Part shown: positions 1-41,889 of the stretch, in pieces
How positions within the stretch are numbered: the first letter of the stretch is position 1
Layout: each line of letters opens with the position of its first letter
Virus record (IMG/VR): IMGVR_UViG_3300027759_000164
Span: 1 to 41,889 of that record
Reading direction: 5' to 3' (one strand)
Source of the DNA: a virus
Length of the DNA: 41,889 bases
Made by a program: the position numbers and the translations under genes
Notes under the pieces: generated by a model
What the model saw: only the letters and a program-made list of their open reading frames with translations
The model's database searches: none
What the model was told of the DNA's origin: nothing

Positions 1-2036
1 TGATTGCCTTGGTTTCCTGCATATTGAGGTCTTCCAGCCAATAATTCTTTTTTTATTATCACGGCGTCTTTTTTGGTCGGCGCCAAATTTATTAATTCTC
101 CCACAGTTTGCCCGCTTGGCAATGCATCTAAAACATTAAAAGGCGTGGCAACTCCATTTTTATCCACAGAAACCACCGTGTAACCACCGTTGTTATCTGG
201 CAAAAAGGTTACATTCTTACCGCTCTCAGATCTCATTCTCACTGCCAGATTAAAGGCTTCCATGTCTAATTCACCTCTAGGTATTGTTACGTCACCAGCA
301 ACTGTACTAAATGATTTTTGAGTGTCTAATACTATGCTAGGTTTTGTGGTATCAGTATTTGTAATTAAAGCTGGTGGTTGAAAAGAGAGTGAAGAAGACT
401 CATAATCAACATTTAAACCGCCTCCTAGAAATTCTTTAGTTTGGGGGGCAGTATATTCTTCAAGAGATGAATCTTGAAGAGTTACCGGTGTGTTTATTTG
501 TATTCGATTTTCTTCTATAGGTGCCTCCGGTGTATATTGAGGTGCTCTCTCCTCTATAACAGGGACAGTCAATTCAGGTTTTACATTAGATTCCTCGGGG
601 GCATTGAAATCCATACCAGGTATTAATTCTCTTTCATACACCGGAGATACCACTTCTGGTATCTCCATGCCGGGCAATTGATAGGAAGTTTTCATCCCCG
701 GTAATTGTTCCACTGGAGATGGTCTATATGCCTCAACTGCAGCAGTTTGTTCCTCAGACATTGGCGTGCTGTTCAATTGCATATCTGCAAATGTTTTTTC
801 TTGTTGGATCTCTTGTTGATATTCCACCAATTTTATTTTATCCAAATCTGTCATACCAGTGCTTGATAGCACTTCTGGAGAGGTTAAGGAATCGGAAGTA
901 CTCCATGAATTATTCTGATTAAATTCTTGAGTAGGTGAAAGATTGTCTGCTGTGGAGGCACCGAGAGTTCCAGCGGAGCTTCCGTCTAAGAAATCAAACA
1001 GCCCACTTGAGGATATGTTATTCAAATCAACATTACCCATATTGCTTCCAAGAGAATTATTAATAACCTGCACTTTGCCGTGGCCGAGAGCCCCTTGCAT
1101 AATGTTAGTAGTTTCTGGTATAAGTTCTGTCAGGGTTATAGTTACTTTATAAGCCTCCGGCACCAAACGATATCCAGTGGCAGACGGTCCGGATATGCTA
1201 GTGCCAAAATCAGTCATTCTCCTTAAAGTGCCCATATTTTCCACTTTAAAATCAGTTACCACTGCAATTGGCATATATATGCCCCCTTCGTCTAAGGTGT
1301 CTACAGTGTAAACTTTTGGAGGCAAAAAAGTCATATAAGAAGTTCTAGTTCTTAAATTTTGAAATCCAAACAAACTTATAAAACTAAAATTATCATTAGC
1401 CTCTTTTATAGAATAGGTATTATATAAAGGAAATTGGATAGTAACTGTTCTAGCATTTGACCCTGTAAATTTTTTTATATCTTCCGCACCCCAAGCTTCA
1501 TCTTTTAATTGAGCCGCAAGTGAGCCCATAGCATTTCCCACACTCTTTAAAGCGGGAAACGCCTTGCCTAACATATCAAATATTGTCTCATCATTGGCCC
1601 AATTATTTTTCATGCCATCACCTCTTATGGAACCGTTTTTTATATAGGGCAGGTTGTAATAGAACCCTGTAGGTTCTCCCTTATATAACCCCTCATACGG
1701 GTCTCCAAAAACGGTTCGCGCCAATGCTTCTTTGGCTATCCCTCCAGCTGACGAAGCAAAGTTGCCCACACTACTTGTATTAGATTTAGAAAGATTGGAG
1801 GTCATCTCTCCCCACAATTCTAATAAATTAGCAGTCCGGGCTCCAGTATTTAATTTAAACTCAGATAGCAATATTTGAGGCACCTCATCTATGGAACCAG
1901 TGTTTTTCCATCTAAAATCACCGTATACATCTATAGTACCAGACCCACCGGTAGGCACCGCGGTTGGATAAAAAGCCGTAGTTGTCTTGAGAAATCTATT
2001 AGGTGTTTGCTGTATGGAGAAAAAATTAAAAGACAT
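1..2036 (-). CDS. Baseplate / tail-tube-associated structural protein (3' partial)
   Basis: The frame is open from ATG 2036 to the window edge (about 678 codons visible, no stop), so the C-terminus is missing. Residues 1-300 read like a folded structural domain and include a stretch (RLVPEAYKVTITLTELIPET) resembling the C-terminal strand region of T4-type tube and baseplate-initiator proteins (gp19/gp48/gp54). The middle part is a Pro/Glu/Ser/Thr-rich linker, followed by another possibly folded segment ending in sequence such as KKELLAGRPQYAGNQGN. It is the last visible gene of the minus-strand tail operon, 10 bp after the tape-measure-like gene. A baseplate/hub role is inferred from position and weak similarity; the exact T4 counterpart is unclear. 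Confidence 0.5.
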   Translation of the reverse strand, partial: MSFNFFSIQQTPNRFLKTTTAFYPTAVPTGGSGTIDVYGDFRWKNTGSIDEVPQILLSEFKLNTGARTANLLELWGEMTSNLSKSNTSSVGNFASSAGGIAKEALARTVFGDPYEGLYKGEPTGFYYNLPYIKNGSIRGDGMKNNWANDETIFDMLGKAFPALKSVGNAMGSLAAQLKDEAWGAEDIKKFTGSNARTVTIQFPLYNTYSIKEANDNFSFISLFGFQNLRTRTSYMTFLPPKVYTVDTLDEGGIYMPIAVVTDFKVENMGTLRRMTDFGTSISGPSATGYRLVPEAYKVTITLTELIPETTNIMQGALGHGKVQVINNSLGSNMGNVDLNNISSSGLFDFLDGSSAGTLGASTADNLSPTQEFNQNNSWSTSDSLTSPEVLSSTGMTDLDKIKLVEYQQEIQQEKTFADMQLNSTPMSEEQTAAVEAYRPSPVEQLPGMKTSYQLPGMEIPEVVSPVYERELIPGMDFNAPEESNVKPELTVPVIEERAPQYTPEAPIEENRIQINTPVTLQDSSLEEYTAPQTKEFLGGGLNVDYESSSLSFQPPALITNTDTTKPSIVLDTQKSFSTVAGDVTIPRGELDMEAFNLAVRMRSESGKNVTFLPDNNGGYTVVSVDKNGVATPFNVLDALPSGQTVGELINLAPTKKDAVIIKKELLAGRPQYAGNQGN

Positions 2037-2046
2037 ATATTATAGG

Positions 2047-3690
2047 TTAACCAAGTACACCAAAGGAAGGTCTTGTGGAATAAAATTGCCCCCTTATTCT
2101 ACCCACTTCATTAGATTGCATTGTGGGTATAGGAGTCATAGAGCCGGGAGAAGAATTTTTTGCAGGTGGCTGTATTATAATGGGTTGTTTATCAGCTTCC
2201 TGATACTCCTTTAAGGCTTCGGATATGGCACCAGATATATAATCAGCCTGTGCTCTTAAACTTTTCTCAGTAGAAGCAGCACCCTCAGACAGCCCATCCA
2301 TTACTCTTTTGAAATTAGGAGACTCTATTCCTAATTTATTTTTTAAATTTTGGACAGAATTATCATAGGTTTCATCTCTTAATTTTTTGTCATTAATAGT
2401 TTTCTTTTGTTCTAAGAGTTCTTTGTTTTCCTTTTCTTTCATCCTTTCTCGAGCCTCTTTAACTCCGGGAATCCATTCCGAGGGATCAACATCTGAAAAC
2501 CAATTCCACTCGTCTCCCTTTTCATTCTTTTTTTTACCGTTTCCTGCAATAGACAACAATATTCGATCCCCTATATTTTGCAATAAATTTTCTAAAATAG
2601 TAGATAAAGAATCCCAAAGCTTATCAGCCTTTTTTTTGACCGCGTCAGTTACATCACCCACTATATTAGTAATTTTTTGTTGTATGACCCCGGAATCCCA
2701 TATAGTGCCCAATAAATGCATTGTAGTGGCAAATATATTCTTTGAACCTGCATATAAAGGCTTTAATTCTTCCATAAAAGACTCTCCCGTTTTTAACACT
2801 GTGGTGAAATATCCTTTCATGGTTTGAAAGACATCATGAAACCCATTATTGTCTGACCACTTTTCTATAGAAGAAATGAAACTATTGAAATAACTCGATA
2901 TTTTATTATAGGTATTTTCAAAAACATTATTAGTTTTTGTGGCACCTCCGAGAAAATCTAAAAATTGATCAAAATATATCTTAAGTTGATCTTTAAGATA
3001 GGTGTATATAGAGTTAAAAACGTCTTCGCCAACTTTGATAAAAGGCTTTAATTTTTCATATATAGTGTGCCCTAAATTTTTAAGACCTTCCCATGCCTGA
3101 AGCAAAGCCTCTTTCGGATCATTCATTAGCAATTTAAACCAATCTATAGTTTTGTGCAACCAAGTTGTAAGTGTAACCACGGCTTCATGTGCTCTAGTAA
3201 TATAACCTTCAAAGGGACGAATTATTTTATCAAAACTAGCTTTAATGTTGGTTCCAAAATTATCATCAAACCATTTTATAATGGGCCCCATAAAAGGCAG
3301 AGCCACTAATGCCAACAAACCGGTTACTATTAAACTTCCTATTTCATCTAATAAAGTCTTTACATTTCCGCCACCTTGACCCGGCAATGGTATTTTAGAC
3401 ATAAAGTCTTTTAAAAATTTTAGAGTTTCATTATCTCCTTCTCTGTCCCCTCCTGCCTTTAAGGAACTATAACTCCGAGCCTCGGCTCCTGGAGGATTTA
3501 AGTGATCGTATAAAGCTTTAAGAGTAGATGTATTTTCTTTAGTAGCCCCTAAAAGAGTAGTATGTATACCTTTAGTGAGCTCAAATAAACTCATTTTTAT
3601 TGCTTTTAATTCTTCTATGGACACTTTTTGAGAGTTCATAAAATCAATATAATGTTGATTTACTTCTTCTGTGGTGTCAAATAGTGCCAT
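2047..3690 (-). CDS. Putative tape measure protein (gp29-like)
   Basis: 547 residues, mostly helical. A hydrophobic segment at about residues 117-137 (IGSLIVTGLLALVALPF) is followed by repeated amphipathic helices, a charged Lys/Glu-rich coiled-coil stretch around residues 400-450, and a Pro/Ser-rich tail. Length is close to T4 gp29 (590 aa), and the gene lies between gp26/51-like assembly genes and a baseplate gene, a usual position for a tape measure. No sequence signature proves the role; an uncharacterised baseplate hub protein is the alternative. ATG 3690 is preceded by a TAAGTATT box 4 nt upstream and no Shine-Dalgarno sequence. Confidence 0.5.
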   Translation of the reverse strand: MALFDTTEEVNQHYIDFMNSQKVSIEELKAIKMSLFELTKGIHTTLLGATKENTSTLKALYDHLNPPGAEARSYSSLKAGGDREGDNETLKFLKDFMSKIPLPGQGGGNVKTLLDEIGSLIVTGLLALVALPFMGPIIKWFDDNFGTNIKASFDKIIRPFEGYITRAHEAVVTLTTWLHKTIDWFKLLMNDPKEALLQAWEGLKNLGHTIYEKLKPFIKVGEDVFNSIYTYLKDQLKIYFDQFLDFLGGATKTNNVFENTYNKISSYFNSFISSIEKWSDNNGFHDVFQTMKGYFTTVLKTGESFMEELKPLYAGSKNIFATTMHLLGTIWDSGVIQQKITNIVGDVTDAVKKKADKLWDSLSTILENLLQNIGDRILLSIAGNGKKKNEKGDEWNWFSDVDPSEWIPGVKEARERMKEKENKELLEQKKTINDKKLRDETYDNSVQNLKNKLGIESPNFKRVMDGLSEGAASTEKSLRAQADYISGAISEALKEYQEADKQPIIIQPPAKNSSPGSMTPIPTMQSNEVGRIRGQFYSTRPSFGVLG

Positions 3691-3694
3691 ATAG

Positions 3695-3702
3695 AATACT
3701 TA
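3695..3702 (-). promoter_or_regulatory. Late-type box TAAGTATT before tape-measure-like gene
   Basis: 4 nt upstream of ATG 3690. Confidence 0.55.
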
Positions 3703-3717
3703 GATTCTATAGCAGGA

Positions 3718-4527
3718 TTAAGAAGTTAAAAATAAGATAGAATCAATATCTAATTGTTTTTCAATTCCATTAGAACTCTTTACGGTTAATGCTTTATTAA
3801 CAGATTCTTTCCAAGAGGCATACTGAGATAACAATTTTTGAATTAAAGAAGCTGGTAATTTTTCAACTAAAGCATATTTTTGTTTAACGGAAAGGGTGTT
3901 ATATCCCAAGTCTTTGCCCGCCACTTCAACCTTGTCTATGCACTTTGCAGATTCATACATATAAGTTTCCGCAATTAATTGCTTCAAGGTTTCTGCTTGG
4001 GTATCTTGTTTTTTAACTGCTGGTAAAAATTCAAAGAATGTAACATCATCTGTAATAGTGGGTATCTTTAACGATATGTTGATTTCAATATTATCCTTTT
4101 TTACCGCGATGTTTTCTGGGATTGGAATTACAAGAGCCGAAAGTTTGTCCAGTACCCCATCTAAATCTATTACCTCTTCTACCCTTTTATCATCTTCCTT
4201 ACTGAAGGATATTAAAACTTCTTTAGAAGTTTGTTTGCGAAGAGAAATAACAATAGATGTATAATCAATAAAATTTAAAGAATTTATAGTTTCTTTGGGT
4301 TCATTGCAATTCTGTAATAAAATTTCATATAAATTTTTAATAAAATATGATTTATATTCAGAAGCGGACTCTACCGCCGAAGATAATAATTGCTTTTGCT
4401 GCTTAGCAGATAGTTCTTTAATAAGAATGTTTTTACCTAAAGTAGGTGACCACGCTTTAGCTACACACAATTCTTTGAAAACCTCTAAAGTATTTAAAGC
4501 ATCGTTGAAATTTAAATTTTCAGACAT
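3718..4527 (-). CDS. Baseplate hub assembly protein, gp26/gp51-like (copy 1)
   Basis: 269 residues. The N-terminal part has the pattern seen in T4-type gp26/gp51 baseplate assembly proteins: a P-x-x-G-K-x-I-x-I-K-E-L segment followed by a helix that begins SAKQQKQLL, then a segment 'NSLNFIDYTSIVISLRKQTS' that sets up a beta-rich middle region. It sits next to a second protein of the same general layout (4565-5491). These proteins are known to help assemble the baseplate hub and are not necessarily part of the virion. Assignment is by pattern and context; distinguishing gp26 from gp51 is not possible here. No TAAGTATT box lies before ATG 4527. Confidence 0.5.
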   Translation of the reverse strand: MSENLNFNDALNTLEVFKELCVAKAWSPTLGKNILIKELSAKQQKQLLSSAVESASEYKSYFIKNLYEILLQNCNEPKETINSLNFIDYTSIVISLRKQTSKEVLISFSKEDDKRVEEVIDLDGVLDKLSALVIPIPENIAVKKDNIEINISLKIPTITDDVTFFEFLPAVKKQDTQAETLKQLIAETYMYESAKCIDKVEVAGKDLGYNTLSVKQKYALVEKLPASLIQKLLSQYASWKESVNKALTVKSSNGIEKQLDIDSILFLTS

Positions 4528-4564
4528 ATATTAATAATAATTAGAGATTATATCACTTTATTCT

Positions 4565-5491
4565 CTAGGCAGTTGGATCAATATTCATTTCTTCAGACCA
4601 TTCTCCTTCTTCTGAATTTTGTTGTTCTGATTCACTTTCTATAAAAGAATAATATATAGACCTTTCTGCAATTGTCATGGAGTCTGTATAAGAGGGTGAT
4701 ATTTTCCTCGAGGCCAATATGTAGTATTGTTGATACAAATTCCTTAAATTTTCTGTAAAAAACATTCTCAAAATACTTTGATATGATGAGTTATAAAAAT
4801 TAAAATTTAAATAATCTGCTAAATGATCCGTGAATATATTAGATTCTGAAAATAATTTAATATAATTAAAAACAATATCTTGTATTTTGCTTTGATATTT
4901 TATAGGAAATTTCTCAAACATTTCTAATTTTTGAGAAGTATTAAAATCTTTCATATGGAAAGTTTTATCATTTAAAGTAAAACTTTTTATATATAAAGCC
5001 ACTGAATCTATTAATAGGTCTTTGTTAGGTTTTAAAAAAAAATGTTCAGAATTTATTAAAGGCCATTCAAACTTGATGTTTAACTGATCTATTTGCAATT
5101 CTTCAGTTGTTAATATATCTTTTGTTGTGTTGTATAAATTTCTCATTAAAGTTGACAGGTTTAAAGTCAACTTTATCTTTTTTTGATCAGTTTCTTCTTC
5201 TACTGGGTTTTGAAATTGTAATTCAATTTCTTCACCTATAGACACAATACGCAACTTGCATAAAAATAAAATATATTCTATTATATTAAGTTTGTAAAAA
5301 TCTTCTTTATTTTCTACACATTGTAATACAACTTTCTGTAACGCTCGACCATAGTCTTCAGTATATTCTGGGTCTAAAGGTAACATGGTATGTGCCTTTG
5401 AGACATATATTTGTTCTTTAGAAGACATTTCTCTGTAAAAAAGCTTAACGCCAGAGAAAGGCATTTCTACACTATACAAATATAATTCCAT
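4565..5491 (-). CDS. Baseplate hub assembly protein, gp26/gp51-like (copy 2)
   Basis: 308 residues. It shares the architecture of its neighbour: an N-terminal 'SGVKLFYREMSSKEQIYVSKA' type segment, a 'KLNIIEYILFLCKLRIVSIG' helix and a following beta region with 'IKLTLNLSTLMRNLYN'. The C-terminal 30 residues are acidic. The pairing of two such genes between tube-like genes and the tape-measure candidate supports a role in baseplate hub assembly. The two copies are clearly diverged in sequence, so they may have separate jobs, as gp26 and gp51 do in T4. No late-type box is evident upstream of ATG 5491, so it is probably transcribed from the preceding gene. Confidence 0.45.
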   Translation of the reverse strand: MELYLYSVEMPFSGVKLFYREMSSKEQIYVSKAHTMLPLDPEYTEDYGRALQKVVLQCVENKEDFYKLNIIEYILFLCKLRIVSIGEEIELQFQNPVEEETDQKKIKLTLNLSTLMRNLYNTTKDILTTEELQIDQLNIKFEWPLINSEHFFLKPNKDLLIDSVALYIKSFTLNDKTFHMKDFNTSQKLEMFEKFPIKYQSKIQDIVFNYIKLFSESNIFTDHLADYLNFNFYNSSYQSILRMFFTENLRNLYQQYYILASRKISPSYTDSMTIAERSIYYSFIESESEQQNSEEGEWSEEMNIDPTA

Positions 5492-5507
5492 TTATATAAT
5501 TACAGGT

Positions 5508-6326
5508 CTACATCATATTTGCAGTACCGGCTTCCATGACTGAATAACCGTTATATATAAAAGAAACGTTCCTTCTTTTTAAACCCTCTTCTAAATGAGA
5601 TAAAGTTAATGAGTCCAGAGTTACAGGAACCACATCATAATATCTTACAATCTTGCGTATGGCAACAGAGGAATACGGACCAGTTTTTGCAAATTGTATT
5701 ACATCCATGAAATCACACTTTACATTTTTTGGTGAACCAGGCGACCGAGCAATTAATCCAAGATGGCTGGCCAATACTATCCAAGGTCGAATAACTAAAT
5801 CTGCAAAAGAGGCATTAGTTTCTAAAAAAGACATTTTAATTTTGTCAAAAGAGTTTCTGCCTTTAATAATATAAGGAGTTTGTAACCCTCCCCAATTTAA
5901 ATTTTCTTGAGTAGCTGTTATAGTTTCTCCTGGAATTGAAACCTCCTGAGCAAAAACACACCCCATAAGATTTTCTATAGTTTGTTGATATTCTGGTTTT
6001 GTTAAATCGTCAACCGTGCCCTGAGAAATTTCCCAAGGTTGAAAATCTCCTGAATCAAAGAGACTAACCAGTGCCGCCGGATTATTCATCAGAGCAGAAA
6101 CACTTCTCAGGTTTATTACAACCAGCCACATTGAAGCCAAAGCCGGTGCAGTAGGCCACTGGCTCAATATGTCTAAATAAAAGGAATATGGACTAGGTGC
6201 TTTGTTTAATACATCACTGTTTAAACTAAACATCTGAGTCAATGGATTTGCTGATCCACCGGCCCTAGAAACAAATCCACTATTAAGAGGATTAACAGGC
6301 TGAAAGGCTTTAGATAGAAATGACAT
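5508..6326 (-). CDS. Tail-tube-fold protein, probable tube/baseplate initiator
   Basis: 272 residues. The second half has a layout like gp19-family tube proteins: 'VSIPGETITATQE', a middle strand block, then a C-terminal 'YDVVPVTLDSLTLSHLEEG' and 'VSFIYNGYSVME', matching the usual ending of tube-fold proteins (Pro/Val strand, acidic turn, final F-x-Y strand). It follows the true tube gene directly. Tube-fold proteins of this larger size include gp48/gp54, which nucleate the tube on the baseplate; a tail terminator is the other option. ATG 6326 lies 4 nt after a TAAGTATT box. Confidence 0.5.
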   Translation of the reverse strand: MSFLSKAFQPVNPLNSGFVSRAGGSANPLTQMFSLNSDVLNKAPSPYSFYLDILSQWPTAPALASMWLVVINLRSVSALMNNPAALVSLFDSGDFQPWEISQGTVDDLTKPEYQQTIENLMGCVFAQEVSIPGETITATQENLNWGGLQTPYIIKGRNSFDKIKMSFLETNASFADLVIRPWIVLASHLGLIARSPGSPKNVKCDFMDVIQFAKTGPYSSVAIRKIVRYYDVVPVTLDSLTLSHLEEGLKRRNVSFIYNGYSVMEAGTANMM

Positions 6327-6330
6327 TGAA

Positions 6331-6338
6331 AATACTTA
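6331..6338 (-). promoter_or_regulatory. Late-type box TAAGTATT before tube-fold protein gene
   Basis: 4 nt upstream of ATG 6326. No Shine-Dalgarno sequence lies between. Confidence 0.55.
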
Positions 6339-6352
6339 TTAAAGCATTTCAA

Positions 6353-6889
6353 TTACTCCCAATATTGATAGGCAAGAGTAGCTTCTTGTTCCACCACAGA
6401 GCCAGTATCAGCAACATCTAAGGCATAGTCTCCTAAGGACACACAATAGGCACCTACTAATTTGTAATTACGAATAGGTTGTCCTCCTTTGCTCATCAAA
6501 GAAAGCATTACAGTGCCCAAGTTTTTTAACTCATAGGAACCTGTAGTCGTGGCATCATTAAATATAACTCTAGTCCACGCTTCTAACTTAGCTCTTATGG
6601 AAAGATCTTGTGGCATCCTGAATTTAATCTTCCAAGCATCACTTCCAGGATAACTGGCGGTGCTTGGAAGATTAAAACTCATTCCCATATAAGGCAATTT
6701 AATATTAGTAATAGCCCTCTGAGGTAAAGATGTGGATGTGACATAAACCAAATCAGTGTTATCAAAAGAAAGGCCATTAATGCCGGTCTCTATAGAAATC
6801 ACTCTAAATAAATTTTTCCTAGCAAAATCCTTTTTATAAGCAGTTTGATAAAAATTTTGTATACTTTGATTTGAGAATATATCAGCCAT
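6353..6889 (-). CDS. Tail tube protein (gp19 family)
   Basis: 178 residues, close to T4 gp19 (163 aa). Recognisable family features: 'LPQRAITNIKLPYMGMSFNL', then 'PGSDAWKIKFRMPQDLSIRAKLEAW', and a C-terminal 'GAYCVSLGDYALDV...EATLAYQYWE' block that matches the gp19 C-terminal strands. These subunits stack into the inner tube through which DNA leaves the capsid. It lies 17 bp downstream of the sheath gene, the usual sheath-tube order. It has its own TAAGTATT box 5 nt before ATG 6889 despite being inside an operon. Confidence 0.88.
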   Translation of the reverse strand: MADIFSNQSIQNFYQTAYKKDFARKNLFRVISIETGINGLSFDNTDLVYVTSTSLPQRAITNIKLPYMGMSFNLPSTASYPGSDAWKIKFRMPQDLSIRAKLEAWTRVIFNDATTTGSYELKNLGTVMLSLMSKGGQPIRNYKLVGAYCVSLGDYALDVADTGSVVEQEATLAYQYWE

Positions 6890-6894
6890 ATATC

Positions 6895-6902
6895 AATACT
6901 TA
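6895..6902 (-). promoter_or_regulatory. Late-type box TAAGTATT before tail tube gene
   Basis: 5 nt upstream of ATG 6889. T4-late-like element. Confidence 0.55.
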
Positions 6903-6906
6903 TCAA

Positions 6907-9384
6907 CTAGGACGTTAGTTCATTGAAGTTTATCCCGGTACGAGTGCCTACAAAGTCTGCTAAAATGTACTCAGCTGTGCGCACTGCTTGTATATAAATG
7001 GAAATCTTCAATTCATTATTATCTATAACATCTGGAGTGTTATTTCTTTCGTCGCAAATAATTCTATAATCGTATAAACCATCATTCGCCTTTGCTTGAT
7101 TAAAAGTTGGTGATAAAGCATTTATTAATCTAGATCTGGTGGCGAAGGTGTTGGGTTCGAACACATAGTATTTTAATAAATTTTTAGTGACCTTTTCAAG
7201 AGTCAAGAAAAGTCTGCGAACATTAATTCTATCAAAGGCAGATGGCTTATTCATTAAGGTTTTTTGCCCGTAGATAACATAACCTTCACCTGGGAAATAT
7301 GCAATTGGGTTTATATTAATTCTATATAATAGATCTCTTTGCTTTTGAGTAGGATTAATTGCAATATCAACAATATTGGTTAATACACCTCTATTAAAAC
7401 CAGCAGGGGCTGACCACGGAAAATTAACCGCAGAAGAAAATGCTATATCTGCAGCCACGTAACCAGAGTTTGGAAGCCAAACCATTTGATTGGAATAAAC
7501 ATCATTAAATTTGATCCAGTTGCCGTAAGTTGCTCCGTAACTAGAAGAAATATCTCCGAAAAGATTTTTCAACGGCCAATAAATGTCTAATGAAAAATTG
7601 TAAGTGGATATTTTGGTGGTTTTAAAATCAGGACCATTGACAAAAATATAACGCAAAGGATCTGGTATGAACATATGATCCATACGAGTCTTTTCCGCAA
7701 AAGTATAAAATTGCTGGACTATTGAATCATAATTCTGCTTTAATATACTTTCATTGCCGCCTGTTTGATTTTTTAATTCTGCCATAAGAGCAGAAGAAAT
7801 GGGATACTTTTCATCAAAAAAGTAACCACCGTCTGAAGTATTGCCAGGAGAGACAGACGCCTTTTTAGCAGCAGCTCCTGCCCATATTGTACCTAAACCA
7901 GCTTCAGGAATAAGATCTATTTCTTCATCCATGTCATCCAGTCTGTTTAAAATTCTCTGAAGTTTTAGAGGAACATTTCCAATATCACAACTGGTAGTAT
8001 CAGTTTGAGACACATAAACACCCAAAGAATAAATGTTTCTGGCAGCATCACTTACCCTCACTGATTTTTTAGGAGTTTTACCATCGGAAGAAATCCAATC
8101 TCCTGTACTAGAAATAATCGGGTTTACTATAACCTTCATATCAGAGGATCTTGAATTCTGTGCAGCTACTTTTTCTAATGCAAAAGTAACGGGGGCCCCT
8201 CCGTTAGGATTATTTTGGGTTTTGTTGTTATATAAAGAACCTGTATAACCTTCTTGGACTCTGTAATCCAAAGTAACTGTGTCTTGAGCATATATAGAAG
8301 TTCTTAACTTAAATGTCATCAAAGTTAAGCAATCATTATAAGTTGAAGACGAAAAGTCGTATCCAGTTGGATATTGTTCCATCGTGCGGGATATGCTATT
8401 AGAAACATTTAAATGTGAACCACTCAAAGCAAAATTTAAACGATTGGTGGGTATGTTTGTAAAAGTTTGATATTGATTATTGTAAACTTGGTCAACAGCT
8501 TTAACCCCGGTTACACTCTTGAAATCTGATCCTGGATTATTATCCCTGTTATCAGCAAATCCTATATAATAACCTTGATGTATATTATCCACTGCAACCT
8601 TTGTGGGGTTTAATACAATTATACCACTGTGGCCTAATTTAGAACTGCTGTTTATATCTTGTTCTGAATAACTTGCATCCCAAGAAATGTTATTAGATAT
8701 AACATCCTGATATTCAGATTCAGTTAACAACACAGATTGTGGCGGCTGAATTTCATAATAATTTGCATCCTTATAATTGGAAGGAAGATTATTAATATAA
8801 GTGCTTAAAACTGCACTGTTGTTAATTGTTAATGTATAAGCACTAGTAGCTCCAGTTATAGAAAGTCTATAATTTCCTGTAGTATCTGTAAAGAATGTTT
8901 GATAATGATAAGCACTAGTACCATATACAATACTGTCTAGTGTAAATGCATTTAATGCTAGTTCAGGGGTAGATCCATTCCTTCCACCCCAAGAGTCATT
9001 AGTAAAATTAATAACATTTGAACTCAATTGATTTGCAACAGATTGAATATATCCCTTCACAGGAAACACTAAAGCACTGTAAGAATTACCAAAACCTATT
9101 CCCGATCCTGACCCATATGCCATTCTTGTCACCTTTAAATTGGCAGGAGACTGAACCAAAACTTGTCTGGCAGAATGGTACAAATATCTTTCCGCTTCAT
9201 TTGTAGGTGTGCCGAAAGTGGATTCAAATTCAGAAACGCTGCCAATGTAAACCACCTCATCGGTAGGGCCTTGAGAAGCAAAACCGGTCATAAACACATT
9301 TGTTCCGGCTGAATTGCGCGCAATTTGAGACTGATCTATCTCTGTAATCTGTACACCTGGTGAAGTTATAGTTCTTGTTGACAT
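6907..9384 (-). CDS. Contractile tail sheath protein (gp18 family)
   Basis: 825 residues, longer than T4 gp18 (659 aa). The N-terminus 'SPGVQITEIDQSQIARNSAGTNVFMTGFASQGP' pattern (PGV..E.D.S, then G.A..GP) and the C-terminal block around 'NPTQKQRDLLYRININPIAYFPGEGYVIYGQKTL' plus 'FDRINVRRLFLTLEKVTKNLL' are diagnostic for phage sheath proteins. The extra length is in the middle, residues about 120-450, where sheath proteins carry surface-exposed insertion domains. It is the first gene of the minus-strand tail operon. ATAAATAT lies 11 nt upstream of ATG 9384. Confidence 0.93.
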   Translation of the reverse strand: MSTRTITSPGVQITEIDQSQIARNSAGTNVFMTGFASQGPTDEVVYIGSVSEFESTFGTPTNEAERYLYHSARQVLVQSPANLKVTRMAYGSGSGIGFGNSYSALVFPVKGYIQSVANQLSSNVINFTNDSWGGRNGSTPELALNAFTLDSIVYGTSAYHYQTFFTDTTGNYRLSITGATSAYTLTINNSAVLSTYINNLPSNYKDANYYEIQPPQSVLLTESEYQDVISNNISWDASYSEQDINSSSKLGHSGIIVLNPTKVAVDNIHQGYYIGFADNRDNNPGSDFKSVTGVKAVDQVYNNQYQTFTNIPTNRLNFALSGSHLNVSNSISRTMEQYPTGYDFSSSTYNDCLTLMTFKLRTSIYAQDTVTLDYRVQEGYTGSLYNNKTQNNPNGGAPVTFALEKVAAQNSRSSDMKVIVNPIISSTGDWISSDGKTPKKSVRVSDAARNIYSLGVYVSQTDTTSCDIGNVPLKLQRILNRLDDMDEEIDLIPEAGLGTIWAGAAAKKASVSPGNTSDGGYFFDEKYPISSALMAELKNQTGGNESILKQNYDSIVQQFYTFAEKTRMDHMFIPDPLRYIFVNGPDFKTTKISTYNFSLDIYWPLKNLFGDISSSYGATYGNWIKFNDVYSNQMVWLPNSGYVAADIAFSSAVNFPWSAPAGFNRGVLTNIVDIAINPTQKQRDLLYRININPIAYFPGEGYVIYGQKTLMNKPSAFDRINVRRLFLTLEKVTKNLLKYYVFEPNTFATRSRLINALSPTFNQAKANDGLYDYRIICDERNNTPDVIDNNELKISIYIQAVRTAEYILADFVGTRTGINFNELTS

Positions 9385-9406
9385 AAAATTATAAAATATT
9401 TATCCT
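9378..9406 (+). promoter_or_regulatory. Sigma70-like promoter for the phoH block
   Basis: TTGACA (9378-9383), 17 bp spacer, TATCCT (9401-9406). The TTGACA overlaps the sheath start on the other strand, so it may be coincidental. Confidence 0.35.
9396..9403 (-). promoter_or_regulatory. Late-type box ATAAATAT before sheath gene
   Basis: 11 nt upstream of ATG 9384; the A/T-rich gap contains no Shine-Dalgarno sequence. Confidence 0.5.
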
Positions 9407-9423
9407 AATTCAGGGACCCTATC

Positions 9424-9855
9424 GTGATTGAAGAGGATTTTAGACTAAATAACGTTATGAAATCCTTTGATAACGTATTCAACACAGCCATGCTTCAAAT
9501 GAATGAAGATGATACATCTGCCTCTTCACCTGACAATGTACATCTTCCTATACAAAATTTTTTGCAGTTGAGCCCAGATGATCAAAAGAGAATAGCGGAT
9601 GTTTATAATACATTTGCCAAAAATTCTCAAACAAATCCTCAAATTAACAGCCAGACTATTTCTACCGCGACTCAAAGTCCGGATGTTAAAGCGGCATTTG
9701 ATGCGTATCAAGCAGGCAAATCTTCAAAACCGTCCACTTCTACAACCACGACACCGTCCCAAGCTCAGGCCCAAGTACCGGATTCAACTGGTTCCAATCC
9801 CACAGGAGCCTCTCCGAGTTCACCGTCTGCCGGACAAAATCCAATAATCCCCTAA
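9424..9855 (+). CDS. Small Ser/Thr/Pro/Gln-rich protein
   Basis: 143 residues from GTG 9424; an in-frame stop at 9406-9408 rules out any earlier start, and ATG 9457 is the alternative. Residues 1-60 are probably helical; residues 85-143 are low-complexity Ser/Thr/Pro/Gln/Ala. No family recognised. It is the first gene of the plus-strand block that leads into phoH and ends 22 bp before its ATG. A TTGACA-17-TATCCT promoter-like pair precedes it. It is diverged from the sheath gene by only 39 bp. Confidence 0.55.
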   Translation: MIEEDFRLNNVMKSFDNVFNTAMLQMNEDDTSASSPDNVHLPIQNFLQLSPDDQKRIADVYNTFAKNSQTNPQINSQTISTATQSPDVKAAFDAYQAGKSSKPSTSTTTTPSQAQAQVPDSTGSNPTGASPSSPSAGQNPIIP

Positions 9856-9877
9856 CACGGTGGTAAGTAGTTGTAAC

Positions 9878-10696
9878 ATGGGCAAAAAACCCCGCTCTAA
9901 AAGCCGGCCAATGAATGAAGAAGTGTTAGAAAACACGGAACATCCAAAGGATACATCACCAAGAGTATTTCAAAGAGATAAAATAAATTTTGATTTCAGT
10001 TGCAGACCACTGCCGTGGACAGAAAAACAAAAAGGACTTATATCTCTTTTATTAGACAAACACACCAAATGTGTCTTTATAGAAGGACCCGCTGGTTGTG
10101 CCAAAACTAGTACCGCAGTTTATGCTGCTTTACAATTGTTAAAACTTAAAAAAGCATCTGATATTATCTTTGTTAGAAGTGCCGTTGAAAGTGCTGATAG
10201 TAAAATAGGTTATCTGCCAGGTACTATAGATGAAAAATTTGAAGCATATATGGCACCTTTCACAGAAAAGATGGAAGAATTTTTAGATGCTAGTACGATT
10301 AAGAGATTACATGCAGATAAAAGAGTTAATGCTATGCCAGTTAACTATATTAGAGGCCTTCATTGGCCAGCCAAGGTGATTATAGTTGATGAATGCCAAA
10401 ACATAACTTTCAAAGAATTAGTTACCACAATCACTCGTCTCGGTGAGTTTTCAAAAATAATATTTTTGGGTGACCCATATCAATCAGATCTTCCTTACAG
10501 CAAAAGTGGAGGATTTAGTAGGATGTGTAAAATGTTTAATGATGAGGTTAGTAAAGAACATGGTGTGCACCACTTTCAATTTAATAAGGATGACATTGTA
10601 AGATCTGAATTTGTTAAATTTGTCGTTGGTAAACTTGAAACCCATGACAAGTTTGAAACACAAGATTCTTCCAAAGAAATGTTTCCTAGCAATTAA
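9878..10696 (+). CDS. phoH: PhoH-like ATPase
   Basis: 272 residues from ATG 9878; an in-frame GTG at 9860 would add six residues that look unlike coding sequence. Walker A is GPAGCAKTS at residues 70-78, Walker B is VIIVDE at 167-172 followed by CQN, and 'FLGDPYQSDLP' is the typical PhoH motif after Walker B. PhoH proteins are P-loop NTPases related to the N-terminal domain of superfamily I helicases and are very common in T4-like phages; the exact role in infection is unsettled. It belongs to the plus-strand block with small zinc-ribbon genes. No Shine-Dalgarno sequence is visible. Confidence 0.9.
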   Translation: MGKKPRSKSRPMNEEVLENTEHPKDTSPRVFQRDKINFDFSCRPLPWTEKQKGLISLLLDKHTKCVFIEGPAGCAKTSTAVYAALQLLKLKKASDIIFVRSAVESADSKIGYLPGTIDEKFEAYMAPFTEKMEEFLDASTIKRLHADKRVNAMPVNYIRGLHWPAKVIIVDECQNITFKELVTTITRLGEFSKIIFLGDPYQSDLPYSKSGGFSRMCKMFNDEVSKEHGVHHFQFNKDDIVRSEFVKFVVGKLETHDKFETQDSSKEMFPSN

Positions 10697-10708
10697 CCTT
10701 TTTAGTGC

Positions 10709-10716
10709 TAAATATT
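10709..10716 (+). promoter_or_regulatory. Late-type box TAAATATT before zinc-ribbon gene
   Basis: 5 nt upstream of ATG 10722. Confidence 0.45.
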
Positions 10717-10721
10717 AAGAT

Positions 10722-10910
10722 ATGAGCGATCAAAGAAAATCAGATTATCAGCCGGTAACAAATAAACCCATTGCATGTCATTTTTGTGGTGATTATGTAA
10801 GAGGACAAGTTGTTGAAAATGTAGATCCAAAAACCAAACAATCAGAAAAATTGGTAAAATGGAATTGTAGTCGTTGTGGTAATCGAGTTCGTATCGGTAA
10901 ATTGGCTTAA
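10722..10910 (+). CDS. Small zinc-ribbon protein
   Basis: 62 residues. Two Cys pairs, CHFCGD near residue 19 and NCSRCGN near residue 51, form a C-x2-C / C-x2-C zinc ribbon, with basic residues after the second pair. Such small ribbons occur in nucleic-acid-binding or transcription-linked phage proteins, but no specific function can be assigned. ATG 10722 is 5 nt after a TAAATATT box. The gene ends 1 bp before the next ATG, so the two are probably translated together. Confidence 0.7.
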   Translation: MSDQRKSDYQPVTNKPIACHFCGDYVRGQVVENVDPKTKQSEKLVKWNCSRCGNRVRIGKLA

Positions 10911-10911
10911 T

Positions 10912-11397
10912 ATGGACTTGCATAATGCTTTGAATGAGGCTTTAGATGGCATGTACAATAATCCTAATTACGGGGGTTATAGTGATGCACCCAGAAAAGA
11001 CTGGGGCCCTCAAAGTAATCAACAAGGATATAATTTTCCATATCAAAAAAATAATCCACTCTTTCCGGCAGTTGGTCCTCCTGTAGAACAAACTGCAGAT
11101 ATGCCGTGGCCACTACAGACCGTGACCAATGATCTCGCTGATAGTTTTATATATTTGTTAACAGCTTCCAATAAAATGGAAAATTGTTTACAACTTAACA
11201 CCACGTTGGATGCAAAACAAAAAAAGAAATTAAATTCCTTAATTGCATATTCAGCCAAAATTCTAGGTGCCATCAAGGACTTGGATGCAAAATTAACATT
11301 TTATATGGATTTAGCCTCTAGTCTGGAGGGTATAAATCCAGCTCAAGAAAGAGATATAAATAAAAATATGGTGGTAGTTCCCGGAAAATCTAAGTAA
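10912..11397 (+). CDS. Conserved-looking hypothetical protein
   Basis: 161 residues from ATG 10912, immediately after the zinc-ribbon gene; an in-frame GTG 36 nt upstream would overlap that gene and is less likely. Residues 1-55 are Asn/Gly/Tyr/Pro-rich and probably unstructured; residues 65-150 look helical ('DLADSFIYLLTASNKMENCLQLN', then 'KKKLNSLIAYSAKILGAIKDL'). No recognised family. It shares the plus-strand block with phoH. Confidence 0.6.
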   Translation: MDLHNALNEALDGMYNNPNYGGYSDAPRKDWGPQSNQQGYNFPYQKNNPLFPAVGPPVEQTADMPWPLQTVTNDLADSFIYLLTASNKMENCLQLNTTLDAKQKKKLNSLIAYSAKILGAIKDLDAKLTFYMDLASSLEGINPAQERDINKNMVVVPGKSK

Positions 11398-11408
11398 AAT
11401 GTTTCTTA

Positions 11409-11843
11409 ATGAAACTATATCTTAATAAAAATTTATTTGAATTTTTAAAATCAACCACCACCGTTTGTTTCCTCTCATCACTAATTGGATTAGGCTTTGT
11501 TCTAGCAGGCAAACCATTTCTCCCTGCCTTTATCTTGGCAGTGGCTATGCAATATATTCTGTTTTCCGTGATTGCCGGAACTGTCAACAATTACTTTAGC
11601 CACCAAACTCGACAAAAGGAATTGGATAAATTAGCACCCCTTTCAACTATTCTTGAATGTGCGGCGTGTAATGCCTCTAACATCAACACGTTTGTTCCGG
11701 ATCAAAATGAACGTTTTGAATTCGTGTGTCAAAATTGTGATGCTAAGAATGTGGTAAACATTAATTTTGTAGTTGCTAAAGTTACAGAATTCACAGATCC
11801 TATGATGCCCGCGCCCACTATTTCCGGCCCAGCCACCAAGTAA
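11409..11843 (+). CDS. Membrane protein with C-terminal zinc ribbon
   Basis: 144 residues. Two hydrophobic segments, about residues 18-34 (TVCFLSSLIGLGFVLAG) and 38-59 (LPAFILAVAMQYILFSVIAGTV), form a membrane hairpin. The soluble tail has CAAC near residue 84 and CQNC near residue 107, a C-x2-C / C-x2-C zinc ribbon. The protein ends Pro-rich. This combination would place a metal-binding domain at the inner membrane. No family recognised. It is followed 4 bp later by another plus-strand gene. Confidence 0.65.
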   Translation: MKLYLNKNLFEFLKSTTTVCFLSSLIGLGFVLAGKPFLPAFILAVAMQYILFSVIAGTVNNYFSHQTRQKELDKLAPLSTILECAACNASNINTFVPDQNERFEFVCQNCDAKNVVNINFVVAKVTEFTDPMMPAPTISGPATK

Positions 11844-11847
11844 TAAT

Positions 11848-12186
11848 ATGAAGACCATTAATCCAAAACAAGAAACAGAAGTCTATCAAAATCCTCTAGA
11901 CTGGTGGGGCGAAGCTCAGGAGAAGTCTTTAACCACGGCAAAGTGGATTGCTCTATATGAAGCAGTGAATCTTATAGCAGATAAAGCCACAGAAAAAAAG
12001 ATTCCGCTAGATAAGATTGAATTTAAACCCCTGGAGATACGAGAGTATATGTCGTCTACTCAGGACATATATTTACGCAAACTCTTGATGGAAGATTATA
12101 AGATCAACATATGCCACAATGAAGATGCTTCTTCTGAAATGAAAGCATTGTTTCCAGAAATAGATGTAAGTCTACGTGAATATTAA
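11848..12186 (+). CDS. Hypothetical protein
   Basis: 112 residues, largely helical and charged, with 'NPLDWWGEAQEKSLTTAKWIALYEAVNLIADKA' style segments; no signal peptide or membrane segment. The last codons overlap the 3' end of the convergent neck-like gene by 4 bp. It closes the plus-strand phoH block. No function can be assigned. Confidence 0.6.
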   Translation: MKTINPKQETEVYQNPLDWWGEAQEKSLTTAKWIALYEAVNLIADKATEKKIPLDKIEFKPLEIREYMSSTQDIYLRKLLMEDYKINICHNEDASSEMKALFPEIDVSLREY

Positions 12187-12812
12187 TATTCACCGTAAAC
12201 ACTAGTATTACTGTCTGGGTTTTCTTCTATATAATTAAAATTCTCGTCTGCAATTTGTTGTATAACATCATTATCTTCTAATGGAAGATTTCCCATACCA
12301 GCACCAGGACTGTGTGGTTCTTGGCTGTAGTCATATCTCTTGCCTGTAAAAAACCACACGTAATGGCCCATCAAAGGATTTCCTTTAAACTCGTCAACTA
12401 CATCTGTTAATTCATATATAGTAGTTCCTCTTTTAGGATAATTGATTCGATCTACTCCGTATTCAACTAACGCCATAAGATCTCCTCTTTTGGGTTCAGA
12501 AGATAAACCATATACAGTTGTATAGGTATCTTTGTGTAGAACTCCGGACCATTCACCGTCTGCTATTAAACCAAATTTAGATAATAAAACAGAATCACCG
12601 TTTAAATTACCTAATACTATCAAAGGATGTCCATCTCCGAACCCCGCGTCTGGTTGCTCTCCGTATAGAGGATTGCTTCCGGATAAAGAGGTTTGATTGC
12701 TATAATAAACTATTTCCTGTCCATTAATTTGAATCTGTTCCTTCCACCAATTTGAAAAGTTCTGTCTTTCAGATTGGTTGTGTTGTTTATTAAGATAACG
12801 TAAAGTTTCCAT
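12183..12812 (-). CDS. Neck protein, gp14-like (tentative)
   Basis: 209 residues. A segment 'EQIQINGQEIVYYSNQ' resembles the gp13/gp14-type neck pattern (E-x-I-x-I-x-G-x-x-V-x-Y), and 'NPLMGHYVWFFTGKRYDYSQE' resembles the C-terminal gp14 block in which a W-containing strand precedes an 'F/Y-x-Y-S-x-E' ending. gp14 seals the head-tail junction in T4. The match is by eye and moderate. The gene is 2 bp downstream of another small gene and converges on the plus-strand block. Confidence 0.45.
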   Translation of the reverse strand: METLRYLNKQHNQSERQNFSNWWKEQIQINGQEIVYYSNQTSLSGSNPLYGEQPDAGFGDGHPLIVLGNLNGDSVLLSKFGLIADGEWSGVLHKDTYTTVYGLSSEPKRGDLMALVEYGVDRINYPKRGTTIYELTDVVDEFKGNPLMGHYVWFFTGKRYDYSQEPHSPGAGMGNLPLEDNDVIQQIADENFNYIEENPDSNTSVYGEY

Positions 12813-12813
12813 A

Positions 12814-13224
12814 TTATTTCTTAAAAAGCACCCAAGTTTTGTTTTGAGGAATATAACGAATAATTATTTTAGCACCGGTTAATTTACATTGAACTCTATT
12901 AAGAGATTTATCATAAGTCTCTTCAGATTCTACATCATGTTGAATCTTGTATGCATCTAGTATAGGTTTTACTATTGCCCAAGTTAATCCTTTTATAAAA
13001 GTTCGATTAGAATTTGCAAAAGCATTTACTACTGGATTTTTTAAGGATTGGTTTTCACTTGCCGCAACCAAATTAACCTTACCACTTTTGCGATGACCTA
13101 TTTTGGCAAGTCTATCGACACTCTGATGATGTTTTCTGGTATTTTTTGTAACACCGTGACTCTTAGTAAAAGCAGAAGGCAGTCCCTGATTTTTTTTATA
13201 AAAAGAATAAAAATTATCTTCCAT
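12814..13224 (-). CDS. Small basic protein
   Basis: 136 residues, Lys/Arg/His-rich in the first 60 residues (for example 'KNTRKHHQSVDRLAKIGHRKSGK'), then an alpha/beta part 'RTFIKGLTWAIVKPILDAYKIQ' and 'CKLTGAKIIIRYIPQNKTWVLF'. No known family recognised. It lies directly upstream of the neck-like gene in the minus transcript, so a head or neck role is possible. A TAAATATA box lies 2 nt before ATG 13224, right after a terminator, so it begins a transcription unit. Confidence 0.6.
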   Translation of the reverse strand: MEDNFYSFYKKNQGLPSAFTKSHGVTKNTRKHHQSVDRLAKIGHRKSGKVNLVAASENQSLKNPVVNAFANSNRTFIKGLTWAIVKPILDAYKIQHDVESEETYDKSLNRVQCKLTGAKIIIRYIPQNKTWVLFKK

Positions 13225-13226
13225 GA

Positions 13227-13234
13227 TATATTTA
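13227..13234 (-). promoter_or_regulatory. Late-type box TAAATATA after terminator
   Basis: 2 nt upstream of ATG 13224 and directly downstream of the terminator on the minus strand. Confidence 0.5.
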
Positions 13235-13239
13235 GAAAA

Positions 13240-13265
13240 AAAAACTCCGCTTAAGCGGAGTTTTT
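13240..13265. terminator. Bidirectional intrinsic terminator
   Basis: A perfect palindrome with stem CTCCGC/GCGGAG, a TTAA centre and flanking A and T runs. On the minus strand the stem is followed by nine Ts. It sits between the acidic protein gene (upstream on minus) and the basic protein gene, immediately before the latter's late-type box. Confidence 0.85.
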
Positions 13266-13282
13266 AATTTGTTTAATCAAAT

Positions 13283-14164
13283 TTACTGATCGTACCAGTT
13301 TTTGTCTTTCTTGACATAACCAGTGTCAACTTTTTTGCTTTGAAGACTTTCGCCCTTGCCCTTTAATTCTGTGGGTCTTGGAGTTGTCTTAACACCCTTA
13401 GGCACTTGAGCCTTTCCTTTATTAACTGGCACTGCTCCCTTAACAACTTGGTTTTTAGGACTCGTTAAGCTGGCTGCCAATTTTTCCAAGTCAATTAAAG
13501 CATGGCCCAAAACTTGAGCATCTACTTCTTCCTTTTTAACATCACCGTCTTCATCTTCATCGTCATCGTCATCGTCGTCTTCCTCGGTTGATTCACCAAA
13601 TTCTTGATGTTCTTCTTTTTCTTCTTCGTCACTTTCATCCTCTTCGTGTTCTTCACCTTCTTCACCTTCTTCTTCTTCACCTTCACCTTCTTCACCACTC
13701 TCTGGACTGATAACTTTTTCTAAAGCTTCGACAGCGGCCTTTAAGGCAGAGAGGACCTGGCTCATTGGATGTTCATCCGAATCATCTGTTAATTCAACTT
13801 CACCCTCTCCGGAAGAGTTGTCACCACTAAACTCCATATTGTTGGAATCATGACCAGTGGGTGATCCAAAGTTAGGTTGTTCGTTAGCTTCTTCTTCAGC
13901 TTCCCAATTTTCTTGGGCTAAGATTTTATTGTAAATAGCATCAAAGGGATTAGAAGATTCTTTGGCTAACTTCTTAGGAACGCCATTGTTTTCACCATCT
14001 ACAGAATGTTCTTTATCTTCTTTAGGAGATTCAACCTTGGGTCCTTCTTGTTTATTAACCTTTAAACCCGAGGCAAAATCTTGACCCTTTTTTACGGCTC
14101 CTTTAACTTCGTGGTCTTTTCCACTTTCATTTAAAATTTGTGTATAGGCGTTGAGCAATGACAT
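13283..14164 (-). CDS. Highly acidic protein, possible prohead scaffold/core
   Basis: 293 residues from ATG 14164; the in-frame TTG four codons upstream is less likely. The N-terminus 'MSLLNAYTQILNES' and a later 'FDAIYNKILAQENWEAE' look like repeated short helical motifs. Residues about 155-215 are almost all Glu/Asp, with one run of eleven consecutive acidic residues; the C-terminal 70 residues are Lys-rich, so the protein is strongly bipolar. Acidic, helical proteins near neck genes are often prohead core or scaffold components (gp22/gp68 type), but that is inference. A strong terminator follows it. Confidence 0.55.
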   Translation of the reverse strand: MSLLNAYTQILNESGKDHEVKGAVKKGQDFASGLKVNKQEGPKVESPKEDKEHSVDGENNGVPKKLAKESSNPFDAIYNKILAQENWEAEEEANEQPNFGSPTGHDSNNMEFSGDNSSGEGEVELTDDSDEHPMSQVLSALKAAVEALEKVISPESGEEGEGEEEEGEEGEEHEEDESDEEEKEEHQEFGESTEEDDDDDDDEDEDGDVKKEEVDAQVLGHALIDLEKLAASLTSPKNQVVKGAVPVNKGKAQVPKGVKTTPRPTELKGKGESLQSKKVDTGYVKKDKNWYDQ

Positions 14165-14187
14165 ATGTTGTAACAATATTTACCTTT

Positions 14188-14583
14188 TTAGTGGGCCAAA
14201 TCAAAATTTAATTCCATTTTTTCTTTTTTGAAGGATCTAATCTTACTAGTGATCATTTTATCTCTTACAATTCTTTTGGGTGTGTAATTGGTTTTCTTAT
14301 ATTCTTCTGCCTCTTTGAGAATTGTTTTTGAAGTCACTAATAGAACTTCATGAGTATCTGAAAGAGAAGAAGGTTGAATTTCTTTTCCTTTACCAAAAGA
14401 GATTAACAAACTTTTCGCCGCTTCTATCAAGGGCTCATCCTTAAAAAAAACTTCTTTGCCTTCTGCAACATTTTGAAGAAATTCTTTGTCTATTTCTATC
14501 AACTCTGTATAAAGTTCTGTAGTCAACGGAACTGCCTCAAAAAAAGCCTCCTCATTGTTAGAGTTTGTATATTTAAATTTCAT
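14188..14583 (-). CDS. Hypothetical protein
   Basis: 131 residues, charged, with a probable beta start ('KFKYTNSNNEEAFFEAVPLT') and helical remainder; the C-terminus is Lys/Arg-rich ('KRIVRDKMITSKIRSFKKEKM'). Neither signal peptide nor membrane segment. It lies between the nuclease gene and the acidic protein on the minus strand and is probably co-transcribed with them. No function can be assigned. Confidence 0.55.
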   Translation of the reverse strand: MKFKYTNSNNEEAFFEAVPLTTELYTELIEIDKEFLQNVAEGKEVFFKDEPLIEAAKSLLISFGKGKEIQPSSLSDTHEVLLVTSKTILKEAEEYKKTNYTPKRIVRDKMITSKIRSFKKEKMELNFDLAH

Positions 14584-14605
14584 AGTATTTTATATTAAAG
14601 AATTG

Positions 14606-15415
14606 TCATTTTATATCAACACCTTTTTGCAATTCAACCTGATTTAGTAAAGCTTTAGCCTCTTGTCTCATATCAAGACATGAAATTAATTCATAGGAAG
14701 AACCCCCAACCCAAACAATTTTATTATCAAAAATTTTAAAAGGAGTATTTCTTTCTATAATTTCAGAATAAAGTGCCATTTGAAGTGAATATTTTACTAA
14801 TGTAGTGGCCTCCAAGTGACTTAACATACCCAGAAGTCTGTCTTTGCTTTTTTGTTTAATTTCTTTGTTACTCTTGTAATCAAATATAACCAATTCACCG
14901 GTTTTACAATTCAAAGAAAGGTTATCTACACATCCACAAACTCCAGTAGCAACATCTCCAACCACTAACTCTGGCCTCACTAAAATATGATCTGCTTTCC
15001 ACCATTCATAAAAATTATTAAAATTGGAAATATAAGAGGCTATGTCATTATAAAATTCCTCTGTAGTAATATACTCTCTATGATTTTTAACAAAATCTTC
15101 AATTTCATTTTTGTTTAAAGGAGACCTTTTCTTCTGTAAGAAATTTTCTACATACAAATGGAACAAAGTACCCTTCAAACATGCATAATCTCTTTTAAAA
15201 TCCCACAAGTGTACAATATCTTCTTCAAGAACCCCTTGCCGGTTTGCAACAATCTTCGACAATTTTTTAGTATCAAAAGGTTTTTCATACTTTTTTAACA
15301 GTTGAGTAACAGAAGAGTAAGCCTTTTCTCCTCTTATTTTATAAGAATGATCCTTTTCAGAAAAAATTACATCTTCAAATCCCCTTTCCAAAAGAACCAA
15401 CTCTTTAAAATTCAT
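14606..15415 (-). CDS. PD-(D/E)XK exonuclease (Cas4/RecB-like)
   Basis: 269 residues. It shows the whole motif set of the RecB/Cas4-type branch of PD-(D/E)XK nucleases: 'GTLFH' with H86, E149 in 'RPELVV', D164 in 'GVCGCVDNLSL', the 'FDYKSNK' motif with D179 and K181, and Q212/Y216 in 'QMALY'. There are not enough spaced cysteines for a Cas4 iron-sulphur cluster. The enzyme probably degrades or trims DNA ends in phage recombination or host-DNA breakdown. It is first in its minus-strand unit, with a TTGATG-16-TATCAT promoter-like pair just upstream. Confidence 0.8.
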   Translation of the reverse strand: MNFKELVLLERGFEDVIFSEKDHSYKIRGEKAYSSVTQLLKKYEKPFDTKKLSKIVANRQGVLEEDIVHLWDFKRDYACLKGTLFHLYVENFLQKKRSPLNKNEIEDFVKNHREYITTEEFYNDIASYISNFNNFYEWWKADHILVRPELVVGDVATGVCGCVDNLSLNCKTGELVIFDYKSNKEIKQKSKDRLLGMLSHLEATTLVKYSLQMALYSEIIERNTPFKIFDNKIVWVGGSSYELISCLDMRQEAKALLNQVELQKGVDIK

Positions 15416-15476
15416 ATATCACAATGATACACCATTTTCTCGTGACATCAAACCCAAAACCATAGATAATAATTAT
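15416..15476. promoter_or_regulatory. Divergent promoter region
   Basis: This 61-bp gap separates divergent genes. Plus strand: GTGACA-17 nt-GATAAT, followed 6 nt later by ATG 15477. Minus strand: TTGATG-16 nt-TATCAT, followed 8 nt later by ATG 15415. Both look like sigma70-type pairs and would put the transcription start almost on the start codon. Read by eye; no start has been mapped. Confidence 0.45.
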
Positions 15477-15809
15477 ATGAAGCTCGTACCAGAAAAGTTT
15501 ATCAAAAAGGGATTTAAGCACCTTCTGCTGAAGAGAGAAGAAAATGTTGCAATTTATAAGAGACACCCAGTTACTTCCTCCAGGAATCCTCATTTTGAGG
15601 TAGTGATTATATCTTCTCATAATGGAATAACCATTGATGGGAATTACATTGAACCCGGTGAACTATATCCTAGTGGGTCCCAATGGGGAAACATGGGTTG
15701 GACTTGTAACACTATTGAAGCTGCAGAGAGTCGTTTTGAGACTGCCAAAAAAACCGCAGCACAGGCAGTCTTAACCAAAGAAGCCAATATCAAGAAAAAG
15801 AAAAAGTAA
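15477..15809 (+). CDS. Hypothetical protein
   Basis: 110 residues, small alpha/beta protein with 'FEVVIISSHNGITIDGNYIEPGELYPSGSQWGNMGWTC' in the middle and a Lys-rich tail. No recognised family. It opens the plus-strand block that continues with the metallopeptidase-like gene (7 bp gap) and nrdA. The gene begins just after a sigma70-like pair and has no Shine-Dalgarno sequence. Confidence 0.55.
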   Translation: MKLVPEKFIKKGFKHLLLKREENVAIYKRHPVTSSRNPHFEVVIISSHNGITIDGNYIEPGELYPSGSQWGNMGWTCNTIEAAESRFETAKKTAAQAVLTKEANIKKKKK

Positions 15810-15816
15810 TTTTTCA

Positions 15817-16185
15817 ATGAAATTGACAAACAAAGAGGTTAAAGATCTCTACGAGAAAACCTTAGATTTAGTCAAAACTAAACCTCCAGAATTTTTTAAT
15901 TTGAGAAAAATGAACAATTCTGTAGGTCTTTGTTACTGGACTGACATAGAATTAGATTATAGAAGAGATATAATTCCTACAGCCTTTCATGAATTACTCC
16001 ACTACTTGTATCCTGATTGGCCGGAATCAGACATTAAATATGCAGAATCTAGGATCATCAACGTTTGTTCCTCTTTTGAAGTTGCTGAATTTTTAAAACA
16101 TTTAGCCGACAAAATATATAAAAGAGAAGTACAAAAACTTATCCCAGAAACTGCACCAAAATCTAAAAAAAGAAAGAAGAAGTGA
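15817..16185 (+). CDS. Putative HExxH metallopeptidase-like protein
   Basis: 122 residues. 'FHELLHYLYPDWPE' at residues 57-70 contains HELLH (H58, E59, H62), the zinc-binding catalytic motif of gluzincin-like peptidases; E77 in 'YAESRI' is a candidate third ligand. The C-terminus is a Lys/Arg tail. It is far shorter than typical peptidases, so it may be a minimal domain (SprT- or WLM-like in concept) or a catalytically inactive fold. It sits 42 bp before nrdA. Confidence 0.55.
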   Translation: MKLTNKEVKDLYEKTLDLVKTKPPEFFNLRKMNNSVGLCYWTDIELDYRRDIIPTAFHELLHYLYPDWPESDIKYAESRIINVCSSFEVAEFLKHLADKIYKREVQKLIPETAPKSKKRKKK

Positions 16186-16227
16186 ATGGACTTTGATCCG
16201 TCTAAATAAACAACAAACAATAATTTT

Positions 16228-17856
16228 ATGAGTGAAAATAATATCCTCAAAGTCAGAAAAAGAGATGGTACCTTGGTTCCTTTTAATGTAGACAACATCA
16301 ACAAAGTTATTATATGGGCAACTCAAGAAATAACCGGTGTTAGTATTTCAGACATTGAAATTAATACCAAATTAAACCTTGTAGATGGTATCTCTACTAA
16401 AGAAATCCATAAAGTGTTAGTAGAATCTGCTATTAATCTTTTTAATGAAGAAAATCCCAATTATCAATGGGTAGCTTCTCGGTTATTAAGTTATCAATTG
16501 CGTAAAGATGTGTGGGGAGGAAAAAATCCCCCGAAATTTTATGATTTTATAGAAGCCAATGTTGAAAGAAAAATATATCACCCGGAGATTCTTCAACACT
16601 ATACCAAGGCGGAAATAGATAAATTAGATGAAAAGATAGTTCATAACAGAGATTATGACTTTACATATTCAGGCCTCAAACAATTGTGTGATAAATATTT
16701 GATTCAAAATCGTAAGAGCAAAGAAATTTACGAAACACCCCAGTTTGCCTATATGATGGCAGCCATGGTGAGCTACATGAAATATCCACCAGAAAACCGA
16801 TTACAATATGTTAAAAGAGCCTACGACCGATTTAGTAAATTTAAAATCAATTTACCCACACCCCAAATGGCGGGTATCCGCGGTTTGCTTAAACAGTATG
16901 CGTCGTGTTGCCTCATTGATGTGGATGATACTAAGGAGTCTATTTTTAGTTCCAATACTGCTGCTGGCTTTGCTACTACTCAGCGATACGGAATCGGATT
17001 AAATTTTGGAAGGATTCGCGGTATCGGCACTGAAATTAAAAATGGCAGCGTTATTCACACTGGAGTAATTCCTTTTCTCAAGGTATTTGAAGCCACCGTC
17101 AAAAGTTGTCAACAAAACGGAATTCGTGGCGGCGGCGCTACTGTAAATTTTCCGTTCTGGCACTATGAAATAGAAGATGTTTTATCTCTTAAAAACAACG
17201 GAGGAACAGAAGACAATCGAGTTCGTAAAGTTGATTATGTGATACAATTTTCCAAGATCTTTTATGAACGCTTCATGAAAAATGAATCAATCACTTTGTT
17301 TTCCTCACATGAAGTACCAGATTTGACAGAAGCGTTTGGTCTTCCTCATTTTGATGAATTGTATGAAAAATATGAATCAGATAAAAATATTCGTTATAAG
17401 AGAAAAGTGAAGGCCAGTTCTTTGATGTCTCAATTTGTAAAGGAACGTACTGAAACTGGTCGCCTATATGTGATGAATATTGATCATTGCAATGAACACG
17501 GATCCTTTTTGGAGAGAGTATCTATGACTAATCTGTGTTTAGTTGGAGAAACCTTAATTGATATCAGCACCGCGATATACGGTGACCTGACAATTCAAAT
17601 TAAAGATCTTGAAAAATATATGCAAGAAGGTACAGTACATATTAGATCATATGATATTGCAGCAGATACTAATGCAGTCTCATTAATTAGTGCGTTTGCA
17701 CAGACCGGTGTATCTGAAGAGTTAATTGAAATTGAAGATGAAACTACCGGTTATACAATTCAATGCACTCCAGAACATAAGATTTACACTCACAATCGAG
17801 GGTATGTGGAAGCAAAAGATCTGCTTGTAACAGATATTCTTGTATTAGACGCTTAA
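16228..17856 (+). CDS. nrdA: NrdA N-terminal half fused to split intein N-part (fractured gene)
   Basis: 542 residues: 436 of N-extein plus 106 of intein. The N-extein carries an ATP-cone domain (about residues 5-95), the substrate-site cysteine C227 in 'YASCCLID' (E. coli C225 equivalent) and 'RLYVMNIDHCNEHGSF', and stops at '...SMTNL', just before the active-site loop. From C437 ('CLVGETLIDIS') the sequence is an intein N-segment with 'TIQCTPEHKIYTHNRGYVEAKDL' (block B type). The frame then stops at TAA. The remaining NrdA lies downstream at 18745-19794, so active class I ribonucleotide reductase alpha needs protein trans-splicing. TAAATAAA lies 17 nt upstream. Confidence 0.93.
   Translation: MSENNILKVRKRDGTLVPFNVDNINKVIIWATQEITGVSISDIEINTKLNLVDGISTKEIHKVLVESAINLFNEENPNYQWVASRLLSYQLRKDVWGGKNPPKFYDFIEANVERKIYHPEILQHYTKAEIDKLDEKIVHNRDYDFTYSGLKQLCDKYLIQNRKSKEIYETPQFAYMMAAMVSYMKYPPENRLQYVKRAYDRFSKFKINLPTPQMAGIRGLLKQYASCCLIDVDDTKESIFSSNTAAGFATTQRYGIGLNFGRIRGIGTEIKNGSVIHTGVIPFLKVFEATVKSCQQNGIRGGGATVNFPFWHYEIEDVLSLKNNGGTEDNRVRKVDYVIQFSKIFYERFMKNESITLFSSHEVPDLTEAFGLPHFDELYEKYESDKNIRYKRKVKASSLMSQFVKERTETGRLYVMNIDHCNEHGSFLERVSMTNLCLVGETLIDISTAIYGDLTIQIKDLEKYMQEGTVHIRSYDIAADTNAVSLISAFAQTGVSEELIEIEDETTGYTIQCTPEHKIYTHNRGYVEAKDLLVTDILVLDA
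17536..17856 (+). other. Split intein N-fragment (IntN) coding segment
   Basis: 106 codons starting with the catalytic Cys1 (TGT at 17536). Block A 'CLVGETLI' and block B 'CTPEHKIYT' with the conserved TxxH-type histidine are visible. The insertion lies after 'NL' of the class I NrdA motif N-L-C-x-E. Confidence 0.9.
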
Positions 17857-17897
17857 TATCCATGACCTCAGAGCATAAGTAATTATGTAACGAGATT

Positions 17898-18740
17898 ATG
17901 AATTACAAAAATATACACGACAAATTAATTAATTATTGCAGACAAACAACTCCAAGATTTAGGCTTGAGCAAAGAAATCTAAAAGACTTAAGACTTAAAA
18001 ATAATCACATATATGTTGAAGTACATCACATAATTCCAAGATCTCTTGAAGGAACAGATATGATTAATAATCTTGTTACACTACTACCAGAAGAGCATAT
18101 TTTTATTCATATGCTTCGATGGAAAATATTTAATATTAGAAACGACATACTTGCAGTAAGATTCTGTTTAAATGGATATAATAAAAATAAAACATGTAAG
18201 CCAGTGTACAGCCTCACTAAATCTCTCCGTATGGGGTACGCCTGGTTAAAACATCAGTCTGCAACAGTGAGAGAAACTACCGGATGGCAAACCCCAGAAG
18301 GTCGTCAACGAATATCAGAAGCGAGAAAAGGTACAGTGGTGGTAAAAGATGCTACTACCGGCATTATTATCGGTTCTGTAGAAACCACTCACCCCAAAAT
18401 AAAAAGCGGCGAGTGGGTACATCACTCAAAAGGCAGAAAAGCTAGCTTAAAAGAAAGAATAAAGCTAAAAGAGCGTTCTAAAGGTATTAAAAATTCAAAC
18501 TCTTGCGGTTTAAATGATAGCTATTTTATTGAAAAGGGTATAGAATTATCTAAAGAATTTAACCGAATTATTAATTGGCAAGAGATGTATATTTTATCTA
18601 AAGAGAGAAACTTTGTATGGATGGTGGCTTGCGCGTGCCGGTTTAACCGTGCCGGGCAGCTAGGTTTTATAAAAGCCGTAAAAGAAGCGACTGGGCTGAA
18701 ATACGACCCTTACTATTCAAGACGCATTAAAAATAAATAA
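17898..18740 (+). CDS. Free-standing HNH homing endonuclease between nrdA halves
   Basis: 280 residues. The HNH core is at residues 43-71: 'HHIIPRSLEGTDMINNLVTLLPEEHIFIH', with the HH pair, central Asn and final H. Residues about 135-205 hold repeated Lys/Arg-rich NUMOD3-like stretches ('RISEARKG', 'GRKASLKERIKLKE') that usually bind DNA. It sits 41 bp after the IntN stop and 4 bp before the IntC start, the arrangement known from 'fractured genes' with split inteins, where the endonuclease spreads the insertion. The reading frame is intact. Confidence 0.88.
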   Translation: MNYKNIHDKLINYCRQTTPRFRLEQRNLKDLRLKNNHIYVEVHHIIPRSLEGTDMINNLVTLLPEEHIFIHMLRWKIFNIRNDILAVRFCLNGYNKNKTCKPVYSLTKSLRMGYAWLKHQSATVRETTGWQTPEGRQRISEARKGTVVVKDATTGIIIGSVETTHPKIKSGEWVHHSKGRKASLKERIKLKERSKGIKNSNSCGLNDSYFIEKGIELSKEFNRIINWQEMYILSKERNFVWMVACACRFNRAGQLGFIKAVKEATGLKYDPYYSRRIKNK

Positions 18741-18744
18741 GATT

Positions 18745-18843
18745 ATGTTAAAAATTAAAAAAATTAAAAAAAATGTACCTGTGTATGATATTACTGTTCA
18801 GCACACACAAAACTTCTTTGCTAATAAAATACTAGTGCATAAC
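18745..18843 (+). other. Split intein C-fragment (IntC) coding segment
   Basis: 33 codons ending at Asn (AAC 18841-18843); the next codon TGC (18844) is the +1 Cys. Length and sequence are typical of the C-parts of naturally split inteins. Confidence 0.9.
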
Positions 18844-19794
18844 TGCGTAGAAGTGACACATCCCACAAAACCTCTACAGCATATTGATGACCCTGAAGGA
18901 GAGATTGGTATATGTGTTCTCTCAGCCATCAACGTGCTAGAAATTAAGGATGATCAAGATTTGGCTGATACTTGCGATATCATTGTTCGCATGTTGGATG
19001 AATTAATTGATTATCAAGATTACTTCACCAAAGCAGCAGAGAACTTTACAAAGAAACGTAGAAGTCTTGGAGTTGGTATCACCAACCTAGCGGCTTTGTT
19101 AGCCAAAAACAATCTTAAGTACACTGACAAGGAAGCTCCTAATTTTGTAGACGCTTTGATGGAAAAAATACAATATAATCTTATTTCTTCTTCCGTTAAT
19201 CTGGCAGCAGAAAAAGGTGTGTGTGAAAAATTTGAAAGCACAAAATATTCCAAAGGCATTCTTCCTATAGACACTTACAAGAAGAAAATTGATAGCATAA
19301 TTACAAGAAAACCTTCTCTAGATTGGGAGGCTTTGCGTCAAAGGGTGGTATCGACTGGCATGAGACATTCTACACTGACAGCTCTTATGCCGTGTGAATC
19401 TAGTTCAGTCATTCAAAACACTACAAACGGCATTGAACCGCCCCGCTCTTTGTTGACATACAAAGGGTCTAAAGCCAATTCTGTTCCGGTTCTGGTTCCA
19501 AATTATTCCACTTGTAAAAATAAATATACTCTTCAATTTGACATGCAGGATAACATAGGATATATTAATATTGTTGCTGCCTTACAGAAGTGGGTAGATA
19601 TGTCAATTTCTACAAACCTTTATTACAATTATGACCATTATCCTAACAAGGCTCTTCCGGATTCAATGCTTATAAAAGAATTATTATATGCATACAGCAT
19701 GGGAGTTAAGACGCTGTATTACAGCAACACATATGACGGCGATAAACAATCAGCTACAGATGAAGGATGTGCCAGCGGAGCCTGTAGCATATAG
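18745..19794 (+). CDS. nrdA: Split intein C-part fused to NrdA C-terminal half
   Basis: 349 residues: a 33-residue IntC ending in 'NKILVHN', then a 316-residue C-extein beginning 'CVEVTHPTKPLQH'. IntC shows 'VPVYDITVQHTQNFFA' (block F) and the terminal His-Asn (block G). The C-extein starts with the predicted thiyl-radical cysteine (E. coli C439) and contains 'GEIGICVLSAIN' (C462 equivalent), the 'LYYSN' radical-transfer tyrosine pair and the C-terminal 'GCASGACSI' redox cysteines. Both exteins joined give 752 residues, matching full-length NrdA (E. coli 761). Confidence 0.93.
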   Translation: MLKIKKIKKNVPVYDITVQHTQNFFANKILVHNCVEVTHPTKPLQHIDDPEGEIGICVLSAINVLEIKDDQDLADTCDIIVRMLDELIDYQDYFTKAAENFTKKRRSLGVGITNLAALLAKNNLKYTDKEAPNFVDALMEKIQYNLISSSVNLAAEKGVCEKFESTKYSKGILPIDTYKKKIDSIITRKPSLDWEALRQRVVSTGMRHSTLTALMPCESSSVIQNTTNGIEPPRSLLTYKGSKANSVPVLVPNYSTCKNKYTLQFDMQDNIGYINIVAALQKWVDMSISTNLYYNYDHYPNKALPDSMLIKELLYAYSMGVKTLYYSNTYDGDKQSATDEGCASGACSI

Positions 19795-19808
19795 AACATA
19801 AAAACAAA

Positions 19809-20870
19809 ATGCAAACGGTACTTTCAACTAAAAACATTGACACACGCTCTCAGCCCCTTTTCTTAGGTGAACCCTTATCCCTTCAACGATACGACCAACT
19901 TAAATATCCAAAATTATATGATCTGGCCGAACAGATGGAGGAATATTTCTGGAGAGCCAAAGAGGTTAGTCTGATGAAAGACAGAAATGATTATCTAGAA
20001 TTATCAGATGCTGAGCGATTTGTTTTTGATACCAATCTCAAATGGCAGACAGCTACAGACTCTATGTTGTCTAGAAGTTTACAAATTCTTACTCAGTATG
20101 TAACTAATCCTGAATTAGAAGCTTGTATGAATGCCTGGACTTTTTTTGAATCTAACATTCATTCTCGGTCTTATTCTCACATTCTTAAAAATGTTTATTC
20201 AGATGAATCCGTTTTCTGGAATTCTATTCTAGAAGATGAAGAAGTAACACGAAGAGCTGATGAAATTAAAAATGATTATGATAAATTCTTTAACTCAGAC
20301 GGAGATATTAAACAAAAAATATTTGATGCCTTGTTATCAACACAGATCACAGAAGGTCTGTCTTTTTATAGCTCTTTTGTGTGTTCTTTTTTCTTCGCCG
20401 CTCGTGGAAAAATGGAAGGTAATGGAAAGATTATCAAGCTCATCGCGAGAGATGAAAATCTTCATGTCGCAATTTCTAAAAATGTATTAGATTATTTGAG
20501 GGACAATGAAGATGAGGGGTTTCAGGATATAATCAAGGCCAGTGAACAAAAAGTGTATGATGCATACACTATGGCAGTTAAACACGAAAAGCGTTGGGCT
20601 GATTATCTCTTTTCAAAGGGTAGTCTTCTTGGGCTTAATGCAGATATCTTAAAGGGATATGTAGAATGGTTGGCTAATAATCGTTTAACCTCTTTAGGAT
20701 ATAAGAAAATTTTTGAGACTAAAAAGAATCCATTAGGAACGTGGTATGATCAATTTATGAACTCTGATAAAGTTCAGGTTGCTCCTCAAGAAACAGAGAT
20801 CTCCTCTTATAAGATAGGTGCCAGAGACACTCAAGTTGATATGGCCCAATTTAAAGGAATGGAACTTTAA
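19809..20870 (+). CDS. nrdB: Class I ribonucleotide reductase beta subunit
   Basis: 353 residues. Family blocks are clear: D84 in 'TATDSML', 'HSRSY' with Y122 (the radical tyrosine, same number as in E. coli), 'ITEGLSFYSSF', 'MEGNGKIIKLIARDENLH', and a C-terminal 'QVAPQETEISSY' block like E. coli NrdB. The metal-ligand region reads F-E114-S115-N116-I117-H118, while E. coli has E115-x2-H118, so the carboxylate is one residue early. It follows nrdA-C by 14 bp and is presumably co-transcribed. Its last 4 bases overlap the convergent DUF1003 gene. Confidence 0.93.
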   Translation: MQTVLSTKNIDTRSQPLFLGEPLSLQRYDQLKYPKLYDLAEQMEEYFWRAKEVSLMKDRNDYLELSDAERFVFDTNLKWQTATDSMLSRSLQILTQYVTNPELEACMNAWTFFESNIHSRSYSHILKNVYSDESVFWNSILEDEEVTRRADEIKNDYDKFFNSDGDIKQKIFDALLSTQITEGLSFYSSFVCSFFFAARGKMEGNGKIIKLIARDENLHVAISKNVLDYLRDNEDEGFQDIIKASEQKVYDAYTMAVKHEKRWADYLFSKGSLLGLNADILKGYVEWLANNRLTSLGYKKIFETKKNPLGTWYDQFMNSDKVQVAPQETEISSYKIGARDTQVDMAQFKGMEL

Positions 20871-21310
20871 TGTAACTTGGAGTGTATCTCTTTTGTTAAC
20901 ACTTCCACTCGTTGAGATATATCTAGTAATAAAAGATTGTGATTGGCAAGTTCTTCCATTAATGCCATCACTCTTTTATCTGCTTCCATGGCATTTTTTT
21001 GTCTCTTGATTAAAGATTGGCTCACTTCTTCTCGATGTTTAGCATCCGCCTCTGCCCATATTTTGTCCCTGTCTGTCTGTCTACTCTGGGCCAATAAAAT
21101 TAAAGGTGCAGCATAGGCGGCCTGAGTACTAAATGCTAGATTTAAAAGTATAAATGGATATGGATCAAATGTTATTTTATCAAAACAATTGATCCATATC
21201 CAAAGAAAAACTAAAATTGTTTGACCTATAATAAATATAGGGGTACCGAAAAATCTAGCAAACGTCTCTGCCCATTGACCAAATTTTTCAGATATAAATT
21301 GGGAGTTCAT
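20867..21310 (-). CDS. DUF1003 family membrane protein
   Basis: 147 residues. Two membrane segments around residues 22-40 ('GTPIFIIGQTILVFLWIWI') and 51-76, joined by 'FDPYPFILLNLAFSTQAAYAAPLILLAQSRQTDRD', which is the signature of DUF1003. The C-terminal 70 residues are a charged coiled coil. The biochemical role of the family is unknown. ATG 21310 lies 3 nt after a TAAGTATT box that overlaps the end of the upstream gene. Confidence 0.8.
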   Translation of the reverse strand: MNSQFISEKFGQWAETFARFFGTPIFIIGQTILVFLWIWINCFDKITFDPYPFILLNLAFSTQAAYAAPLILLAQSRQTDRDKIWAEADAKHREEVSQSLIKRQKNAMEADKRVMALMEELANHNLLLLDISQRVEVLTKEIHSKLH

Positions 21311-21313
21311 CCC

Positions 21314-21321
21314 AATACTTA
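21314..21321 (-). promoter_or_regulatory. Late-type box TAAGTATT before DUF1003 gene
   Basis: 3 nt upstream of ATG 21310; overlaps the 3' end of the EF-hand-like gene. Confidence 0.5.
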
Positions 21322-21501
21322 TTTTTTAGAGGACCCTTTTTTATCAGATTTTTTAGCCAAGGAGGCTGCTATGGCAGCATTTTTCTTTTTGAGATATCCA
21401 TCTGTTTTGTCAACTTTGCCGTCTTTGTTGACATCATCTTTAGTAAAATCTAATTTTGCAGCTTCTAATATTCTGCTGACACATATATCAAACTTATTCA
21501 T
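21319..21501 (-). CDS. Small EF-hand-like protein
   Basis: 60 residues. 'DVNKDGKVDKTDGYL' at about residues 23-37 fits the EF-hand/dockerin calcium loop D-x-N-x-D-G-x-V-D-x-x-D. The rest is Lys/Ala/Ser-rich. One isolated loop suggests metal binding or a dimerising EF-hand-like module; the role in the phage is unknown. It is placed between dCMP deaminase and DUF1003, overlapping the deaminase stop by 8 bp. Confidence 0.65.
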   Translation of the reverse strand: MNKFDICVSRILEAAKLDFTKDDVNKDGKVDKTDGYLKKKNAAIAASLAKKSDKKGSSKK

Positions 21502-21925
21502 ATGATATATTTACACACTCAATGTTGTAAAATTTAAAAATATCTAATGCATTCGGGTCTCTGAAATACATTTCTTTATAAACCACCCGAGTAATACCGT
21601 GAGCAGCTATTAATGTAGCACAACTTTGACACGGAAGGAGGGTACATGCTAGTAATTTACACTTATTGCGTTCAAATAAAGATAGTAAATTTGCTTCTGC
21701 GTGAATCATGTATTTTCTTCTGGTATCTCTATCAGACCAAAAAGAGGGGTCTACATTTACACCAGACGCTAATCCGTTATAGGCAACTCCAATGACTCTA
21801 TGATTTTCATCCAGAGCACATGCTCCAACCTTTTTATAAGGGTCTTCACTTCGCATTGAAGCAACTTCGGCCATGCGCAAGGCATACTCGTCCCAATTTA
21901 TGCGCTGATAAGAAACGGTGTCCAT
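21494..21925 (-). CDS. dCMP/deoxycytidylate deaminase
   Basis: 143 residues. Zinc site: H75-A-E77 in 'IHAEANL' and P98-C99-x2-C102 in 'LPCQSC', the canonical cytidine-deaminase-superfamily set. 'NWDEYALRMAEVASMRSEDPYKKVGA' is the usual start of phage and bacterial dCMP deaminases. It makes dUMP for dTTP synthesis and fits the nucleotide-supply genes nearby (NrdA/B, HPRT). The start overlaps the upstream HNH gene by 28 bp; the conserved N-terminal motif requires this start or one close to it. Confidence 0.88.
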   Translation of the reverse strand: MDTVSYQRINWDEYALRMAEVASMRSEDPYKKVGACALDENHRVIGVAYNGLASGVNVDPSFWSDRDTRRKYMIHAEANLLSLFERNKCKLLACTLLPCQSCATLIAAHGITRVVYKEMYFRDPNALDIFKFYNIECVNISYE

Positions 21926-22488
21926 TCTTTGATATTATACTGATTACGAATATAACAAGTAGAGGGCATTGTCTTAGGAACTTTAATAGGTCTAATTAGT
22001 TTTAGACCAGCCTCTGTAGGAGTTCTATCTCCTTTTTTTGCGTTGATGTCTTTATGAGTCAACACACAATTAGACCAATCAGTCTTTCCTCCTCGCGACT
22101 TAGGAATAACATGATCTATATTACCCTCATTAGGAGTTAATTTTTTTCCAGTATATTGACACCTTCCTTCATCTCTGTCCCAAAGATTTTTGGTAGTAAA
22201 TTTAGGCCGCTTTCTAGGAACTTCATTAAATTTTGATAAGATAATTACCTTGGGTATTAAAATGGGTCCTCTTACAGAGTATACATATTCCTCTTTTGTA
22301 AAAAAGGGTAGTTCTACCCATTCATTCCATTTTAAAGGATTCATGTTGTCTTCCCCAGTTATATACAGACCAGTGGCTGCATCACAAAACATCATAGATA
22401 TGGCATCTAATGGAGTTTTGACATTTATTGCCTGCCAACTTTTATTAAGGACTAAGACAACTTCTCTTTGCAGAATTTTTCTATACAT
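21898..22488 (-). CDS. HNH endonuclease
   Basis: 196 residues. The HNH domain at about 110-150 reads C110-Q-Y-T-G ... 'NIDHVIPKSRGGKTDWSNCVLTHKDINAKKGD', with D125-H126, N140 and the final H-x3-N. The N-terminal half 'VVLVLNKSWQAINVKTPLDAISMMF' matches a known bacterial/phage HNH subfamily that is usually free-standing. It could be a homing endonuclease or a packaging-related nuclease. Its 3' end overlaps the dCMP deaminase start. Confidence 0.82.
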   Translation of the reverse strand: MYRKILQREVVLVLNKSWQAINVKTPLDAISMMFCDAATGLYITGEDNMNPLKWNEWVELPFFTKEEYVYSVRGPILIPKVIILSKFNEVPRKRPKFTTKNLWDRDEGRCQYTGKKLTPNEGNIDHVIPKSRGGKTDWSNCVLTHKDINAKKGDRTPTEAGLKLIRPIKVPKTMPSTCYIRNQYNIKEWTPFLISA

Positions 22489-22537
22489 AACATCTTTGTG
22501 TATGATACTAGATGTTTAAGGGAAGGGAACTAAAAAA

Positions 22538-22861
22538 TTAACTTTGTCTCACTCTGCGAATGGAAAAATGTTGGCCTTTTGGCTGGCTTCTGGCCCAGGA
22601 GAGAGCATCTTCTTTAGCGGCAGCAGAATGAACTATCTTTCCGGTGTTTGTATCTGTAATATCCCAAGTTTCACCCTCACCCACAGTTTGTTCCTTTTCT
22701 TTCCAAGAAAGGTTATTAGAGGCATCTGGTGTCCTCCCAAATGCTCGACGAAGATCTGCGTCATCTTCTGGATTGGAACCATATCCCATGCCGGGACCAC
22801 GGCCGGGTCTAGACCCGAAAGACTCAGACATCATTTTTTTTACTAATTTATCAAACTTCAT
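22538..22861 (-). CDS. Small hypothetical protein
   Basis: 107 residues. An N-terminal helix 'MKFDKLVKKMMSESFGSRPG' is followed by a Gly/Pro/Arg-rich linker and an apparent small C-terminal domain 'TWDITDTNTGKIVHSAAAKEDALSWARS'. No family recognised. ATG 22861 lies 3 nt after a TAAATAAA box. Upstream is the HPRT gene (4 bp gap). Confidence 0.6.
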   Translation of the reverse strand: MKFDKLVKKMMSESFGSRPGRGPGMGYGSNPEDDADLRRAFGRTPDASNNLSWKEKEQTVGEGETWDITDTNTGKIVHSAAAKEDALSWARSQPKGQHFSIRRVRQS

Positions 22862-22864
22862 ATT

Positions 22865-22872
22865 TTTATTTA
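22865..22872 (-). promoter_or_regulatory. Late-type box TAAATAAA
   Basis: 3 nt upstream of ATG 22861; overlaps the 3' end of the HPRT gene. Confidence 0.45.
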
Positions 22873-23387
22873 TCCTTTAACACCCCTATATAAGGTAAAT
22901 TGCGATGTAATCCGTTACAATCCATGCCATATCCAATTACGAATTCATTATCTATATCAAATGCTTTATAATCTGGTATAATGTTTACCATTCGATCTAC
23001 TTGTTTGTTTAAAAGGACACAGGTTCTTACAGAACTCGCCCCAGCTTGTTTCATTTCAGATACTACAGTTGAAAGAGTTAATCCAGAATCAAGAATATCA
23101 TCTATTAAAAGAATATCTTTATCCTTGCAAAAGTCTAAGTCCTTTACGTTGTAAGTTAATTTACCGGTGCTGTTCTTTCCTTCATAGCTGGAAACTTTAA
23201 TAGAAAAGAGGTTGACTGGAATTTTTATCTGCAAAAGAAGATTTGCTGTAAAAACCAAACTGCCTTCCAATAAACAGACCACATTTAAATCTTTATTTCG
23301 ATAATCATATGAAATAGTGGTCCCTAACCCTCTAATAACATTGCGAATATCAGTTTGATTAATAAGACATGTTATATTTTTATCCAT
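22866..23387 (-). CDS. hpt: Hypoxanthine phosphoribosyltransferase-like protein
   Basis: 173 residues. Type I PRTase features: 'VCLLEGSLVF' (PPi loop, residues 37-46), flexible loop 'SSYEGKNSTG' (66-75), PRPP-binding motif 'ILLIDDILDSGLT' (92-104), and the C-terminal base-recognition segment 'FVIGYGMDCNGLHRNLPYIGVL' with the hallmark Y-G-x-D. It would salvage hypoxanthine and guanine to IMP/GMP. HPRT is uncommon in phages, and it sits with dCMP deaminase and near NrdA/B, consistent with phage control of nucleotide pools. No late-type box upstream. Confidence 0.85.
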   Translation of the reverse strand: MDKNITCLINQTDIRNVIRGLGTTISYDYRNKDLNVVCLLEGSLVFTANLLLQIKIPVNLFSIKVSSYEGKNSTGKLTYNVKDLDFCKDKDILLIDDILDSGLTLSTVVSEMKQAGASSVRTCVLLNKQVDRMVNIIPDYKAFDIDNEFVIGYGMDCNGLHRNLPYIGVLKDK

Positions 23388-23409
23388 ATTCTATTATGGA
23401 TAAAAAAAA

Positions 23410-23766
23410 TTAAGATTCAACTATTTTTGTATGATCTTCTTTGAGTCTTCCATTCCATTCAGCGGTGTCTAATATTACGTTAGGGTTAATGTTTCTAAAA
23501 TTGCCCAAGTGGCCAAATAATAAATGACAATTTACTCCGTGATGTTCCGATTCACACAAAGTTACTAGATTAGAGGGTTCTAATTCTAATTCTGGATGAA
23601 GATGAAATGGTTTAATATGATGGACATTTAATTTTTCAGTCCCTTCACAAACTATACATTTACTTTGATATTCTAAATGTTTTTTTCTGGTGGTGGACCA
23701 ATGAGGAGACCTAGAAACAGAAATAGGAGCCTTGCCTTGAAGTACATCTTTAATTTTAGTTATCAT
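23410..23766 (-). CDS. HNH endonuclease (small)
   Basis: 118 residues. 'CIVCEGTEKLNVHHIKPFHLHPELELEPSNLVTLCESEHHGVNCH' gives the C-x2-C, HH, N and terminal H of an HNH domain. 'HWSTTRKKHLEYQSKCIVC' before it is typical of small phage HNH proteins. It may be a selfish homing enzyme or a helper nuclease. It lies directly upstream of HPRT on the minus strand. Confidence 0.8.
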   Translation of the reverse strand: MITKIKDVLQGKAPISVSRSPHWSTTRKKHLEYQSKCIVCEGTEKLNVHHIKPFHLHPELELEPSNLVTLCESEHHGVNCHLLFGHLGNFRNINPNVILDTAEWNGRLKEDHTKIVES

Positions 23767-23775
23767 GTGTAATAT

Positions 23776-23952
23776 TTAATGAGTAACCATTAAGTCTTCT
23801 TTGGCTATAATAGTGGCTAAGCTATTTGCATGTATTTTTACAGTATATAAATCTGGAGTTGAATCTACAATCATAACCGCTTGACCAAATTTTAATTCTG
23901 GATGAGTCTTGGTACTAACTATTCCGTTTTTATATGGCAATTTAGATTTCAT
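23776..23952 (-). CDS. Small basic hypothetical protein
   Basis: 58 residues, beginning 'MKSKLPYKNGIVSTKTHPEL' and ending 'AKEDLMVTH'. ATG 23952 overlaps the stop region of the upstream gene (23942-24130) by 11 bp, and the stop is 10 bp before the HNH start. It looks like a small beta-rich domain, possibly an SH3-like fold. Not found by length-limited ORF calling but the placement and frame support it. Confidence 0.5.
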   Translation of the reverse strand: MKSKLPYKNGIVSTKTHPELKFGQAVMIVDSTPDLYTVKIHANSLATIIAKEDLMVTH

Positions 23953-24130
23953 TTAGATAAGATTCTATAAGACGCTCAAAGTAATTTGTAGACTCTTTAG
24001 AATGAATTTGAATGGCAGCCAATTGAGCCTTTGCTCTTTTCTTTGGCATTGGCTTTTTACTAAAACATTTTTTGCCAGTTTTTTTACAAACCTTGAAACC
24101 CACTCCACTTTTTTTTATTTTATATGGCAT
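23942..24130 (-). CDS. Small Lys/Cys-rich conserved-type protein
   Basis: 62 residues. 'MPYKIKKSGVGFKVCKKTGKKCFSKKPMPKKRAKAQLAAIQIH' matches a short virus/phage motif family in which a basic 'K-C-F-S-K-K-P' segment is followed by a helix with 'A-x-A-Q-L-x-A-I'. The C-terminus 'NYFERLIESYLNEI' is helical. Function unknown. TATAAATATA lies 3 nt before ATG 24130. Confidence 0.6.
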   Translation of the reverse strand: MPYKIKKSGVGFKVCKKTGKKCFSKKPMPKKRAKAQLAAIQIHSKESTNYFERLIESYLNEI

Positions 24131-24133
24131 ACA

Positions 24134-24141
24134 TATATTTA
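24134..24141 (-). promoter_or_regulatory. Late-type box within TATAAATATA
   Basis: 3 nt upstream of ATG 24130; contains the exact T4 late sequence TATAAATA. Confidence 0.55.
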
Positions 24142-24173
24142 TATGTCCGATAACCTAAATAGATATATAATAT

Positions 24174-26834
24174 ATGTCTTTTAAACATTTTTTTACTGAG
24201 AGCGGCAAGGCTCTTAAAAAATTAGATATTCAAGTTTCACGTCTAAACAAACCAGAATTTTTAGAAATAGAACATAAACTAGGAGGTGTATTATCTCAAG
24301 CCGGATTAAAGATTCAAAAATGGCAAATGGGTAGTGCGGGTTCATGGTCTAAAAGTCATCCTTATTATACAGAAAATTCTCTTAAGTCAGAAGCCGGTGA
24401 TGTAGATGTAATGATAGATTTAGACGATCTACAACAAGCATTTCCCCCTGTACCAGTTCAAAGAACACGAGAAGTCAAACCCGAGACTTTAAAAAAGGAA
24501 TTAATAGAAAGCAGTAAGCAACAACTTTCTGATTATTTAACTCAAAATGGATTTTCTAATAATGGAGTTTCTTTGAGTTTAAATTATGAAATTAACGGAA
24601 AAAATATCCAAGTAGATTTGATAGTGAAGCAAGATGCTGAATCCACCATTCACGGACACACTCTAGACTATTCTCAAGATGTTGGAATGAGAGGCAGTGA
24701 CGTCTGGCTTAATATATATCCAAACCTTATAAGATTAATACCGAGTCCTATATCAGGAAAAATTACAACTAACGAAATAGATAGACTCACTGGACTGCCC
24801 AAAGGAGCTCTCCAGCTTAGCCCCGATAAAGGAGTTGTCGATAGAGAAACCGGTAAAGTATTATTTCCTTGGTCTCAAAAAGATAAAATATCTCAGTTAT
24901 TATTGGGTCCTGAAGCCACTGCCAGAGACATGTCTAGTATTAGTGGCATGAAGAAAATATTATTGAATCATCCAGAAAAATGGAATGCAGTTAAGCAATT
25001 CTTTCCAGCGGTGCAAGAAAACTTTTATATTAAAGGTTCTTTAATATCAGAAGGCATTGAACATCCAGAAGACACTATCATTTCAAGTGGATATGAGGGC
25101 GCTGAAAAAACTTTTAAAGAGCTTTCATCTTTAGTAAAAAATAGTAATACAGTTACCATTAAATGGGATGGTTTTCCTGCTATTATTTTTGGATGGTTAG
25201 AAGCTCCTTCAAAAAATAATCCATCTGGACAATTTTTGTTCGTAGACAAACATATGTATGATAAAATCTCTAAGGGTAAAATGGAATTTACCACTATAGA
25301 GGAATATGATAAAGCTCGCGGGTCAAATAGGCAAAGTCTTTGGGAAGCGGCTGCTGTAATGGTTCCTACTCTCAAGAGGGTTACTCCTCCAAAAGAAAAT
25401 CAATTTTTCTTTGGAGATTTGATGTGGTCTCAAATGCCAAAGACAGATAATGGTTATTATACATTTAAACCAAATACAGTGGAATATAGAGTTAAAATAG
25501 ATTCTAATTTAGGACACACAATTTCTAGGAGTGTGGGTGGAATAGCGGTTCATACCTTTATTCCTGGAATGGGAACAGAAGATAGGCCTTTAAAAGGTTT
25601 ACAGGGCCTTAAACAAAATGAAGGAATAACTTTTCTTGTAGGTGAAATAGAAGAAAAACCCCGGGTTTCTATATCTTCTAATTTATTAAATCAAACTAAA
25701 GAAACATTAAAACAACACAAAGCTGAAACTCAAAAATTTATATCAGATTTAGAGCAACTTAAAGCCAAAAGTGTTATAACTTCCATGGGCCCATTTATAA
25801 CTTCCATGTTAGCCCAGAATGATATTGCAAACAATATTGTGCCTAGATTTTTAGAATTTTTAAAGACTCGTTTGTCACCCAAACAAAGTGCAATAATGTT
25901 GGGCATTAATCAAAATGGTTGGTTGTATAAAGAAGGACTCAAAGGCATTATGGGTGTTTGGGCAATTTGGGCAGCTTTAACAGACTTAAAATTGAATATC
26001 AAAAAACAAATAGATATTCAACAAACGGGGTTGCCTATACAAGCTAGAATAGGTGAAGAAAACTCACACGAAGGTTATGTGTTTGGCTCCGGCGGAAATA
26101 AACTTAAATTAGTGGATCGTTTAGGCTTTAGTAAAGCCAATTTTGCTAAAAATGTTACTTCCGGAAATGACCTTGAAGCTAAGAGTAAAATGCCGGTGGC
26201 TTCTTTTTGTTTCGGTCGCATGAATCCTCCAACGGTGGGTCATCGCCTCTTAATGCAAAAAACTGTTGATGCGGGTGGAACTAATTCCTTTATATTTTTA
26301 AGCAACACTCAAAATCCTAAAAAAGATCCGTTAAACCCAGAAACAAAAGCAGAATTTGTTAAAAAAATATATCCCGAATTTGCCTCACACATTGTTTCAG
26401 AAAAGGTATTAAATCCAGTGCTAGCTGCAAATTATCTATATGCAAAGGGATTTCGAAATTTAGTATTCATAGCCGGAGCTGATCGTTTAGGTGATAATCC
26501 GGGTAGTTTAGAAAAATTATTAAATGGATGGAATAGTGGTCCTATAAGATCTAAGGATTTAAATTTTGGTGCCACTGGAAGAGAACAAGTGGCTTTGAAA
26601 TTTGTTAGCAGTGGGGACAGGGATGCTGACGGAGATATTAATGATGTCAGTGGCATTTCTGCTAGTCTTGCTCGTAAATTTGCTGTTGAAAAAAATGAAG
26701 CAGGATTTCAACAAGCAACTGGAGTATCTAGTGAGGTAAAAGTTAATGGCAAATCTCTTTATCAATCTGTAAGAGAAGGTTTGGGTCTTCCTTTAAATGA
26801 AAGTTTTAAGAATTTTTTTCTAAGCCGTTGGTAA
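24174..26834 (+). CDS. Three-domain nucleotidyltransferase (polymerase-beta-like + ligase-like + NMNAT-like)
   Basis: 886 residues. Domain 1 (about 50-155) has the polymerase-beta NTase pattern: 'GSAGSWSKS' (53-61), 'GDVDVMIDLDD' (75-85) and a later carboxylate in 'NIQVDLIV'. Domain 2 (about 305-660) has ligase-type nucleotidyltransferase motifs: I 'KWDG' (K330), III 'FFFGDLMW' (411-418), IV 'EGYVF' (633-637), V 'KLKLVDR' (643-649), with a helical insert at about 500-620. Domain 3 (about 674-840) is NMNAT-like: 'CFGRMNPPTVGH' (679-690), 'IAGADRLG' (766-773) and 'ISASLARK' (828-835). It could process or join nucleic acid ends or handle NAD. It stands alone on the plus strand. Confidence 0.7.
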   Translation: MSFKHFFTESGKALKKLDIQVSRLNKPEFLEIEHKLGGVLSQAGLKIQKWQMGSAGSWSKSHPYYTENSLKSEAGDVDVMIDLDDLQQAFPPVPVQRTREVKPETLKKELIESSKQQLSDYLTQNGFSNNGVSLSLNYEINGKNIQVDLIVKQDAESTIHGHTLDYSQDVGMRGSDVWLNIYPNLIRLIPSPISGKITTNEIDRLTGLPKGALQLSPDKGVVDRETGKVLFPWSQKDKISQLLLGPEATARDMSSISGMKKILLNHPEKWNAVKQFFPAVQENFYIKGSLISEGIEHPEDTIISSGYEGAEKTFKELSSLVKNSNTVTIKWDGFPAIIFGWLEAPSKNNPSGQFLFVDKHMYDKISKGKMEFTTIEEYDKARGSNRQSLWEAAAVMVPTLKRVTPPKENQFFFGDLMWSQMPKTDNGYYTFKPNTVEYRVKIDSNLGHTISRSVGGIAVHTFIPGMGTEDRPLKGLQGLKQNEGITFLVGEIEEKPRVSISSNLLNQTKETLKQHKAETQKFISDLEQLKAKSVITSMGPFITSMLAQNDIANNIVPRFLEFLKTRLSPKQSAIMLGINQNGWLYKEGLKGIMGVWAIWAALTDLKLNIKKQIDIQQTGLPIQARIGEENSHEGYVFGSGGNKLKLVDRLGFSKANFAKNVTSGNDLEAKSKMPVASFCFGRMNPPTVGHRLLMQKTVDAGGTNSFIFLSNTQNPKKDPLNPETKAEFVKKIYPEFASHIVSEKVLNPVLAANYLYAKGFRNLVFIAGADRLGDNPGSLEKLLNGWNSGPIRSKDLNFGATGREQVALKFVSSGDRDADGDINDVSGISASLARKFAVEKNEAGFQQATGVSSEVKVNGKSLYQSVREGLGLPLNESFKNFFLSRW

Positions 26835-27138
26835 AAAATTGTGCCCAGACAAGTGTTGGTGATTTTTTAACATACTCAAACATCGGAGGAGTCATTTGTC
26901 CTCCAAGATCTGTAACTTTAAATTGCAAATCTCTTAAGAGAGACCCCAATTTAGTAGCCTCTTCCATACTTAAAGATCTAAAATCATCAATAGATTCCCA
27001 GGTTATTTCTGTTTCTAAAAACGGATCTGATAGATATATTGAACCGTTTTTGTGATAAACTGTTTTTGCTTTCTTTGCTGCAAAATTCAAAACTAAAGAT
27101 TCCTTAACATCTTCATTAATTTGAAATATAGGACCCAT
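26806..27138 (-). CDS. Hypothetical protein
   Basis: 110 residues, acidic/charged, alpha plus beta, with 'TVYHKNGSIYLSDPFLETEITWESIDDFRSLSMEEA' and 'MFEYVKKSPTLVWAQFFTNGLEKN'. No family recognised. Its 3' end overlaps the end of the convergent 886-residue gene by 29 bp. It is the last gene of the minus lysis-region unit. Confidence 0.55.
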   Translation of the reverse strand: MGPIFQINEDVKESLVLNFAAKKAKTVYHKNGSIYLSDPFLETEITWESIDDFRSLSMEEATKLGSLLRDLQFKVTDLGGQMTPPMFEYVKKSPTLVWAQFFTNGLEKNS

Positions 27139-27143
27139 ACTGT

Positions 27144-27353
27144 TTATTTTAAATTTTTTTCCATGTTAAGCAACTCTTTTATAGCATCTTCTACGGAGAG
27201 AGAAGACAAAATTCCGTTAGAATTTAACTTTTTAGGTTCTATATATCCGACCACTTTGTCTTCCTCGAATCCCACTTGAGCCAATTGTCCGAAAACATTT
27301 TGCTCCAAGTTAATGAGATTAGGATCTCTTTCTCTTTGAATTCCGGCAAACAT
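27144..27353 (-). CDS. Small hypothetical protein
   Basis: 69 residues: 'MFAGIQRERDPNLINLEQNVFGQLAQVGF' followed by 'VVGYIEPKKLNSNGILSSLSVEDAIKELLNMEKN'. It looks like a small helical protein. It directly follows the endolysin stop with no gap and precedes 26806-27138 by 5 bp, so all are probably one transcript. No function can be assigned. Confidence 0.55.
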   Translation of the reverse strand: MFAGIQRERDPNLINLEQNVFGQLAQVGFEEDKVVGYIEPKKLNSNGILSSLSVEDAIKELLNMEKNLK

Positions 27354-27965
27354 TTAAGAACAGGATTCCACCAAATCTGCTTCCGCATCTCTTCTCTTGA
27401 GAAGTCCATCCAATTCTTGACCCTCCCAGATACGTTTCATAGATCTCAATTCTTTGGCTATCTTTTTATAATCCTGGTCTCCTATCAAAGACCTTATGTT
27501 CCGCATTTCTCTCCGGGAATCTCCCTTCATGGCAGTTCCTCTATTAAAAACCAAGGACACTATAGCCCCGTAAGCATCTTCACACAATTCTTCCAATCCC
27601 GGAAATGCTCTTTCAGCTGCTTTGGAAAATTTGGTCCAAGTTAATTCATTAAAAATTTCAACTGCATGACTCCAGGTAACCACAATTCCTTCTTTGCGCA
27701 ATTTTGCTGTATATTCTTTTCCACGAGCCCCGGTCCTTCCGGCAGCTCCTTGAATTAAATGAATTTGATCTTCTGGGAGAAATTTAAATATATCTGCAAT
27801 CTCTCGAGCATTGTAGTAGGCAGTATCTATTCCGATTCCTATGGTTGGTCCGCTAGCGCCACCAGGCCAAGTAAATTTTGAAAGTTTCTTTTCGTAATAA
27901 GATTGACCACCACCGACTTCATATTCAAATAAAAGATTTAAAGTGTTTTCTGAGGGTTGCTTCAT
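27354..27965 (-). CDS. Endolysin (lysozyme-like glycoside hydrolase)
   Basis: 203 residues, no signal peptide. 'LLFEYEVGGGQSYYEKKL' (candidate catalytic E14 or E16) followed by 'FTWPGGASGPTIGIGIDTAYY' is the signature of a phage lysozyme/muramidase family in which Glu precedes a 'WPGG.SG.TIGIG.D' block. The second half contains 'CEDAYGAIVSLVFNRG', another common block of these enzymes. It lies 4 bp overlapped (ATGA) with the membrane gene upstream, forming a lysis cassette. It would cut peptidoglycan once holins open the inner membrane. Confidence 0.78.
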   Translation of the reverse strand: MKQPSENTLNLLFEYEVGGGQSYYEKKLSKFTWPGGASGPTIGIGIDTAYYNAREIADIFKFLPEDQIHLIQGAAGRTGARGKEYTAKLRKEGIVVTWSHAVEIFNELTWTKFSKAAERAFPGLEELCEDAYGAIVSLVFNRGTAMKGDSRREMRNIRSLIGDQDYKKIAKELRSMKRIWEGQELDGLLKRRDAEADLVESCS

Positions 27966-28300
27966 ACAGTATAATCATCCTCCTTAGCATTGTGTGTTAA
28001 GGTTTCATTAATGGTGTGTATAGTTTGTACAGTTTCTTGTTTGCTAACACTTTGCTGATTGACATTTTGACTGGTTGAAGAAACTGAAAACAATTTCATA
28101 GTTTCAGTGCCAGAATATCCTAAAATGAATGAACCGCTCAGGAATGTTAAAAAGGTTAAATAACTATCGACCCTTTCAACCTTTCCTATAGCATCTAATC
28201 CTAAAATTAGAAACATACAAATTAAAAAGATCACTAACCACCTTTGCCGATTTCCTTTTAAAAATCCTTCCTTTTCATGCAGACTTCTTTGCTTATCCAT
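27962..28300 (-). CDS. Holin candidate
   Basis: 112 residues. Two hydrophobic segments, about 21-40 ('WLVIFLICMFLILGLDAI') and 47-65 ('YLTFLTFLSGSFILGYSG'), with a charged N-terminus ('MDKQRSLHEKEGFLKGNRQ') and a polar Thr/Ser/Gln-rich C-tail. Layout and direct ATGA overlap with the endolysin gene support a holin. Sequence similarity to a named holin family was not recognised. Its start codon region overlaps a tiny upstream membrane ORF. Confidence 0.6.
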   Translation of the reverse strand: MDKQRSLHEKEGFLKGNRQRWLVIFLICMFLILGLDAIGKVERVDSYLTFLTFLSGSFILGYSGTETMKLFSVSSTSQNVNQQSVSKQETVQTIHTINETLTHNAKEDDYTV

Positions 28301-28409
28301 ATTTTATAATTAACCCACAAATTAAACCCAAAACAAAATAACATTTACGAGGATGATATTGTTCTATATCAAGCATCCAGTCTAGAGAGGCTATAATAAA
28401 ATCGATCAT
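28293..28409 (-). CDS. Tiny membrane ORF in lysis cassette
   Basis: 38 residues: 'MIDFIIASLDWMLDIEQYH' then a probable short membrane segment 'CYFVLGLICGLIIKYG'. It ends 8 bp inside the holin candidate and begins 2 bp before the spanin stop at 28412, so it is packed tightly in the cassette. It may be an antiholin, second holin or simply a small membrane protein; its coding status is uncertain but the spacing favours it. Confidence 0.4.
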   Translation of the reverse strand: MIDFIIASLDWMLDIEQYHPRKCYFVLGLICGLIIKYG

Positions 28410-28411
28410 AA

Positions 28412-28984
28412 TTAAAATGGTATTAATCCTTTCACTTTTAAGAATATATAAAGACCTATGAAAAAACTCATAGAAGTAATAATTATATTTCGCTTTAACA
28501 GTGCAAGCTGTTTATCTTTAAGATCCGATACAACTTTATCATAATCTTTTAGTAATTGCATTTTAGCCTCTCTTTGATCTGTTAAGGCCTTATAAACTTC
28601 TTCCTTTTCTTTTTGTAGATTTTCAAACTCAACCTGTAATTGAACCGCATTCTCCTTTATTTCTAGAAGTTTTTTATACTGTTCAGATCCCACTACTATT
28701 ACATCCATGTTGGTAAGATACGATGGAACAACCACAACTGCCTTTCCTATGTCTTTTTCCTTTGCTTTGGATATTATGGCTTTAACCGTGAAAGGATTTT
28801 TCGGAGGGTCTACTAACAATTTAGCATTTTTAGCATATTGATCTGCTAAATCTATACGACCCTTTTCTATAGACTCACTGGTGGCATAAACTGCTTGTGA
28901 CAGTGGCTCAGAATCTTTTGGTATATATCGTGTAGGGGCACAAGATATTAATGAAAATAACAACAATAAAAAAACCCTCTTCAT
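28412..28984 (-). CDS. Putative unimolecular spanin (lipoprotein with C-terminal TM)
   Basis: 190 residues. N-terminal signal 'MKRVFLLLLFSLISC' ends in a lipobox with Cys15 (lipidation after 'LIS'). Residues about 105-165 form a long charged coiled coil; the C-terminus 'NIIITSMSFFIGLYIFLKVKGLIPF' is a membrane segment. A lipoprotein anchored at one end and an inner-membrane segment at the other is the hallmark of u-spanins, which fuse inner and outer membranes in Gram-negative lysis. T1 gp11 is 134 aa, so this one is longer. TAAATAGT lies 3 nt before the ATG. Confidence 0.62.
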   Translation of the reverse strand: MKRVFLLLLFSLISCAPTRYIPKDSEPLSQAVYATSESIEKGRIDLADQYAKNAKLLVDPPKNPFTVKAIISKAKEKDIGKAVVVVPSYLTNMDVIVVGSEQYKKLLEIKENAVQLQVEFENLQKEKEEVYKALTDQREAKMQLLKDYDKVVSDLKDKQLALLKRNIIITSMSFFIGLYIFLKVKGLIPF

Positions 28985-28987
28985 GTA

Positions 28988-28995
28988 ACTATTTA
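28988..28995 (-). promoter_or_regulatory. Late-type box TAAATAGT before u-spanin gene
   Basis: 3 nt upstream of ATG 28984. Confidence 0.5.
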
Positions 28996-29024
28996 CACAA
29001 AAAGGGTTATACTAACTAAATTAG

Positions 29025-29053
29025 GCACACTAACCTCCTTTAAGTTAGCATGC
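29025..29053 (-). promoter_or_regulatory. Possible RNA hairpin between 29073-29339 and spanin gene
   Basis: Read on the minus strand, GCATGCTAAC pairs with GTTAGTGTGC (10 bp including two G.U pairs) around a 9-nt loop that contains GGAG. The wobble pairs work only in minus-strand RNA, the direction of the flanking genes. No U-run follows directly, so it is not a classical terminator. It could be a processing or regulatory stem before the spanin gene. Confidence 0.35.
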
Positions 29054-29072
29054 CGCGTGAAGTTGGGGCGGG

Positions 29073-29339
29073 TTATTTAGCAGAACTAGTCATCATTCGA
29101 TGGACTCCAGATCCTCTGCCAGTATAACGACCATATGGGTTATATTTTTTCCATTCCTTGTGGGCGTCTTCGGAAAGAATTTGAATAGCCCCGTTTGTCT
29201 TTTGACCAAAGACCATCACTCCTCGGGGTTTGGATTTCTGTCCTGCACCTTTTCGAGCACAGCAACTGCAATACATAGTATCTGGCAGAGCTTCTAGGCG
29301 TTCCCATTCAATATCAGATTCACAAGTCAGACAATTCAT
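29073..29339 (-). CDS. DksA/TraR-like C4 zinc-finger protein
   Basis: 88 residues from ATG 29339 (an in-frame TTG two codons upstream is less likely). 'CLTCESDIEWERLEALPDTMYCSCCARK' at residues 3-30 matches the DksA/TraR zinc finger pattern C-x2-C-x3-I-x3-R-L-x-A-x-P-x(3)-C-x2-C. The N-terminal coiled coil that DksA uses to enter RNA polymerase is absent, and the rest is basic ('RYTGRGSGVHRMM'). It may bind RNA polymerase or DNA. It sits between the nuclease-like gene and the lysis cassette. Confidence 0.6.
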   Translation of the reverse strand: MNCLTCESDIEWERLEALPDTMYCSCCARKGAGQKSKPRGVMVFGQKTNGAIQILSEDAHKEWKKYNPYGRYTGRGSGVHRMMTSSAK

Positions 29340-29372
29340 ATACAAGAATCTTATAGAGAAATTGGGGGAAGT

Positions 29373-30635
29373 TCAAGATTCTTGTGGGGTCTGCTCAGGT
29401 GTTCCGTTGCCTGATATCATCAAATTCAATTGTCTGGGAATAAGACCACTCGAGGCATTGCGGAATTGAAATATAAATTTCCAACCTTTAGAAGTTTGGC
29501 CTATTAAATCTAAACTCTTTCGTTTTTCTCTAAGACCCATTCCTTTAACATAGGGATATCTTATTTCAACTTTTTGTACATTTCCTACAAACTCTGATAA
29601 TTTTTCTGGTGTAGTAAGATCTTCAAATTGAATTTTTCCTCCAGATTTTTCTCTGGCATAATAATATCCGTATCCAATAGAAGACATTACAGCTTCTTTA
29701 AAAGCATTTAAATCTCCATTTGAAATTGTATCTGTAACGGTAGATGGAATCCACTCTCTTCCTTGCATGGCGTTTATATATTGTTGAAGATTGTTAATCA
29801 ATAAATCAATATTAACATTTAAAGCTCTGAACAAATTTGTTAAAGGAGGAAAGGCATTTGCTGCAAAAGATAATTTACCCTCAGTGTCCCAGGATTTAAA
29901 GATACCACCACAGCCATGATTACTAATAGTGGCTCCTGCTGTATTCTTTAAAGAAACAAAATAAGTTTTACCAGATTCACCTATTACCCAAGTATCGGCT
30001 ATTATTTGACTCACGTTTTCTACCTTGCCTGTGAAGGATCTTCGTGTAGAGCCAGCTCTTGCAGTGACTGACGCAATTGTATCAGGAGCTATCAACGGCA
30101 CTAAAGGTTTTAGAATAGGATGTTCTCCTTTCATTGCAGCCATTTCTTCATTGGCTTTCTTCTCAAATTCATTGCCTTTATTTCCTCCAACTCCAAATAC
30201 TACATAAACCGGCAATCCATCAACTTCTAATTCGTAAGTTGGAAATTTTGAAGATTTATTTTTTTCTCCTTTGGCAGACCCAAATGCTCCTGGGATATGT
30301 TTTGCTACATATTTATAACCCAAAGACTCTACAGCATCTTTAACAGCTTGATCCGTTAGGATCGGGCTGTTTTTTGTATCTTGCGGTTGCAGTCTGGCAC
30401 CTCCATTTTTAATGCCCCCATCTCTCCAACCCGGCATTATTTTTGCTAGTTGGACTCCAACCATTTTATTCAAACCAACTCTCTCTGCAATTAAATCGTA
30501 TTCTTCTACTAAACAAAATTGTTTTATATGGTTTATATTCTGTCTTAACAAGACATTACTATATGCCTCTTTTAGAGGTTTGTGTACAAATTTGTTTTTG
30601 GTAACTTGTTTCCAGAAATGGTGATTGAGAGGCAT
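29373..30635 (-). CDS. Large protein with possible PD-(D/E)XK nuclease features
   Basis: 420 residues. 'YELEVDGLPVYVVFGVGGNKGNEFEKKANEEMAA' contains a GNEFE helix that could supply the first acidic residue, and 'DTWVIGESGKTYFVSLKNTAGATISN' (D ... SLK) resembles the core D-(x)n-(E/S)-x-K of PD-(D/E)XK nucleases. The C-terminal 100 residues are beta-rich and basic. The resemblance is by eye and unproven; an unrelated uncharacterised phage protein is possible. It is the last gene before the tmRNA, with a TAAATATA box 4 nt before the ATG. Confidence 0.4.
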   Translation of the reverse strand: MPLNHHFWKQVTKNKFVHKPLKEAYSNVLLRQNINHIKQFCLVEEYDLIAERVGLNKMVGVQLAKIMPGWRDGGIKNGGARLQPQDTKNSPILTDQAVKDAVESLGYKYVAKHIPGAFGSAKGEKNKSSKFPTYELEVDGLPVYVVFGVGGNKGNEFEKKANEEMAAMKGEHPILKPLVPLIAPDTIASVTARAGSTRRSFTGKVENVSQIIADTWVIGESGKTYFVSLKNTAGATISNHGCGGIFKSWDTEGKLSFAANAFPPLTNLFRALNVNIDLLINNLQQYINAMQGREWIPSTVTDTISNGDLNAFKEAVMSSIGYGYYYAREKSGGKIQFEDLTTPEKLSEFVGNVQKVEIRYPYVKGMGLREKRKSLDLIGQTSKGWKFIFQFRNASSGLIPRQLNLMISGNGTPEQTPQES

Positions 30636-30639
30636 ATGA

Positions 30640-30647
30640 TATATTTA
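30640..30647 (-). promoter_or_regulatory. Late-type box TAAATATA before the 420-residue gene
   Basis: 4 nt upstream of ATG 30635; lies just downstream of the tmRNA 3' end. Confidence 0.5.
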
Positions 30648-30657
30648 CCAAGGAGAA

Positions 30658-31084
30658 TGGTGGAGGCGAGGGGAGTTGAACCCCTGTCCTGAAAACTTAG
30701 ACTTTAGCGTCTACAATCATATTTTGTTAACATTTTAAGACCAAAGGTTGTTAACTAGTTTTGGGTCTACCTATTGATTAGTAAGGGAACCAATTCCTCT
30801 CGATTTTTATTTTCAAAGCACTACACGATCTGGTGCTACAACCTATTGTGTTACTCCAGAAAATTTTAATAGGATCCATTTCTGTTTGTTAGGCTGCTAG
30901 GGCATATTCTTCATCAGCGATGAACGAGTCAGCGTTGTTGAAGATATATTCTGCTTCAGCTAAGAGTGCTTCTGTATTATCAGTTGCATTTATTTGTTTT
31001 GTCCAGAGATTTTAACGAGGCCAACCAGACTTCCTCGGATTGCAACTAAAGTTTTCAGCGCTCAGTCGAAACCAATACGCCCCC
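30658..31084 (-). ncRNA. ssrA: Transfer-messenger RNA (tmRNA)
   Basis: 427 nt. The ends form a 7-bp acceptor stem (5' GGGGGCG with 3' CGCCTCC, one G.U pair), discriminator A and encoded CCA (30658-30660). The 3' T-arm 'GGACAGGGGTTCAACTCCCC' and the 5' 'TTGGTTTCGACTGAGCGC' are the conserved tRNA-like parts of tmRNA. The reading frame ending in TAA at 30889-30891 runs back to GCA at 30985-30987, giving 32 codons that end in 'FIADEEYALAA'. The YALAA end is the classic proteolysis tag. It is a one-piece tmRNA on the minus strand between two phage genes and looks complete. Confidence 0.9.
30889..30987 (-). other. tmRNA tag reading frame (32 codons plus stop)
   Basis: Starts 'ATDNTEALLAEAEYIF', continues through NNADS and ends 'FIADEEYALAA' then TAA. 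The resume codon cannot be proved; GCA 30987-30985 is the best candidate because it begins with Ala and stays in frame. Known host tags are usually about 8-35 residues, and long acidic tags have been reported for some phage tmRNAs. Confidence 0.6.
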
Positions 31085-31119
31085 AAATATAAAAGATCTA
31101 TAAACAATATACCACAAGC

Positions 31120-31356
31120 TTATTCAAATGGCACGGGAATTTGTTGAAGAACAACTGTGGCTCTTTGTTGAGCAGTTTCATTTGTCCAGTATGTAGCTTC
31201 ATGAGAGTCATATTCTGCAGGGCCCCACAGCACTACAGCGCGAGGCAAGCCATTTATTTTGGCTACAATTTTTTTATCTGACATTTGATCTCTCACAGCT
31301 AGAACAGAAACTTCAGCTAATTCTATGGCAATTTCGGGTTGTACTACAATTTTCAT
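31120..31356 (-). CDS. Small hypothetical protein
   Basis: 78 residues: 'MKIVVQPEIAIELAEVSVLAVRDQMSDKKIVAKINGLPRAVVLWGPAEYDSHEA...'. Probably an alpha/beta domain. It lies 35 bp downstream of the tmRNA start, on the same strand but upstream of it. TAAATATA lies 6 nt before ATG 31356. No function can be assigned. Confidence 0.6.
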   Translation of the reverse strand: MKIVVQPEIAIELAEVSVLAVRDQMSDKKIVAKINGLPRAVVLWGPAEYDSHEATYWTNETAQQRATVVLQQIPVPFE

Positions 31357-31362
31357 ATTTTA

Positions 31363-31370
31363 TATATTTA
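31363..31370 (-). promoter_or_regulatory. Late-type box TAAATATA before gene 31120-31356
   Basis: 6 nt upstream of ATG 31356; could also feed the tmRNA. Confidence 0.45.
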
Positions 31371-31384
31371 TGCTAAAATCTAGT

Positions 31385-34018
31385 TTAAAAGAACGTAGTT
31401 ACTATAACAAGTCCCCCGGTTCCGGCACCACCAGCACCACCAGCACCGCTACCTATGGTTGCCCCGCCTCCTCCGCCGCCAGCACCATAACCGCCTCCGC
31501 TTCCTCCGTTGCCACCAGAACCAGTTGCAAATGTTGATGAGCCGCCGCCGCCGCCTGCAGAAGAAACGGAAGACGCATAAACTCCAGTAGAGCCACCATT
31601 TCCTCCAGCACCTCCAGAAGCAGTCGTGGATCCGGCGCCACCAGAGCCAGCTGCAAGAAGTGAAGCAGCGCCGCTGCCACCAGCACCTCCGTTGAATACA
31701 GCAGGTGTTGCGGAAATACCTCCACCACCTCCGCCGCCTGCACCACCTCTATTTGTCTGTGTGCCACTGGATCCAGATGCACCATAGCCGCCGCCACCAC
31801 CCGGATTTCCTGAATAAATACCGCCGGCACCTGCCCCCGCTGTTGTTACGTTTCCTCCAAGACCATTTGCACCTCCTGTAACCTGTAAATAATTATCAAA
31901 CTTTGAGGAACCGCCGGCGACTCCAACAATCCCTGCGCCGATGGACGCCGCTCCGGCGCCTCCAGTGCCAGCTGCACCTACTACAACAGACACCGTGGGT
32001 GCAATAGTGGAGGCATCTAAATAACCCTCCCACAGCCCGCCACCACCGCCGCCGCCGCCACCTGCACAAGATGTTCCTGAGGCGTATCTTGCACCGCCGC
32101 CTCCACCTCCTCCACCTCCTATTAGCATTACATATACACTTTTTGCATTAGCAGGTTTTGTCCAATTAAATGTTCCGGTTGCAGAAAACGTCTGAACATT
32201 AGTATATACTGGAATGCCGGTTAAATTACTTCCGTCACCATAATACGTTCCACTTATAGAAGGTGAACTTAAATAAGTTGTAAATGTTCCAGAATTAGCT
32301 GTTAATCCGCCGGACAGAGTCCCCCCGGTAACAGAAAATTTTCCATCTAAAGAAGTAGTTAATCCATAAATTTTATTTTGTGAAATTGCTGCATCAACAT
32401 CAACATCATCATTAAATATTAAAGAAGCTGTGGGTTGAATTATGTCGTCACTTGCTTTTAATAAGCCAGTGCCGCTAACAGATACAGCAGGCCCTTCAAC
32501 TCCGGTGGCCCCTGTAGGGCCGTCAACTCCAGTGGCTCCTGTAGGGCCGGCTGCCCCTTCTCCTCCATTTCCTCCCTGTGGCCCAGTAGCTCCTTGCGGG
32601 CCTTGAGGTCCAATCTGAGATGCATCACTACCATCTCTGCCCGCGACTCCCGTGGCTCCTTGAGGACCTTCTCCTCCGTTTCCTCCCTGTGGCCCAGTAG
32701 CTCCTGTGGGCCCAATTTGGGATGCATCACTACCAGCCGGACCAGTGGCTCCTGTAGGACCGGCGACTCCGGTGGCTCCTGTAGGTCCGGTGGCTCCCTC
32801 TCCTCCATTTCCTCCCTGTGGCCCAGTAGCTCCTGTGGGCCCGCCTGAGGGTCCAACGGGACCCTCAGGCCCTGTTGCTCCCGTGGGTCCAATGGGTCCT
32901 GTCTCTCCTATTCCAGTAGCACCTATATACGTATCCCCTCCAGTTCCTGTGGCTCCCTTATCTCCTGCAGGCCCCGTGGCTCCAGTGGCTCCTTCTGGGC
33001 CAGTGGCTCCTGTAGGTCCGTCCGGTCCTGAGGCTCCTTCTGGGCCAGTGGCTCCTTCTGGGCCAGTGGCTCCTGTATTTTCCATCCACAAACCAGAATT
33101 AGATTGAACAGTGGTATAAGTTGAATTCCATAAATTTCGTCCACTTAAAACGCTGCTTGCATTACTATCTAAGATATCTCCACTAAGAGGCAATAACATT
33201 GTACCTTCCTTGGTAAACGCCCATCGATGATAATCAACACCTCCATTTGGGTGTAAATTGGTTACTATATTAAATGCTCCAGATAATTCACCATAAGCAT
33301 TGTTATATAAAAAATTATTATCAGTTACAGCTACAAAAACATCATGATCATTTGATGTCATGGAAGCCCATGTATTAGGAGCTCCTACTAAATCTACGCC
33401 ACCGGCGTCCCAGTAATCACCTAAAAAGGCACTGTTAGGCAAAGTTAAACTGCCATCTGTATTTAAAACTACACTATAAGAACCACTTGATAATCTATCA
33501 GTTCTTGCACCAATGCCGGTAATGCCAGTCAAATTGCTGCCGTCTCCGTATAATTTATTTTGAACACTTAAATTATTAACATAAGTGGTGTTGGCTTGAG
33601 AGGCTATTAAACCGGAACCCAATAAAACTGTGTTATCAAATCCGTTTGTATTGTTATTTAAGCCAGCAGCAATGCTCAAATCACTATCAACAATATTGCC
33701 TTCTCCTCCTAATATAGAAGATCCTGAACCAGAAACTACATTTCCATAACCCCCGTTTATATTACTATAATAACCCGTAACTAAATTGGAGTCATAATTT
33801 ACATTAATAGAACTGGTATCAGAATTTAAAGTATAGGGTTGATATTTGTTGGCAGAAAATTCTAATACTTCTTGATGAGCCCCTTGTTCTTGGAGCGTAA
33901 AAATTTTGCCATCATAATAATTAATAGACAACATGCCCGCGCTCAAGGAAGAGACTGCGGGAGCTCTTCCTTGAACATTGGTTCTAAAATGTTGAATTAT
34001 ATTAGTAGGTTCGGCCAT
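31385..34018 (-). CDS. Tail fibre/adhesin with collagen-like and glycine-rich domains
   Basis: 877 residues. Residues 1-170 carry beta-helix style repeats ('[20 protein letters not shown]' and the like) and a small '[10 protein letters not shown]' motif that recurs later. About 315-510 is collagen-like Gly-X-Y sequence with repeated 'GATGPEG' and 'GPTGATG'. The C-terminal 250 residues are poly-Gly rich ('[15 protein letters not shown]'), as in phage adhesins whose glycine-rich loops stack as polyglycine helices and contact the host receptor. '[19 protein letters not shown]' opens that domain. A TAAGTAGT box lies 3 nt before ATG 34018. Confidence 0.85.
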
Positions 34019-34021
34019 ATT

Positions 34022-34029
34022 ACTACTTA
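34022..34029 (-). promoter_or_regulatory. Late-type box TAAGTAGT before adhesin gene
   Basis: 3 nt upstream of ATG 34018. Confidence 0.55.
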
Positions 34030-34042
34030 TGCGTTAAGTAGG

Positions 34043-35557
34043 TTAGAATGTGCCAGCATCTATATAAGAGTCGACAACTGTCACCCCTTGAATGGTGCCG
34101 CCTGTAAAAGACACATTAGAGGAAGACTGAAAGGCCAAATCTCCTAATCCTAAAGCAGCACTTGCTGTATAATAAGAAGTACTGCCTATTAAGGTCTCAC
34201 CAAAATTTGTCAATGATACAGCACATACAGAACTTGTCCCAGTGTACAAAGGCAATTGCCTTTCAGACATTGCTACTCCGGATAAACCCACTAAGGAATT
34301 AGGGTTTCTACCACTTGTAACACGACCCTGACCATCTGTGGTGACACTCAAATAAGAGCCCTCAACACCCACGTCTGTAAGACTTAAGGTGTCACCTTCC
34401 TTTTTAAGTCCAGTGCCAGCGGTAATTTGCCCAGCGCCGGAAAATTGGCTAAATGTAATGGGGTCTATTCCGATGATTATAACTCCACCGGTGCCAGTAC
34501 CAGTAGAAATTTGAACAAACCCTCTATTGGCGTTAACTGTCCCTTCTGTAACAAACAGATAATCCCCAGCAGCCACTTCACCTGGTATGCTTTGATTATA
34601 ATCTGAAGCCCTTATAAATGTTACATCATGGTTTACTCCATTGGCGACAATACTGTCAACCAACCAAACGCCGTTTTGTATTGGGTCTTGTTGATCTTTG
34701 ATTAATACTCTACTTTCTATATAAAGATCCACGCCGTCTATGGCTCCGATTATGTGTGAAGAAGGAATTACTGTATGAGATCCACCAAAACTCCACACTA
34801 GAGTATCATTAAGACCATAATCTGCTGGATTATAAACGGCTCCTGCAACTGGTATAGTTGTAGCAGCTTTAACTGCTGGATGGATGTTTATAGAAGAGGC
34901 TATGCCATCTACATACCTTTTATTAACCGCATCATAATCTCCTTCTGGATCTCCTAAAGTTGTTATTTTAGAAAATCCCATGTTAACGGAGGAAAGGGTG
35001 GTATATCCTATAAAAGTTTTGTTGCCTTCTATAATTTGATTGGTAGATGTATCCACTATGCCACTTGAAAGAGACCCAACAACAGAATCAACCATCCCAT
35101 GCACAAAAGCTGTAGAGGCCGCTTTGTTGCTCTTGTCATCGGTTGGCGCAGTAGAAACCAATGTTGTTACCGTGGAAGCATCTACTATAACATCAACCCC
35201 GACAAAATTGGTTGCACTTAATGTAGTAATACCCACAGAAGATAAACTATTATAAGAAGTAAAGTTGCCAAAATTAAAATCACTATTTCTAAAAGAAACT
35301 GGATTGTTAAAAGTTACATCTCCGTTAAAGGTTTTGTTGCCGTAAACATCTTGATTGCCTGCCAGGGAAACATAGGCACCAGACCCCGCTATAGCAATAG
35401 AAGTAACTGTATTTGTATCTAGACTACTAAAGCCATAATAAAGAGTGTTATCTACCTGATTATATGCAAGTTCGGCTGCAGATAAACCAACTGGTGCACC
35501 GGCTGCACCTTCTAATCTGCGTTTAATGGCTAAAATGTTGGAGGTATAAGGAGACAT
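34043..35557 (-). CDS. Tail fibre-type structural protein
   Basis: 504 residues, Ser/Thr/Gly/Asn-rich, low in Cys. The start 'MSPYTSNILAIKRRLEGAAGAPVGLSAAELAYNQVDNTLYYG' is the common opening of T4-like fibre and 'hyaluronidase-like' structural proteins. Repeats 'GNKTFNGDVTFNNPVSF' and 'EGNKTFIGYTTLSS' are typical trimeric-fibre beta repeats. It precedes the collagen/poly-Gly adhesin in transcription order, so it probably forms the proximal part or a sister fibre. TAAGTATT lies 7 nt before the ATG. Confidence 0.75.
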   Translation of the reverse strand: MSPYTSNILAIKRRLEGAAGAPVGLSAAELAYNQVDNTLYYGFSSLDTNTVTSIAIAGSGAYVSLAGNQDVYGNKTFNGDVTFNNPVSFRNSDFNFGNFTSYNSLSSVGITTLSATNFVGVDVIVDASTVTTLVSTAPTDDKSNKAASTAFVHGMVDSVVGSLSSGIVDTSTNQIIEGNKTFIGYTTLSSVNMGFSKITTLGDPEGDYDAVNKRYVDGIASSINIHPAVKAATTIPVAGAVYNPADYGLNDTLVWSFGGSHTVIPSSHIIGAIDGVDLYIESRVLIKDQQDPIQNGVWLVDSIVANGVNHDVTFIRASDYNQSIPGEVAAGDYLFVTEGTVNANRGFVQISTGTGTGGVIIIGIDPITFSQFSGAGQITAGTGLKKEGDTLSLTDVGVEGSYLSVTTDGQGRVTSGRNPNSLVGLSGVAMSERQLPLYTGTSSVCAVSLTNFGETLIGSTSYYTASAALGLGDLAFQSSSNVSFTGGTIQGVTVVDSYIDAGTF

Positions 35558-35564
35558 ATTTTTT

Positions 35565-35572
35565 AATACTTA
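35565..35572 (-). promoter_or_regulatory. Late-type box TAAGTATT before fibre gene
   Basis: 7 nt upstream of ATG 35557. Confidence 0.55.
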
Positions 35573-35938
35573 CTAAATGAACCCACCATCTGTGATAAAA
35601 TAAGGTGTATTTAAAACCATTTCATTAGCGGTAAGAATATTTGCAGAGTTATTTAACACAAACGTTGTAACTAATTCTTGATTAACTTCTATGGCACTGG
35701 TGGATAATATGTAGTTATAAGCCTGATCCCATTTATCTGCTCCCAATGAAACTACAGTGACAACATTATTCCAAGCAACTCTATCGGTATTAGCTACTAA
35801 TTCTGTTAAGATGGCACTCACTGCACATAGTGAATTCATTAAGAGGCCACTATCTGCAAAAAAATCGTGTGCTGATATATTATCAGCAAAAGTACTAGAA
35901 CCGTCTGCGGTTATATCATCTAAGAATCTAATGGCCAT
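35573..35938 (-). CDS. Small fibre/baseplate-associated structural protein
   Basis: 121 residues from ATG 35938. The open frame continues 21 codons upstream, but that would overlap the membrane protein gene, and TAAGTAAA sits 3 nt before 35938, so this start is preferred. 'MAIRFLDDITADGSSTFADNISAHDFFADS' resembles the N-terminal attachment segments of phage fibre proteins. The rest is Val/Asn/Thr-rich. It is first of the fibre genes in transcription order. Confidence 0.65.
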   Translation of the reverse strand: MAIRFLDDITADGSSTFADNISAHDFFADSGLLMNSLCAVSAILTELVANTDRVAWNNVVTVVSLGADKWDQAYNYILSTSAIEVNQELVTTFVLNNSANILTANEMVLNTPYFITDGGFI

Positions 35939-35941
35939 AAT

Positions 35942-35949
35942 TTTACTTA
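35942..35949 (-). promoter_or_regulatory. Late-type box TAAGTAAA before small fibre protein
   Basis: 3 nt upstream of ATG 35938; supports that start over the upstream one. Confidence 0.55.
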
Positions 35950-35954
35950 TTAAA

Positions 35955-36848
35955 TTATTTCTTATATCGAGCAACAAACCCACGACCCGGTCCTTGAACA
36001 AATTCGTGTATATTTTCTTCTATAGGCTCTTCTACAGGTTCTTTTATAATTTCTGCTGGCGCAGTAATGGGTAAGTCTGTGGGTTTAATTGGAAGAACTA
36101 TTGTTTCTTCTGTAACATATTTTTTTTGTACACTGTTAAATGCTAGAATTAAACAAATAGCCAAGGGATCAAAAACAAATACAATAGCAAGGGTTAACCA
36201 TTTAACCACCAAATCAACTGGCACCTCAAAGATCTTTGCAACAAATTGTAAAGTTCCAATATCAGAAGATTTATGTTTTTCTTCTGTTAATTCTATTATT
36301 TGTTCGCCAGAGTTTAAAACTTCCTTGGATATATTATTTATTTTATCATGTATTTCAGATATCTCCTTCCCAGATCGTTCTATATCATCATACACCGGCT
36401 TTGCGGCTCTACTGGACAATCCAGACAAACGTTTTTCCTGGGATTCTCTGGCATTGTTTAATACAACCAAACGCTGGTTTAAAGAAGCTATTTCTTGTTC
36501 CAAAAATACTTTCTTTGAATTAGTATTGTCTTGCTTAGAATCCACCAATTCTACTTTGGAATTATTTGCCTGATAAGCTCCTGTTAAAAATCCAAATATA
36601 CCCAATGATGTGATACACATTAATATCAACACCGCAGTTACCAGATAAGTTTTTAAAAGGCCTGCGGTTTTATTCCAATAACGCTGTAAATAACTGGCAG
36701 CTACCAGTTTTCCCACCTCTAAACTAGAGGCCATTATGCACACAGCAAGAAACTGCCCTGCATATAAATTTGCTAGACCCTGTACCGAAAAAAAAGCAGC
36801 ACAAGAAGCCACAATCAAAGCAACCAGTCCAACTAAATAATTAAACAT
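35955..36848 (-). CDS. Coiled-coil membrane protein
   Basis: 297 residues. About four membrane segments (roughly 3-20, 28-45, 69-90 and 215-240) flank a coiled coil at about 110-190 ('KKVFLEQEIASLNQRLVVLNNARESQ' type). The C-terminal tail is Pro/Glu-rich and ends 'GPGRGFVARYKK'. Two membrane blocks separated by an extended coiled coil suggest an inner-membrane protein with a large loop; the role is unknown. TAAGTATT lies 3 nt before ATG 36848. Confidence 0.65.
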   Translation of the reverse strand: MFNYLVGLVALIVASCAAFFSVQGLANLYAGQFLAVCIMASSLEVGKLVAASYLQRYWNKTAGLLKTYLVTAVLILMCITSLGIFGFLTGAYQANNSKVELVDSKQDNTNSKKVFLEQEIASLNQRLVVLNNARESQEKRLSGLSSRAAKPVYDDIERSGKEISEIHDKINNISKEVLNSGEQIIELTEEKHKSSDIGTLQFVAKIFEVPVDLVVKWLTLAIVFVFDPLAICLILAFNSVQKKYVTEETIVLPIKPTDLPITAPAEIIKEPVEEPIEENIHEFVQGPGRGFVARYKK

Positions 36849-36851
36849 GTT

Positions 36852-36859
36852 AATACTTA
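36852..36859 (-). promoter_or_regulatory. Late-type box TAAGTATT before coiled-coil membrane protein
   Basis: 3 nt upstream of ATG 36848. Confidence 0.55.
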
Positions 36860-36898
36860 GCTTTACTAGGCTTCAACTGCTATTGAAGGGATATTAGT

Positions 36899-37231
36899 TT
36901 ACAATTTGCCTCCTGCGCGATGGGTGGCTTTATCTCCTAGCATAATACTCCAAATATTTCGCACTTCATCCCTAAGAGAGTCTACAGAAGTCTCTTTAAT
37001 TGCTCCGGTCCGAAACCCAGAACAAGTAACATAATTAAGAACTCGGCGCACTCTCCAAGGATTACTTTTATCCACTTCAAAATATTTTCTTAATTTATTA
37101 ACACACTCTGGACCGTGTTCAACCCATTTACCTTTGAGCCACACTCTTAAAGTTTGCCATTCTGGATCATCTACTACTACTTGAATATTTGTAGCCTTTA
37201 CTTTACGAGCCAACTCTTGCATTTCTTCCAT
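36899..37231 (-). CDS. Hypothetical protein
   Basis: 110 residues, helical, with 'DPEWQTLRVWLKGKWVEHGPECVNKLRKYFEVDKSNPWRVRRVLNYVTCSG'. Basic overall (C-terminus 'HRAGGKL'). No family recognised. A weaker TAAGATTT box lies 4 nt before ATG 37231. Two bases separate it from the upstream gene. Confidence 0.55.
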   Translation of the reverse strand: MEEMQELARKVKATNIQVVVDDPEWQTLRVWLKGKWVEHGPECVNKLRKYFEVDKSNPWRVRRVLNYVTCSGFRTGAIKETSVDSLRDEVRNIWSIMLGDKATHRAGGKL

Positions 37232-37233
37232 AT

Positions 37234-37443
37234 TTAAATCTTAGCGGTTTTTTTAATAATATGCAATTCAAAAAGAGTATCTCCTTTAACTTTTTCAAAA
37301 GCTTTGACTACACATTTACATCCATCAAGGATGCAGTGAAAAATGTCACCACTCTCTAATTGAATGTCATTTTCTTTATTATGTTTTTCCGCATCTACAA
37401 TATAGACGCCGTTTTCTTGAGTGATGTATTGTTCTAAGTTCAT
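37234..37443 (-). CDS. Small hypothetical protein
   Basis: 69 residues: 'MNLEQYITQENGVYIVDAEKHN' then 'IQLESGDIFHCILDGCKCVVKAFEKV'. Two Cys are close together (GCKC). Beta-rich. The ATG overlaps the stop of the holin-like gene (ATGA), suggesting translational coupling. No function can be assigned. Confidence 0.55.
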   Translation of the reverse strand: MNLEQYITQENGVYIVDAEKHNKENDIQLESGDIFHCILDGCKCVVKAFEKVKGDTLFELHIIKKTAKI

Positions 37444-37727
37444 TTAATATTTGGATTTGTTGTATTGGTATTTTCTGTTAAAAGTGATGGAACGTCAACA
37501 TTTTTTATTTTTTTTTCTGAAGAATCATCTATAAAAGCTCTCCAAGCAATTAACCCTTGTAAGGCAAAATTTATAAAAACCATTAAAAGCTGAGACCAAG
37601 TGATTTTTAAATCTCCCCCAAAATGACAAATATAATGTTGTAAATCCGCTAGAAGTGCGGTCAAAGATGCTGTAACAACATATAAAAATAATTTTATATA
37701 ATAACTATTAAGACAAATTTTATGCAT
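37440..37727 (-). CDS. Small two-TM protein, holin-like
   Basis: 95 residues. Membrane segments at about 11-27 ('IKLFLYVVTASLTALLADL') and 47-64 ('LLMVFINFALQGLIAWRAF'), then a charged, Asn/Thr-rich tail ('DDSSEKKIKNVD'). This layout matches small phage holins in which 'GLIAWRAFID' follows the second segment. It is far from the lysis cassette, so it may be a second holin or a different membrane protein. TAAGTAAT lies 3 nt before ATG 37727. Confidence 0.5.
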   Translation of the reverse strand: MHKICLNSYYIKLFLYVVTASLTALLADLQHYICHFGGDLKITWSQLLMVFINFALQGLIAWRAFIDDSSEKKIKNVDVPSLLTENTNTTNPNIK

Positions 37728-37730
37728 ACT

Positions 37731-37738
37731 ATTACTTA
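37731..37738 (-). promoter_or_regulatory. Late-type box TAAGTAAT before holin-like gene
   Basis: 3 nt upstream of ATG 37727. Confidence 0.5.
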
Positions 37739-37797
37739 TCTCTTATTATCTCTCAGATTTTTTCTTAAATACTGGACATAGAGTATATATATTAGAA

Positions 37798-38043
37798 ATG
37801 AATGTAGGAGATACCATAGAATTGATAACAGAAACGAGAGAATTCTTAATAAATGATTATGAGTTTGTCTCCAATAAGGAAAATCCTACTTCTAAAGATC
37901 TTCTAAAACACGTCCGTGAATCTTTTAAAGACGGAGATCTGGATGAAATGCTTGAAGAGGTTTTGTTGGAATATGATTTTAGTAATGCAGATGAGGATTA
38001 TAAAATTTTATTATTAGTGTCAGCTTGCATATTTAAACAATAA
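37798..38043 (+). CDS. Small acidic protein
   Basis: 81 residues, acidic, helical: 'MNVGDTIELITETREFLIND...' and 'DLLKHVRESFKDGDLDEMLEEVLLEYDF'. No family recognised. It is one of few plus-strand genes in this part of the genome. It ends directly before a bidirectional terminator. Confidence 0.6.
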   Translation: MNVGDTIELITETREFLINDYEFVSNKENPTSKDLLKHVRESFKDGDLDEMLEEVLLEYDFSNADEDYKILLLVSACIFKQ

Positions 38044-38075
38044 AAAATGCCTCTAAAATTAATTAGAGGCATTTT
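38044..38075. terminator. Bidirectional intrinsic terminator
   Basis: The stem AAAATGCCTCTAA / TTAGAGGCATTTT around an AATTAA loop has A and T runs on both sides, so it can end transcription in both directions. It separates the plus-strand acidic gene from the convergent gene 38096-38347. Confidence 0.85.
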
Positions 38076-38095
38076 GGGTTAAAGATTATTTAATA

Positions 38096-38347
38096 TTAAC
38101 GCTTGCGACGATTACCCACCACACGGGCAAAGCGGCCCTTATTGTCACGAACATTGTGGAAGCGAGTCTCAAGAATTACATTATTGGTCCTATCAACTAG
38201 GCCGATGATGTTGTACTTTGAGGGGTTGATTGCTTCTGCAACTGCCTGAAGCTTGGTTGTCTTATCAGTCGTAGGACACATATCTGTGAAGGTTACGTCT
38301 GTGAGGTTACGGATTACGATGTTTGGGTTTGTTGTTGTTGTTGTCAT
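38096..38347 (-). CDS. Small basic protein with distinct codon use
   Basis: 83 residues from ATG 38347; the TTG 23 codons upstream is less likely. Starts with five Thr codons, then 'NPNIVIRNLTDVTFTDMCPTTDK', and ends in a basic tail 'NVRDNKGRFARVVGNRRKR'. It uses AAC, ATC, AAG and CGT much more than its AT-biased neighbours, a pattern usual for highly expressed genes or recent transfer. Function unknown; a DNA-binding or virion role is only a guess. A terminator follows its 3' end. Confidence 0.6.
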   Translation of the reverse strand: MTTTTTNPNIVIRNLTDVTFTDMCPTTDKTTKLQAVAEAINPSKYNIIGLVDRTNNVILETRFHNVRDNKGRFARVVGNRRKR

Positions 38348-38423
38348 AACTTTTATGTTGTTATAATAATAACCTCTAAAGAAGGGAACTCCACGGCTTT
38401 TCATAAACTTTTTCAAAAAAGAC

Positions 38424-38431
38424 TAAGTATT
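38424..38431 (+). promoter_or_regulatory. Late-type box TAAGTATT on the plus strand
   Basis: Exactly 3 nt upstream of ATG 38435, so the box is not limited to the minus strand. Confidence 0.55.
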
Positions 38432-38434
38432 TAC

Positions 38435-39028
38435 ATGAAAACTCTGTTGACGTTTGTCGTTGGGTTGATAAGTTTTTTAATGTGCTGTGCCTCTTTTGGA
38501 AACGGGGGGGCAGAAGTTGTAAAAATAAAAGAAACCCAATTGATTAGAAGAGCCTATCTAGATGTGCTAAATGTTCCTCCGTCTGTAAAAGAACTGGAGT
38601 GGTATCAGGTGTATAACACTAATGGATACGAGGTTGCTGTTGATACAATTTTATCCCGTCCTCCTAATTTTTTAATTCCTTCCCTCAAAAACACAATTAG
38701 AGATTTCTTACTGTCTTTAAAATACAGGACAAAGGAACCTGTATTGTTGACTTTGGAACAAAGAGATTTTATTGTCAAATATCAAAGCGGTGGACGGACT
38801 AACATTGAAGATGCGGATAAACAATTAATCCTTAATGCTATAGCAAGTAATGAACCCGGAGTAATGGAACCCATGGACTACCTCGCAGAATGTTTATTGG
38901 GGAGGGATACTACAGCAGTGGAAGCTACTCATCTTAATAAAATACTAAAAAGGTATCCCTCAGAAGAAGAGGGATACCTTGAAGTTTTGAAAGAAATAAA
39001 AACTTTTAAAGATTTTTACACCAAGTAA
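38435..39028 (+). CDS. Exported protein with DUF1549-like segment
   Basis: 197 residues. Hydrophobic N-terminal segment 'LLTFVVGLISFLMCCASFG' suggests a signal peptide, possibly a lipoprotein (two Cys). 'LIRRAYLDVLNVPPSVKELEWYQ' resembles the F-x-R-R-x-Y-L-D-x-x-G-x-x-P-T segment seen in DUF1549-type proteins of Planctomycetes and relatives; the match is short. TAAGTATT lies exactly 3 nt before ATG 38435. The last 13 bases overlap the convergent FkbM-like gene. Confidence 0.55.
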   Translation: MKTLLTFVVGLISFLMCCASFGNGGAEVVKIKETQLIRRAYLDVLNVPPSVKELEWYQVYNTNGYEVAVDTILSRPPNFLIPSLKNTIRDFLLSLKYRTKEPVLLTLEQRDFIVKYQSGGRTNIEDADKQLILNAIASNEPGVMEPMDYLAECLLGRDTTAVEATHLNKILKRYPSEEEGYLEVLKEIKTFKDFYTK

Positions 39029-39615
39029 TTTAAAACAAGTTCATCTCCTTGTTGTCTTCCAATAATGTATCCCAATTCTGTAGCAACTTTTAAAACTTCT
39101 TGTAATTGAACCGGGCACGTCAAACCATTGTTTTCAAAAATAATTTGTTTTGGTGTACTTTTTTTATTTTCTTTAAGATATAGAAAAAATCTTAATAAAA
39201 TTTGACAGTCTGCACCCTCTGTATCTATTTTTAGTATACCTATTTCTTGAACTTCGTGTTCCTTTAAAATTCTAGATATAGGAACCAACAACACTTCTTC
39301 TTTTCTAATTAAGTGTTGAATGCCCAATTTTATATGTTGAAAATGAAAATCTCCTATCTTGTTACATCCTCTCAACCAAAAAGGTAAATTATGTTTTAAT
39401 ATATCATCTGGGTGAATATAATATAAAAATCCCATTTCTTCTTTGTCATTAAATGACACAGCTAATTGTAATTTGGTTACCTTGGGTTTATCTGGTAACC
39501 TGTCTAAATAATATTTAAGAGGTTCTATAACCAGTCCGGTATCTTGATCAGAACATTTTTGAATTAAAGTATCAAAATCACTTGTTCCGATTTCCAAAAA
39601 ATCTAAATTTTTCAT
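39016..39615 (-). CDS. FkbM-like methyltransferase
   Basis: 199 residues. The N-terminal 'FLEIGTSDFDTL' is the SAM-binding glycine motif, 'GLVIEP' the acidic loop, and 'ILKIDTEGADCQILL' the second FkbM motif (L-K-I-D-T-E-G). FkbM methyltransferases modify sugars or hydroxyl groups, often on glycans. A glycosyltransferase gene lies about 450 bp upstream, so both may decorate virion proteins or cell surface glycans. Confidence 0.75.
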   Translation of the reverse strand: MKNLDFLEIGTSDFDTLIQKCSDQDTGLVIEPLKYYLDRLPDKPKVTKLQLAVSFNDKEEMGFLYYIHPDDILKHNLPFWLRGCNKIGDFHFQHIKLGIQHLIRKEEVLLVPISRILKEHEVQEIGILKIDTEGADCQILLRFFLYLKENKKSTPKQIIFENNGLTCPVQLQEVLKVATELGYIIGRQQGDELVLNYLV

Positions 39616-39632
39616 ATTAAAAGAATAATCTT

Positions 39633-39872
39633 TTATAATTTTTTAAGTTCATATTTTACTTCCCAATTTAATCTTTTTAATATTTTTACTGCTTGAGGGT
39701 CTTTAATAGACCAATCTGTCTCTGAATTATCAGAGTGAAATTTTCTTAAAAAATTGTTGCGTAATTCTAAAAGAGGAATTACTGTAGTATCTAACCAATT
39801 TCCATAAGGGTTTATTTTTGACAATTGCTTATCTATTGATTCTATAATCCAGTGTAGGTCTGATTCTGTCAT
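39633..39872 (-). CDS. Small hypothetical protein
   Basis: 79 residues from ATG 39872; the open frame extends further upstream through the tRNA-Gln gene, but that extension is not credible coding. Sequence: 'MTESDLHWIIESIDKQLSKINPYGNWLDTTVIPLLELRNNFLRKF...'. Helical, charged. No family recognised. It lies between the FkbM-like gene and tRNA-Gln. Confidence 0.5.
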   Translation of the reverse strand: MTESDLHWIIESIDKQLSKINPYGNWLDTTVIPLLELRNNFLRKFHSDNSETDWSIKDPQAVKILKRLNWEVKYELKKL

Positions 39873-39877
39873 AAAAA

Positions 39878-39951
39878 TGGTAGCCCGCCCAAGATTCGAA
39901 CTTGGAATAAGAGATTCAAAATCTCCTGTGTTACCATTACACCAACGGGCT
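39878..39951 (-). tRNA. tRNA-Gln (UUG)
   Basis: 74 nt. Acceptor AGCCCGT pairs with GCGGGCT (last pair T.G), discriminator A and encoded CCA. Anticodon stem GGAGA/TCTCT with loop TTTTGAA gives anticodon TTG. T-arm CCAAG-TTCGAAT-CTTGG is complete. Confidence 0.9.
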
Positions 39952-39954
39952 ATA

Positions 39955-40031
39955 TGGTGCAATCAGCGGGGATCGAACCCACAACCACCGGCTTAGAAGG
40001 TCGGTGCTCTATCCAATTGAGCTATGATTGC
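39955..40031 (-). tRNA. tRNA-Arg (UCU)
   Basis: 77 nt. Acceptor GCAATCA pairs with TGATTGC, discriminator A and encoded CCA. Anticodon stem CCGAC/GCCGG and loop CTTCTAA give anticodon TCT. D-arm AGCTCAATTGGATAGAGC and T-arm GTGGG-TTCGATC-CCCGC are regular. It is 3 bp from tRNA-Gln. Confidence 0.92.
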
Positions 40032-40065
40032 TATTACGAATATTATACTTCTTTTTTTCTAGGAA

Positions 40066-40959
40066 TCAAGAATTATAAATAATATTAATCCAATCTTTTA
40101 TAACCACATCCCAGTCAAAATTGTCTTTAGCGTACTGTTGAGAGCGTTCGCACTCCAACTTATATGCCCGAGGATCCATACAACGATGCAAGGCCGCTCG
40201 AGCATCTACAATAAACTCTTCTTCAGGTGTGCGACAAACAAGACCAGCCTCACCATTGAAATACCCCACTTCAGTGGATATCACTAACCGGCCAGCCGCA
40301 GCTGCTTCCATAAAAGGTAGTCCAGCAGTTTCACTGGATGAAGGAACTAATAAGGCATCAATTGTTGGATAATAACCCGACATACATATATGGTTGTAAA
40401 ATTCATGTGTTTTTAATTCAAGAGGGAGCCCATCCATGACAGACGCAATCAGATGAATTCTCTTGCAGTCTATATTGTGTACTGTTTTGTGTAAGTTTTC
40501 TCCGGCGTACCCTACAACTTTTAAACTGTCTGATATGGGTGTATAGTAATGATCAAAGTCTATTCCCACCTTCACAAGTCCTGGGCGTCTAGTTATTCCT
40601 CGGGCCATAGAAGCCAGTATGAGGTCCTTATGTACAACACCGTAACCTTTCAAAGAATTAAAGGCTTCGGTCCCAATAGTCTGAATTCCACCAGCAATAT
40701 CTTTTTCTGCATGTGCCACTGTCACAATCTTGCTCGGAGATATACCACGACCCAGTAATGAATGTACTGCCTCGGGGGTGGTTATAAATGTGTCATACCT
40801 CGAGTTCAGGAGCTGAAACTCTTTATGTGTATAACTCTGAGTCCAATCCAATAGATGAGCATATATTCCATGTGACCAAAGTCTCTTAATAAGAGAATGG
40901 TGAATTTGTCCAAATGCCCATCGATTCTGGGTATAAAAGAGAACTGAATTCTTATGCAT
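40066..40959 (-). CDS. Glycosyltransferase (GT-B fold, GT4-like)
   Basis: 297 residues. The C-terminal 'DALLVPSSSETAGLPFMEAAAAGRLVISTEVG' (E ... G-L-P-F-x-E-A-x-A-x-G) is the nucleotide-sugar binding signature of GT-B enzymes of the GT4 type. 'KIVTVAHAEKDIAGGIQ' and 'VVGYAGENLHKTVHNIDCKRIHLI' fit the N- and C-terminal halves. It is shorter than full GT4 enzymes (350-400 aa). The start overlaps the fibre-like gene upstream by 8 bp. It may glycosylate virion or DNA components; substrate unknown. Confidence 0.78.
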   Translation of the reverse strand: MHKNSVLFYTQNRWAFGQIHHSLIKRLWSHGIYAHLLDWTQSYTHKEFQLLNSRYDTFITTPEAVHSLLGRGISPSKIVTVAHAEKDIAGGIQTIGTEAFNSLKGYGVVHKDLILASMARGITRRPGLVKVGIDFDHYYTPISDSLKVVGYAGENLHKTVHNIDCKRIHLIASVMDGLPLELKTHEFYNHICMSGYYPTIDALLVPSSSETAGLPFMEAAAAGRLVISTEVGYFNGEAGLVCRTPEEEFIVDARAALHRCMDPRAYKLECERSQQYAKDNFDWDVVIKDWINIIYNS

Positions 40960-41332
40960 TATATGCTAGTATAGCATGACCATTGGTGAGGGAGAATGCC
41001 TTAACATTATAAATTTGATCTCCTGGCTGAATGGTAATTGGTCCTGTGGAAACAACACCATCCATAGCTGTTAAAGAACTAAAGGTTGTGTTAAAATTTG
41101 AATTGTTGTCAGCGGTTCCTGTGCTTTGTAGCATACTGAAAGGACCCACATGAATCCCAGTACCGGTCTTTACTGAGAAACCATTTAAGCCAACACCGTT
41201 ACTGCCTCCAATAACATAAACTGCTTGGGCATAAAATTGTCTTCCTAAATCATTGCCTACTTGTACATAAGAATTATTGTCTCCTACACTTCCATTAGTA
41301 GGAGCATTTGCTGGTATTGGGGTTAAAGTCAT
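40952..41332 (-). CDS. Small structural protein, fibre-like
   Basis: 126 residues, Gly/Asn/Thr/Ser-rich with no Cys or Lys clusters: 'MTLTPIPANAPTNGSVGDNNSYVQVGNDLG' and 'YVIGGSNGVGLNGFSVKTGTGIHVGPF'. Composition suggests a beta-rich virion protein. TAAGTTTA lies 3 nt before ATG 41332. Its 3' end overlaps the glycosyltransferase start, so the two are coupled. Confidence 0.55.
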   Translation of the reverse strand: MTLTPIPANAPTNGSVGDNNSYVQVGNDLGRQFYAQAVYVIGGSNGVGLNGFSVKTGTGIHVGPFSMLQSTGTADNNSNFNTTFSSLTAMDGVVSTGPITIQPGDQIYNVKAFSLTNGHAILAYNA

Positions 41333-41335
41333 AAA

Positions 41336-41343
41336 TAAACTTA
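41336..41343 (-). promoter_or_regulatory. Late-type box TAAGTTTA before fibre-like gene
   Basis: 3 nt upstream of ATG 41332. Confidence 0.45.
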
Positions 41344-41386
41344 TTCCTCAAGAGGGTATAATCAATGGTTTAAATTTGATTAAGAG

Positions 41387-41473
41387 CGGACAGTGTAGGA
41401 TTTGAACCTACGGAGGGTTTTAAACCTCTCCGGTTTTCAAGACCGGTGCAATAAACCTCTCTACCAACTGTCC
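41387..41473 (-). tRNA. tRNA-Ser (UGA)
   Basis: 87 nt. Acceptor GGACAGT pairs with ACTGTCC, discriminator G; CCA is not encoded. The anticodon loop CTTGAAA in CACCGGTCTTGAAAACCGG gives TGA. The long variable arm 'GAGGTTTAAAACCCTC' is typical of class II tRNA-Ser. T-arm TAGGTTCAAATCCTA is regular. Confidence 0.9.
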
Positions 41474-41573
41474 TAAATTGTTCTGGTTTTGTCGTGAAGT
41501 TTGTCCAGATTTTTAAACGACCTTTGCAAGAACTCTCACTGTGTCGTCAAGCTGTGTATACTCAGCTAAGAAT

Positions 41574-41889
41574 TTATGTAATTATAAATTTAGATTTAAA
41601 ATAAGCTCGGAAAGATTCACTCCAAGCCTTTTTGTCAGCTGCAAATATTCCCTTAACACGTTTGCCTGCTTTTGCCTTTTGAATTTTCAATAATTTTTCT
41701 AATTCTTTGGCTGCAGAACCGGTTTTATCATTTCCAGCACTAATTTCTTGTTGCAGTTCTTTTATTTTTGAAGAAATAGAAGGCAAAGATGTTGTCGCAT
41801 CTGCCGCTGGCACATCTGCTGGCACATCTTCCGGGGTCACTTCCGGGGTCACTTCCGGGGTCACTTCCGGGGTCACTTCCGGGGTCACT
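41574..41889 (-). CDS. TPEV-repeat protein, 5' partial
   Basis: The frame is open to the window edge (about 104 visible codons), so the true start is outside. The visible N-terminal part is five copies of Thr-Pro-Glu-Val, followed by Asp/Ala/Pro-rich sequence and a helical, basic C-terminal domain 'KIKELQQEISAGN...ELEKLLKIQKAKAGKRVKG'. The Pro-rich repeats are probably a flexible linker. Function unknown. Confidence 0.6.
   Translation of the reverse strand, partial: VTPEVTPEVTPEVTPEVTPEDVPADVPAADATTSLPSISSKIKELQQEISAGNDKTGSAAKELEKLLKIQKAKAGKRVKGIFAADKKAWSESFRAYFKSKFIIT
41829..41888 (-). repeat. Five 12-bp tandem repeats
   Basis: Five adjacent copies of the plus-strand unit TTCCGGGGTCAC, in frame and coding for Thr-Pro-Glu-Val on the minus strand. 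The copies are identical, suggesting recent slippage. More copies may lie beyond the edge. Confidence 0.9.

What the first reader, a model, noticed from the sequence alone, without database searches (positions are those of the whole stretch)
24174..26834. One 886-residue protein with motifs of three unrelated nucleotidyltransferase folds
The protein shows, in order, a polymerase-beta-type NTase signature (GSAGS...DVDVMID), a ligase/capping-type set (KWDG, FFFGDLMW, EGYVF, KLKLVDR) interrupted by a helical insert, and an NMNAT-type cytidylyltransferase set (GRMNPPTVGH, ISASLAR). I know of no standard enzyme with this combination. Possible roles: repair of cleaved tRNA or other RNA ends, nucleic acid ligation fed by local NAD or AMP chemistry, NAD repair during anti-phage NAD depletion, or RNA 5'-end modification. 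It is a lone plus-strand gene between minus-strand blocks, so it can be a mobile accessory unit. This is the best candidate for an undescribed system in the window.
Basis: partly seen in the sequence, partly recalled or inferred. Interest (0 to 1): 0.85.

Follow-up and report, generated by a model that had tools for sequence, protein, structure and literature searches.

The report
Likely phage-head-packaged three-enzyme repair protein
An uncultured T4-like virus of bacteria encodes one large protein that joins three kinds of nucleotide-transferring enzyme, and its first residues look like the tag T4 uses to pack proteins into its head, so the virus may inject it with its DNA to repair or modify nucleic acids at the start of infection.

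Summary
ORF 24174-26834 encodes, in order, a pol-beta-type NTase, a ligase-like domain (Pfam DUF6267, function unknown) and an NMNAT-type adenylyltransferase; catalytic motifs are conserved in diverse relatives. Pol-beta and NMNAT assignments have fold support. The ligase assignment rests on motif order and conservation only; profile comparisons with known ligases failed.

The protein is a fusion of a conserved phage operon. In 50,697 isolate phage records DUF6267 occurs in 464 (nearly all cyanophages or pelagiphages), next to a cytidylyltransferase-like gene in the genomes examined; the N-terminal NTase has no match there. In metagenomic phages all three sit together, and triple fusions recur. 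Flanks are syntenic, so this is not a mobile unit.

New here: the protein starts MSFKHFFTE|SGK, like T4 capsid-targeting peptides (MKTYQEFIAE|A; gp24 MAKINELLRE|S). Such leaders mark 38% of genes near the module in relatives, against about 2% at internal methionines. Two NMNAT homologues detected by others in purified virions (S-SZBM1, S-CREM2) carry them. Large relatives encode a T4-type prohead protease.

Best reading: a virion-packaged, ejected protein that processes and joins broken nucleic-acid ends, with NAD-linked chemistry. Packaging is well supported; substrate and activity are inferred.

The parts
24174..26834 (+). 886-aa triple-fusion protein
   Evidence: homologous triple fusions L054, L056, L057, L059, L060 (cut), L062 (cut), L072; 54-61% identical over full length to L054/L056/L057/L059
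24174..24200 (+). putative capsid-targeting leader MSFKHFFTE, predicted cut after Glu9
   Evidence: matches T4 ipII/ipIII MKTYQEFIAE|A and gp24 MAKINELLRE|S; enriched near the module in relatives; residues 1-11 have pLDDT <50; cleavage inferred
24201..25019 (+). pol-beta-superfamily nucleotidyltransferase domain (residues 10-282)
   Evidence: catalytic GSAG / DVD / D148 invariant; Foldseek hits pol mu, PolX, TUTases, CCA enzymes, best E=7e-3, prob 0.99, TM 0.35-0.39; not RlaP
25029..26177 (+). DUF6267 ligase/capping-type domain (residues 286-668)
   Evidence: Pfam PF19782 E=2e-34; motif invariance; fold not independently shown
25161..25172 (+). motif I KWDG, putative nucleophile Lys330
   Evidence: invariant in 20 diverse members
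25413..25427 (+). motif III GDLMW
   Evidence: GD invariant, lies in a predicted strand
25677..26024 (+). helical insert in the ligase-like domain (about residues 502-617)
   Evidence: AlphaFold secondary structure
26070..26120 (+). motifs IV (EGYVF) and V (KLKLVDR)
   Evidence: E, G, V and the second Lys plus Leu invariant
26181..26789 (+). NMNAT-type adenylyltransferase domain (residues 670-872)
   Evidence: Foldseek PDB: PPAT/NadD/NMNAT/FADS, prob about 1.0; PHROG cytidyltransferase E=3e-28; NCBIfam TIGR00482 weak
26796..26831 (+). C-terminal tail NESFKNFFLSRW echoing the leader (SFK.FF)
   Evidence: L054 EGVISFKEFFKV, L057 ESIISFKEFLFKT, L059 VESFQSFFKSKL; meaning unknown

Best explanation
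This is a phage 'polyvalent' internal head protein. (1) Inferred from sequence and homologues: during head assembly a T4-type capsid-targeting leader (MSFKHFFTE) directs it into the prohead core, and the gp21-type protease removes the leader after Glu9. (2) Inferred: it enters the cell with the DNA. (3) Motifs shown, activity inferred: the pol-beta domain adds nucleotides to a 3' end or gap, and the DUF6267 domain self-nucleotidylates at Lys330 and seals the strand. (4) Inferred: the NMNAT-type domain makes or restores NAD+ (or recycles NMN) for that reaction or against host NAD depletion. Most likely role: repair of broken nucleic acid (RNA such as cut tRNA slightly favoured over DNA) at the very start of infection.
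For: Catalytic residues of all three domains are conserved. The genes stay together and fuse: Nt directly upstream of Lig+NMNAT in most loci; triple fusion in a main clade plus L072; a separate Lig+NMNAT fusion in S-PM2. Leader: strict pattern at 50/132 (38%) of plus-strand gene starts near the module in 11 metagenomic loci, against 16/746 (2%) internal Met and 3/78 (4%) of other genes there; 9/14 in the C48C1 region; 10/14 in L012 alone. The distant ligase in L115 starts MKTYREFLTE|A, almost T4's MKTYQEFIAE|A. Virion-detected NMNAT homologues start MRFRQFIIE|A (S-SZBM1) and MKNFSSFLTE|A (S-CREM2); the leaderless S-SZBM1 ligase was not in the listed virion proteome. S77 prohead protease in 6 of 7 large relatives searched. 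T4 internal proteins are injected defence proteins linked by a conserved CTS (PMC3012670). Pol-beta NTase plus RNA ligase repair sets are described in jumbo phages (PMC7824862).
Against: No virion proteomics exists for this phage, and DUF6267 was not found in the S-SZBM1 virion list. Some NMNAT and ligase homologues lack a leader (P-HM2). In the window itself only few genes carry a leader-like start (6/53, against 6/153 internal Met). The ligase fold has no statistical support from profile or fold search. Pol-beta fold scores are modest (TM below 0.4). Substrate preference is unknown. S-CREM2 authors warn that such proteins could be contaminants of CsCl preparations.
Confidence: 0.52

Rival explanations
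1. NAD+ economy device: the NMNAT domain is the main activity, restoring NAD+ at the start of infection against NAD-depleting defences; the other NTase domains serve nucleotide or adduct processing rather than end joining.
For: The C-terminal fold matches NMNAT/NadD; NMNAT-like proteins are recurrent in cyanophage virions and their authors propose NAD regulation.
Against: Does not explain conserved ligase motifs or coupling to pol-beta NTases; no nicotinamide phosphoribosyltransferase was noted beside the module; PPAT-like substrates fit the fold equally well.
Confidence: 0.2
2. DNA maintenance: the module repairs nicks and gaps in the phage genome (a gap-filling polymerase plus ligase), and in T4-like cyanophages DUF6267 is the missing replacement for T4 gp30 DNA ligase.
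For: Best Foldseek hits of the first domain are family X DNA polymerases. Five complete Kyanoviridae genomes have no PF09414, PF01068, PF01653 or PF09511 ligase. A review notes that g30 homologues are missing and might be undetected distant homologues (PMC2984593).
Against: Four of the seven large metagenomic relatives searched also encode a canonical DNA ligase, and two others an RNA ligase, so the role is not simply that of a replicative ligase; host ligase can substitute.
Confidence: 0.22
3. Cytosolic enzyme, not packaged: the leader-like N-terminus is coincidental or a different docking peptide, and virion detections are carry-over from lysates.
For: Relaxed leader patterns also occur at some unrelated gene starts; contamination is raised by the S-CREM2 authors.
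Against: The strict pattern is far above background and recurs on unrelated neighbouring genes; several independent virion proteomes report the NMNAT homologue.
Confidence: 0.2

Closest known systems
T4-like cyanophage gene pair DUF6267 (T4-GC71) + cytidylyltransferase (T4-GC190), e.g. P-HM2 gp162-163
   Same: Homologous domains, adjacent, same order; T4-GC190 detected in S-SM1 virions
   Different: Separate genes; no pol-beta NTase partner found; the P-HM2 ligase lacks the leader
T4 internal head proteins IPI-III and Alt (CTS, gp21-cleaved)
   Same: N-terminal leader of the same form; T4-type prohead protease in the large relatives
   Different: Unrelated mature domains; packaging and cleavage not shown here
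Phage polyvalent effectors (multidomain head-injected proteins)
   Same: Several enzymatic domains in one chain, probably virion-borne (concept described in PMC9503650)
   Different: This domain set was not found described there; no MuF/portal fusion
RlaP NTase + ATP-grasp RNA ligase repair pairs of jumbo phages
   Same: Pol-beta NTase coupled to a ligase-type enzyme
   Different: Nt is not RlaP (PF10127 finds no match to it); DUF6267 is not PF09414; NMNAT fused; leader present

Membership tests
Pol-beta nucleotidyltransferase superfamily | hG[GS] motif, Dh[DE]h and a third Asp on one fold | tested here: met
   G53/A55/G56, D76, D78, D148 invariant; Foldseek hits mainly pol-beta superfamily members
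RlaP | Match to PF10127 | tested here: not met
   No PF10127 match in G001 or most other carriers; the only hit, in G003, is a different gene
ATP/NAD-dependent ligase / capping superfamily | Ordered motifs I KxDG, III G(D/E)L, IV EGxV, V KxK | tested here: met
   Invariant KWDG, GD, EG.V, KL in 20 members; the first Lys of KxK varies
ATP/NAD-dependent ligase / capping superfamily | Statistically supported fold or profile match to a known member | tested here: inconclusive
   hhalign against Rnl1/Rnl2/DNA ligase not significant; Foldseek list filled by NMNAT
ATP/NAD-dependent ligase / capping superfamily | Covalent enzyme-NMP at Lys330 and strand joining | not testable with these tools
   needs biochemistry
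DUF6267 (PF19782) | Score above curated cut-off | tested here: met
   119.9 bits against 27
NMNAT / NadD-type adenylyltransferases | Nucleotidyltransferase Rossmann fold with [HT]xGH and ISxTxxR-like motifs | tested here: met
   TVGH 687-690, ISASLAR 828; PDB fold hits; curated NadD cut-off not reached, so superfamily only
T4-type internal head protein (CTS) | Short N-terminal leader with hydrophobics ending in Glu, cut by a gp21 protease | tested here: inconclusive
   Leader form met and enriched near the module; protease in 6/7 large relatives; cleavage not testable
T4-type internal head protein (CTS) | Protein present inside the virion | not testable with these tools
   Published MS detects NMNAT homologues, not this protein
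Mobile accessory unit | Gene varies in location between relatives | tested here: not met
   Flanks syntenic in L054/L056/L057/L059

The most novel reading that the evidence does not exclude
A capsid-delivered, self-fuelling joining machine: the DUF6267 domain uses NAD+ as AMP donor (its invariant HxED just upstream of KWDG would bind the NMN part), the fused NMNAT turns the released NMN plus ATP back into NAD+, and the pol-beta domain fills gaps or extends ends. DUF6267 would then be a new covalent nucleotidyltransferase family, present in nearly all T4-like cyanophages.
Probability: 0.12. Interest if true: 0.9.

Novelty: new variant of a known kind. Interest (0 to 1): 0.65.

Why it matters
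DUF6267 occurs in 464 isolate phage records, nearly all abundant ocean phages, yet has no known function, and those phages lack any recognised ligase in the five genomes tested. Reading it as a ligase-type enzyme coupled to NMNAT and, in uncultured relatives, to a new pol-beta NTase family makes both gaps testable. The leader analysis offers a simple sequence rule for which marine and freshwater phage proteins are packed in the head and injected, a class hardly mapped outside T4.

Tried and rejected
Profile searches of the PDB with single sequence and alignments: nothing relevant. hhalign of DUF6267 against T4 Rnl1, Rnl2 and DNA ligases, with and without the helical insert: not significant, so no ligase subfamily is claimed. 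Cellular relatives in 84,980 bacterial/archaeal genomes: none by the pattern scan. RlaP membership: rejected. Cytidylyltransferase naming: fold hits are adenylyltransferases. A loose leader pattern did not separate well from background, so a stricter one was used; the stricter one was chosen after seeing the data, so its exact percentages are descriptive. Upstream genes of the isolate phages (HTVC008M gp126, P-HM2 gp161 and others) do not match Nt. Mobile-unit idea rejected by synteny.

Full report
What is there. The ORF at 24174-26834 (+) is intact and 886 codons long. The window is a 41.9 kb virus record from a T4-like myovirus: tail sheath, tape measure, ribonucleotide reductase and phosphoribosyltransferase genes surround it.

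Domain 1 (residues about 10-282). Seventeen relatives, 24-49% identical to it, keep G53/A55/G56, D76, D78 and D148 without exception, the catalytic signature of pol-beta nucleotidyltransferases. The AlphaFold model (pLDDT 84.9) hits mainly that superfamily: DNA pol mu and PolX first, then TUTases, CCA-adding enzymes and CD-NTases; best E 7e-3, probability 0.99, TM-score below 0.4, so superfamily but not subfamily can be claimed. A tblastn search with a metagenomic relative of this domain (L012) finds no match in 50,697 isolate phage records, and the window protein itself aligns to those records only from residue 263 on among the hits listed.

Domain 2 (about 286-668) is Pfam DUF6267 (E=2e-34). 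Across 20 members (22-59% identical to it) 20 columns are invariant and 11 lie in KWDG, GD, EG.V and KL, in the order of motifs I, III, IV and V of ligases and capping enzymes; H297, E299 and D300 just upstream are invariant too. The predicted secondary structure places motifs III, IV and V on strands and KWDG between strands, with a helical insert at about 502-617. Profile-profile comparison with T4 ligases is not significant, and NMNAT hits filled the fold search list. I therefore call it ligase-like at about 75% confidence, from motif logic.

Domain 3 (about 670-872) matches PPAT, NadD/NMNAT and FAD synthetase folds. The usual phage name 'cytidylyltransferase' is probably wrong about the nucleotide; the exact acceptor is open.

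Distribution. DUF6267 is found in 464 isolate phage records, nearly all cyanophages with a few pelagi- and methylotroph phages. In the isolates whose neighbourhood I read it lies next to, or one to two genes from, the NMNAT-like gene. In S-PM2 (LN828717) the two are fused. In S-CREM2 the NMNAT-like gene stands apart. In uncultured phages the NTase gene directly precedes a fused Lig-NMNAT gene, often with a second pol-beta-like gene nearby. The window and seven other loci (two cut by contig ends) have all three fused; on the ligase-domain tree the fusions need two changes, one in L072, with moderate support (the window's own row was lost to de-duplication there, but it is 54-61% identical to the main fusion clade). 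No relatives were found in the bacterial genome scan. Flanking genes are syntenic, so the gene is a resident.

The leader. Proteins of the module and many unrelated neighbours begin with a short peptide of one form, such as MKIRELLE|S, MRIQELITE|A, MNFKEFFTE|A. T4 internal proteins begin MKTYQEFIAE|A, T4 gp24 MAKINELLRE|S and Alt MELITELFDE|D. With a strict pattern, 50 of 132 gene starts near the module match, against 2% of internal methionines and 4% of other genes of the same loci; the C48C1 region has 9 of 14. Binomial tails are tiny, but homologous genes across loci are not independent and the pattern was tuned on these data; L012 alone still has 10 of 14. The window protein starts MSFKHFFTE|SGK, and AlphaFold leaves residues 1-11 disordered. 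Most window genes do not carry it. A T4-type prohead protease is encoded in 6 of 7 large relatives searched; T4-type proteases cut after Glu (PMC5694885).

Published virion data. [quoted passage not shown] I read the starts of two of them: MRFRQFIIE|A and MKNFSSFLTE|A, both leader-like. The S-SZBM1 DUF6267 protein starts MAKNTHLEHLED, has no leader, and was not listed in the virion. This association is small in number but goes in the predicted direction.

Function. Shown: conserved catalytic motifs, gene coupling, leader enrichment. Inferred: packaging, cleavage, ejection, covalent nucleotidyl transfer, end joining, NAD synthesis. Pol-beta NTases partnered with RNA ligases repair RNA in jumbo phages by prediction (PMC7824862), which favours RNA slightly. 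DNA repair is the main rival: five complete Kyanoviridae genomes lack every ligase family tested, and a 2010 review left open an undetected distant ligase (PMC2984593). Canonical ligases coexist with DUF6267 in most large relatives searched, so simple replacement is not the whole story.

Verdict. A real, undescribed combination, best filed as a new variant of virion-packaged multi-domain phage proteins. The ligase fold and every biochemical activity remain to be tested.

Noticed in passing
window 30658-31084 (-): A complete tmRNA gene in a phage fragment (Rfam RF00023, 136 bits; tag ATDNTEALLAEAEYIFNNADSFIADEEYALAA).
   Followed up: partly
window 16228-19794 (+): Ribonucleotide reductase large subunit interrupted by an intein whose two splicing halves lie in separate ORFs with an HNH-like ORF (17898-18740) between them; possibly a split intein or a homing insertion.
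   Followed up: partly
window 26796-26831; L054, L057, L059 C-termini: Triple-fusion proteins end in a short echo of their own leader (SFKEFF / SFKNFF), conserved although the linker before it varies; a second targeting signal is possible.
   Followed up: partly
L012:4649-15364, also L014 and L015: Runs of consecutive unrelated genes (peptidoglycan hydrolases, metallopeptidase-like, pol-beta NTases, unknowns) share a near-identical capsid-targeting-like leader, suggesting a large injected cargo.
   Followed up: partly
L002:3869-4882 and about 20 other loci: A second, divergent pol-beta-like NTase family (about 337 aa, leader then GGWDT) next to the module; no match in Pfam or in isolate phages; fused to the first NTase in L077.
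   Followed up: partly
L008:7706-8368 (HTVC008M gp129): A P-loop kinase (Zeta_toxin/AAA_33/PSTK-like) sits between the DUF6267 and NMNAT genes; could be a 5'-end kinase.
   Followed up: partly
L009 4869-5954, L008 4911-5969: Upstream neighbours of DUF6267 in pelagi- and methylotroph phages look like small nucleases with a leader-like start; no Pfam match.
   Followed up: no

Follow-up and report, generated by a model that had tools for sequence, protein, structure and literature searches.

A phage tmRNA with a 32-codon acidic tag belongs to a large family of long-tagged viral tmRNAs that share a conserved tag core

Why would a phage carry a tmRNA gene whose tag appears to run to 32 codons, and is a peptide of that length under selection as such? 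The commonest tmRNA tag is 10 amino acids long, and phage sequences account for only 79 of 97,179 sequences in a curated tmRNA database (PMC11915505). We addressed these questions for the only tmRNA in an IMG/VR record of 41,889 bases (IMGVR_UViG_3300027759_000164, analyzed over its full length and hereafter called the window). An initial annotation, made from the sequence without database searches, had described it as a complete phage-encoded tmRNA with a long acidic tag.

The gene was recovered by two methods. ARAGORN called a tmRNA at exactly 30658-31084 on the (-) strand and predicted a 32-amino-acid tag. The Rfam covariance model RF00023 matched over all of its positions (1-374 of 374) with 136.4 bits (cut-off, 47 bits; E = 2e-53). 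The acceptor pairs G1-C72, G2-C71, and G3.U70 can be read directly from the sequence, and the 3' CCA is encoded. With the full-length model match, G3.U70, CCA, and pseudoknot 1 (PK1), the window has the features of a one-piece tmRNA, and these sequence analyses confirmed that the gene is complete, as first proposed, with an intact PK1 (Table 1). Among 60 distinct relatives, the acceptor pairs were preserved in 57 to 60, G3.U70 in 59, and the T-stem in all 60. Standard pairs of PK1 stem 1 were retained in 56 to 60 relatives, with A-T/C-G/G-C exchanges, and compensatory changes also marked PK1 stem 2 and H2, which was likewise preserved.

Table 1. Features of the tmRNA locus in the window.
Feature	Position	Strand	Basis
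Complete one-piece tmRNA gene, 427 nt	30658..31084	(-)	ARAGORN and RF00023
tRNA-like domain, 5' half: acceptor GGGGGCG, D-loop TATTGG, TTCGAC	31058..31084	(-)	ARAGORN domains
tRNA-like domain, 3' half: canonical T-arm AGGGG-TTCAACT-CCCCT, acceptor, encoded CCA	30658..30696	(-)	ARAGORN domains
Pseudoknot 1, two stems, 5' of the resume codon	31001..31037	(-)	Pairing and compensatory changes in relatives
Resume signal UAAAU; -4 A corresponds to E. coli A86	30988..30992	(-)	Conservation in relatives, E. coli rules (PMC2481249)
Tag frame from the resume codon GCA through TAA, ATDNTEALLAEAEYIFNNADSFIADEEYALAA	30889..30987	(-)	ARAGORN; selected as peptide, the first seven codons included
Conserved tag core LLAEAEYIFNNADSFI, codons 8-23, predicted amphipathic helix	30919..30966	(-)	Alignment, pN/pS, AF2
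ssrA-like C-terminus EYALAA	30892..30909	(-)	Tag ends of relatives, pN/pS
Leader GATCTTTTA	31090..31098	(-)	Likeness to the boxA-like TCTTTG(A/T) motif of most relatives

The window phage is contractile-tailed and distantly T4-like (tail sheath, tail tube, PhoH, ribonucleotide reductase, and cytidyltransferase). When NrdB and the tail sheath were used to search for a host, only distant T4-like relatives were matched, and a search with the neighboring 420-aa gene found no relatives. Upstream of the tmRNA, a boxA-like motif, TCTTTG(A/T), is present no more than 35 nt from the 5' end in 49 of 65 relatives. This motif is a putative leader element, from which the window's own leader departs.

To characterize the tag, we scanned 2.9 million viral contigs with a degenerate pattern for AEYIFN(N/D)A. 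This yielded 99 loci, all but three of which were long tags of the window kind (three of these tags end at contig edges); with relaxed patterns, the set grew to 118 loci and 72 distinct tag peptides. Most tags are 32 to 35 aa long, and three have 45 or 46 aa. The family is marked by A(E/D)DNT at the N-terminus, LLAEAEYIFNNADEFL as the core, and a ClpX-like LAA end; the window tag belongs to it by its A(E/D/T)DNT start, LLAEAEYxxNNA core, and length of about 32 aa. In an alignment of 62 tags, the window tag was 48 to 84% identical to the 61 others. A12, Y14, and N17 were invariant, net charge ranged from -8 to -12, and the tags contained a single Lys among them and lacked Arg, Trp, and Pro. LAA ends the tag in 44 of the 62 and AA in 48, while some family members have unusual ends (MFV, LLT, and LEA). 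The longest tags that we encountered, of 46 aa, came from loci L195, L197, and L198 (ANTAVDAEVDASVESLLAQADYIINNADEFLTEGGALVAETEAAVA).

A search for the core fixes part of the peptide, and three patterns outside the core served as controls. The 3' flank pattern hit 36 loci and the PK1 region of the window 6 contigs besides the window; the tmRNAs among these matches were all long-tagged, as was every tmRNA match to the A(E/D)DNT start. Motif-free scans recovered core variants as well (AEYIINNA, ATHIINNF, and AEADALLNSFEF). Such tags had been described as rare in phages, which did not stand up, given that the window tag belongs to a large family from uncultured phages. Judged by sequence, this large family of viral tmRNA tags, with a shared, selected, and virus-only core, is new.

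The window tag itself comprises 32 codons, from GCA to TAA, and has a net charge of -8, in keeping with its first description as long and acidic. Compared by ARAGORN with the tags known to that program, it came out as "tag not identified," while the Bxz1 tag was recognized, and a text search of PMC for the tag strings returned no match. AF2, given the isolated peptide aligned with its own relatives only, predicted helices at residues 5-17, 19-22, and 26-31, with a pLDDT of 93 over residues 1-20. Profile matches between the tag and PDB entries had E values of 0.17 and above and were taken as chance.

Selection acts on the tag as a peptide. Across 73 distinct relatives, pN/pS over the 16 core codons was 0.13. 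The two shifted frames, with their many stops, gave 1.2 and 2.3; the tag frame contained no stop. These are pairwise counts made without a tree, in which relatedness is ignored, such that the contrast among frames carries more weight than the absolute values. The first seven codons had a pN/pS of 0.35 (1.27 and 1.19 in the other frames). The value was 0.57 for the last six codons, which form the C-terminal degron, and 0.97 for the 10 codons past the stop. Some core columns are fixed by the search pattern, a constraint from which the flanking codons and the motif-free scans are free; codons adjoining the search motif had pN/pS values of 0.16 and 0.28. Because pN/pS is low and stops are lacking in this frame, compared to the other frames and the codons past the stop, the length of the tag is not that of a chance open frame. 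Selection on the frame ends at the stop, the pattern predicted for a translated tag. At the level of sequence comparison, selection on the peptide thus covers the whole tag, strongest on the core, weaker on the degron, and absent past the stop, and the same comparison demonstrates the parts of the tmRNA and its resume codon.

We propose, with a probability of roughly 0.6, that this is a functional phage tmRNA serving host-run ribosome rescue, which would append an acidic docking helix and a ClpX-type degron to stalled proteins. During infection, the host alanyl-tRNA synthetase (AlaRS) would charge the tmRNA with alanine via G3.U70, and host SmpB would bind it. Host SmpB is assumed. No SmpB was found in 42 phage records (10 of 14 control genomes were positive), a negative that falls short of proof because many of these records are fragments. 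The charged tmRNA would enter ribosomes stuck on messages that are broken or lack a stop codon, translation would restart at GCA, and the stalled protein would gain Ala plus a strongly acidic 32-residue tag, predicted to form an N-capped amphipathic helix (residues 5-22) followed by YALAA, a C-terminal degron of the ClpX type. This would release the ribosome, and the tagged product would presumably be degraded through its LAA end, an ending that argues against simple avoidance of ClpX. Since selection guards the helix more than the degron, the helix probably docks a host factor, such as a protease or an adaptor, which would explain the extra length. ClpP, a candidate partner, occurred in 4 of 27 phages and was set aside as too sporadic. 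As a precedent for a functional phage tmRNA, that of phage Wildcat is the most highly expressed lytic gene (PMC7474061), and proposed roles of viral tmRNAs include upkeep of the translation machinery and recycling of host protein (PMC9004378).

The aromatic helical segment could instead be a degron for Lon or another protease than ClpXP, as in Mollicutes, where the ssrA tag of Mesoplasma florum is also unusually long and is read by Lon (PMC9382460). The core holds the aromatic residues of the tag and is better conserved than its C-terminus, as this explanation would have it. However, the Mollicutes tag comes from a cellular gene, ends in NYAFA, and is a substrate of Lon where active ClpXP is lacking, while most members of the viral family retain LAA. 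We consider a Lon-type degron unlikely, albeit worth keeping in view. Degradation might also be beside the point, with the acidic helix titrating a host protease or adaptor, altering what becomes of host proteins that carry the tag, or serving the phage. The stronger selection on the helix than on the degron, the unusual ends of some members, and the virus-only distribution fit such a mainly non-degradative role. The degron-like end that most members keep does not, and we regard this role as distinctly unlikely.

Phage tmRNAs can come from cellular ones (PMC9004378), and the long tag might simply have been inherited from a host ssrA gene. This is improbable in light of a scan of 84,980 bacterial and archaeal species, with one genome per species and the same core pattern as in the viral scan, in which none of the 30 matches fell in a tmRNA. 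With this distribution, the tag looks tailored to viral use, not like an oddity. Searches of phage references were also made. By blastn against phage reference records, the matches of three family tmRNAs were all short and fell in conserved parts of the molecule, chiefly the T-arm. A tblastn search of INPHARED with the consensus tag found no match, which is no evidence of absence, as a control with the true Bxz1 tag was equally blank even though phage ET08 is in that collection.

Another possibility is that translation resumes further downstream and the tag is short (e.g., ADSFIADEEYALAA), the upstream open frame being accidental. ARAGORN does give shorter tags in several relatives, such as EAEYIFNNA... 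or AEEYALAA, and the initial annotation had named the Ala before DSFIADEEYALAA as an example of a start that would overturn its reading. The rules for E. coli put the resume codon 12 nt 3' of pseudoknot 1 and make A86, four bases before that codon, essential (PMC2481249). The GCA of the window, 13 nt 3' of PK1, is preceded at -4 by the diagnostic A, and the Rfam consensus GCA aligns to it at the start of the tag. In 60 distinct relatives, position -5 was T or C, A occupied -4 and -3 in every case, and PK1 was 11 to 14 nt from the resume codon. Furthermore, codons 1-7 and LLAE, on the 5' side of the Ala preceding DSFIADEEYALAA, are under selection as peptide, and the tag frame is without a stop in every relative. 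Given the consensus alignment, the PK1 spacing, the -4 A, and the peptide-selected codons that follow, we assign the resume codon to GCA, as was first suggested; a downstream start failed when checked and is very improbable. Conservation of the region as RNA structure has a negligible chance of being correct: a short hairpin is predicted within the tag, but its G-C pairs follow from two Ala codons, and synonymous sites vary almost freely while the amino acids are constrained.

Phage tmRNAs, the 25-aa phage tag of the Bxz1 group, and the long, Lon-read tag of Mollicutes are already known. The window tmRNA has much in common with the standard RF00023 tmRNA of E. coli, including the tRNA-like domain, PK1, the -4 A, a GCA resume codon, and a (Y)ALAA end, and differs in its tag of 32 aa, where 10 is usual. 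The suggested likeness to the Bxz1 tag was upheld: ET08 (GQ303260) of this group also has a one-piece phage tmRNA and a long acidic tag starting with ATD (ATDTDATVTDAEIEAFFAEEAAALV, 25 aa). In contrast, the ET08 tag is shorter, lacks the shared core, ends in ALV, and belongs to a phage with a mycobacterial host. Membership in the Bxz1 group, taken as the same tag peptide or an alignable RNA, does not extend to the window, as the ET08 tag differs; no mycobacteriophage was among the blastn matches listed for the window tmRNA. Marine phages such as Melnitz, which is also T4-like, carry a tmRNA too (PMC9004378), but theirs is a permuted, two-piece gene, and the permuted viral tmRNAs that we encountered have tags of 13 to 15 aa. 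The family described here adds more than 70 distinct viral tags; these are three times as long as usual, and the part that is conserved best is not the known degron. The family makes testable why phages carry their own trans-translation and whether rescued proteins are re-addressed, and its conserved core could serve both as a defined bait for a partner and as an orthogonal tag that is ready for testing.

A second family of long tags, also from uncultured phages (loci L003, L018, L021, L024, and L211-L284), has tags of 23 to 25 aa with the consensus core FEDAMAFVGADYAVAA (e.g., AVELSTMTFEDAMAFVGADYAVAA). Like the window family, it has a conserved aromatic core ahead of the degron; unlike it, it belongs to another tmRNA lineage and has another core. 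Its resume codon is sometimes GAC or GGC, and ARAGORN miscalls some of its tags as AEEYALAA. The FxxAxxF(L/V) spacing common to both families is only a lead. By eye, the upstream sequences of L003 and L021 resemble Bacteroidota promoters, and the core was absent from 395 genomes of the phylum of Pontibacter (Bacteroidota). We tentatively raise the broader idea, for which we would claim less than even odds, that these tmRNAs form a widespread, undescribed viral class in which the tag is a small folded docking module, its acidic helix bringing one particular factor, of the host or the phage, to each protein that is rescued, and that such cores evolved in at least two phage lineages.

The elbow of the window tmRNA is canonical. 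In some relatives, we observed a non-canonical T-loop, GGCAGNN (L046:62-474, L043:5518-5959, L045, L121, and L132), and a D-loop AAAGGA with T-loop TATCGTAN (L048, L053, L058, L079, L091, L099, and L109). On the middle-domain tree, the two loops change in concert several times; in some pairs, such as L046 and L068, both are changed while the intervening sequence of roughly 350 nt is nearly identical. CCA is encoded in all 19 genes with a non-canonical T-loop compared to 35 of 58 canonical ones (Fisher P = 4e-4), a difference that would follow if the altered elbow were unreadable to CCA-adding enzymes. A sign test on independent pairs was borderline, with a median P of 0.03 for D-loop with T-loop and 0.06 for CCA. 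Two long-tag viral tmRNAs have group I introns at the T-loop (L072:3844-4078 and L074:2569-2803; Rfam RF00028), and T-loop introns of tmRNA are known in bacteria (PMC11915505). At 16228-19794 of the window, the ribonucleotide reductase large subunit is encoded in two open reading frames of 542 and 349 aa, with an HNH-type homing endonuclease frame between them (17898-18740). Because the second piece begins with an intein C-terminal domain, the subunit is, by its sequence, probably a split intein "fractured gene."
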